A stretch of 36,446 nucleotides of DNA, from positions 1 to 36,446 of the forward strand of contig CAIYXB010000012.1 of assembly GCA_903930015.1 (NCBI GenBank). Direction: 5' to 3'. Made by a program: the position numbers and the translations under genes. The DNA comes from an uncultured bacterium (lineage in GTDB: Bacteria; Cyanobacteriota; Vampirovibrionia; LMEP-6097). The notes beneath the pieces are model-generated. The model worked only from the letters and a program-made list of their open reading frames with translations, was not told the DNA's origin and searched no databases. The stretch's first letter is position 1. Every line of letters starts with the position of its first letter. Shown piece by piece: positions 1 to 36,446 of this stretch.

Positions 1-2
1 AG

Positions 3-707
3 CTAAAATTAGTTTTTGACTCCTATAAGAACTACGATAAAGCTTTGGTATTACAAAACTTTGGTAGACCTCAAAAAAGTTACTTAGAAAACAACAATAC
101 AATTCTTGAATACAATCTTAAAGAAGAAAGTTTTCGAGTATCAGAAGATATAGCACCAGCACCATTTGATATTTTTAGGATCAACCAAAATACAAATAGC
201 AAAAGCAACACAAACAATGTAAGCATTGGTACTGGATCAGTTCAAGCAAATTATAATTCAAGTGAATGCCGACTAGTTTTTACAGCAGGTTCTAATAATC
301 TTATACAAGATTGGCATTACCAAGGTGTTCTTTGTAATGAATATGCTCACAAGAATTTTGTAAACAAGAGATTTATACAAGATTTAACTTCAAAAGGTAT
401 TGATTCTTATGGAATCATTTTAGAAAAACATAGTAAGGGCAAAAAAGTTTCAGAGGTATTTTCAAATAGTTCAGCTGCAAAACTTGGATTAAGCAAAGGT
501 GACATTATATTAAAAATAAACGATATTAACACTGCTCAACTAGCTACGGAAATTGCTTATCAAGAGCTAAACAAGCATCAAAAAGCGACCTTAGTGATTT
601 TAAAAGGCAAACAAGAATCTACTCTAGTAGTCTCAAAATCAAGTATTGCCTTGCTTTACCAATTTAAAGAATCTCAAAGAAAATTCTTAGGATTCAAGCA
701 GGATTAG
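3..707 (+). CDS. PDZ-domain protein, 5' end outside the window
   Basis: The reading frame is open from the first bases and reads without a stop through position 45, where a TTG codon could be mistaken for the start. The residues before it (a YDKAL stretch running into LQNFGRP) look like ordinary coding sequence, so the true start lies outside the window. The last ~90 residues form a PDZ-like domain: a GIIL carboxylate-loop-like segment, then SAAKLGLSKGDIILKIND, the usual 'A..aGL..GD.I..i.g' pattern. No protease domain is visible in the part present. The N-terminal part has a 'GRP...EYNL' pattern faintly like SmpA/BamE-type small domains, which I cannot confirm. PDZ domains bind peptide C-termini and are common in envelope proteins; the role here is unknown. 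Confidence 0.7.
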   Translation, partial: LKLVFDSYKNYDKALVLQNFGRPQKSYLENNNTILEYNLKEESFRVSEDIAPAPFDIFRINQNTNSKSNTNNVSIGTGSVQANYNSSECRLVFTAGSNNLIQDWHYQGVLCNEYAHKNFVNKRFIQDLTSKGIDSYGIILEKHSKGKKVSEVFSNSSAAKLGLSKGDIILKINDINTAQLATEIAYQELNKHQKATLVILKGKQESTLVVSKSSIALLYQFKESQRKFLGFKQD

Positions 708-715
708 CCATATGA

Positions 716-769
716 CTTTTCTTGTTTAGCAAACTAAGAAAAGTTTTCTTCAATTTGCAAAAACTTTTC
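716..769 (+). terminator. Two overlapping hairpins, possible terminator
   Basis: CTTTTCTT (716-723) pairs with AAGAAAAG (736-743) and is followed by TTTTCTT, giving an AT-rich hairpin with a short T run just after the PDZ gene. A second hairpin pairs GAAAAGTTTT (738-747) with AAAACTTTTC (760-769). They share GAAAAG, so only one can form at a time. The proposed alaS promoter lies downstream, so this is more likely the end of the upstream transcript than an alaS attenuator. The segment AAAAGTTTTCTTCAA also occurs, inverted, at the end of the palindromic element at 33398-33539, so it may be a remnant of such an element. Confidence 0.4.
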
Positions 770-809
770 TGCCCCTTATATTAAGGAAAAGTGAAGTATG
801 ATGCTAGGT

Positions 810-815
810 TATAAT
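810..815 (+). promoter_or_regulatory. -10 box for leaderless alaS mRNA
   Basis: A perfect TATAAT ends 8 nt before the ATG at 824, with no Shine-Dalgarno between. The string TTATAAT-N-ATTAGTGATG recurs, with one changed base, upstream of hemE on the other strand. Transcription should start at or within a base or two of the start codon. No good -35 box is visible. Confidence 0.6.
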
Positions 816-823
816 AATTAGTG

Positions 824-3424
824 ATGAAGCCACTTTCATGCCAAGAGATAAGAGATTTATGGGTAGAGTATTTTACAAAAAAATGCACAAGCGTGCACAA
901 GCATATTAAGTCAGCTTCGCTTGTTCCTGATAATCCAACTTTACTTTTAAATGCTGCAGGCATGGTTCAGTTTGTACCAATATTTATGGGTACAAAACCA
1001 GCTCCAGAGCCACCACGTGCTGTTACAGTACAAAAATGTGCTCGCGTTGGTGGAAAAGACAGTGATCTTGAAAATATTGGACGCACAACAAGACATCATA
1101 GTTTTTTTGAAATGCTTGGTAATTTTTCTTTTGGTGATTACTTTAAAGAAGATGCTATTAAATGGGCTTGGCAATTTGTTACTGAAGAGCTTTGCTTAGA
1201 CAAAGACAAACTCTACGTTTCTGTATTTGAAGGTGACGAGCAAAACGCTTTTGACCAAGAAGCTTATAATACTTGGACGAAAATTATTGATGAAAAACGC
1301 ATCTGGAAAATGACTCGCAAAGACAATTTCTGGGGACCACCTGGTGCTTCTGGACCTTGTGGACCTTGCTCTGAGATTTATTACGAGGTAGATCCGTCAG
1401 CAAAAGAGTTTGACGATAGATACACCGAGATCTGGAATCTAGTTTTCATGGAGTTTAATAAAGACGAAGATGGCAAGTTCACTCTACTTGCAAGTAAAAA
1501 TATTGACACCGGTGCTGGACTTGAAAGGATAGCGACTATCATACAAGGTGTTAAAAATACTTTTGAAACGGATGAGCTGTTTTTTGTAATGAATAAAATA
1601 GCTTCAGAGATTGGCAATAGTGTTCGCTACGGTTCAAAAAATAAAGATCATGATTTATATTTAAAGATCATTACGGATCATTTAAGATGTGCTTCTTTTT
1701 TAATTTCAGACGGAGTAAGACCTTCTAACCTTGGTCGCGGTTATGTTCTAAGGATGATAATCAGAAGAGCAGCAAGGTTTTTGTACTTAATTAGAAACAA
1801 AGCAGATGCTTTTCTTTTCAAGACTGTTAAATACTTAGTCGAAGCTTATGCAAAAGCTTACCCAGAGCTAAAAAATAATCAATCATTAATCGAAGAGGCA
1901 TTTGAAAAAGAAGAGCAAGCTTTTGCAAAAACTCTTGAACTTGGCATTGAAGTCTTAAATAAAAAAACTTCTTCAATGAAATCAGGCGATACTCTAGATG
2001 GTGCTTTTGTATTTGACCTTTACTCTACTTATGGATTTCCATTAGAGCTGACTCAAGACATGCTTGAAGCACAAGGTATAAAAATAGATCTTAAAGCTTT
2101 TGAACTTGCAAAAGAAAAACACGCAGAAGTCTCTGGCAGTGGTGCTTTTGAAAAATCAGTAGATTCAAATTCTTTTGTAGCTGAGATTCTAAAAAAGCAC
2201 GGTAAAACAAAATTCCTTGGTTTTGATGGACTTGAGACAAAAGCTAAAGTTTTATATGCATCTGACAACAAAGTAGCACTTGATCAAACAACTTTCTATG
2301 CTGAATCAGGCGGACAGCTTGCTGATATCGGCACTATCAATGGGATTGAAGTCAAAGGTGTTAAAGCAATTGAAGGTGTTTCGATTCATAACGTAGAGGA
2401 TAGTTCTAAATTCAAAGTAGGTGAGGAAGCAATTGCAAAAGTAGATTCTCACAATAGAAACTACACAAAAAAACACCATACAAGCTGCCACTTACTTCAA
2501 GCAGCACTTAGAAAGACGCTTGGTGACAGTATTCAACAAATGGGTTCTCAAGTTGGACCTGAGTACACTCGCTTTGACTTTAATTTAGACCGTGCCATGA
2601 CAAAAGAAGAAATTAAAAAAGTTGAAGATCAAATCAATTCATGGATTAAAGAGGATTTCACTGTAGAGACTAAAGTCATGGACTACGAAGATGCAGTTAA
2701 AGCAGGTGCTTTGAGTTTCTTTGAAGACAAATACGATGATGAAGTCAGAGTTTTGTTTATTGATAAAGCTTCGATAGAACTTTGTGGTGGTATTCACGTA
2801 AATAAACTCTCTGAAATAAGGAATATTGTTATTGCTCAAGAAGGATCTGTAGCTTCTGGCATAAGAAGAATAAAGCTACTAGCAAACACTTGCGCTGATG
2901 AGTTTTTAAAAGAAAGAGCTGAGGCTCAAGAAAGACAAGCTCAAGAAGAAGCTCAAAAAGCTGTTGAGAAGGAAGCTCAAAAAGCAAAAACAAAAGAAGA
3001 GCAAAAAGAGTTACTGAGCAGACTTGATGAGATATACCAAAATTCTCAAATTGAAGACAAAGTAAGATTACTGATTTTAAACACAAATGAAATTTTTAAA
3101 AAAGAATTCAGCAGTGATGCTCTAAAGACTTTTATTGAAGCTTTAATAGATAAAAACAAAAGCTCTGGAAATAGCTTTTTTATTTTCTCGGCAAGTATTT
3201 GCGAAGATAAGTTAGTTTTCTTTAGTGCTTGCAGTGATGATCTTGCAACAAAAGACTCTGTTTATAATGCTGGCAATATAGTAAAAGAAGCAGCTAAACT
3301 CTGTGGCGGCGGGGGCGGCGGACGTCCAAACTTCGCGCAAGCAGGTGGTAAAGATCTTAGTAAGATTCAAGAAGCTATAAAGATGATAACGAGTGTCGTC
3401 TCAAAGATAAAAGGTACTGCGTAA
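824..3424 (+). CDS. alaS: Alanyl-tRNA synthetase
   Basis: Charges tRNA-Ala with alanine in the cytoplasm and edits mischarged Ser/Gly. The class II catalytic core is at the N-terminus (the FFEMLGNFSFGDYFK motif region and the GPCGPCSEIYYE segment). It is followed by the editing domain with HxxxH (about H553/H557, counted from the GTG at 821) and CGGIH (C655...H659), the zinc and editing residues. A charged coiled-coil stretch (~705-735) follows, then the C-Ala domain ending in the Gly-rich CGGGGGGRPNFAQAGG motif. At ~866 residues it is full length (family usually ~870-880). GTG at 821 and ATG at 824 are adjacent; I chose ATG because the -10 box places the transcript start about there. hemN begins 7 nt after the stop, suggesting co-transcription. 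Confidence 0.97.
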   Translation: MKPLSCQEIRDLWVEYFTKKCTSVHKHIKSASLVPDNPTLLLNAAGMVQFVPIFMGTKPAPEPPRAVTVQKCARVGGKDSDLENIGRTTRHHSFFEMLGNFSFGDYFKEDAIKWAWQFVTEELCLDKDKLYVSVFEGDEQNAFDQEAYNTWTKIIDEKRIWKMTRKDNFWGPPGASGPCGPCSEIYYEVDPSAKEFDDRYTEIWNLVFMEFNKDEDGKFTLLASKNIDTGAGLERIATIIQGVKNTFETDELFFVMNKIASEIGNSVRYGSKNKDHDLYLKIITDHLRCASFLISDGVRPSNLGRGYVLRMIIRRAARFLYLIRNKADAFLFKTVKYLVEAYAKAYPELKNNQSLIEEAFEKEEQAFAKTLELGIEVLNKKTSSMKSGDTLDGAFVFDLYSTYGFPLELTQDMLEAQGIKIDLKAFELAKEKHAEVSGSGAFEKSVDSNSFVAEILKKHGKTKFLGFDGLETKAKVLYASDNKVALDQTTFYAESGGQLADIGTINGIEVKGVKAIEGVSIHNVEDSSKFKVGEEAIAKVDSHNRNYTKKHHTSCHLLQAALRKTLGDSIQQMGSQVGPEYTRFDFNLDRAMTKEEIKKVEDQINSWIKEDFTVETKVMDYEDAVKAGALSFFEDKYDDEVRVLFIDKASIELCGGIHVNKLSEIRNIVIAQEGSVASGIRRIKLLANTCADEFLKERAEAQERQAQEEAQKAVEKEAQKAKTKEEQKELLSRLDEIYQNSQIEDKVRLLILNTNEIFKKEFSSDALKTFIEALIDKNKSSGNSFFIFSASICEDKLVFFSACSDDLATKDSVYNAGNIVKEAAKLCGGGGGGRPNFAQAGGKDLSKIQEAIKMITSVVSKIKGTA

Positions 3425-3431
3425 TCTTGTA

Positions 3432-4949
3432 ATGGCAAAGATTCAAAGAACTGAAATAAATAAGCTTGTTGATAAATACGGCACGGCTGTACCGCGCTAT
3501 ACAAGCTATCCAACTGCGCCTGAGTGGCAAGATGAGTTTTCTCAAGAAAAATTCGAAGCAGCAATAGCAAAATCAAACGAAACAAAAAAAGATTTTTCTC
3601 TATACTTACACATACCGTTTTGTGAATCACAGTGTTACTTTTGTGGTTGCAATGTTGTAATTAGCCCTAAGCACGGTATCGAAGAAGCTTACTTAGAGCA
3701 TTTGTTTAAAGAAATTCGTTATTACGGTAAACTTTTTAGCAAAGATCGTAAGGTCGCGCAAATGGCTTGGGGAGGAGGGACGCCGACTTTTCTTAGGCCA
3801 GATCAAATTCGCAGGCTTTATGGTGTAATCAATGAGAGTTTTAGTTTATATACTGCTGGTCAGCGTAACGCGGCAGATGAGATCTCAAAGCAAATTCAGC
3901 CGCATGAAAATTCCTCAGATGCAAGGCTTGCGAGCGCGAAAAAGCGGAGTTTACTTGAGGTAAATGAGCATTTTGAGCGCGAGTATAACGCAGCAGATGA
4001 GAATTTTCAAAAGGCTGAATACGAATATGCGATAGAAATTGACCCTCGCGTGACTTCAGTCGATCACCTTCAAGCACTTTACGACTGCGGTTTTAATAGA
4101 ATTAGTATGGGTATTCAAGATTTTAATCACACAACACAAATTGCTATCAATAGAGTTCAAAGCAAAGAAGAAGTACAAAAACTTACTCAAGAAGCGCGTC
4201 AGATTGGTTTTACTAGCATAAACTATGACTTAATTTATGGACTGCCATTTCAAACCATGCAAAGTTTTTCTGAGACGGTAGAGATCATGAAAGAACTCGA
4301 ACCAGATAGAATTGCTCTTTTTAATTATGCTCACTTGCCATCAATGATTCCTCATCAAAAAAAATATATTCTTGACGAAACACTACCAGACAAAAAAACA
4401 AAATTAGAAATTTTTGATCATGCAGTTGAAGAATTTACTAATCAAGGTTACGAGTTTATTGGCATTGATCACTTTGCAAAAAAAACTGATTCTCTAGTTA
4501 CCGCACTCAAAAACAAAAGTCTATATAGAAACTTTCAAGGTTATACTACATTTGCGGGTTGCGACATGATTTCTTTTGGAATTACGGCTATCAGCGATAT
4601 CCAAGGGGTTTACAAACAAAATCCAAAAAAAATAAATGATTATTATTCGGATTTTAAACAAGCCGAAAAAACAAAATACTCAAATGAAGATGACCTAAAG
4701 AGAAGGGAAATTATTAGAGAATTGATGTGTAATAATTTTGCAATAGTCGATAAAGATCTCTACCTAGAAGAAATCAAGTTACTCTATAAATTCGTCCAAG
4801 ATGGAATTGTAACTTTGACAGAGAAAGAGAATCTAGTGACGCTTGAGATAACTGACTTAGGTCGTTTTTTTTCAAGAAACGTGGCCAGTCTTTTTGACAA
4901 TTATTTAAATAAAACTAATGGCTTCAAAGCTTTCTCCCAAGCGCTCTAG
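3432..4949 (+). CDS. hemN: Oxygen-independent coproporphyrinogen III oxidase
   Basis: Radical-SAM enzyme that converts coproporphyrinogen III to protoporphyrinogen IX without O2, in haem synthesis. The cluster motif is C64-x3-C68-x2-C71-x-C73, the form typical of true HemN, followed by the SAM-binding GGGTPTFL (~114-121). FNRISMGIQDF and INYDLIYGLPFQT are standard HemN segments, and the HemN C-terminal domain is present. At 505 residues it is longer than the usual ~455. The excess is largely an in-frame insertion around residues 146-190, where bacterial HemN goes almost directly from the helix after GGGTP to 'EIDPR'; the insertion is flanked by a repeated NAADE. The gene lies 7 nt after alaS with no clear ribosome site. 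hemE in the same window belongs to the same pathway. Confidence 0.93.
   Translation: MAKIQRTEINKLVDKYGTAVPRYTSYPTAPEWQDEFSQEKFEAAIAKSNETKKDFSLYLHIPFCESQCYFCGCNVVISPKHGIEEAYLEHLFKEIRYYGKLFSKDRKVAQMAWGGGTPTFLRPDQIRRLYGVINESFSLYTAGQRNAADEISKQIQPHENSSDARLASAKKRSLLEVNEHFEREYNAADENFQKAEYEYAIEIDPRVTSVDHLQALYDCGFNRISMGIQDFNHTTQIAINRVQSKEEVQKLTQEARQIGFTSINYDLIYGLPFQTMQSFSETVEIMKELEPDRIALFNYAHLPSMIPHQKKYILDETLPDKKTKLEIFDHAVEEFTNQGYEFIGIDHFAKKTDSLVTALKNKSLYRNFQGYTTFAGCDMISFGITAISDIQGVYKQNPKKINDYYSDFKQAEKTKYSNEDDLKRREIIRELMCNNFAIVDKDLYLEEIKLLYKFVQDGIVTLTEKENLVTLEITDLGRFFSRNVASLFDNYLNKTNGFKAFSQAL
3866..4002 (+). repeat. 120-bp in-frame insertion in hemN with flanking direct repeats
   Basis: TAACGCGGCAGATGAGA at 3866-3882 and TAACGCAGCAGATGAGA at 3986-4002 differ at one base and lie exactly 120 bp apart, so both read NAADE in the hemN frame. 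The 40 codons between are hydrophilic and locally richer in GCG-type codons than the flanks. This looks like an in-frame insertion that duplicated its target, or an old duplication whose inner part has diverged. Confidence 0.6.
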
Positions 4950-5055
4950 ATAATATCAAGCAGTGTGGACTTTTTTCCTAATTTATTTTATAATTATAAT
5001 CAAAAGCTTAAGAAGAAGAAACTAGAATTAAATTTCTTTTCTCTTTAAAATGGCC

Positions 5056-5061
5056 TAATAT
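5056..5061 (+). promoter_or_regulatory. Possible -10 box
   Basis: TAATAT lies 10 nt before the ATG at 5072, with no purine-rich ribosome site between. The spacing is slightly longer than for the better leaderless candidates in this window. The rest of the 4950-5071 gap is AT-rich with no other clear signal. Confidence 0.3.
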
Positions 5062-5071
5062 GGAATAGACG

Positions 5072-5839
5072 ATGGCAGGTGGTCCGGCAAATTTAAATAG
5101 CAGTTATGCAAATGCCTCGGTAGCATTGAGCTCTAAAGTCGCATCACAAGCTTATAATCTTCGCGCCGAAGCAAATTTAGAAAGACAAGCTACAGTTAGC
5201 CAAAACAACCAAATTGATCCAAGCGTACTTGCGCGAATTTCAATAGAAGAAGAACTTAAAAAGAAAGGCGGAGGTGGCGGAGGTACTAAATACTATAATC
5301 CAACAAATTGGATTCCTTATAGTTTTAGTTTACTTGCAAAAGCCATTGATCAAGCGAGACTCGCGATAGCTAATGCTTTTCTTCAAGCAATAAATACCTT
5401 TGGCAATAATGTACAAAACGGTATCAATCAAGTCGCAACAAGCATTGCAGAAGTTTTTCAACCAGTGACAAATTTATTCCAAAATGTTTTTGTTAATTTT
5501 GCTGAGAATGTCGCAAAAAGTTTAAATCAATTTTCAAAAAACCCTATAGAGTTTTCAATTCGAATGGCTACAAATGTAGCTCAAACAGGGCTTGCGATTT
5601 TTGCAGCTGTTGTAAATGGACTGAAAAAAGCAATCTACGGTAAAGATGAAGCTGTTAATGAAGCTCAGGAAGAGATCTATAAAGAAGATGGTTTACTATC
5701 TCAATTAATGAGCTTCTTTAATCCACAAGATGAGAACAGAGAATCTAATGGCAAAAATATAAAGGCTCATCTTAATAACAAAGCTAAAATGGTTACTCAA
5801 AGGCAAACTAAAAAAGAGTATCTAAGCAAAAACGCTTAG
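5072..5839 (+). CDS. Unknown protein with Gly6 linker and amphipathic helices
   Basis: I do not recognise this 255-residue protein. Residues 1-60 are polar and Ala/Asn/Ser-rich. A six-glycine run (66-71) follows three lysines, then a KYYNPTNWIPYS segment. From ~85 to 195 there are long helical stretches with regularly spaced hydrophobics (AKAIDQARLAIANAFLQAI, FVNFAENVAKSLNQF) and one more hydrophobic piece (GLAIFAAVVNGLKKAIYG). These look amphipathic rather than like classical membrane spans. The C-terminal 60 residues are charged. There is no signal peptide. The stop overlaps the murA stop from the opposite strand by 3 nt. Codon use matches its neighbours and the frame is uninterrupted, so I take it as real. 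Confidence 0.6.
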   Translation: MAGGPANLNSSYANASVALSSKVASQAYNLRAEANLERQATVSQNNQIDPSVLARISIEEELKKKGGGGGGTKYYNPTNWIPYSFSLLAKAIDQARLAIANAFLQAINTFGNNVQNGINQVATSIAEVFQPVTNLFQNVFVNFAENVAKSLNQFSKNPIEFSIRMATNVAQTGLAIFAAVVNGLKKAIYGKDEAVNEAQEEIYKEDGLLSQLMSFFNPQDENRESNGKNIKAHLNNKAKMVTQRQTKKEYLSKNA

Positions 5840-7191
5840 TTAGTAGCTTTTTCGTCTTCAGTTAAAGTTAAATTCTCAGCAGAACTAACTCTTTTGATAG
5901 TTGCCCCAAGTTTAATGAATTTTTCTTCAAGATTTTCATATCCACGATCAAGATGACCAAGTCCACGAACTTCACTTACACCTTCAGCCGTTAAAGCTGC
6001 CAGAATAAGTGCAGCAGCGCTTCTTAAATCTTTTCCTTCAACAGAAGCTGACTTTAAACAAGGTACACCTTTGAATACAGCAAGCTTTGCATTGATATCA
6101 ATATTTGCAGACATCTTTTTTAATTCATCAGCATGCTGGAATCTTGAGTCATAAATATTTTCTTTGACAACACTTGCACCCTCTGCGATAGCAAGCATTG
6201 TTGAAAACATTGGTTGAATATCAGTAGAAAATCCAGGATACCAAACAGTGGTTATATCTGTTGCAAGTAAACGCTCTGACTCTCTTGATACTTTGATGTC
6301 AACGACAGCACGATTATCAATTTCATTACCAGTTGGGAAAATTTGAACTTTAACACCAGTGTCTTCTAATTTAGAAAGTAAAGATTGTAAATCCTCTTCA
6401 ATAACACCTTTAGCAGTAACTTCACCACCAGTCATTGCGCCAGCAATCAAATAGGTTGCAGCTTCGATTCTATCTGGGATACAGAAATGATCAACGCTAT
6501 GCAAGTCAGCAAGAGTCTTTCCAGTAATACGGATATTTGAAGTACCAGCGCCTTCAATCTGACATCCCATTTTATTTAAGAAATTTGCTAAGTCAACAAT
6601 CTCAGGATCTTGTGCAGCATTCTCGATGATAGTCTCACCTTCAGCCATAGTTGCAGCAAGCATTATATTTTCTGTTGCACCATTAGAAGGGATATCTAAA
6701 TAAATTTTTGTACCAACAAGTTTCTTTGCTTTAGCATGTATGAAACCATTTTCTTCTGTGATTTTTGCACCAAGGGCTTTAAGACCTTTTAAATGCAAAT
6801 CAATTTTTCTTGCTCCGATATTACAACCACCAGGCATTGCAATTTTTACATCTTTAAATCTTGCAAGTAAGGATCCTAAGCAAACTATACTTGCTCTAAG
6901 TTTATTTGCTAAAGTAAGTGGAACATAGTTTGAAGAAAGATCTGAACAATCCATTTCAATTACGCCATTTTCAAAACTAATTTCACCGCCCAAAACTTGA
7001 ACGATTTCACACATGACTCTCATGTCAGATAAATTTGGTATGTTTCTAATGGTAGATTTACCGTTTTCAAGCATTAAAGCCGCCGCCACTATTTTAAGTG
7101 CCGAGTTTTTGGCTCCAGATATAGTAACTTCACCATTTAATGGCTTGCCACCTTCGATAAGTAAATATTTTTCAGTTAATTTTTCAGACAC
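5836..7191 (-). CDS. murA: UDP-N-acetylglucosamine 1-carboxyvinyltransferase
   Basis: Catalyses the first committed step of peptidoglycan synthesis, transferring enolpyruvate from PEP to UDP-GlcNAc in the cytoplasm. EPSP-synthase fold. The N-terminal GEVTISGAKNSALKI contains the conserved substrate-binding K-N pair (K28, N29). The catalytic loop PGGCNIGARKIDLH carries Cys123, the residue alkylated by fosfomycin. At 451 residues it is slightly longer than the usual ~420 because of a C-terminal charged tail. Start is GTG at 7191; GATAAT (7196-7201 on this strand) lies only 4 nt upstream with no ribosome site, again suggesting a transcript that begins near the start codon. The 258-bp gap between this gene and hemE shows no gene or clear signal. 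Confidence 0.95.
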   Translation of the reverse strand: MSEKLTEKYLLIEGGKPLNGEVTISGAKNSALKIVAAALMLENGKSTIRNIPNLSDMRVMCEIVQVLGGEISFENGVIEMDCSDLSSNYVPLTLANKLRASIVCLGSLLARFKDVKIAMPGGCNIGARKIDLHLKGLKALGAKITEENGFIHAKAKKLVGTKIYLDIPSNGATENIMLAATMAEGETIIENAAQDPEIVDLANFLNKMGCQIEGAGTSNIRITGKTLADLHSVDHFCIPDRIEAATYLIAGAMTGGEVTAKGVIEEDLQSLLSKLEDTGVKVQIFPTGNEIDNRAVVDIKVSRESERLLATDITTVWYPGFSTDIQPMFSTMLAIAEGASVVKENIYDSRFQHADELKKMSANIDINAKLAVFKGVPCLKSASVEGKDLRSAAALILAALTAEGVSEVRGLGHLDRGYENLEEKFIKLGATIKRVSSAENLTLTEDEKATN

Positions 7192-7449
7192 AACTATTAT
7201 CCTTAAATACGCCTAAGCTTATTTTAAACTAGACGCGATTGCTCGATATATTGTTTCATAAATATGTCAATTATGCTAGTAAATAGAGGGCGAATTAACA
7301 TGATCCTTATAAAAATACAATAAAGTCATTCTCTAAATCCCTGATTGAAGACTCAAAGCCCTATGGACAAAGAAATAGGTCAAGCTTTATGCATCTTAAT
7401 AACCTATATATACCCAAAATAGCTCAAAATAGCATCAAGTTAATAAGGC

Positions 7450-8514
7450 TCAATGATTTGAAAAAGATTGGACGGTCTTAATAAAAATACGGGCATTTTC
7501 AACAGGAACCATAGGTAAAATCCCATGTCCTAGATTTGCAATATAACCAGGACCAGGACCGGCTTGCTCAAGCATTCTTAAAGTTTTTGATTTAACTTGA
7601 TCTTTGGTTCCAAGTAATGCGCAAGGATCAAAATTTCCTTGAATAGCTAAGTTTTGGCCGGAGACGTATTCACGGATATCTTTTAGGTTTGCACGCCAAT
7701 CTATACTCAAACAATTTGCACCCGATTGAATCATAAAATCAATAACATTACTCACGCCATTTACATAAAGTGTAATTGACGCATCTAGATGTACAGCTCT
7801 AATTCCAGAAATAATTTTTTGTTGATAAGGAAGTGCAAATTCTTGATAGTCTTCTATTGATAAAACTGACGCCCAAGTATCAAAAAGTTGTACTGCATGA
7901 ACACCAGTATCTAATTTGTTTATAAGGTAATTGGTAACAGAGATTGAAAGCTTTTCAAGAAGTTCATGCATTCCTTTAGGATTTAGATACATCATCTTTT
8001 TAATCTCTGCAAACTCTTTTGATCCACCACCCTCAATCATGTAACTTGCTAAAGTCCAAGGAGCACCAGCAAAGCCTAGAATTGGAATTTCGTTATTTAA
8101 TTTTGCTTTTATCTCATCGATAGTTTCATAGACATAACTACATTTGTCTTTAAGTTGATTTTTATCAAGCGCAATGATTTTATTTAAATCTTCCTGACTG
8201 CGAGTTGGATTTACGAAACGCGGCTTACCTGTATCAAAATCCAATCCAGCACCCATAGGCTCAAGCAAAACTAAAATATCTGAAAACATGATGATCGCAT
8301 CAACACCTAAAATTTCATAAGGTTGCAAAGAAACTTCAGCTGCCTTTTGCGGATTTTTACATAGTTCCAAAAATGACATTGTAGATCTTATAGCCTGATA
8401 TTCTGGTAGGTAACGACCAGCTTGTCTCATCATCCAAACAGGTACCCTATCCGTCTTTTGGGATCTTAAAGCTTTCAAGATCAAATCATTTTTTATTTTT
8501 ATTTGAGTGCTCAT
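7450..8514 (-). CDS. hemE: Uroporphyrinogen decarboxylase
   Basis: Removes four carboxyl groups from uroporphyrinogen III to give coproporphyrinogen III, the substrate used by the HemN encoded at 3432. The signature RVPVWMMRQAGRYLPEYQ is near the N-terminus. The FSDILVLLEPMG region holds the conserved catalytic Asp, and GFAGAPWTLASYMIEGG and the C-terminal NLGHGILP are typical. At 354 residues it is full length. GTG (8517) and ATG (8514) are adjacent, as in alaS; ATG is chosen because TATAAT ends 8 nt before it. murA is downstream on the same strand but 258 nt away, so co-transcription is uncertain. Confidence 0.96.
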   Translation of the reverse strand: MSTQIKIKNDLILKALRSQKTDRVPVWMMRQAGRYLPEYQAIRSTMSFLELCKNPQKAAEVSLQPYEILGVDAIIMFSDILVLLEPMGAGLDFDTGKPRFVNPTRSQEDLNKIIALDKNQLKDKCSYVYETIDEIKAKLNNEIPILGFAGAPWTLASYMIEGGGSKEFAEIKKMMYLNPKGMHELLEKLSISVTNYLINKLDTGVHAVQLFDTWASVLSIEDYQEFALPYQQKIISGIRAVHLDASITLYVNGVSNVIDFMIQSGANCLSIDWRANLKDIREYVSGQNLAIQGNFDPCALLGTKDQVKSKTLRMLEQAGPGPGYIANLGHGILPMVPVENARIFIKTVQSFSNH

Positions 8515-8522
8515 CACTAATG

Positions 8523-8528
8523 ATTATA
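8523..8528 (-). promoter_or_regulatory. -10 box for leaderless hemE mRNA
   Basis: TATAAT on the minus strand is followed by CATTAGTG and then the ATG at 8514, 8 nt away. The surrounding string matches the alaS promoter-start junction at all but one base. There is no Shine-Dalgarno. Confidence 0.6.
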
Positions 8529-8589
8529 AGGGTTTTTGATTTCAGAAAAAGCGCGAAGCAAGATAATAGATGTTATAATTTGACTTAAT

Positions 8590-8781
8590 ATGACAAAGAT
8601 TAATCCCTATAAACCAATATCAACGTCATGCTCCGGTCCATTCACTGCTGAGCAACAAGAGGCGGCCAGGAGAAGAAGAGGACTCAATCAAAAACTAAAT
8701 AACGCCGGTACTGGAGCATTGATTGGCGGCACAGGCAATGGGTGGTATTTATGGTGCGATTAAAGGACCTAGAAAAAACTA
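8590..8781 (+). pseudogene. Frameshifted small Gly-rich protein gene
   Basis: From ATG 8590 the frame reads MTKINPYKP..., a polar stretch with four consecutive Arg, and then GTGALIGGTGNG, after which it runs into WYLWCD and a stop. Shifting the frame by one base at the GGG run near 8748-8750 instead continues as GGIYGAIKGPRKN and a stop at 8781, which completes a glycine-zipper-like helix. The most economical reading is a ~64-residue protein with one membrane or zipper helix, broken by a one-base indel. A TATAAT (8574-8579) lies 10 nt before the ATG. Function unknown. Confidence 0.45.
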
Positions 8782-8855
8782 ATACCAATTCCCACCAATG
8801 ACAATCAGTTAAAAACGCTGTATCAACAAAAAACCTCAGTAATAAATCATAAGTT

Positions 8856-8948
8856 ATGCTAATAAATCCTGAATTAAATCCATATAAACCTCCAGCACCT
8901 AAAAAAGAGAAACCACCCTTCTTATACCAACCCCGCGTATTAAATTAG
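8856..8948 (+). pseudogene. 5' fragment of a small gene cut by a palindromic element
   Basis: ATG 8856 opens MLINPELNPYKPPAPKKEK, sharing the INP...NPYKP opening of the broken gene at 8590. The frame enters the palindromic element at 8925 and stops within it at 8948. The sequence on the far side of the element (from 9010) may be the rest of the same gene. Confidence 0.4.
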
Positions 8949-9015
8949 CGTGCCAAGCGGAGCGATTTAGCTCTGCGACAAGCACATAAAAAAATCTATG
9001 TGGGATTAGTTGGTA
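8925..9015. repeat. Palindromic element, 91 bp
   Basis: Begins TACCAAC (8925-8931) and ends GTTGGTA (9009-9015), a perfect inverted pair. Pairing continues imperfectly inward (CCCGCGTA against TATGTGGG, then GTGCCAAG against CAAGCAC). A central hairpin pairs GCGGAGC with GCTCTGC. It sits between two open fragments of a small gene. Too short to encode a transposase. Confidence 0.65.
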
Positions 9016-9261
9016 TGTTTAGTATTAGAAGCTCTAATTAAGAGGGCTGGCAGTGCTGCAATATTAGGTACACTCCTATCAGCTCCATCTATTGCTATCG
9101 CAGCCTCAAATGCAGAATATCATGATAAAAAGCCTATAAGCATTTCAGGTGTTGTTGAACACGTAGTAGATTGGACAACTAAGCTTGCTCAGCTTGGTTG
9201 CGGGTTAACATTCTTAGCAGAATTTTCTGGACGTAGAGAAATTAAAAAGAAAGAAAACTAA
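9010..9261 (+). CDS. Small membrane protein, possibly the 3' part of an interrupted gene
   Basis: An 83-residue frame starting at TTG 9010, with an in-frame stop directly before it. It has a hydrophobic stretch at residues ~12-32 (SAAILGTLLSAPSIAIAAS), a possible membrane span or signal, a polar middle, a second hydrophobic piece (LAQLGCGLTFLAEF) and a Lys-rich tail. The first codons lie inside the palindromic element, so the present start may be accidental. Its stop overlaps the stop of the 40-residue peptide gene on the other strand by 2 nt. Not recognised. Confidence 0.35.
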   Translation: MVCLVLEALIKRAGSAAILGTLLSAPSIAIAASNAEYHDKKPISISGVVEHVVDWTTKLAQLGCGLTFLAEFSGRREIKKKEN

Positions 9262-9380
9262 GCCTCTGCAATAAGTCCAAATGCTGAGATTAAAAGGATT
9301 ATAAGAAAAATAATTGCATAAAAAACTATATTATCGAAAGTTAAATCTACTTTTGTTTTTTGTTTTACTTGATCTGCCAT
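9258..9380 (-). CDS. 40-residue single-helix membrane peptide, last gene of the respiratory operon
   Basis: Reads MADQVKQKTKVDLTFDNIVF, then a ~20-residue hydrophobic helix (YAIIFLIILLISAFGLIA) ending EA. A strong AGGAG stands 5 nt before the ATG and overlaps the stop codon of the upstream MvhD-like gene, so the two are tightly coupled. The size and single helix resemble accessory peptides of respiratory and b6f complexes, which are often missed by gene callers. By position it is probably a small subunit of the cytochrome b/ferredoxin complex. I cannot assign a family. Confidence 0.7.
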   Translation of the reverse strand: MADQVKQKTKVDLTFDNIVFYAIIFLIILLISAFGLIAEA

Positions 9381-9388
9381 AAATACTC

Positions 9389-9823
9389 CTAAGCTTTTTT
9401 AACTTCTAATTTCAATTCTTCAACAACTTCTTTTTTGAAATTTTCTACTCTATTTTTAAAATCATTCACTTGAACTTCTGACATCCACAGACCTTTAAGT
9501 CTGTTTTTTGGGACTGTCTTTTTGATCATTGGTGGTCTTACACCTAGTAATCTCTCACGACAGAATTTATTTCCTTCACGAAAATGGCAATCACCAATCT
9601 GACAACCCATTGCAATAACTCCATCAGCACCTGAATTAAAAGCTGATTCAATCATACGTGGTTGAATCATACCTGAACACGGAACTTGGACTACATATGC
9701 ATTATCAACTCCGCTTAAATTACGTCCATGTAAACCAGAAAGCTCTCCTTCTAGATTCACACTTCTAGCACAAGCGATTACCATGACTTTTACGTTATCA
9801 ATATTTTTTTCTGTTTCCGACAT
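9389..9823 (-). CDS. MvhD/FlpD-like hydrogenase iron-sulfur subunit
   Basis: A 144-residue protein of the MvhD/FlpD family: VVQVPCSGMIQPRMIESAFN, GADGVIAMGCQIGDCHFREG and LKGLWMSEVQVNDF match the usual 'vPCsG.i.p..i..af..GADGV.v.GC..GdCHy..GN' pattern. Cys18, Cys49, Cys74 and Cys79 remain, but the Cys-rich N-terminal motif of methanogen MvhD (several Cys) is reduced to IACARSV. In methanogens MvhD passes electrons from hydrogenase to heterodisulfide reductase. Here no hydrogenase or HdrABC is nearby, and the gene follows a ferredoxin-fused cytochrome b, so it is probably an electron-transfer partner of that protein. The frame extends 13 codons upstream to an ATG at 9862, but those codons come from a REP-like sequence; the start at MSETEK is preferred. 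Confidence 0.85.
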   Translation of the reverse strand: MSETEKNIDNVKVMVIACARSVNLEGELSGLHGRNLSGVDNAYVVQVPCSGMIQPRMIESAFNSGADGVIAMGCQIGDCHFREGNKFCRERLLGVRPPMIKKTVPKNRLKGLWMSEVQVNDFKNRVENFKKEVVEELKLEVKKA

Positions 9824-9845
9824 AATTTTTACTAACCTTTTTATA

Positions 9846-9868
9846 GATTGCTTCGCTCGCAATGACGA
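9846..9868. repeat. Partial REP-like element
   Basis: AGATTGCTTCGCTCGCAATG followed by ACG is of the type 'ATTGCTTCGCTCGCAATGACG' found scattered between genes in many bacteria. A related longer element is at 21991-22087. It fills the gap between the cytochrome b-ferredoxin gene and the MvhD-like gene and creates a spurious upstream start for the latter. Confidence 0.5.
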
Positions 9869-9872
9869 ATTT

Positions 9873-11024
9873 TTAAGCAGCTACTGGCTCCGCTCCTTCT
9901 TCAAGTGCCATACGAATATCATCCATAACAACTGGTGATAAGTTAAATGGAAGCTCTATCGCATCAAAATTACAAGCTCCTACACACAAACCACACTCTG
10001 CACATCTTTCATCAATTACAATTGCAATTTCTTTGAATTTAGATCCATCATTTCTTGGCGCCATATAAATAGCTTCATATGGGCAATCAACAGAGCATAA
10101 CTTGCAACCAACACACTTATTTGCATTTACATTTGCAGCTTCATGATCTTTTGACTTAATTAAGCTTGGTAAAATAGTAACAACAACAAGAGCAGGTAAA
10201 ACAATTAGCCACGTTAATGGATAACCAACTGCTTTCATCACGGGGAAAATCCATAAATAAAACCAATCAATATCAAAATAAGTTGGCTCAACTGTGAAAT
10301 TAGCTTCAGGACCTGATGTTGCAGGGAACAGAGCCGACACAACAAGTACAATTCCAGCAAGTAAACATCCAATAGCCCAAGTAACATTTACAAGAGGTCT
10401 TGAAATTCTCATGTAATGAATCCAAAGCATTACTAACAAAGAAAGCGAAATACCTGCATGCAAGAAGAAAGACATAGACATCGTGTAGTTTGAAATCACG
10501 TTATCGTTAATAAATGCATGAGAAAGAGTTTCACCCACAAAAGGTAAAGCCCCTAGAAACTCTGACATCATTTTTACAATTATATATGATCTTTCATCCC
10601 AGACTAATATATATCCTGAGATACCGATGATAAGCATCATCACAGTCAAAGCAACTCCAGAATACCAAGCTATGATTCTATACTCTCTATATCTATCGGT
10701 TAAGTAAACCCTAAGTGCGTGAAGCCAAACAGCAAGCATCATAGCGTCAGCTGCGTATCGATGAATACCACGAATCATGTCCCCAAAAGGAATCTTTTGA
10801 GTTATATACTCAACGCTTTGATAAGCAGCTTCTAAAGTGCATGTATAGTAAGCAAAAAGTAGTAGTCCTGATAAAAACAGCATCCACATAAAGAAATTTG
10901 GGATTGCTCCATGATAATAAAGTACATTTTGCTCAGAGCCAAGGATCTTGTTTAGAATATCCTCTATCCTAAGTAAAACTTTTTGACCTTCCCTCACTAT
11001 CTTTGTTAACACTACCGATATCAT
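9873..11024 (-). CDS. Cytochrome b fused to a 2[4Fe-4S] ferredoxin domain
   Basis: Residues ~40-230 form the four-helix haem-binding half of a cytochrome b. The two His pairs are H88/H102 (RGIHRYAADAMMLAVWLHALR) and H189/H203 (FFLHAGISLSLLVMLWIHYM), each 14 apart, so both b haems can bind. A shorter C-terminal membrane part (~215-285) carries IDWF at the place of the PEWY quinol-site motif. Residues 304-351 form a bacterial ferredoxin with C304-x2-C307-x2-C310-x3-C314P and C341-x2-C344-x2-C347-x3-C351. The ferredoxin part would sit on the side of the last membrane segment, probably cytoplasmic. AGGAG lies 5 nt before the ATG. The MvhD-like gene follows. Probable role: moving electrons between the quinone pool or the b haems and soluble Fe-S carriers. 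Confidence 0.9.
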   Translation of the reverse strand: MISVVLTKIVREGQKVLLRIEDILNKILGSEQNVLYYHGAIPNFFMWMLFLSGLLLFAYYTCTLEAAYQSVEYITQKIPFGDMIRGIHRYAADAMMLAVWLHALRVYLTDRYREYRIIAWYSGVALTVMMLIIGISGYILVWDERSYIIVKMMSEFLGALPFVGETLSHAFINDNVISNYTMSMSFFLHAGISLSLLVMLWIHYMRISRPLVNVTWAIGCLLAGIVLVVSALFPATSGPEANFTVEPTYFDIDWFYLWIFPVMKAVGYPLTWLIVLPALVVVTILPSLIKSKDHEAANVNANKCVGCKLCSVDCPYEAIYMAPRNDGSKFKEIAIVIDERCAECGLCVGACNFDAIELPFNLSPVVMDDIRMALEEGAEPVAA

Positions 11025-11042
11025 AAAAACTCCTATGCAAAA

Positions 11043-11387
11043 TTATTTTGCTTTAGTTACCTCATAAGCTTCACTTGGTCTTTTGTTTGCAACAACAATA
11101 GCGAAGAATGTTGAAATTAATGCAAAACCTAAGCAAGCTGAATATAAAAGTGTTGATATTTTTTGAGATTTTGCAGGGTCAATCTCAATACCAAAAATGT
11201 TTGTAACCATATTTATATATTTTAGATTTTGGATGGTTCCTTCATCAAAATAACTTGGATCAGATCCAATCAGTTCAAAATAGTTCATCAAGAAAAACAT
11301 GAATCCAAAAAAAGCCAAGTTGAACAAAGCTACTGCAAGAGGTAGATAGAATGATGTAATGTCTTGTTTTTTAATTGATCCAATCAT
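11043..11387 (-). CDS. Small two-helix membrane protein of the cytochrome operon
   Basis: 114 residues with one hydrophobic helix at ~15-36 (LPLAVALFNLAFFGFMFFL) and another at ~82-102 (LLYSACLGFALISTFFAIVV). A polar loop of about 45 residues lies between. No Cys pairs or conserved His suggest a cofactor. It begins 1 nt after the stop of the previous gene and is followed 18 nt later by the cytochrome b-ferredoxin gene. Probably a structural subunit; not recognised. Confidence 0.7.
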   Translation of the reverse strand: MIGSIKKQDITSFYLPLAVALFNLAFFGFMFFLMNYFELIGSDPSYFDEGTIQNLKYINMVTNIFGIEIDPAKSQKISTLLYSACLGFALISTFFAIVVANKRPSEAYEVTKAK

Positions 11388-11388
11388 A

Positions 11389-11679
11389 TTAATTCGCCTT
11401 TAATTTAAACCTTTTATACATTGCTTCAAAAGGAGCAAAGCTCACTCTTAAATTATTATTCTTTTTTTCATCTGCATAGATCTCAAATGCAAGAAAAAAT
11501 AATGACACCATAAATGCCGTCAAAGAAATCACAACAACGCTATAACCCATGAATTCGTTACCTTGAGAGAAATACCTATGAGAGGTAAAGAATTTAGTAA
11601 TAGAAATCGTCGCAACAACAAAAGATATATAGAATATCCAATTTATCTTTTTATTTGAATCTCTGTTTTTAGTTGTCAT
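11389..11679 (-). CDS. Small two-helix membrane protein of the cytochrome operon
   Basis: 96 residues from the start MTTKNRDSNKK. Two hydrophobic helices (~13-30, IFYISFVVATISITKFF; ~43-66, YSVVVISLTAFMVSLFFLAF) and a basic C-terminal tail. The frame stays open further upstream into the cytochrome b gene (ATG at 11727), but ATG 11679 lies just after the cytochrome b TAA and gives normal operon spacing, so I use it. No cofactor motif; not recognised. With its neighbour at 11043 it separates the two cytochrome b genes. Confidence 0.65.
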   Translation of the reverse strand: MTTKNRDSNKKINWIFYISFVVATISITKFFTSHRYFSQGNEFMGYSVVVISLTAFMVSLFFLAFEIYADEKKNNNLRVSFAPFEAMYKRFKLKAN

Positions 11680-11683
11680 TAAT

Positions 11684-13186
11684 TTACTTACTACTCTCTT
11701 GAGAAATCTTTGGTCCATTATTTTCAAACAACCAAACTACAAACATTATCAAGAAAAACCCACCATAGAAAATCCAATTACGTCCCCAAGAACCATCAGC
11801 AAAGAAAGTCTCACCTAATACCTTTTCTAAAGGTAATCCAAAATAAGGCATAGTGTGTATTCTAGATAAATACAATAGTTGAAAGATGGTAAATGTAAAC
11901 ATTAATTTCCATCTATCAATATGAGCATATTGCTTTTGGGATAGGTAAACTCCAACTGCAACAATCATCACACTACCAAAAACCCAATAAGGTGGATCTG
12001 TATTAATATCTGCGATATTAAGAATAATCAAAATCGAAAAAACTAAAGCATTAATAGCACCCATTATTGATACACACATAACAACTGGTCTTTTATAAAT
12101 TTTCGTTTCATCGGATCTATCAAAGAAAGGCATGAAAAGTACAGTGGCTGGGATCAACATAGTAACTGCAGTTGCTAGAACTGGTTCAATATATTTATAC
12201 ATTTGATATAAAGCAAGGAAATACCAATCTGAAAGTATTGGTAAAGGAGTAACAGCTGGATTAGCACGAGCTCCAGATTCAGCTGGGAATATCATTGCTG
12301 CTGCTGCAATCATAGCAATTACCAAGAAACCTTCTGACCAAGGTAGATTGAAACGCTTTTTTTTGTTTGAATAGAAATACAATTCAACAACTATAAGTCC
12401 AATTGTTGAAAGCGCCATATGCATTGAATAAAATCTAGTAATAGTTGCTTGACCAATCGCAGATCCACCTAAAAGTATTTGTTGGGTAGTCATTCCTACA
12501 TTAAAGTTGATATATTGATTTAGCAGCTTCATATCAAGTAATATTCCACCTCCTTGTTCAACAGGGATACTAGGTAAACTTGAAGGCATACCCCATTCAA
12601 TCAGTTTATTTACAATTGTTGCACCAAGGAATGCTAAGTTTAGACCAAATTGATCCATGTATCCAGGAAAGGTAGCAAATACTTTTGTTGCCCAAAATGC
12701 TCTTTGATTCCAGATTAATAAATATCCTGATAGTCCAGAGTAAAAACCTAAAAGTAATAAGAAAAAACAAACCCAGAAATTTAACTCACGCTTACCTTTA
12801 TAATCAGCACAAATAACTTGTCTATAAAGCTTTAGAGTGCACATAATAATAAAAGCATCCGCTCCATATTTATGCATACCACGCACTAACCATCCCCAAG
12901 GAATACTTTCTTGAATTACACCAATACTAGAGTAAGCTTGCTCAGCTGTTGGTATATAAAACATCATCAAAAATGCACCTGTAGCAATCGTGACAATCCA
13001 TGTCAGCCACTGTAGTGGTCCCAATTTGTACCAGATATTTTGTTTTACTTTATCGACATATGTTTCATCAAAGAAATCAATATTTTTCAAACGAGCCATC
13101 ACAACCTTATTGATTACATCATCAATACTTGGTAATTTCACTTTTATAGATTCAACTAGATTTTTATTTTTTACTTCAGCAGACAT
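11684..13186 (-). CDS. Cytochrome b (bc1/b6f type) lacking the ligands of one haem
   Basis: A 500-residue cytochrome b with the N-terminal haem half and the subunit-IV-like half in one chain. Amphipathic N-terminus, helix A ~58-78, then RGMHKYGADAFIIMCTLKLY: His105 is present, but the partner position 14 residues on is Lys119. In helix D, His256 is present (SMHMALSTIGLIVVELYFY) but position 270 is Tyr and 271 Phe. The pair H105/H256 corresponds to the haem near the Rieske/quinol-oxidation side; the second haem's two ligands are both lost. The quinol-site motif reads SDWY (319-322) instead of PEWY. The loop before helix D is ~50 residues longer than usual, and extra helices extend the C-terminus. 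The start overlaps the Rieske stop (TAATG) with GGAGGT upstream, so the two are coupled. Its partner is probably the Rieske protein. Confidence 0.9.
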   Translation of the reverse strand: MSAEVKNKNLVESIKVKLPSIDDVINKVVMARLKNIDFFDETYVDKVKQNIWYKLGPLQWLTWIVTIATGAFLMMFYIPTAEQAYSSIGVIQESIPWGWLVRGMHKYGADAFIIMCTLKLYRQVICADYKGKRELNFWVCFFLLLLGFYSGLSGYLLIWNQRAFWATKVFATFPGYMDQFGLNLAFLGATIVNKLIEWGMPSSLPSIPVEQGGGILLDMKLLNQYINFNVGMTTQQILLGGSAIGQATITRFYSMHMALSTIGLIVVELYFYSNKKKRFNLPWSEGFLVIAMIAAAAMIFPAESGARANPAVTPLPILSDWYFLALYQMYKYIEPVLATAVTMLIPATVLFMPFFDRSDETKIYKRPVVMCVSIMGAINALVFSILIILNIADINTDPPYWVFGSVMIVAVGVYLSQKQYAHIDRWKLMFTFTIFQLLYLSRIHTMPYFGLPLEKVLGETFFADGSWGRNWIFYGGFFLIMFVVWLFENNGPKISQESSK

Positions 13187-13791
13187 TAAGAAATACCTCC
13201 AGACTCAAGCGAGCTTATAAAAATTCGTCCATCTTCAACTTTAAATATGAATTTAAATGGTGATCTTGGAGCAGGACCTGAAACTACTTTGCCTCTACCT
13301 TTTGTATCAAGTTGCATTGGATCATAAACAGATAAATGACAAGGACAAGCAAAAACTTTTTGCCCCGGAGGTGGAGTGTAGTTATATCCAGCAGCAACTT
13401 CAGCTTCAACAGGCACATAATTAAATACACAACCTAAGTGAGGACATACTCTTGAGAAGACAACGAAATTTGGGTATCCCTCTAAGTCTGGTGTTCTTAC
13501 GACAACTCCTGGTATAGTTTTTATTTGCTCACCAACTGATGTGTATTCCTTATTAGACTCTTGGAACATAAAATACTTAAAATCCCAAGTCCCGGCGAAT
13601 TCATTAATATCAAAACTTATTTCTTTTACAGGTGAAGGTTTATCTGGTCTTTTAAAAATTTCCGCAGTTGCTGTAGGTCCTGAACTAGGTTTTAAATATC
13701 TAACAAAAGGTGAAGCAAAAACAGCAGCTATTGTACCAACAACAGGTATTGCAAGTATTCCCTTTACAAAGTCACGTCTATCAAAATTCAT
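13186..13791 (-). CDS. Rieske [2Fe-2S] protein of a quinol:cytochrome c reductase
   Basis: Takes the first electron from quinol and passes it to cytochrome c. The N-terminus has a twin-arginine motif (DRRDFVKG, residues 4-11) and a single membrane anchor (~13-32), as expected for Tat-exported Rieske proteins. Cluster ligands are C116-P-H118-LG-C121 and C149-P-C151-H152, with the flanking Cys that form the stabilising disulfide. PGQKVFACPCHLSVYD and the GPAPRSP proline loop are typical. 201 residues is normal. The stop overlaps the cytochrome b start by 1 nt. Confidence 0.95.
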   Translation of the reverse strand: MNFDRRDFVKGILAIPVVGTIAAVFASPFVRYLKPSSGPTATAEIFKRPDKPSPVKEISFDINEFAGTWDFKYFMFQESNKEYTSVGEQIKTIPGVVVRTPDLEGYPNFVVFSRVCPHLGCVFNYVPVEAEVAAGYNYTPPPGQKVFACPCHLSVYDPMQLDTKGRGKVVSGPAPRSPFKFIFKVEDGRIFISSLESGGIS

Positions 13792-13794
13792 AAA

Positions 13795-14583
13795 TTATTT
13801 TACTCCACCTACAGATTTTTTATAACTTTCTAATTTTTCTCTTCCTACGTCAAGCCTGTCTTTTTCTTGAACATGGGAAAACTGCCTAACATATCGAACT
13901 AATTTCCAAATCATCACATCATCGAATTTTATCTTTTTATCGAAGTCGTATCTGTTATACCAAGCTGGCATTGCCGTCCATGGAATACCGTACTTAAGCT
14001 CATTAAATAACTTTTCGTCTGTTCTGGTATATAGTCTCTCTGTCATAGTGAAATTTGCAGGAGGTGGATATAAAGATTTGTGAAGATTACCATCTCCTTG
14101 TCCGCGCGTACCATGACAAACTGCACAGTTACCACCAAAGGTTGCATTCATATCAGAAAGTTCTTGAGAACCTTCTTTATAATAGCCAAGAACATTTGCT
14201 CTAAAGTATATTAGTGAATCCCACATCTCATCAACACTGAGCTTGCCATTACCCTTACCAGCGAAAGAATGCACTCCATCACCTTTACCACCACAAACAA
14301 ATTCAAATTGCTTTTCTGGTGTGACTTTCCTAAAAGCTTCTTTATAGCTAGCAGCAGGTGTATGACAAGAAGAACAATTTTGTTTAAAGACAGCTTCGCC
14401 TGTAACAAGTGATGGTGCATGAGAAGGATATCTAAAACTTGGACAAATTTTTCTGTTTACGTCAGACTCCCATTCGTGAATCAAGCTTGAAGCAAGACCA
14501 GTCTTGCTTGCAGCATTTGCAGAGGCAAAGCTTAAAGCTAAAATTATTGTCACTATAGTTCTTTTCATCATCATCAACTTCAT
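13795..14583 (-). CDS. Exported dihaem cytochrome c
   Basis: 262 residues with a cleavable signal peptide (MKRTIVTIILALSFASANA, cut near residue 24). Two haem-c sites: C70-SS-C73-H74 and C153-AV-C156-H157. The second domain has a probable axial Met in AMPAW (M205). The layout resembles two fused cytochrome c domains. It lies between the oxidase genes and the Rieske gene, with 4 nt to the latter, so it probably takes the place of cytochrome c1 or carries electrons from the Rieske centre to the oxidase. Several Met codons cluster at the start (residues 1, 4, 5, 6); the exact one is uncertain. Confidence 0.88.
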   Translation of the reverse strand: MKLMMMKRTIVTIILALSFASANAASKTGLASSLIHEWESDVNRKICPSFRYPSHAPSLVTGEAVFKQNCSSCHTPAASYKEAFRKVTPEKQFEFVCGGKGDGVHSFAGKGNGKLSVDEMWDSLIYFRANVLGYYKEGSQELSDMNATFGGNCAVCHGTRGQGDGNLHKSLYPPPANFTMTERLYTRTDEKLFNELKYGIPWTAMPAWYNRYDFDKKIKFDDVMIWKLVRYVRQFSHVQEKDRLDVGREKLESYKKSVGGVK

Positions 14584-14599
14584 TTTCTATAAACCTATT

Positions 14600-14800
14600 T
14601 TAATATCCGTAAAATGGTATCCAACTAATTGCACACCAAATCAGCACTAACATGTAAAGAACAACTAAAAAAAATGGTGGCTTGTTATGACCAACTTTAT
14701 ATTCATCAGTGGAATTCACGGTAACTGCTGTTGGTAAACCATTTGATCCACCTTCATTTGCAGGTGACATTGCATCTAATTTATTATTTACTTCAACCAT
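14600..14800 (-). CDS. CcoP-N-terminus-like membrane anchor
   Basis: 66 residues: ~35 polar residues and then YKVGHNKPPFFLVVLYMLVL and a helix ending in SWIPFYGY. The pattern of a hydrophilic start, 'H.k.Pp' and one helix with Trp-rich edges is like the membrane anchor of CcoP/FixP, but no haem domain follows. A haem-c domain is instead fused to CcoO upstream. GAGGA lies within the last codons of the preceding gene, 9 nt before ATG. Probably a small subunit of the cbb3-type oxidase. Confidence 0.6.
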   Translation of the reverse strand: MVEVNNKLDAMSPANEGGSNGLPTAVTVNSTDEYKVGHNKPPFFLVVLYMLVLIWCAISWIPFYGY

Positions 14801-14804
14801 GATT

Positions 14805-15005
14805 TTAATCCTCTAGCATCTCAAATTTTGCACCTTCAATATCTTTAAATTGACCGCTTTCAAAAGCCCATAATGCAGCCATTGAAGCAAGAGCAAAAAT
14901 CAGAATACAAAAAATACAGAAAATCGCAATCCCTTCTTTATTGAAGATTGAAATAATCAAATCATTGAAATCAAAAGCAATTGCTCTAAGTTTATTAATG
15001 TCCAC
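14805..15005 (-). CDS. CcoQ/FixQ-like single-helix protein
   Basis: 66 residues with one helix (GIAIFCIFCILIFALASMAA) and an acidic end (FKDIEGAKFEMLED) resembling the '..F.eAA.lPFeD' tail of CcoQ. It begins at GTG 15005 inside the end of the ccoO gene (11-nt overlap), implying translational coupling. Placed after ccoO, as ccoQ is in standard ccoNOQP operons. The family match is weak because the protein is small. Confidence 0.55.
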   Translation of the reverse strand: MDINKLRAIAFDFNDLIISIFNKEGIAIFCIFCILIFALASMAALWAFESGQFKDIEGAKFEMLED

Positions 15006-16077
15006 CAGCTACTCCTTCAATTTCTCCGCCAGGGTTTGACTTATAAGTACCATTATCCTTCATGCGACTAATATTTTCATAAGTATCAACCAACCTTTGT
15101 GGTAGTGATGACTGATCTTCCCAATCCTTATCATTTATGGTCTGGAATTTCTCAATTATAACTTCTTTCTCTTGTGGCAATGTCTTCAAGTAAGCTACTA
15201 AGTACCACATTTGCTCAGGTGCTAGTTTTAATTTCCAGCGCGGCATTCTTGTTCCTGGTACACCCTCGGCTACTCTGTAATACCAAGTTTTATCACTGTA
15301 AGACTTATAGAAGGGTTCTGAAAAATTGGCAGGCTTCTTAGCCATTGCAAGAGCATTTGGACCATTCCCTAAACCATTAGTACCATGACAAACAGCACAA
15401 TTTTGTCTGAATATTCCAGCACCAGCATTTGCAGCGGCTGCACTGTCAACATTTGGTTTATGGTGCTCTGATTTTTTCCAGAAAGCAGTATCAGCTTCAG
15501 GGTAATAAGCTTCATAGATTTGCCTATTTTTTGGATCTTCAAATCTTTTTTGACCTAGTGACTGTATGTATTCAACAAGATCAGACATATCCTCATCGCC
15601 TAAAAAACTAAATGAAGGCATTATAGAACCTGGTGTATAAGCTCTTGGATCTCTCAAATGCCCAATATGCCAAGCGTCTGGAAGTTTTTGTCCTTCATTA
15701 CTTAAGTCAGGACCAGTTCTTGAAGTACCAAGAATGTTTGGAGTTTCATTTGCATAATCTCCAGCATAAACTCTTGAGCCAAAATCTCTATCTTGTGGAC
15801 GTACAAATTGTGAATGGCAATAAAAGCATCCTTCTTTGATATAAACCTTTCTACCACGACCTGCTGCGTTAGGGACTGGTATACCTTTGTCGTCTCTTAA
15901 TATCTCGCCCTTTTCATCTTTTTGAACATATTCCATTGCGTACTCGGACGGATGAATTTTCACCATAGTCATATCAGGAATAAGAACTACTACTATATAA
16001 ATTAGTGAAAAAGAAAAAATAACGACAAGAGCTGGTAGGACATATCCTCGCGCGCCAATTTTTTTATTATCAGACAT
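14995..16077 (-). CDS. ccoO: CcoO-type cytochrome c fused to a second cytochrome c domain
   Basis: Membrane-anchored electron-entry subunit of a cbb3-type oxidase. One N-terminal helix (~12-33) is followed by the CcoO domain with EGC84FYC87H88SQFVRP, GTSRTGPDLSNEG and PGSIMPSF (axial M153). A second haem-c domain follows: C227-AV-C230-H231, then GTRMPRW (axial M278). Standard CcoO has one haem and ends soon after residue ~200; CcoP normally supplies the extra haems. Here one CcoP-like haem domain is joined to CcoO, giving 360 residues. It starts 1 nt after ccoN. Confidence 0.9.
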   Translation of the reverse strand: MSDNKKIGARGYVLPALVVIFSFSLIYIVVVLIPDMTMVKIHPSEYAMEYVQKDEKGEILRDDKGIPVPNAAGRGRKVYIKEGCFYCHSQFVRPQDRDFGSRVYAGDYANETPNILGTSRTGPDLSNEGQKLPDAWHIGHLRDPRAYTPGSIMPSFSFLGDEDMSDLVEYIQSLGQKRFEDPKNRQIYEAYYPEADTAFWKKSEHHKPNVDSAAAANAGAGIFRQNCAVCHGTNGLGNGPNALAMAKKPANFSEPFYKSYSDKTWYYRVAEGVPGTRMPRWKLKLAPEQMWYLVAYLKTLPQEKEVIIEKFQTINDKDWEDQSSLPQRLVDTYENISRMKDNGTYKSNPGGEIEGVAGGH

Positions 16078-16078
16078 A

Positions 16079-17473
16079 TTATTTGCCCTCCTCTACAGGA
16101 ACAGCAATATCTAGCTGATCTTTTGGAGTGATTGAATTCTCACGCATTGTCATAAAAATATTGTATGCAAATAAACAGCTGCTTGCAAACATCATAGTTC
16201 CACCAATCGATCTAACCATCCACATTGGAACTAAGGTTAAGGACCATTGTGCAACAGGATAAGCTAGTGCCCACCCAACTGCCTGTTGCAAACCTGCAAT
16301 AGTAAGTGAAAAGAAAAACAAAGTGAATCCTACTAGCAAAAGCCAATAGTGCCACTTAACTAAGCGGACACTATAGATTCTTCTACCTGTCAACCTTTGA
16401 AGACCATAATACATAGCACCAATAACAAAGAAAGTAAAAGTACCTAGCAGCGCTACATGTGCATGCCCTACAACCCACTGAGTAAAATGGATATACCAGT
16501 TAACACCACGCATTGCTTGAAATGGACCTTGTATACAAGTTATAAAATACCAAAAAGCACCTGTTAAAACAAATCTTAGAGGCATATTGGTAGTAAGCAT
16601 CCACCAAGAACCTTTCATACTCATATAAAAATTAACTAGTACTGATATAACTGGGATTAGTAATGCTGCAGAAAAGATTACAGCTAGAGCTTTAAGCCAT
16701 TCTGGTACAGGAGACTGTAATAAGTGGTGAGTTCCAGTTGGTGCATAGAAAAAAGCTATAGTCCAAAAACCAAACATTGATAAACTATGACTCCAAACTG
16801 GTCTACCAGTCATTTTTGGAACCATATAGTAAGCAATTCCTACACCAAGTACTGTAAACCACATACCTAAAATGTTGTGTCCATAAAACCAGTTCAAGAT
16901 ACCATCATTCAACCCGTCCATAGCAACAAAGGTTCTATTTCCAACTAGATAAACTAGGGGCATCCAAAAGAAAGCACCCATAATGTACCAAACCGATACA
17001 TAAAGTTTTTTTACATTACGAGTGAGTACTGTTCTAAAAAGATTGTAAGAAAGCAATGCCAGTCCAACTAGAACCAAAATATCAAAAGGTTCTCTGTATT
17101 CAGCATATTCACGACCTTCTGTGTAACCATTTAGAAGTGAAATGAATCCAGCACCAATTACAAAATTCCAAACATAACAAGTAAAGTTGGCTAGTTTTTC
17201 AGAGAAAAGTTTAGTTTTACAAAGAGCTGGAATTATAAATAAGGCAGAACCAATATTTGCCATAGATAACCAACCAAAAGCAACTGTGTTCACGTGCGCT
17301 GGTCTGAGTCTTGTAAAAGAAAGTTGCTCAACTCCTTTGGTTAAATCTGGAAATGAAAATTCTAAAGCTCCTAAAAGCCCTGCTCCCATACCTATTACCA
17401 ACCAAAAAATGGCAGAGTACCAAAAAAATTTTGGTGAACTCCCTTCTTCGTTACTTAGAAATTTGTTTGACAT
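16079..17473 (-). CDS. ccoN: cbb3-type cytochrome c oxidase catalytic subunit
   Basis: Reduces O2 to water at the haem b3-CuB site and pumps protons, with high O2 affinity in this family. About 12 membrane helices. Ligands by homology: H60 (low-spin haem b, RPAHVNTVAFGW), H199 (CuB, YGHNILGMW), H249/H250 (CuB, TGTHHLL), H337 (haem b3) and H339 (low-spin haem) in VVGHAHVALLG. Y243, six residues before H249, is placed as the cross-linked Tyr of the C family. 464 residues is normal. First gene of the long minus-strand operon. The 167-nt gap upstream is AT-rich with only a weak TGGC...GCCA hairpin and no clear promoter or FNR site. Confidence 0.96.
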   Translation of the reverse strand: MSNKFLSNEEGSSPKFFWYSAIFWLVIGMGAGLLGALEFSFPDLTKGVEQLSFTRLRPAHVNTVAFGWLSMANIGSALFIIPALCKTKLFSEKLANFTCYVWNFVIGAGFISLLNGYTEGREYAEYREPFDILVLVGLALLSYNLFRTVLTRNVKKLYVSVWYIMGAFFWMPLVYLVGNRTFVAMDGLNDGILNWFYGHNILGMWFTVLGVGIAYYMVPKMTGRPVWSHSLSMFGFWTIAFFYAPTGTHHLLQSPVPEWLKALAVIFSAALLIPVISVLVNFYMSMKGSWWMLTTNMPLRFVLTGAFWYFITCIQGPFQAMRGVNWYIHFTQWVVGHAHVALLGTFTFFVIGAMYYGLQRLTGRRIYSVRLVKWHYWLLLVGFTLFFFSLTIAGLQQAVGWALAYPVAQWSLTLVPMWMVRSIGGTMMFASSCLFAYNIFMTMRENSITPKDQLDIAVPVEEGK

Positions 17474-17640
17474 GTATTTTCTCTATTTTTTAAAGTGGCT
17501 TTTGTGCCATTTAATATTGAAGCACTAATTTTAAAGAATGAAAATTAAAAAAAGTGTTTCTGGAATTGAACAACTACAATACTATTTTAGACTTTTTTAT
17601 CTAATAAAAAACATCATAGGCATTAATATGGTGGATTTGC

Positions 17641-19416
17641 TTACTTGGAAGTCAAAGACATGCTTTGCTGATAACTAAAATATTCACCCTTGGCAAGCAA
17701 TAAGTCTTGATGAGAACCTTTCTCAATAACAAAACCATCTCTTAAAAATAAAATTTGATCACAATTCTTAATAGTCTCCAAGCGATGAGCAATAATTATG
17801 GCTGTTCTTGTTTGAAGATAATCCTCTAGAAACTTCTGTAAGACCTGCTCTGTTTTTATATCAATTTTTGCCGTTGCTTCATCAAGAACTATCACCTCGG
17901 GCTTAGTGATAAGTGCTCTTGCAAAATTTATTACCTGTGCCTCACCAGAAGAAATATTCGTTGCCCTTTCGCTTAACTCAGATTCTAAATCCAAATTAAT
18001 TAAAGACAAAAGTGGTTTAATAAATTCCCAATCTAACTCATTCTCGTCTCTATTTAACTTTATATTATCTCTTAAAGTTCCGGCAAAAATATATGAGTCT
18101 TGATGTATAACTGCGATATAAGAGCGCAGTGCATTCTTCTTATACCTATTGATGTTCTTTCCACAAAAAAATATTTCTCCTGAATCAATCTCATAGAGCC
18201 TTGTTAAGAGTTTTATAATTGTACTTTTTCCACAACCTGTTCTTCCAACTAATGCATATTTTTTATTTTTTTCAAAAACTAAACTTAAATCTTTTAAGAC
18301 CCAATCAGTAAAAATTTCTTCCTTACTATCCTCGTTCTTAAGATCCAAGGGACGAGAATATCTAAATGAAATTTTATCCAGTCTGAAAATTTCGTTTGTG
18401 ATTTGTACTCCTTCAATAAGACCTTCATCTTTCTCTAAATTTTCTTCGAGCAGCTGATCAACACGCTCAGCTGCCGTGAAAGCAGACTGAATAACTGAAA
18501 ATCTATCTGATAAATTACGAATTGGTTCAAAAAGAGCTTGAGTATATTGCAAGAAAGCAAGGACTGTACCTATAGTTAGGATGCCATTCTTTAGTATTAA
18601 TGAACTCATAAAGATCATTGCAACAAGTGCAAAAAAAGACACTAACTCAATATAAGCCGACAATTGCGAATCTGCTTTAATCGTTGCATCATTGGCATCA
18701 AAGAATTCTTTATTACTAATTGTAAACTTATCGATACTTTTTTTTACGCTATTAAGAGCATGAACAACGCTTATACCGACTATATTTTGTTGCAAAAAGG
18801 AATTTGCCTCAGAGAGTTTCTTTCTTGCCTCAAGATTTGCAGTTCGATATAAGGTTTGATACTTTATAATTAAAAAAACGATTGGTATTAAAAAAAAAGT
18901 TATTACTAAGCATAATTTCCAGTTAAGCAAGAACATGAAAATTAAAATTCCCACAACATTAAAAATATCTAGAATAAGAAAGATTACACCACCTGCAAAA
19001 CTTTCAGAGAGTTGTTCAATATCACTTGTTATACGAGAGACATTTCTTCCAACTGGAGTTTTATCAAAATAGGTCATTGGCAATTTCTGAAGATGATCAA
19101 ATAAATTTAGCCTCAAATCAGCTACTGAGTTTTGTCCAATTAAATTGATAAGCCAAAACTGACTGGATTGGACTATAAAATTTAAAAAAACTGCCAGAAA
19201 CAAAAGTAATACATAAAAATATAATTTTTCCAAGTTAAAATTTTTCAACGAATCATCAATAGCCCTTTGTAGAATATATGGTTGAGCCGCAAAAGTAATT
19301 AAACTGAGAGGTATTAAAAGTAGAGCAATCAATATTTTAAATGAATGTGGCTTAAAATAAGGCAACAAGAGCTGAAATAATTGCAAATTTGATTTTGAAT
19401 TAACCCTATCCTTCAT
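17641..19416 (-). CDS. ABC exporter half-transporter (catalytic Walker B, degenerate signature)
   Basis: 591 residues: six-helix exporter domain (~20-310) followed by an ATPase domain. Walker A GRTGCGKST, Walker B VIVLDEATA with the catalytic Glu, and an H-loop (IIAHRLET) are intact. The signature motif is altered to ISSGEA instead of LSGGQ. Its partner upstream has the opposite defects, the pattern of asymmetric heterodimeric exporters such as TM287/288, LmrCD and MdlAB. The start overlaps the partner's stop by 11 nt. Substrate unknown; the gene lies between a prenyltransferase and the cytochrome operon. Confidence 0.9.
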   Translation of the reverse strand: MKDRVNSKSNLQLFQLLLPYFKPHSFKILIALLLIPLSLITFAAQPYILQRAIDDSLKNFNLEKLYFYVLLLFLAVFLNFIVQSSQFWLINLIGQNSVADLRLNLFDHLQKLPMTYFDKTPVGRNVSRITSDIEQLSESFAGGVIFLILDIFNVVGILIFMFLLNWKLCLVITFFLIPIVFLIIKYQTLYRTANLEARKKLSEANSFLQQNIVGISVVHALNSVKKSIDKFTISNKEFFDANDATIKADSQLSAYIELVSFFALVAMIFMSSLILKNGILTIGTVLAFLQYTQALFEPIRNLSDRFSVIQSAFTAAERVDQLLEENLEKDEGLIEGVQITNEIFRLDKISFRYSRPLDLKNEDSKEEIFTDWVLKDLSLVFEKNKKYALVGRTGCGKSTIIKLLTRLYEIDSGEIFFCGKNINRYKKNALRSYIAVIHQDSYIFAGTLRDNIKLNRDENELDWEFIKPLLSLINLDLESELSERATNISSGEAQVINFARALITKPEVIVLDEATAKIDIKTEQVLQKFLEDYLQTRTAIIIAHRLETIKNCDQILFLRDGFVIEKGSHQDLLLAKGEYFSYQQSMSLTSK

Positions 19417-21076
19417 TAGATTTTTCCTTAGCAGCCTCTAGTAATTCTTTAAACAGTGTTCCATTCTCTTTTAAATACTCATAATCACCCTCTTCAACAA
19501 TACTAAAATTATCCATTACAAAAATTCTATCCATCAACTCAGTAATTTGAATTTTATGAGTAATAAAAATCGTAGTTTTTCCTTTTCTTAATTCCAAAAT
19601 ATTCTTCAAGATATTAGAAGTACTGATATTATCCAGGCTACTAAAAGCATCATCAAAAATAATCACTTCTGGATTAACAGCAAGTGCTCTTGCAATCGAT
19701 ATGCGCTGCTTTTGTCCACCTGAAAGAGTTATACCTTTCTCTCCGACAATAGTCTGATAGCCATTAGGGAAATTATCTATCTCTTCATCAAGAAAAACAA
19801 TTTTTGCCAAAGTAACTACTTCTTCATGGCTAAGATCAGCAGCATAAGCAATATTCTCTTCAACTGTTGTTGAAAAAAGGAAAGTCTCTTGAGGAACTAA
19901 AGTAAAAATAGATCTTAAAGAATCTAACTTGATTTTTCTGATACAAATACCGTCAATTACAATTTGATTGTCCTCAACCTCAAACATTCTCATTAATTGA
20001 TTTGCAAAAAAACTTTTTCCTGACGCAATAGTACCTACGATTGCGATTGTTTCTGACTTTTTTATATCCTTACCCAAATGATTAAATTGAATTTTTGAGT
20101 CAAAGGTTCTTTTTTCGATCGCGCCAACCAAGTCCCTAATTTCAGGTTCTCTTTCAAGAATTTTTTTTATTCTCTTTTGACTCACTTGAGCTCTGTAAAC
20201 TACAGTCACCAACCAACCAAAAGAAGCAACTGGCCATATCAAATTCTGGACAAATAAAGTGTAAGCGGCAAAGTCACCTAAATCAAAGCTTGATTCAATA
20301 ACACCTTTGCCACCGAAATAAAGGACTAATATTGAGCCAAACGAAGCAATACTCCTCATTACTGGTCCAGATACACTTCTTATAGCAACGAGTTTTAAGT
20401 ATTCGATCCTTAAACTATTATTTTCTATATTAAAACGGTTCACCTCGTTGTCTTCTTGAGCAAAAGATTTGACTATCGCCATACCGCTAATATTCTGTTC
20501 AATAAAATTACTCATTTCACCCAATTTTTGCTGCACAAGCTCTTGATAAAATTTTATTTTGTCACTAAGAACAACAACCGATAAAATAACGAGAGGCACT
20601 AAACACAAAAAAGCCCAGGTCAAAGGAATATTCAAAGCAAACATTCTAGGCAAAGTAAAAGCAAAAGCAATTAAGGTATTTAAAATATTTAGCATTGCAA
20701 AGCCTGCAAGCGCTCTTATAGACTGAACATCATTTGAAATAATTGAAATCAAATCACCTGTTCTTTGTTTAGAGAAATAATTCATTTCTTGTTTTACTAA
20801 ATGATTGAAAATAGTTTTCTTTAAATCAAACTCAGCTTGCCTGCCAAGCCTAAAAATAATCTGCCTAGAATAAATACGAAAAATAGCCATCACTATAGCT
20901 AAGAGCAAAATTACGAGTAGAGTGTAGTTTAGTAAATTAAATTCATTCTTGTACTCTAAAAGGTTAATTGCGTCTCTAATTTTCATTGGGATATAAGCAG
21001 CAATAGCATTAACAAGGAATAAAAATACACAACCCAATAGATACTTATATTTATATTTTGCAAGAAAGTTAAAAAT
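19406..21076 (-). CDS. ABC exporter half-transporter (degenerate Walker B); probable ATT start
   Basis: Six-helix exporter domain and ATPase domain. Signature LSGGQKQR is canonical, but Walker B reads VIIFDDAF with Asp in place of the catalytic Glu, and Walker A (GTIASGKS) is slightly off consensus. It complements the partner at 17641, so one composite ATP site is active and the other degenerate. The first ordinary start codon (TTG 21037) would cut into the first helix. Upstream the frame continues with FNFLAKYKYKYLLG, a typical exporter N-terminus, as far as an ATT at 21076 that has AGGAG exactly 6 nt before it; an in-frame TAG lies two codons further up. I infer an ATT start, overlapping the ubiA-family stop by 8 nt. 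Confidence 0.85.
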   Translation of the reverse strand: MFNFLAKYKYKYLLGCVFLFLVNAIAAYIPMKIRDAINLLEYKNEFNLLNYTLLVILLLAIVMAIFRIYSRQIIFRLGRQAEFDLKKTIFNHLVKQEMNYFSKQRTGDLISIISNDVQSIRALAGFAMLNILNTLIAFAFTLPRMFALNIPLTWAFLCLVPLVILSVVVLSDKIKFYQELVQQKLGEMSNFIEQNISGMAIVKSFAQEDNEVNRFNIENNSLRIEYLKLVAIRSVSGPVMRSIASFGSILVLYFGGKGVIESSFDLGDFAAYTLFVQNLIWPVASFGWLVTVVYRAQVSQKRIKKILEREPEIRDLVGAIEKRTFDSKIQFNHLGKDIKKSETIAIVGTIASGKSFFANQLMRMFEVEDNQIVIDGICIRKIKLDSLRSIFTLVPQETFLFSTTVEENIAYAADLSHEEVVTLAKIVFLDEEIDNFPNGYQTIVGEKGITLSGGQKQRISIARALAVNPEVIIFDDAFSSLDNISTSNILKNILELRKGKTTIFITHKIQITELMDRIFVMDNFSIVEEGDYEYLKENGTLFKELLEAAKEKSNEG

Positions 21077-21968
21077 TTCTTGCTCCTAATAAAAACTCAA
21101 GTACAACAAAAAATAAAATCAAAACAGAAATCCAAGTATTAATGGTAAAAAAAGCTTCTTCAATTTTATTTTTTTCAACTAAATTTTGTTCATAAATAAG
21201 ACAAAAAATAACGGCAAGTATTCCAATCTTAAAAACCAAACCCAGACCCAAATCAAAAGCAGTCAAGTATAGAAACAAAGGTGTTAATAAGTGACAGAAT
21301 CTGGCTATCATTTTTGCTTTTTCAGAACCAAAAATAGAGGGGATTGAGTATAGTTTTTCCTTTTGATCAAATTCCTCATCCTGTAGTGAATAATAAATAT
21401 CAAAGCCAGCTACCCAAAAACTCACAGCTAAAGAAAGATATATGGGAGCCCATAGGAAATTATCATACAAATCAAATGCACTACCAGTTATTGCAATCCA
21501 ACCTGCATAAGTAGCACCTCCGAGTGTAGTCCCTAAAAAGAAATGGCAAAGCCAAGTAAATCTTTTTAGAAAGGAGTAAGCTAAAAGCCAAACCATTGCA
21601 ATAGGTGAAAGTCTTATACAAATACTTGGTAACTGACTTGCACAAAATAATAAAATAGCGACCGCCGCAAAAGTAAAAATCAAAGCTGTTTTTTTTGAAA
21701 TATCACCTTTGGGTATTTCTCTGGTAGCTGTTCGTGGATTTCTTGCATCTATATTTGAGTCAATTAATCTATTTAATGTCATACCCGCTGACCTTGCTGC
21801 AAAAAGAGAAAGTACAATCCAGAGGAAATTCTGCCAATTATCAAAATTATAGTTTAGATGAATAATTGCAAGAAATGATGCCGATAAAACAAAAGGCAAA
21901 GAAAAAATCGTATGTTCGATTTTTATCATTCTGCTCCATTTTTTTATTTCGCTTATTATAGTCAGCAT
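21069..21968 (-). CDS. UbiA-family prenyltransferase (4-hydroxybenzoate prenyltransferase/MqnP-like)
   Basis: Integral membrane prenyltransferase that attaches a polyprenyl chain to an aromatic acid in quinone synthesis. The first Asp motif is LNRLIDSNIDARNPRTATRE and the second is YSLQDEEFDQKEKLYSIP, with about eight helices. The opening IKIEHTIFSLPF and the FAARSAGMTLNRLID region fit the subgroup that includes MqnP of the futalosine menaquinone route, so the quinone may be menaquinone; the sequence does not decide this. The frame is open to ATG 22016, but those 16 codons are encoded by a REP-like element. I use MLTIISEI at 21968, which gives 299 residues, normal for the family. Confidence 0.88.
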   Translation of the reverse strand: MLTIISEIKKWSRMIKIEHTIFSLPFVLSASFLAIIHLNYNFDNWQNFLWIVLSLFAARSAGMTLNRLIDSNIDARNPRTATREIPKGDISKKTALIFTFAAVAILLFCASQLPSICIRLSPIAMVWLLAYSFLKRFTWLCHFFLGTTLGGATYAGWIAITGSAFDLYDNFLWAPIYLSLAVSFWVAGFDIYYSLQDEEFDQKEKLYSIPSIFGSEKAKMIARFCHLLTPLFLYLTAFDLGLGLVFKIGILAVIFCLIYEQNLVEKNKIEEAFFTINTWISVLILFFVVLEFLLGARNF

Positions 21969-21990
21969 ATTTTCATTACCAAGGTATTTA

Positions 21991-22087
21991 CCGTCATCGC
22001 AAGCAAAGCCAAACAATCTATTTCTGAAAAGACAATTGCAGCATTAAGAATGGATTGCCACGTCGCTTTGCTCATTGCAATGAGGAT
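21991..22087. repeat. REP/MITE-like palindromic element
   Basis: Left end CGTCATCGCAAGCAAAGCC (21992-22010) and right end GCTTTGCTCATTGCAATGAG (~22065-22084) are imperfect inverted copies, around a core that includes CTATTTCTGAAAAGACAATT. The type (GTCATTGCGAGCGAAGC-like ends) is widespread between bacterial genes. The right half encodes the last residues and stop of the reductase-like gene (22044), and the left end supplies a false start for the prenyltransferase. Confidence 0.65.
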
Positions 22088-23201
22088 CGAACTCACCAGT
22101 TTTCTTATCAAGCTCTAACTCAGACTCATTTCCTACATTAACTTCTTCTTGGATTTCATCTTTTACAAGTTTTGATTTCTTCAAAAACTCTTCTCTATAT
22201 TCTAATCTCAACTTTGCATCCATGTCATCAACTGAATCCACCGCTTGATCCCAAGCTGTATATATCTGATACTTACCCGTATCACGAAGATCACCAGCAA
22301 CATATAGACCAGTTACGCTAGATTCACCTTTTGGATTACAAATAATATTTCCACGTGAATTAATATCAGCTCGAACCTGCTTGGCAAGATCGTTATATGC
22401 TATTTGCCCAAGCATAGCAAAAGCTAATTCAACAGGTTCTTCTTTTGTTTTGTTACAATCCTCTGCCAGATTGTCACAATCTTTTAAAATAAAGGCTTCC
22501 ATTTTTTCCTTAGGATCACCTTTAATACCAATAATAGGTTCTCTAACAACCTTGATCTTGTAGGCTTCAAGCAGAGGTAAAGTTTCAGGTGGAAATTCTG
22601 GTGTTTGACCATTTGTAAAAATCTTCATTGCAGGTGGTTGATATCTTTCATAGAGCATAATTGCAACCCAAGCTGCAGCAGCAGTGTGACCAATAGTCGC
22701 AGTTATTTTCTGTTTTGATTTATGACCATCACAACGAACACAATAATCAACGTGCCCTTGATTGGCGTATGGAAGAACAGGTTTAATAGAGCCATCAATC
22801 TCTGGCTGTATATCCATAATTCCGGTTGCAAGTAAAACATATTTCGCTTTGAATTCTTTATCTAAATTAGTTTTTAAATTAAAATGACCTGTGACTTTAT
22901 CTTTTTCAAGAGAAATAACAGTTTCTTGCATGTCTGTAAATTTGTCTGCAAATCCAGACTCAGCTTTTATCCATTCAAAAGTATCTTTTGTTGCACTTGA
23001 TATTGGACGATTTAGATCTGCTGCCATTGGCATATTTACAACTTTATGAACCCACGTAGCCCTTGATTTTCTTTTTGTCTGAGCATCACCAGTAAAAGCA
23101 ATCGTATTTTTATTATTAAGTACCGATCTGAGCACACCCATTTGTCCAGCGGCTCCCGCTCCTATTATTGCGATATCGTAAATAATTTCTTGGTTTTGCA
23201 T
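22044..23201 (-). CDS. Thioredoxin-reductase-like FAD oxidoreductase
   Basis: FAD/NAD(P) two-domain flavoprotein. N-terminal FAD motif IIGAGAAGQMG (13-22); redox-active C154-VR-C157 in DYCVRCDGH, the place of CATCDG in thioredoxin reductase; and GLYVAGDLRD for the second FAD contact. The NADPH-loop GGGxSA is replaced by IGHTAAAA, so the reductant or partner may differ. A charged C-terminal extension of ~50 residues is unusual, and its last ~11 residues are encoded by the palindromic element at 21991. TATAAT ends 7 nt before the ATG with no ribosome site. Named by fold; thioredoxin as substrate is unproven. Confidence 0.85.
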   Translation of the reverse strand: MQNQEIIYDIAIIGAGAAGQMGVLRSVLNNKNTIAFTGDAQTKRKSRATWVHKVVNMPMAADLNRPISSATKDTFEWIKAESGFADKFTDMQETVISLEKDKVTGHFNLKTNLDKEFKAKYVLLATGIMDIQPEIDGSIKPVLPYANQGHVDYCVRCDGHKSKQKITATIGHTAAAAWVAIMLYERYQPPAMKIFTNGQTPEFPPETLPLLEAYKIKVVREPIIGIKGDPKEKMEAFILKDCDNLAEDCNKTKEEPVELAFAMLGQIAYNDLAKQVRADINSRGNIICNPKGESSVTGLYVAGDLRDTGKYQIYTAWDQAVDSVDDMDAKLRLEYREEFLKKSKLVKDEIQEEVNVGNESELELDKKTGEFDPHCNEQSDVAIHS

Positions 23202-23208
23202 AGCTTTT

Positions 23209-23214
23209 ATTATA
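23209..23214 (-). promoter_or_regulatory. -10 box for leaderless flavoprotein mRNA
   Basis: TATAAT on the minus strand, 7 nt (AAAAGCT) before the ATG at 23201. No Shine-Dalgarno and no clear -35. Confidence 0.55.
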
Positions 23215-23277
23215 ACGCTTCATCACCTTAAGAGCTTTTTAACTCAAAAATGCTGCCTACATCTATACATGGGATCT

Positions 23278-23532
23278 ATGAGGCTTGAACTTCATGAACA
23301 ATTAGGAACTGGAAAAGAAGCCTGACTCACCAAAAGATCCCCAAATTAAAGATGACACTAAACCCAATGCGGATAAAGAATGGGGCAAAAAGGACGAAGA
23401 GAAACTGAGCAAGCTAAAAGAAGACTCTAAAGAATTTAAAATTTTGAAGCTAAGAATAAAGAAGATTCAATCAAAGAAATTAATGAAGCTTTTGACAAAA
23501 ATGATTTAGCTAGAAGGGAGATTATAAAATGA
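23278..23532 (+). pseudogene. Decayed gene for a small, highly charged protein
   Basis: ATG 23278 reads MRLELHEQLGTGKEA and stops. A one-base shift continues as DSPKDPQIKDDTKPNADKEW and a Lys/Glu-rich run to about 23455. A second shift at an AAAATTTT run continues as NFEAKNKEDSIKEINEAFDK and on to a stop at 23530-23532. The three segments have the same charged composition and join in order, which suggests one ~85-residue protein broken by two indels. Function unknown. The 23202-23277 and 23640-23700 stretches show nothing else. Confidence 0.4.
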
Positions 23533-23639
23533 TTTCAAAACCAGATAAGGACGGAAAGTTTCACTTAACTAATTCAAAAAACTTTAAAACCCATATGCAG
23601 GTTCAAGATGATGGAAGTTTCAAGGAAATATCAAAATAA
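23529..23639 (+). CDS. 36-residue peptide, unknown
   Basis: ATG 23529 overlaps the TGA of the decayed gene (ATGA), which suggests the two were once a coupled pair. It encodes MISKPDKDGKFHLTNSKNF and continues to FKEISK. GGGAG (23517-23521) lies 7 nt before the ATG, an acceptable ribosome site. Polar, no membrane segment, not recognised; it may be a remnant of the decayed gene. Confidence 0.3.
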   Translation: MISKPDKDGKFHLTNSKNFKTHMQVQDDGSFKEISK

Positions 23640-23706
23640 ACAAACCCTTATTGCAAGCAATTCTCAATAAATACGCCGTAAATAGCTAAAATTACCAAAA
23701 TAGACC

Positions 23707-23747
23707 TTTAATCTTGAGAAAAAACTAAAGATTAAACTTTTAATCTC
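23707..23747 (+). promoter_or_regulatory. Probable operator of the suf operon (three half-sites)
   Basis: TTTAATCTT (23707-23715), AAGATTAAA (23728-23736) and TTTAATCTC (23739-23747) are three copies of one half-site in alternating orientation. The last two form a perfect 18-bp inverted repeat, AGATTAAACTTTTAATCT (23729-23746). The site overlaps the expected -35 region of a TATTAT -10 box (23764-23769) just before the Rrf2 gene, a position suited to autorepression. Confidence 0.55.
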
Positions 23748-23774
23748 AATAAGCTGCCAGAATTATTATTAAAC

Positions 23775-24257
23775 ATGAAAATAACGGCTTACGAAGAATA
23801 CGGATTGCGAATCATTTTAAGACTTGCTAAGTTAGAAAATGATGGAAACGGTCTTGTTTCACTTAACGATATTGCCTCAAAAGAAGGTATTAGCATTGAA
23901 AATACAGCTGCAATTTTAAGTAAACTAAGAGATGCAGAATTAATCGAGAGTGTTCGTGGCAAATATGGCGGTTATAAATTAAAAAAAACACCTGACCAAA
24001 TAAATCTTTTTCAAATAGTCAGCGGCATTAGCAAAGATACATTTGATGTATCTTTCTGTGAGACTCACTCAGGTAATAAAGAGGTATGTGTTCACAACAC
24101 AGAATGCTCAGTTCGCTCAGTCTGGACTTCAGTAAATTCCTTGGTAAATAATTTTCTAGCATCAATCACTTTAAGACAATTAATGCTGAATGAATCAAAT
24201 TTCAATACAGAACTTGAAAACAGCTTAGACCTAAAAGGTATTTTACAAAATGTCTAA
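23775..24257 (+). CDS. Rrf2-family Fe-S-sensing regulator of the suf operon
   Basis: 160 residues with an N-terminal winged helix of the Rrf2/IscR type ([45 protein letters not shown]). Three Cys follow in the pattern C-x9-C-x5-C (SFC..., VC, EC), which matches the cluster ligands of IscR-like sensors. It is the first gene of the suf cluster and overlaps sufB by 8 nt, so it probably regulates its own operon according to Fe-S status. The ATG is 5 nt after TATTAT and has no ribosome site. Confidence 0.88.
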
Positions 24258-25695
24258 CACACAAAACAATCTAGAGAAACTACAAAACCAAAAATATAAA
24301 TATGGTTTCACATCTGATATAGAAACTGAATCTTTCCCAAAGGGTCTAAGCGAAGATGTTATACGCAAAATTTCATCAATCAAAAATGAACCTAAATTCA
24401 TGACAGATTTCAGACTAAAAGCGTATAAACAATTCTTAGATATGGAAGCGCCTACTTGGGCAAATGTAGATTTCCCAAAGATTGATATGCAGGAAATAAT
24501 ATATTATTCAGCACCAAAAACAAAAATTTCCAAAGACAGCTTAGATGAAGTAGATCCTGAAATTCTCAAGACTTACAGTAAGCTAGGCATACCAATCGAA
24601 GAACAAATGAGGCTTGAAGGAATAGCAGTTGATGCAATATTTGACAGTGTTTCAGTAGCAAATACTCACAAAAAAGCCCTTGCCGAAATTGGCATAATAT
24701 TTTGTTCTATATCAGAAGCGATCCAAGAACATCCAGAGTTAGTAAAAAAATATATTGGTACTGTAATTCCAAGCTCAGATAATTATTTTGCGACCTTAAA
24801 TAGTGCAGTATTTTCAGATGGTACTTTTGTCTATATTCCTCCTAATACAAAATGCCCGCTTGAACTATCAACAAATTTTCGAATTAATACCGAAGGTTCA
24901 GGGCAATTCGAAAGAACACTTATCATCTGTGATGAAAATAGCTACGTATCATACCTTGAAGGCTGCACAGCACCTGCTTTTGATACAAATCAACTACATG
25001 CCGCAAATGTTGAATTGATAGTAATGAAGAATGCAGAAATAAAATATTCCACCGTTCAGAATTGGTATGCTGGTGACGAAAATGGTAAAGGTGGTATTTA
25101 TAATTTTGTAACCAAAAGAGCAATATGCCAAGGTGACAACTCTAAAGTCTCTTGGACTCAAGTTGAAACTGGTTCTGCAATTACTTGGAAATATCCTAGT
25201 TGTATTTTAAAAGGTGATAATTCAATTGGTGAATTTTATTCTGTGGCACTCACTAATAATCTTCAACAAGCAGACACTGGCACAAAGATGATTCATCTTG
25301 GCAAAAACACCAAATCAACAATCGTCTCAAAAGGAATTTCAGCAGGAAGATCAGACAACACTTACAGAGGACTTGTCAAAATTGGTCCTAATGCGGCAAA
25401 TGCTCGAAACTATACTCAATGTGACTCAATGCTAATTGGCTCAAAATGTTCTGCCAATACAACTCCTTATATCGAAGTGAGTAATAATACGGCAAACATA
25501 GAGCATGAGGCTTCAACCTCAAAAATATCAGAAGATCAGTTGTTCTATCTTAACCAAAGAGGTATAAGCACTGAAGATGCTATCTCAACTATTATCAGTG
25601 GTTTTTGCAAAGATGTTTTCAAAGAATTACCAGGAGAGTTTGCTGCAGAAGCGAATCAATTAATGGCGCTTAAATTGGAGAATAGTGTTGGATAA
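24250..25695 (+). CDS. sufB: Fe-S cluster assembly scaffold SufB
   Basis: Builds Fe-S clusters with SufC and SufD in the SufBC2D complex. The right-handed beta-helix core is recognisable. [17 protein letters not shown] contains the conserved Cys equivalent to E. coli C405, followed by [17 protein letters not shown] and [12 protein letters not shown]. 481 residues is normal. Its start overlaps the regulator's stop (ATGTCTAA). Unlike most suf operons it is separated from sufC by 190 bp, largely filled by a palindromic element. Confidence 0.96.
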
Positions 25696-25712
25696 AATTT
25701 TTCAAAATCCAA

Positions 25713-25830
25713 TAGAGCTTGAATATTGCTTTCGTATTCGGCGCAGCTGCTGTGATGGGTTTTCTTGTTTTGCTTCGCAAAACTTTAAAGCTACATCAAT
25801 CCGATATACTCCAGCAATATTCAATCTCTA
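25713..25830. repeat. Palindromic element copy A, between sufB and sufC
   Basis: Ends are 18-bp inverted repeats with one mismatch: TAGAGCTTGAATATTGCT (25713-25730) and AGCAATATTCAATCTCTA (25813-25830). The centre is a GTTTTGC-TTC-GCAAAAC hairpin. 26 bp at 25729-25754 recur exactly, inverted, at 33487-33512; GTTTTGCTTCGCAAAACT recurs at 33455-33472 and CAATCCGATAT at 33432-33442. No coding capacity. Confidence 0.8.
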
Positions 25831-25885
25831 CACAAAACAACTTTAAGGAAACAACAATTCTCAACAATAAAATCAAGGAAAGAAG

Positions 25886-26638
25886 ATGTCAATAATAGAA
25901 ATCAAAAACTTAGAAGCAGTAATAGATACAGAAGAAAGCAATACTCAAATTCTCAAAGGATTAAATCTTACTATTAATGCTGGTGAAGTTCATGCCATCA
26001 TGGGTCCTAACGGCTCAGGGAAAAGTACTCTATCAAAAGTTCTAGCTGGGCATCCTGATTATAGAATTACAAAAGGCGAAGTAATATTCCAAGGGAAAAA
26101 TCTTCTTGACTTAGATCCTGATGAAAGAGCAAATTCTGGATTATTCCTGGCTTTTCAATATCCAGTAGAAATACCTGGAGTAAACAATTTAAATTTCCTA
26201 AGAATGGCTTACAATTCAAAAATGAAATTTAACAATCAAGAAGAAATGGATCCACTTGATTTTGATGATTTCATCGAAGAAAAATTAAATATTCTAAAAA
26301 TGAAACCTGAGTTTCTAGAGAGAAATTTGAACGAGGGCTTCTCTGGTGGTGAAAAGAAAAAAAACGAGATCTTACAACTACTCACATTAAATCCGTCACT
26401 TGCCATACTTGATGAAACTGATTCGGGATTAGATATTGATGCTCTAAGAGTAGTTTCAGAAGGAATAAATGCCTACAGGAACAAAAATAATGCAGTCTTG
26501 CTAATCACTCACTACCAAAGACTTTTAGATTACGTCGAACCTGATTATGTACATGTTCTATCTGGAGGCAAAATCATAAAAACTGGAGACAAAACACTAG
26601 CTCTTGAGCTAGAAAAAGAAGGATATGCGATCGTATAA
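25886..26638 (+). CDS. sufC: Fe-S assembly ATPase SufC
   Basis: Soluble ABC-type ATPase of the SufBC2D complex. Walker [10 protein letters not shown] (40-48), Q-loop in [13 protein letters not shown], signature [10 protein letters not shown], Walker [13 protein letters not shown] and switch His in [10 protein letters not shown] are all present and match SufC. 250 residues is normal. AAGGAAAG lies before the ATG. Followed closely by sufD. Confidence 0.97.
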
Positions 26639-26648
26639 GGAATTTAGA

Positions 26649-28028
26649 ATGAAGAGCAATCAAGATTCAATAAAATTCGAAGAAAGCATAATAAGGACTG
26701 CTTCGAAGCAAGATATAGAAAATTCAAGCATAAAAGATTTGAAGAAAAAAGCACTTGAATTTATCAGCTCAAATTCATTTCCTAATAAAAAAAATGAAGA
26801 ATGGAAATATTATGACTTCAAAGACTTATTCTCAAATAGCTCTAATATTTTTTCTGACACTGAAACTTTTAGACAAGAAGCACTTGATAAAAAAGAACTA
26901 GTCATGCTTGTTGACAAATATGTTTTTAGAGAAAGCAGTGAGAACTTGATAGTAACTGTAAATGGCGTATACAGAGAGGATTTATCAAACTTTAACAACA
27001 ATGATATCGAAATATCAAATTTAAGTAACTGTAAATCCGATCAATTAATAGATACCGACAGCTCAAGCAAAGATCAATATTTAAGATCATTAAATACACT
27101 TTTTATAGAAAATGCGTTTTTTATAAAAGTTGCAAAAAATAAAAAAATAGATAAAACACTTCAAGTCTTACATATCTCAAATCAAAACTCTTTTAATCAA
27201 ATTAGGTCAGCGATCGAAATCGCAGAGGGCTCATCTTTAGACATGGTGATAAGCTATGTTGGGCTTGAGGACAGCAGCTACATATCAAATGCAGTGATTG
27301 ATTGCCACCTCGCTAAAAACTCTAACTTGAATTTCACTAAAATACAAAACGACTCATCAAATTCAGTTACTCTATACAGCCTAGATGTAAAGCAAGACAA
27401 AGATTCAAATTTTGACTTCAATTCTTTTCACTTTGGTGCAAAATCGTCAAGGGACCAAATCACCGTAGATTTAAATGGTACAAATTCCAACGCCAATCTC
27501 AATGGTCTTTACGTTGTCAATCAAAGTAGAAAAACTCACCAAATAATTACAGTAAATCACAATGTAGAGCGCTGCACCAGCAAACAACTATTCAAAGGAA
27601 TAATTTCGGATGAAGCTAGAGCAGAGTTCAATGGAATGATTGAAGTAAAGAAAAATGCAAAATTAACAGATGCAAAACAGTTAAACAATAATCTATTGCT
27701 ATCTCCTAAAGCACACATTGACAGCCGACCTCAACTCAACATACTTACTGATGATGTTAAATGTGCACATGGGTCAACAATAGGGCAATTAAACGAGGAA
27801 GAGCTTTTCTATCTACAAAGCAGAGGTTTTAATAAATCCGATGCTTTTGTCACACTCACCTATAGCTTTTGCCAAGAGATTCTCAATAAAATCAAATTAG
27901 ATTCAGTTAAAAACTATGCAACAAATTTAGCATTCAATAATATCAGCACTGATAGTAACGGTGCTCTTGCAAAATTAGCTAATAATGACAAATTCAAAAA
28001 ATCTAGGTACGCAAAAAATCTTAAGTAA
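26649..28028 (+). CDS. sufD: Fe-S assembly protein SufD
   Basis: Partner of SufB in the scaffold. The C-terminal core has CAHGSTIGQLNEEELFYLQS, with the His equivalent to E. coli SufD H360, and FNGMIEVKKNAKLTDAKQLN, typical of SufD. The N-terminal part includes KNEEWKYYDFKDLF. The frame is open to ATG 26625 inside sufC, but ATG 26649 has AAGGA about 7 nt upstream, so I chose it (459 residues). The middle region is rich in Ser/Asn. Confidence 0.92.
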   Translation: MKSNQDSIKFEESIIRTASKQDIENSSIKDLKKKALEFISSNSFPNKKNEEWKYYDFKDLFSNSSNIFSDTETFRQEALDKKELVMLVDKYVFRESSENLIVTVNGVYREDLSNFNNNDIEISNLSNCKSDQLIDTDSSSKDQYLRSLNTLFIENAFFIKVAKNKKIDKTLQVLHISNQNSFNQIRSAIEIAEGSSLDMVISYVGLEDSSYISNAVIDCHLAKNSNLNFTKIQNDSSNSVTLYSLDVKQDKDSNFDFNSFHFGAKSSRDQITVDLNGTNSNANLNGLYVVNQSRKTHQIITVNHNVERCTSKQLFKGIISDEARAEFNGMIEVKKNAKLTDAKQLNNNLLLSPKAHIDSRPQLNILTDDVKCAHGSTIGQLNEEELFYLQSRGFNKSDAFVTLTYSFCQEILNKIKLDSVKNYATNLAFNNISTDSNGALAKLANNDKFKKSRYAKNLK

Positions 28029-28040
28029 GTAGTTAATCTA

Positions 28041-29345
28041 ATGACTGAAATTCAAAAAAAAATAGATTTATTTAAAGACCACCAAAAAATCAGAGTTGAT
28101 TTTCCGATACTCGACAGCATCATAGACGACAACAAATTAACATACCTAGACAATGCAGCAACTACTCATAAACCACTTTCTGTAATCGAAGCTGTCGCTA
28201 AATTTCAAAAAGAGGCAAATGGCACAGTCAGAAGAGGTGTCTATGATTTATCAGTAAAGTCAACACAAGAATTTGATAGGGCTCGAGCGAAAGTAAAAGA
28301 CTTAATAAACGCGGCTTCGATTGAAGAAATTATTTTTACGCGCGGCACAACTGAATCAATAAATTTAGTAGCATTTAGCCTAACAGAAGCTCTCAAAGGT
28401 AATCTATCACCAGTGTCAACAAGTGGTGGCAGAAAATCAAAACTCCAAACTAATGGAGAAGTAGAGATTGCCATTACCTCGATGGAGCATCATGCAAACA
28501 TAGTCCCATGGCAAATAAACTCTCAAAGACTTGGTCTTAAAACAAGCTTTATACCAGTTACTGATAAAGGTGAGCTTGAATTAGAAGCACTTTACAATAC
28601 TCTCAAAAAAGACAGCGTAAGAATACTAGCAATAACACATGTATCAAATTCACTTGGGACCGTAAATCCAATAAAAGAAATAATCAAAGAAGCACACAAA
28701 AACAATGTAATTGTCATAGTTGATGGCGCTCAAGGAATCAGCCACACAAAAGTCGATGTTCAAGAACTCGATGCTGATTTTTATGTATTTTCAGGACATA
28801 AACTTTACGCACCAACTGGGGTAGGTGTGCTTTATGGTAAGAAATCACTTCTAGAAGAAATGCCTCCATATCATGGTGGTGGAGAAATGATAAACATTGT
28901 TAAACCTGAGTCCACTAGCTATGCAGAATTACCTTTTAAATTTGAAGCTGGCACACCCGCTATCAGCTCTGTAATTGGTCTTGGATACGCAATAGACTAT
29001 GTAAATTCAATTGGACTTGATCAAATCGGTAAATATGAAGATTACCTATACAAGAACGCAATTGAAAAGACAAAAGAAATTGAAGGTTTTAGAATTATTG
29101 GTCAAGCTACTAATAAAGCAGCGATTTTATCTTTTGTGTTTAAGGATATTGAAGCTTTCGACATTGGTACTATGCTAAATCAATATGGTGTTTCCATCAG
29201 AACCGGTCATCACTGTACTCAACCACTAATGAATCGCTATAATATAAGTTCAACTGCAAGAGCGTCTTTTGCGTTTTACAACAATGAACAAGATGTTGAA
29301 GTCTTTGCCGAAACACTAAAAAAAGTAGTTAAAATTTTCAGATAG
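28041..29345 (+). CDS. sufS: Cysteine desulfurase SufS
   Basis: PLP enzyme that removes sulfur from cysteine for Fe-S assembly. The PLP lysine is K254 in SGHKLYAPTGVG and the persulfide Cys is C392 in RTGHHCTQPLM, with the short-loop type seen in group II (SufS) enzymes. EHHANIVPW and DGAQGISH are standard. At 434 residues it is ~25 longer than usual because of a polar insert at ~118-140 (Ser/Gly/Lys-rich) before EIAITSMEHH. SufE/SufU is not seen in this window. Confidence 0.95.
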   Translation: MTEIQKKIDLFKDHQKIRVDFPILDSIIDDNKLTYLDNAATTHKPLSVIEAVAKFQKEANGTVRRGVYDLSVKSTQEFDRARAKVKDLINAASIEEIIFTRGTTESINLVAFSLTEALKGNLSPVSTSGGRKSKLQTNGEVEIAITSMEHHANIVPWQINSQRLGLKTSFIPVTDKGELELEALYNTLKKDSVRILAITHVSNSLGTVNPIKEIIKEAHKNNVIVIVDGAQGISHTKVDVQELDADFYVFSGHKLYAPTGVGVLYGKKSLLEEMPPYHGGGEMINIVKPESTSYAELPFKFEAGTPAISSVIGLGYAIDYVNSIGLDQIGKYEDYLYKNAIEKTKEIEGFRIIGQATNKAAILSFVFKDIEAFDIGTMLNQYGVSIRTGHHCTQPLMNRYNISSTARASFAFYNNEQDVEVFAETLKKVVKIFR

Positions 29346-29355
29346 GAAGGAAAAA

Positions 29356-29592
29356 ATGCAATTAAGAGATAACGACATAGCACAAATGCTTAAAGAGAAA
29401 TTAGATGTAAAAGAAATTGAAGTGATTGATCTTAAAGGTGGTAATCATTGGCAAGTAAATATTACAGCTAGTAATTTTGATGGGCTAAATAGAGTCAAGA
29501 GGGAGCAGCTTGTTCAAAAGGTTTTAGCTGACCCACTTGCAGACGAGACTATACATGCGCTAGTTATTAAGGCAAGAGGCACTAAAGATTGA
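29356..29592 (+). CDS. BolA-family protein
   Basis: 78 residues; FDGLNRVKREQLVQKVLA is the BolA helix-turn motif, with the conserved His in IHALVIKA. There is no Cys in the variable loop, where HWQVNI follows GGN. BolA proteins pair with CGFS glutaredoxins to bind a [2Fe-2S] cluster, and the Grx4-like gene follows. GGAAGG precedes the ATG. The stop codon TGA lies inside the end of a palindromic element (29585-29711). Confidence 0.92.
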   Translation: MQLRDNDIAQMLKEKLDVKEIEVIDLKGGNHWQVNITASNFDGLNRVKREQLVQKVLADPLADETIHALVIKARGTKD

Positions 29593-29711
29593 CTCCAGAA
29601 TTCGTATCTACTGCGTTATGCTCGTTTTTCGTTATGCTCATTGACGCATCAGTCAACTGCGCTGACTCAAAACTCGCATGCCTTGTGTATCCGAACCCTA
29701 AAGCCAATCTT
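29585..29711. repeat. Palindromic element between bolA and grx4
   Basis: Left end AAGATTGACTCCAGAATTCG and right end, read inverted, AAGATTGGCTTTAGGGTTCG match at 15 of 20 positions, and pairing continues inward (ATGCTCGTTTT against AAAACTCGCAT). A central hairpin pairs TTGAC with GTCAA. 127 bp, no coding capacity. It contains the bolA stop codon. Confidence 0.7.
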
Positions 29712-29743
29712 AACAAAAAGAAATTTATTAAAGGAGAAAATAA

Positions 29744-30091
29744 ATGCAATTAGGAACAAATGAATTAAACCCAAGTAATTTAACAGCAGAGCAAAAAGCA
29801 CGCTTTGACGGGATTGTATCAAAAGACAAAATAGTACTTTTTATGAAAGGTAACAAAGATTTTCCACAATGTGGTTTTTCTGATGCTGTCGTAAAAGCAC
29901 TTAAGTTTTATAATGCTGATTTTGTTACGTACGACGTACTAACAGACACTGAAATTAGATCTGGTATGAAACATTATTCAGAATGGGCGACTTTTCCACA
30001 ACTTTATGTAAATAGAGAATTTGTTGGTGGCTGCGATATCATTATGTCTATGCACGAAAGTGGTGAACTTGACGCTGCTCTAAAAGCTTAA
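29744..30091 (+). CDS. grxD: Monothiol CGFS glutaredoxin (Grx4 type)
   Basis: 115 residues. Active site PQC43GFS, with K35 (LFMKGNK) and the glutathione-binding WATFPQLYVN and GGCDI segments of the Grx4/Grx5 class, which carry [2Fe-2S] clusters with BolA. AAGGAG lies 7 nt before the ATG. Last recognisable member of the suf/bolA cluster. Confidence 0.94.
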   Translation: MQLGTNELNPSNLTAEQKARFDGIVSKDKIVLFMKGNKDFPQCGFSDAVVKALKFYNADFVTYDVLTDTEIRSGMKHYSEWATFPQLYVNREFVGGCDIIMSMHESGELDAALKA

Positions 30092-30135
30092 CTTAGCCTT
30101 AACCAAAATTTGATTTTCTTTAAAAGAGTCTCGAT

Positions 30136-31797
30136 ATGTCTTTTAAAGATTCACTTCCAGGAACAAGCGGTGGGGTTGCTAAATCAGCAATCAAAACTGT
30201 AACGGCTAATCGAAATCCTAACCGCACACCTACTGAAGCAAAACCACAAGAAGAAATTGACGCAGAAAAAAGAGAAGCAAATGAAGCTTTAAGAGCAGAT
30301 TTTCACGAAACAGTTGCAAGAGAATTTGCATCTAAAAATAATTCACTTAAACAATTTCAAAGAAGTCAACAAAACCCATTAGCTATGCTTGCAAGCATGC
30401 CAAATTCACAAGGATCTGGCAATTCTAATTCATCAACCCCCAAAGCACCTCAAAATCAAGAAATTAACAAGCCTGATTTAATAGACAATAAAACAGAAAG
30501 CCCTAGAATCAGCGCACTCCAGAAACCCTGGCAATCAAACAATTCAAGCTCAGATCAAAATTTAGAAAAATCTCGATCTCAGGATAATTCGAAAAGAAGT
30601 GAGGATGCTATTAAACTCCCAAAAGTATTAGCACATGATGCTGAAAGGCTGGCAGAGCTAAGAGTACTCTCTACTGGAGACTCAAGAGCACAGTCGCAGA
30701 CTCTCTTGAACAGCTACAAGAATAACAATGACAAACATTCGCTTGATCCATCAGCAGTAAGAAGATTAGTAGCTCATGGAATACCTTTTAATGAGGAGAA
30801 ATTCAATCCAAAGAACTCAGCTGCAGAAAATGATAAGACAATAAATGAAATAATTTCTGAACACAATACATCTGCATTAGCTAAACTTAGCGAAGCTCAG
30901 AAGATAGGAAATTTTTATTTAGAACTTGGCTTTTCCAAAAAGAATCATGATTATAGTCAACTCACGGCTAAACAATTCAAGGAATCATTTGATGATACAA
31001 AACAAGCCAAAGCAGATAGAGAGACTTTTATGGCAGGACCAAAAACTCCAGAGGCTATTGCCAAAGAAAATTCTCGCACTGATAAACTTGCTTTAATTTT
31101 ATTACCAGAAAAAGGTGCAACCGAATTTGATATGACAAGGGAAGTTGCAGATTTAAAAAGGCTTGGTTTTACAGCAGTTTTTACACAAATAGATAATGAA
31201 AATGGCTTAAAATTATATAACGATGATGGCTCTAAAACTCCAATAAAGAAATTAGCTGATGACGTTGGTGGATTTGGTTTGCTAGTAATGGGTGGACATG
31301 GACAAAACAGTAAAACACCTGCAATTAGATTTGGTGATAAACCTGATTCATCGAATATTAAAACAAGTGAACAGCTTGCCCAAGCAGAAAAAGCTTACCT
31401 AGATAAAACTGATTTTGAAGATGACAAAGGCATTAAAGCCTTCTTTCAAGACAAATCTATACTCAAAGAAGGTGGCACTCTTGCAAGTTGTTCATGTAGT
31501 TTCACAGGCAGCAGCTCTACAAGAGAGAATTACATAAAACCTGAGCAAAGTTTAGCAAAGATTTTTGAAGAATTAAGACCTGATGCTGATGTACTTGGTG
31601 CTTTTGATGAAGTAGATCCTCATGGTGAATTCAAACTTGCCGCCAATGGAAGACTAGAGCACACTACCATGAGAAGACTTGATGAACCTGAAGTTAAAGA
31701 AGATCTTATAGCATCTAGTGAAAATGATGTTAAAACTTCTGACTTCGATAAGCTTCTTGCAAACCTAGACATAGGCTTTGATGATTATGATTCATAA
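30136..31797 (+). CDS. Large protein with a caspase-like His/Cys pair
   Basis: 553 residues. Residues 1-180 are polar, low-complexity and probably disordered (rich in Asn, Ser, Gln, Lys, Pro), with no signal peptide. A helical middle follows. From ~315 there is an alpha/beta domain: KLALILLPEKGA, LKRLGFTAVFTQID, then GLLVMGGHGQ with His388 and GGTLASCSCSF with Cys452 (and C454). A hydrophobic strand followed by GHG, then another strand ending in a small residue and Cys about 65 residues later, is the arrangement in caspase/CHAT/clostripain-type peptidases (clan CD). The family is not recognised and activity is an inference. It starts 44 nt after grx4 without a clear ribosome site. Confidence 0.65.
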   Translation: MSFKDSLPGTSGGVAKSAIKTVTANRNPNRTPTEAKPQEEIDAEKREANEALRADFHETVAREFASKNNSLKQFQRSQQNPLAMLASMPNSQGSGNSNSSTPKAPQNQEINKPDLIDNKTESPRISALQKPWQSNNSSSDQNLEKSRSQDNSKRSEDAIKLPKVLAHDAERLAELRVLSTGDSRAQSQTLLNSYKNNNDKHSLDPSAVRRLVAHGIPFNEEKFNPKNSAAENDKTINEIISEHNTSALAKLSEAQKIGNFYLELGFSKKNHDYSQLTAKQFKESFDDTKQAKADRETFMAGPKTPEAIAKENSRTDKLALILLPEKGATEFDMTREVADLKRLGFTAVFTQIDNENGLKLYNDDGSKTPIKKLADDVGGFGLLVMGGHGQNSKTPAIRFGDKPDSSNIKTSEQLAQAEKAYLDKTDFEDDKGIKAFFQDKSILKEGGTLASCSCSFTGSSSTRENYIKPEQSLAKIFEELRPDADVLGAFDEVDPHGEFKLAANGRLEHTTMRRLDEPEVKEDLIASSENDVKTSDFDKLLANLDIGFDDYDS

Positions 31798-31854
31798 GCT
31801 ACGATTCCAAAATATTTAAGATTTTTGTTTTAAACTAGCTCCAAATAGGAATAG

Positions 31855-31860
31855 TATAAT
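31855..31860 (+). promoter_or_regulatory. -10 box for bioA
   Basis: TATAAT ends 9 nt before the GTG at 31870. AGGAG (31862-31866) also lies between, but only 3 nt from the GTG, too close for normal use, and it would be at or before the transcript start. A near-leaderless mRNA is likely. Confidence 0.5.
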
Positions 31861-31869
31861 TAGGAGCAA

Positions 31870-33297
31870 GTGAACTATGAGCGTTCTTATCAAGAATATC
31901 GTGATTTTGACAGAGACCATATCTGGCATCCTTACACTCAAGAAAAGAATGCAAAAGCAAATTTCCTTGTTAAAAAAGCGTATGAAGAGTTTATTGAAAT
32001 TATTGACGAGAATGGGGATAGAAAAAAAATCATTGATGGTATATCTTCTTGGTGGGTTAATATTCACGGTCATTGCCATCCTTATATTCAAGAAAAAATC
32101 AAAGAACAGCTAGGTCAGCACGAGCAAGTGATTTTTGCCGGCTTTACTCATGAGCCAGCAATTAAGCTTGTTGACAAGCTACTTAATTTTTTACCAAAGA
32201 CAGATTTATTTTCGCCTAGTTCTAATCCAAGAATACTATCAAAAGCGTTTTTTTCTGATAATGGGTCAACAGCAGTTGAAGTCGCAATTAAGATGGCACT
32301 ACAATTTTTTTACAACAAAGGTTGGCACAATAAAAAAAGAATCATCACTTTCACGGATGCTTATCACGGCGACACCGTTGGAACGATGTCAGTGGGTGCA
32401 ACTGATACTTTTCATCACGCATTCAAAAGTATTCTTTTTCCTGTAGATCGAATTGACGGACCAGATAAATTTCTTAAAAACTCTAAAACTAAACCAATAA
32501 GCTGCGAAGAAAAAATTTTTGCCGAAGAACAATCACTTAAAGCTTTAATTAGTGAAATAGAAAAAAGACCCAATGAACATGCTGCTTTAATAATAGAGCC
32601 ATTAGTTCAAGCCGCTGGTGGCATGAAATTTCATAGCACCACTTATTTACAAAAAATCAGGGAGATATGTAATCATTTTGATATTTTCCTTATTGCAGAT
32701 GAAGTTTTTACTGGCTTTGGCAGAACTGGAACAAATTTCGCTTGCACTCAAGCAAGCATAGTTCCTGACATGATTTGTCTTTCAAAAGCTTTAACTGGTG
32801 GTTTTATGCCAATGGGCTTAACATTCACAACAAAAGAAATATACAGTGCCTTTTACGATGATTCTAGATTAAAAACTTTTTTCCATGGACACTCCTATAC
32901 TGGCAATTCCCTGAGTTGCGCTGCTGGACTTGCTTCAATAGAGCTATTTGAAAAAGAGAAAAGACTAGAAGACGTAAAATTTATTAACATGAAAATGCAA
33001 GATCAACTTCTAAAAAAAGATTTGTGCGACCTGAGTATTATTAGAGACATAAGAATCCTTGGTGCGATCGCAGTTGTAGAATTTCATACAAATGATCAAC
33101 ATGAATACTTATCAAGCATAGGACCTCGTATTCAAGAATATTTCATGAAAAATAATATATTACTAAGACCACTTGGTAATGTTCTTTACTTTTTACCACC
33201 TTACACAATAAGTAATGAATCACTTGAGTACTGCCTTGATAAGATTAGATGTTTTGCTTATGATCTAGAAAAATCAGTTATAACACTTCAGAGATAG
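31870..33297 (+). CDS. bioA: Adenosylmethionine-8-amino-7-oxononanoate aminotransferase
   Basis: PLP aminotransferase of biotin synthesis that makes 7,8-diaminopelargonic acid using SAM as amino donor. HIWHPYTQ near the N-terminus, DGISSWWVNIHGHCHP, DNGSTAVEVAIKMA, and ADEVFTGFGRTG with the PLP Lys in SKALTGGFMPMG are the BioA pattern rather than other class III aminotransferases. At 475 residues it is somewhat longer than E. coli BioA (~430), with an extra polar stretch around 200-225. Starts with GTG. No other biotin gene is in the window. Confidence 0.94.
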   Translation: MNYERSYQEYRDFDRDHIWHPYTQEKNAKANFLVKKAYEEFIEIIDENGDRKKIIDGISSWWVNIHGHCHPYIQEKIKEQLGQHEQVIFAGFTHEPAIKLVDKLLNFLPKTDLFSPSSNPRILSKAFFSDNGSTAVEVAIKMALQFFYNKGWHNKKRIITFTDAYHGDTVGTMSVGATDTFHHAFKSILFPVDRIDGPDKFLKNSKTKPISCEEKIFAEEQSLKALISEIEKRPNEHAALIIEPLVQAAGGMKFHSTTYLQKIREICNHFDIFLIADEVFTGFGRTGTNFACTQASIVPDMICLSKALTGGFMPMGLTFTTKEIYSAFYDDSRLKTFFHGHSYTGNSLSCAAGLASIELFEKEKRLEDVKFINMKMQDQLLKKDLCDLSIIRDIRILGAIAVVEFHTNDQHEYLSSIGPRIQEYFMKNNILLRPLGNVLYFLPPYTISNESLEYCLDKIRCFAYDLEKSVITLQR

Positions 33298-33397
33298 TTA
33301 TTAATCTCTTTTTATCTCAATTATTTCAAGCTGATCATTCTAATAGGTTCAAATCATTGAAATAAAGCTATTAGTTTTAAATTACGGTGCAAGCCAG

Positions 33398-33539
33398 AAA
33401 AGTTTTCGGAAAATTTTCAACACCCTTAAGCATATCGGATTGGCGTTGCATTTTAGTTTTGCGAAGCAAAACAACAAAAACCTTGCCACAGCAGCTGCGC
33501 CGAATACGAAAGGGTCGTTAAAATTTGAAGAAAACTTTT
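33398..33539. repeat. Palindromic element copy B
   Basis: Shares its core, in reverse orientation, with copy A at 25713-25830, including 26 identical bases at 33487-33512. The outer ends differ from copy A but are inverted repeats of each other: AAAAGTTTTC (33398-33407) and GAAAACTTTT (33530-33539), with further imperfect pairing to ACACCC/GGGTCG. It occupies much of the 376-bp gap after bioA; the flanks at 33298-33397 show no other signal. Confidence 0.75.
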
Positions 33540-33610
33540 TTGCTTAGCCTATGCTGTCAACGAATTACGTGACCCTTACAGCAATGACAAGTGGCTTTTG
33601 TCGTAGCGCT

Positions 33611-33643
33611 CATCCCTCGAAGCAAGCTTCGGGGCTTTCGCTT
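33611..33643 (+). other. GC-rich hairpin upstream of the WecA-like gene
   Basis: CCCTCGAAGC-AA-GCTTCGGGG (33614-33634) forms a stable stem, extended imperfectly by GCG on either side. No T run follows on the plus strand, so it is not a standard terminator. It may be a REP-like unit. Confidence 0.4.
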
Positions 33644-33659
33644 TACTCCAAATAAAGTG

Positions 33660-33665
33660 TAAAAT
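33660..33665 (+). promoter_or_regulatory. -10 box for the WecA-like gene
   Basis: TAAAAT ends 8 nt before the GTG at 33674, with no ribosome site between, the same spacing as alaS and hemE. Confidence 0.4.
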
Positions 33666-33673
33666 AGTAGCCA

Positions 33674-34795
33674 GTGGCAAATTTTGAAACTTTATTTAAA
33701 CCACTTTTTGAGATTTTTTTTGTTCACGCTAAATCTCAACCCCTCGCGTTTGTACTAGCTTTTATATTTACTTTTTCTATTACTCCACTAATTAAAGACA
33801 GACTTACTAATATTGAAAAGCGAATTGACGAAGGTAGATCTTGCCCTGCGATTCCTAGATTAGGTGGTCTTGCAATTTTTATCTCAATACTTCTTACTAT
33901 TATTTTTTATCTTGCCGTGTTTGGGCGCTATACTCCAAACGGAATAGAACACTTAGAGCTTGAAGCAATTAGTGTTGGTGCATTGATAATTTTTTTCATC
34001 GGATTACTTGATGACATCAGACCATTACCCGCATTGATAAAACTAAGTTCTCAAATCATCGCAGCGTCATCAGTTTGGCTAATGGGTATTAGAGTTGAAT
34101 TTCTTGCAAATCCAGTACATTACTTAGATCACGCAAGAATGTCAGCATTTGATTTAAATGATATTTCTAGTTTTGCTATAACAGTTTTTTTTATTGTTGC
34201 AATTACAAATGCTATCAATCTAATTGATGGAGTTGATGGACTTGCAGTTGGAGTTTGCATGATTTGCAGTGTCGCAAGTTGGGCAATTAATTTAAGTCCA
34301 CTTTTAAATCAACCTGCTGCTGCTATTTTTGCCGCAACAATGGCTGGCTCATGTTTTGCTTTTTTAAGGTATAACTTTAATCCTGCAAGAATTTTTCTAG
34401 GAGATAGTGGAGCTTATCTACTGGGCTTTAGCTTGGCTTGTATTTCTTGTATTGGACTTACAAAAAAAGTGACTGTAGTTATACTTTCACCGATGCTTGT
34501 TTTGATATTTTTTATCCCCTTACTTGACATGCTCTATGCCGTAATTAGAAGGGCATCAAACAACAAACCAATTTTCAAACCTGATCTAGAACACTTTCAT
34601 CACAAGTTATTAAAACTTGGACTCAGTCATAAACAAATTAATTATATTTTTTATCTCATCACTTTTATTGGTGGATTAATTTCAACCACAATATTAGGTA
34701 TTGACATAGGAATAATTTATCTAACTATAAGCTTTTTTATAGTATTCATCTGGCTTTTCTTTAGCTTAGTAATGAATTACAAAAAGCAGAAATGA
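33674..34795 (+). CDS. wecA: WecA/TagO-like undecaprenyl-phosphate sugar-1-phosphate transferase
   Basis: Integral membrane enzyme of the MraY/WecA superfamily, which loads a sugar-1-phosphate (usually GlcNAc) on undecaprenyl phosphate to start a surface polysaccharide. About ten helices. PAIPRLGGLAIF, GLLDDIRPLP (Mg/substrate Asp pair), NAINLIDGVDGLAVG, ARIFLGDSGAYLLGF and the cytoplasmic HFHHKLLKLGLSHKQ are present. The HxHH loop fits WecA/TagO/WbpL and argues against MraY. 373 residues is typical. Start GTG. Which glycan it starts is not shown by the neighbours. Confidence 0.88.
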   Translation: MANFETLFKPLFEIFFVHAKSQPLAFVLAFIFTFSITPLIKDRLTNIEKRIDEGRSCPAIPRLGGLAIFISILLTIIFYLAVFGRYTPNGIEHLELEAISVGALIIFFIGLLDDIRPLPALIKLSSQIIAASSVWLMGIRVEFLANPVHYLDHARMSAFDLNDISSFAITVFFIVAITNAINLIDGVDGLAVGVCMICSVASWAINLSPLLNQPAAAIFAATMAGSCFAFLRYNFNPARIFLGDSGAYLLGFSLACISCIGLTKKVTVVILSPMLVLIFFIPLLDMLYAVIRRASNNKPIFKPDLEHFHHKLLKLGLSHKQINYIFYLITFIGGLISTTILGIDIGIIYLTISFFIVFIWLFFSLVMNYKKQK

Positions 34796-34818
34796 TCATG
34801 ATAAGATAAGACGCCATA

Positions 34819-35292
34819 GTGAGTGTATTATCAAGTTCTTTAAAGGAGCTAGGATTAGAGAATATAACAAGATTAACTCTTGATCGAGCTCGTTCCAAAA
34901 AGGGATTAGCTCCAATAACCCATGTTGATATAACAAAATACCGAGGTGGCACCAATGTTATAAATTTTCTGACAGAGAGTAATGTACCTGATGATTTAGC
35001 TAAGGCTTTTCATGGACGTTCAACTGACTTAGCAGAAGAGGCTGATAGATTTATGCAAACTTTAAGTAGCTTTGGCTTAAAGGATTATCAATTGAAAGAA
35101 GCATGGAAAATATATGAAAAGATCAGCGCTGAGACAAGAGAACTTCTTGCTATAGCTACTGATGGTTTTAGCTTAGACAATTTCAAAAAAAGATTTATCG
35201 AATTCACAACCGCATTATCAAAATTAGTTTTTAAAGATGTTATGCTCGATGAGATTATTGATACACTAAAGACTTACTTTAAGCCTGCATGA
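34819..35292 (+). CDS. Unknown helical protein, 157 residues
   Basis: Soluble, mostly helical by composition, with no signal peptide or membrane segment. Residues 1-50 include ELGLENITRLTLDRAR and ITKYRGGTNVINFL; the rest is a run of helices (LKDYQLKEAWKIYEKI). No family recognised. GTG start, 23 nt after the transferase gene. The last 4 nt (ATGA) overlap the next gene, so these two are translated together and probably work together. Confidence 0.65.
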   Translation: MSVLSSSLKELGLENITRLTLDRARSKKGLAPITHVDITKYRGGTNVINFLTESNVPDDLAKAFHGRSTDLAEEADRFMQTLSSFGLKDYQLKEAWKIYEKISAETRELLAIATDGFSLDNFKKRFIEFTTALSKLVFKDVMLDEIIDTLKTYFKPA

Positions 35293-36296
35293 ACTTATCA
35301 AAAGAAATTGAAATTAGAATAGAAGACCCTCGAATCATATTAAACGAGTTTTTTGGTTATCTTTCATTTGCAACAGGTTTAATTACCGCTACTTTAGTCA
35401 TACTCAAGCTTGAGGCACTTTATCAAGTGTTTAATCAGATAATGCTTTTGTCATGTGGGCTGCAAAACCTACCTTTATTAATGGTCTATATACCTCAATG
35501 GAGAATACTTTTAAGCACTGGGATTTTAGGAATTATAGTGACAAACTATTTTGCAACTATCGCAATCGGTAATGCTTTTCGAGAAGGGCTTTTTGTTGGA
35601 CTTATCAAAATTGATTATAGTCATGAAGCCTTAATTCGCTATCACCCAGATAAATATCCTCCTGAAACTCAAAGGCTTGGTGGTATTACTCCTAACGAAA
35701 ACAAAGACGTAAACAAAGGATTTGTAGCTATGTTTACAAACATGATCAAAGTTGGTTTAGAGTTTTTTGTAAAACTTTTTACTGACGCCCAGTTTAGAAA
35801 AAATTTATCTGATTATTTTGGAATGATTATCAAAGAGACTTGGCTACGTTCTGGGGAAATGCTCTTAGAGATTAAGAAAGGTAACTTCAAGGCTTTTATT
35901 AAAGATGCAATTAGATCTCAATTCTTTTCTTCACTTATGAGAATTATTTCTGCTACACCTTTATTTATAATTGCGATTTTTGAATTAGCTTCATATTTCG
36001 GTTACTTTGAAAAGACTGAAATCTATATTAATCAAGCTCATCTTTGGACTAATATCTCTGTTCGCGCGCTCGCATTTTCTAGCTTTATAGATGGACTATC
36101 CAAAATCGCATTTGGTTTTATGAGAGAGAGTTTTATGATGAAACTCGGTGGAATAGTTTTTGCTGCAGCACAGTTTTACCTTATGCTTCATGGCGAAGAA
36201 TCTCTTAAGCTTGTAATACCACTTTCATTAGCGGGGCTTGCAGCTTACCCTATCGTCGAGGGTGAGAGATTAAGAAAGCTTGCTTTATCAATATAA
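35289..36296 (+). CDS. Unknown multi-helix membrane protein, 335 residues
   Basis: Hydrophobic segments at ~22-42 (YLSFATGLITATLVILKL), ~72-95 (ILLSTGILGIIVTNYFATIA), ~218-238 (ATPLFIIAIFELASYFGYF), ~250-270 and ~285-325 suggest five to six spans. A polar, partly amphipathic stretch (~105-210) containing a YHPDKYPPETQRLGG segment lies between. No transporter or enzyme motif recognised. It begins in the ATGA overlap with the preceding gene. Confidence 0.65.
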   Translation: MNLSKEIEIRIEDPRIILNEFFGYLSFATGLITATLVILKLEALYQVFNQIMLLSCGLQNLPLLMVYIPQWRILLSTGILGIIVTNYFATIAIGNAFREGLFVGLIKIDYSHEALIRYHPDKYPPETQRLGGITPNENKDVNKGFVAMFTNMIKVGLEFFVKLFTDAQFRKNLSDYFGMIIKETWLRSGEMLLEIKKGNFKAFIKDAIRSQFFSSLMRIISATPLFIIAIFELASYFGYFEKTEIYINQAHLWTNISVRALAFSSFIDGLSKIAFGFMRESFMMKLGGIVFAAAQFYLMLHGEESLKLVIPLSLAGLAAYPIVEGERLRKLALSI

Positions 36297-36304
36297 TTCT
36301 CAAT

Positions 36305-36446
36305 AAAATTTTCTATTTTTCAGTGTATCCTATTAAGGATGCCCTGAAAAACGAAGTTTTTCAATCGGGCGTCCAGATAAAAGGTAGCAACCATGCGTAG
36401 CATGAGTTGCCGAGTTACTAAAATTTTCTATTTTTCAGTGTATCCT
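36305..36446 (+). repeat. 27-bp direct repeats 115 bp apart enclosing two hairpins, at the window edge
   Basis: The 27 bases at 36305-36331 recur exactly at 36420-36446, the last bases of the window. Between them are two hairpins. The first (36337-36374) pairs GGATGCCC with GGGCGTCC and TGAAAAAC with GTTTTTCA around a GAA loop. The second (36387-36410) pairs GCAAC/GTTGC and ATGC/GCAT around a GTA loop. This may be the first unit of a tandem array, or a repeat at which assembly stopped. The 88-bp spacing and the structured spacer argue against CRISPR. Confidence 0.7.

Follow-up and report, generated by a model that had tools for sequence, protein, structure and literature searches.

A cytochrome b predicted to hold a Qo site and haem bL only, encoded beside a complementary cytochrome b with a ferredoxin domain

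The window, the whole 36,446-nucleotide stretch of DNA that was analysed, belongs to a genome of Vampirovibrionia (Cyanobacteriota), a non-photosynthetic relative of cyanobacteria with Caenarcaniphilales as neighbours. On its minus strand lies an operon that includes two cytochromes b, here called b1 and b2, with a Rieske protein and components of a cbb3-type oxidase. In the order of transcription, the genes are:

16079 to 17473, minus strand: CcoN-like catalytic subunit of a cbb3-type oxidase (PF00115; TIGR00780 match below cut-off)
14995 to 16077, minus strand: CcoO-like subunit with a second cytochrome c domain (PF02433, PF00034; two CxxCH in 57/57)
13795 to 14583, minus strand: dihaem cytochrome c (PF13442/PF00034; two CxxCH in 66 of 78 relatives)
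13186 to 13791, minus strand: Rieske [2Fe-2S] protein (PF00355/TIGR01416; CPH[LM]GC and CPCH[LF]S[VI][YF] motifs in 79/79)
11684 to 13186, minus strand: b1, a cytochrome b of 500 aa (PF00033 and PF00032; fold matches in the PDB; a conserved family)
11389 to 11727, minus strand: small conserved hydrophobic protein between b1 and b2 (no Pfam or NCBIfam match; recurs in many loci)
11043 to 11387, minus strand: second small hydrophobic protein (near relatives only)
9873 to 11024, minus strand: b2, cytochrome b6-like with a C-terminal 2x[4Fe-4S] domain (PF00033 and Fer4 in 46/46, PF00032 in 0/46)
9389 to 9823, minus strand: FlpD/MvhD [2Fe-2S] adaptor (PF02662 above cut-off; four Cys in 70 to 71 of 71)

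The two small hydrophobic proteins belong to no known family and may be subunits of the complex; the 112-aa one has relatives in loci throughout Vampirovibrionia. Elsewhere in the window, a 553-aa open reading frame (30136-31797, plus strand) has GGHG and SCSC-like stretches and might, at a guess, encode a caspase- or CHAT-like peptidase.

Like the cytochromes b of the bc1 and b6f complexes (PetB, QcrB), b1 has their fold, the His pair of haem bL, a Rieske partner and the elements of a Qo site, with SDWY for PEWY; unlike them, it lacks the haem bH ligands and the Cys of the n-side haem, has relaxed the helix-C glycine of haem bH, and is accompanied by a complementary second cytochrome b. Among known structures, its AlphaFold model matches bc1 cytochrome b; pLDDT is above 90 for the greater part of helices A to D. 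The key positions of b1 are given below with their states in 84 non-redundant b1 homologues and, as controls, in 25 PetB proteins of photosynthetic cyanobacteria:

12872 to 12874, minus strand: His105, haem bL ligand on helix B; His in 84/84
12830 to 12832, minus strand: Lys119, position of haem bH ligand 1 on helix B; Arg in 74 and Lys in 10 of 84, His in 25/25 PetB
12767 to 12769, minus strand: Cys140, position of the helix-C packing glycine of haem bH; Ala 39, Gly 23, Cys 10, Ser 6 and Leu 6 in b1, Gly in 25/25 PetB
12683 to 12727, minus strand: Qo-site cd1 element, GYLLIWNQRAFWATK; entropy averages 0.04 bits in b1 and 1.04 bits in b2
12419 to 12421, minus strand: His256, haem bL ligand on helix D; His in 84/84
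12383 to 12385, minus strand: Glu268, an invariant acid beside the vacated bH site; Glu in 84/84, Leu in 24/25 PetB
12377 to 12379, minus strand: Tyr270, position of haem bH ligand 2 on helix D; Tyr 74, Phe 7 and Leu 3, His in 25/25 PetB
12221 to 12232, minus strand: SDWY, the PEWY-type Qo motif; S319, D320, W321 and Y322 each in 84/84

Alignment of b1 to cytochrome b6 from the PDB placed K119, on helix B (GMHKYGADAFIIMCTLKLYR), over the second haem ligand, the His of 'LHVFR', and H105 and H256 over two other haem ligands; columns 105, 119, 256 and 270 were His in all 25 PetB controls. From established bc1/b6f knowledge, we take the second His on each of helices B and D to mark the haem bH site on the n side, at Qi, and the two His kept in b1 to be the ligands of haem bL, near Qo. 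The claim of the original prediction that both lost ligands belong to a single haem, with the Qo-side haem retained, is thus borne out by cytochrome b6 and by the 25 PetB, the haem being bH; H105, K119, H256, Y270 and F271 also stand where it had numbered them, on a gene whose strand it had left unstated and which is the minus strand. The Lys that it saw at 119 is there in the window protein, though most homologues have Arg. As judged from the alignment, the lost pair is better called Arg/Lys plus an aromatic residue, accompanied by the invariant Glu268, with Lys119 as a minority state. A salt bridge between Arg/Lys119 and Glu268 would presumably fill the empty haem slot of b1. Residue 271, Phe in the window, is Phe, Ile or Tyr among the 84 homologues.

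No shifted or substitute ligand was found in b1: the b1 encoded here contains just four His (105, 256, 422 and 444), no His, Cys or Met besides H105 and H256 is invariant among the 84 homologues, and alignment with cytochromes b and with relatives revealed no shifted His anywhere in the family. The four His needed for two b haems in one cytochrome b were incomplete in 84/84 b1, and the full set was present only in b2. Column 140 is without Gly in 61 of 84 b1, which have Ala, Cys, Ser or Leu there; the bL glycine G154 is present in 84/84, and b1 retains the second glycine of haem bH, G56 on helix A. Nor does b1 have the helix-A Cys of the b6f-type haem cn/ci: column 54 is Ala, Gln, Thr, Ser, Leu or Lys, and Cys in 24/25 PetB. 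These observations bear on the idea that b1 does bind a second b haem through unusual ligands, namely Lys/Arg119 with Tyr270 or Glu268. In other proteins Lys and Tyr can serve as haem ligands, and Glu268 is invariant, but residue 119 is mostly Arg (74/84), which is not a usual haem ligand, residue 270 can be Phe or Leu, the packing glycine is relaxed, and no other His, Cys or Met is invariant; we regard this arrangement as very improbable.

The 84 homologues come from Vampirovibrionia and one other phylum, with identity down to about 37%, and because both bH ligands are missing in 84/84 of them, chance and decay are excluded as the cause. The same ligand picture was seen in 25 homologues from a separate whole-genome search, which are partly the same genes as the 84. 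In the second phylum, whose records are titled Armatimonadetes, Terrabacteria ANGP1 and similar, the trait was found in 38 of 43 genomes, with the residues checked in the loci that were fetched; six loci of this group were traced to genomes, and these were confirmed as one phylum. Relatives returned by a scan of genome contigs with exact peptide patterns likewise appear to fall within these two phyla. Absence of the bH ligands is, on these alignments, a family trait and not decay, as the original prediction had supposed in calling b1 a working gene with a functional loss; its conservation across two phyla and its invariant Qo motif agree with that view. A decaying or misassembled b1 has nothing in its favour beyond the residue changes themselves, and the open frame, the 71 positions that are invariant across two phyla and the intact operon make it a negligible prospect. 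The b1 sequences form one clade in the tree (support 99/98), so the bH ligands need have been lost only once. Length varies by lineage, from about 500 aa here to 600-670 aa in many Obscuribacterales and 380-430 aa in the second phylum; the longer lineages have a C-terminal extension at the 3' end of b1 (loci L018-L068).

At the Qo site, b1 and b2 differ. The PEWY region has an entropy of 0.013 bits in b1 versus 1.23 in b2, while mean entropy over the whole protein is similar (1.14 in b1, 1.45 in b2). PF00032, the Qo-side half, matched 39 of 53 b1 and 0 of 46 b2; Fer4 matched 46/46 b2 and 0/53 b1. By these measures b1 is a cytochrome b with a Qo site and haem bL only, and the losses in the two proteins are complementary, b1 being without the bH site and b2 without the Qo motif.

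The b2 gene starts about 0.7 kb downstream of b1 on the same strand. Its AlphaFold model has a mean pLDDT of 85.5 and matches bc1 and b6f cytochrome b, and besides the ferredoxin domain it has two extra helices. All four haem-ligand His are present in 74/74 b2, and both pairs of haem-packing glycines are kept (G39/G53 and G123/G137). Features in and beside b2 are:

10719 to 10721, minus strand: b2 His102, haem bH ligand 1, kept in 74/74
10416 to 10418, minus strand: b2 His203, haem bH ligand 2, kept in 74/74
9972 to 10115, minus strand: ferredoxin domain of b2 with eight Cys (C304 to C351), of which seven are invariant and C314 is conserved to at least 90% (n=46)
9845 to 9865, minus strand: REP-like palindromic repeat TCATTGCGAGCGAAGCAATCT between b2 and FlpD

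A longer pattern related to this repeat recurs at about ten other places in the genome and is absent from a backwards control. The FlpD open reading frame as listed runs from a TTG start at 9862; because the repeat sits on that start, the ATG at 9823 is the likelier one. The ferredoxin domain of b2 and FlpD correspond to successive C-terminal parts of the HdrA2 model, the only parts of it with a strong match, and in one relative (G003:C225:16189-16857) a single HdrA2 match spans both parts, with a stop codon inside. From b2 to FlpD (9389-11024), the ferredoxin domain and adaptor therefore look like a cassette shared with HdrA minus its flavin body; they match the known HdrA2/MvhD module, which here lacks the flavin body and is attached to a cytochrome b. 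No HdrA flavin body scored over cut-off in this genome (a MAG that is 97% complete) or in relatives, and a search for HdrA as the partner of FlpD found none here.

Linkage of the three genes was strict. Wherever the contig extends far enough, b2 lies downstream of b1 in the same orientation (75 of 75 loci); in the five other loci the contig ends within 213 bases of b1. Of 60 relatives, 39 had both b1 and b2 and 20 had neither; the remaining one had only b2, which begins 395 bases from a contig end. FlpD was present as one copy in each of 15 genomes with b1 and b2 and in none of six tested genomes that lack them. The second phylum keeps Rieske, b1, b2 and FlpD, and the cbb3 genes upstream in this operon were not seen there. 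Both b1 and b2 are monophyletic, and their pairwise distances are correlated (mirror-tree r = 0.94), as would be those of any two genes in one operon; co-occurrence is likewise expected for any such pair. The possibility that the genome encodes another, canonical cytochrome b at a different place was considered and rejected: b1 and b2 are the sole Pfam cytochrome b matches, and none was found by similarity. Some relatives (G001:C22, G004:C8, G009:C1) have a further cytochrome b of about 365 aa that is nearer the Pfam consensus than b1 or b2.

What the sequences establish is that b1 has lost the bH ligands and retained bL and Qo, and that b2 has both haem sites, Fe-S sites and a degenerate Qo and is tied to b1 and FlpD by co-occurrence and synteny. 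The original prediction had suggested that the electron path might be rerouted, possibly to the operon's other cytochrome b; pairing with a four-His, Qo-degenerate b2 does appear obligate, and the rerouting itself is best treated as a proposal. Because the two proteins carry the pattern of ligands and Qo sites of engineered, cross-inactivated bc1, we propose, with a probability of roughly 60%, that b1 and b2 form an asymmetric heterodimer in which electrons would hop from bL to bL and which would feed the cbb3-type oxidase. The two would be unlike halves of one Rieske/cytochrome b complex. With the Rieske protein, b1 would oxidise quinol, probably menaquinol, at its intact Qo site; the first electron would go to the Rieske protein, the dihaem cytochrome c and the oxidase, and the second to haem bL of b1. 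Since b1 has no haem bH, the transmembrane route inside it would be blocked, and the low-potential electron would move sideways to bL of b2 and on to bH of b2. From there it could leave through the two [4Fe-4S] clusters to FlpD on the cytoplasmic side or, somewhat less probably under this same proposal, reduce quinone at a Qi site of b2. We infer the heterodimer, the hop, the exit route and its direction from this pattern. As to the quinone, the genome yielded two radical SAM proteins resembling MqnC (E 7.5e-94 and 8.7e-83), with neither match shown to exceed the cut-off; three relatives do exceed it, and no MenD over cut-off was found. Menaquinone is likely made by the futalosine route. A Ser and a Tyr are known to raise the potential of the Rieske protein in bc1. 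Among the Rieske sequences of this family, 79/79 have the Ser and 67/79 the Tyr, and a Rieske protein of high potential would fit an exit at low potential.

If b1 and b2 were instead two separate machines, b1 and the Rieske protein would work without a Q-cycle, both electrons passing to the Rieske protein with bL as a temporary store, and b2 with FlpD would be an oxidoreductase between a cytoplasmic donor and quinone. For such a division, b1 alone suffices for the first oxidation of quinol, an electron in a bL-only cytochrome b has nowhere else to go, and b2 with FlpD resembles a self-contained redox arm. We nevertheless think it improbable given the strict adjacency in 75/75 loci of two phyla, the shared presence and absence, and the p-side haem ligands that b2 keeps without a working Qo, ligands of no use to a quinone reductase acting alone on the n side.

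A closer competitor keeps the heterodimer and gives it a shared, plain Q-cycle in which the electron ends on quinone at the Qi site of b2, with FlpD and the clusters adding electrons from the cytoplasm. Haem bH and the n-side arginines R105, R111, R116 and R206 are conserved in b2, as this would require, and FlpD normally joins a cytoplasmic dehydrogenase to an Fe-S/flavin protein (MvhD/HdrA), a role in keeping with the two consecutive parts of the HdrA2 model found here without the flavin body. Input of cytoplasmic electrons has also been proposed for ferredoxin-driven cyclic flow through b6f. Against this, an invariant Tyr (Y37) takes the place of the b6f n-side haem Cys in b2, and on balance we consider a shared Q-cycle unlikely, if less so than two machines. 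Inward electron flow into b2 is possible, as no HdrA body was found here and FlpD often passes electrons on from a dehydrogenase.

Returning to the preferred heterodimer, we favour exit through the Fe-S clusters and FlpD on two grounds: the clusters are built into b2 itself in 46/46, and, in the sections of the source available, anammox complexes of a Rieske/cytochrome b with an NAD(P) oxidoreductase (Kuste4569-4574, Kustd1480-1485) are proposed to reduce NAD(P) (PMC12954380). As described there, those complexes resemble the arrangement proposed for b1 and b2 in being b6-like, with a low-potential electron proposed to reach a cytoplasmic partner, and differ in that their cytochrome b forms a homodimer, carries both b haems and works with a flavin partner; those sections describe no asymmetric loss (PMC12954380). 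We put forward tentatively, at less than even odds, that the heterodimer is obligate and that its low-potential branch through Fe-S to FlpD amounts to a quinone-based bifurcation that reduces a cytoplasmic acceptor during O2 respiration.

Whether a bc1/b6f dimer needs bL-bL transfer has been argued for years and was tested with engineered asymmetric dimers. Czapla et al. combined a bc1 half that had Qo and bL and lacked bH with a half that had bH and lacked Qo, and bL-bL transfer occurred on the catalytic timescale (PMC4330944). In such cross-inactivated bc1 (R. capsulatus WB-BN and sphaeroides-capsulatus hybrids; PMC4330944), as proposed for b1 and b2, the bL-bL hop is the sole link; the former is a laboratory construct of near-identical halves, whereas b1 and b2 are natural proteins that diverged anciently, with Fe-S on the bH half. 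The operon itself is not new. Soo et al. 2017 reportedly described a complex III/IV operon in Melainabacteria, and an operon of the same kind, with petB and petC beside a C-type oxidase, is annotated either as subunits of b6f or as complexes III and IV in the parts of two papers that were accessible, which make no mention of missing bH ligands or a complementary pair (PMC6349859, PMC4040986). In the titles, abstracts and passages covered by a search of the open literature, the operon was thus already published, and neither the missing haem nor the complementary pair was found.

If the heterodimer is indeed obligate, every turnover would need a bL-bL hop. An asymmetric dimer seems to have arisen in this lineage and to have persisted in two phyla, which would make the bL-bL question testable in a natural enzyme. 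The arrangement also suggests that quinol oxidation by an O2-linked chain may be coupled to a low-potential partner in the cytoplasm, in cyanobacterial relatives that are important to the history of aerobic respiration.
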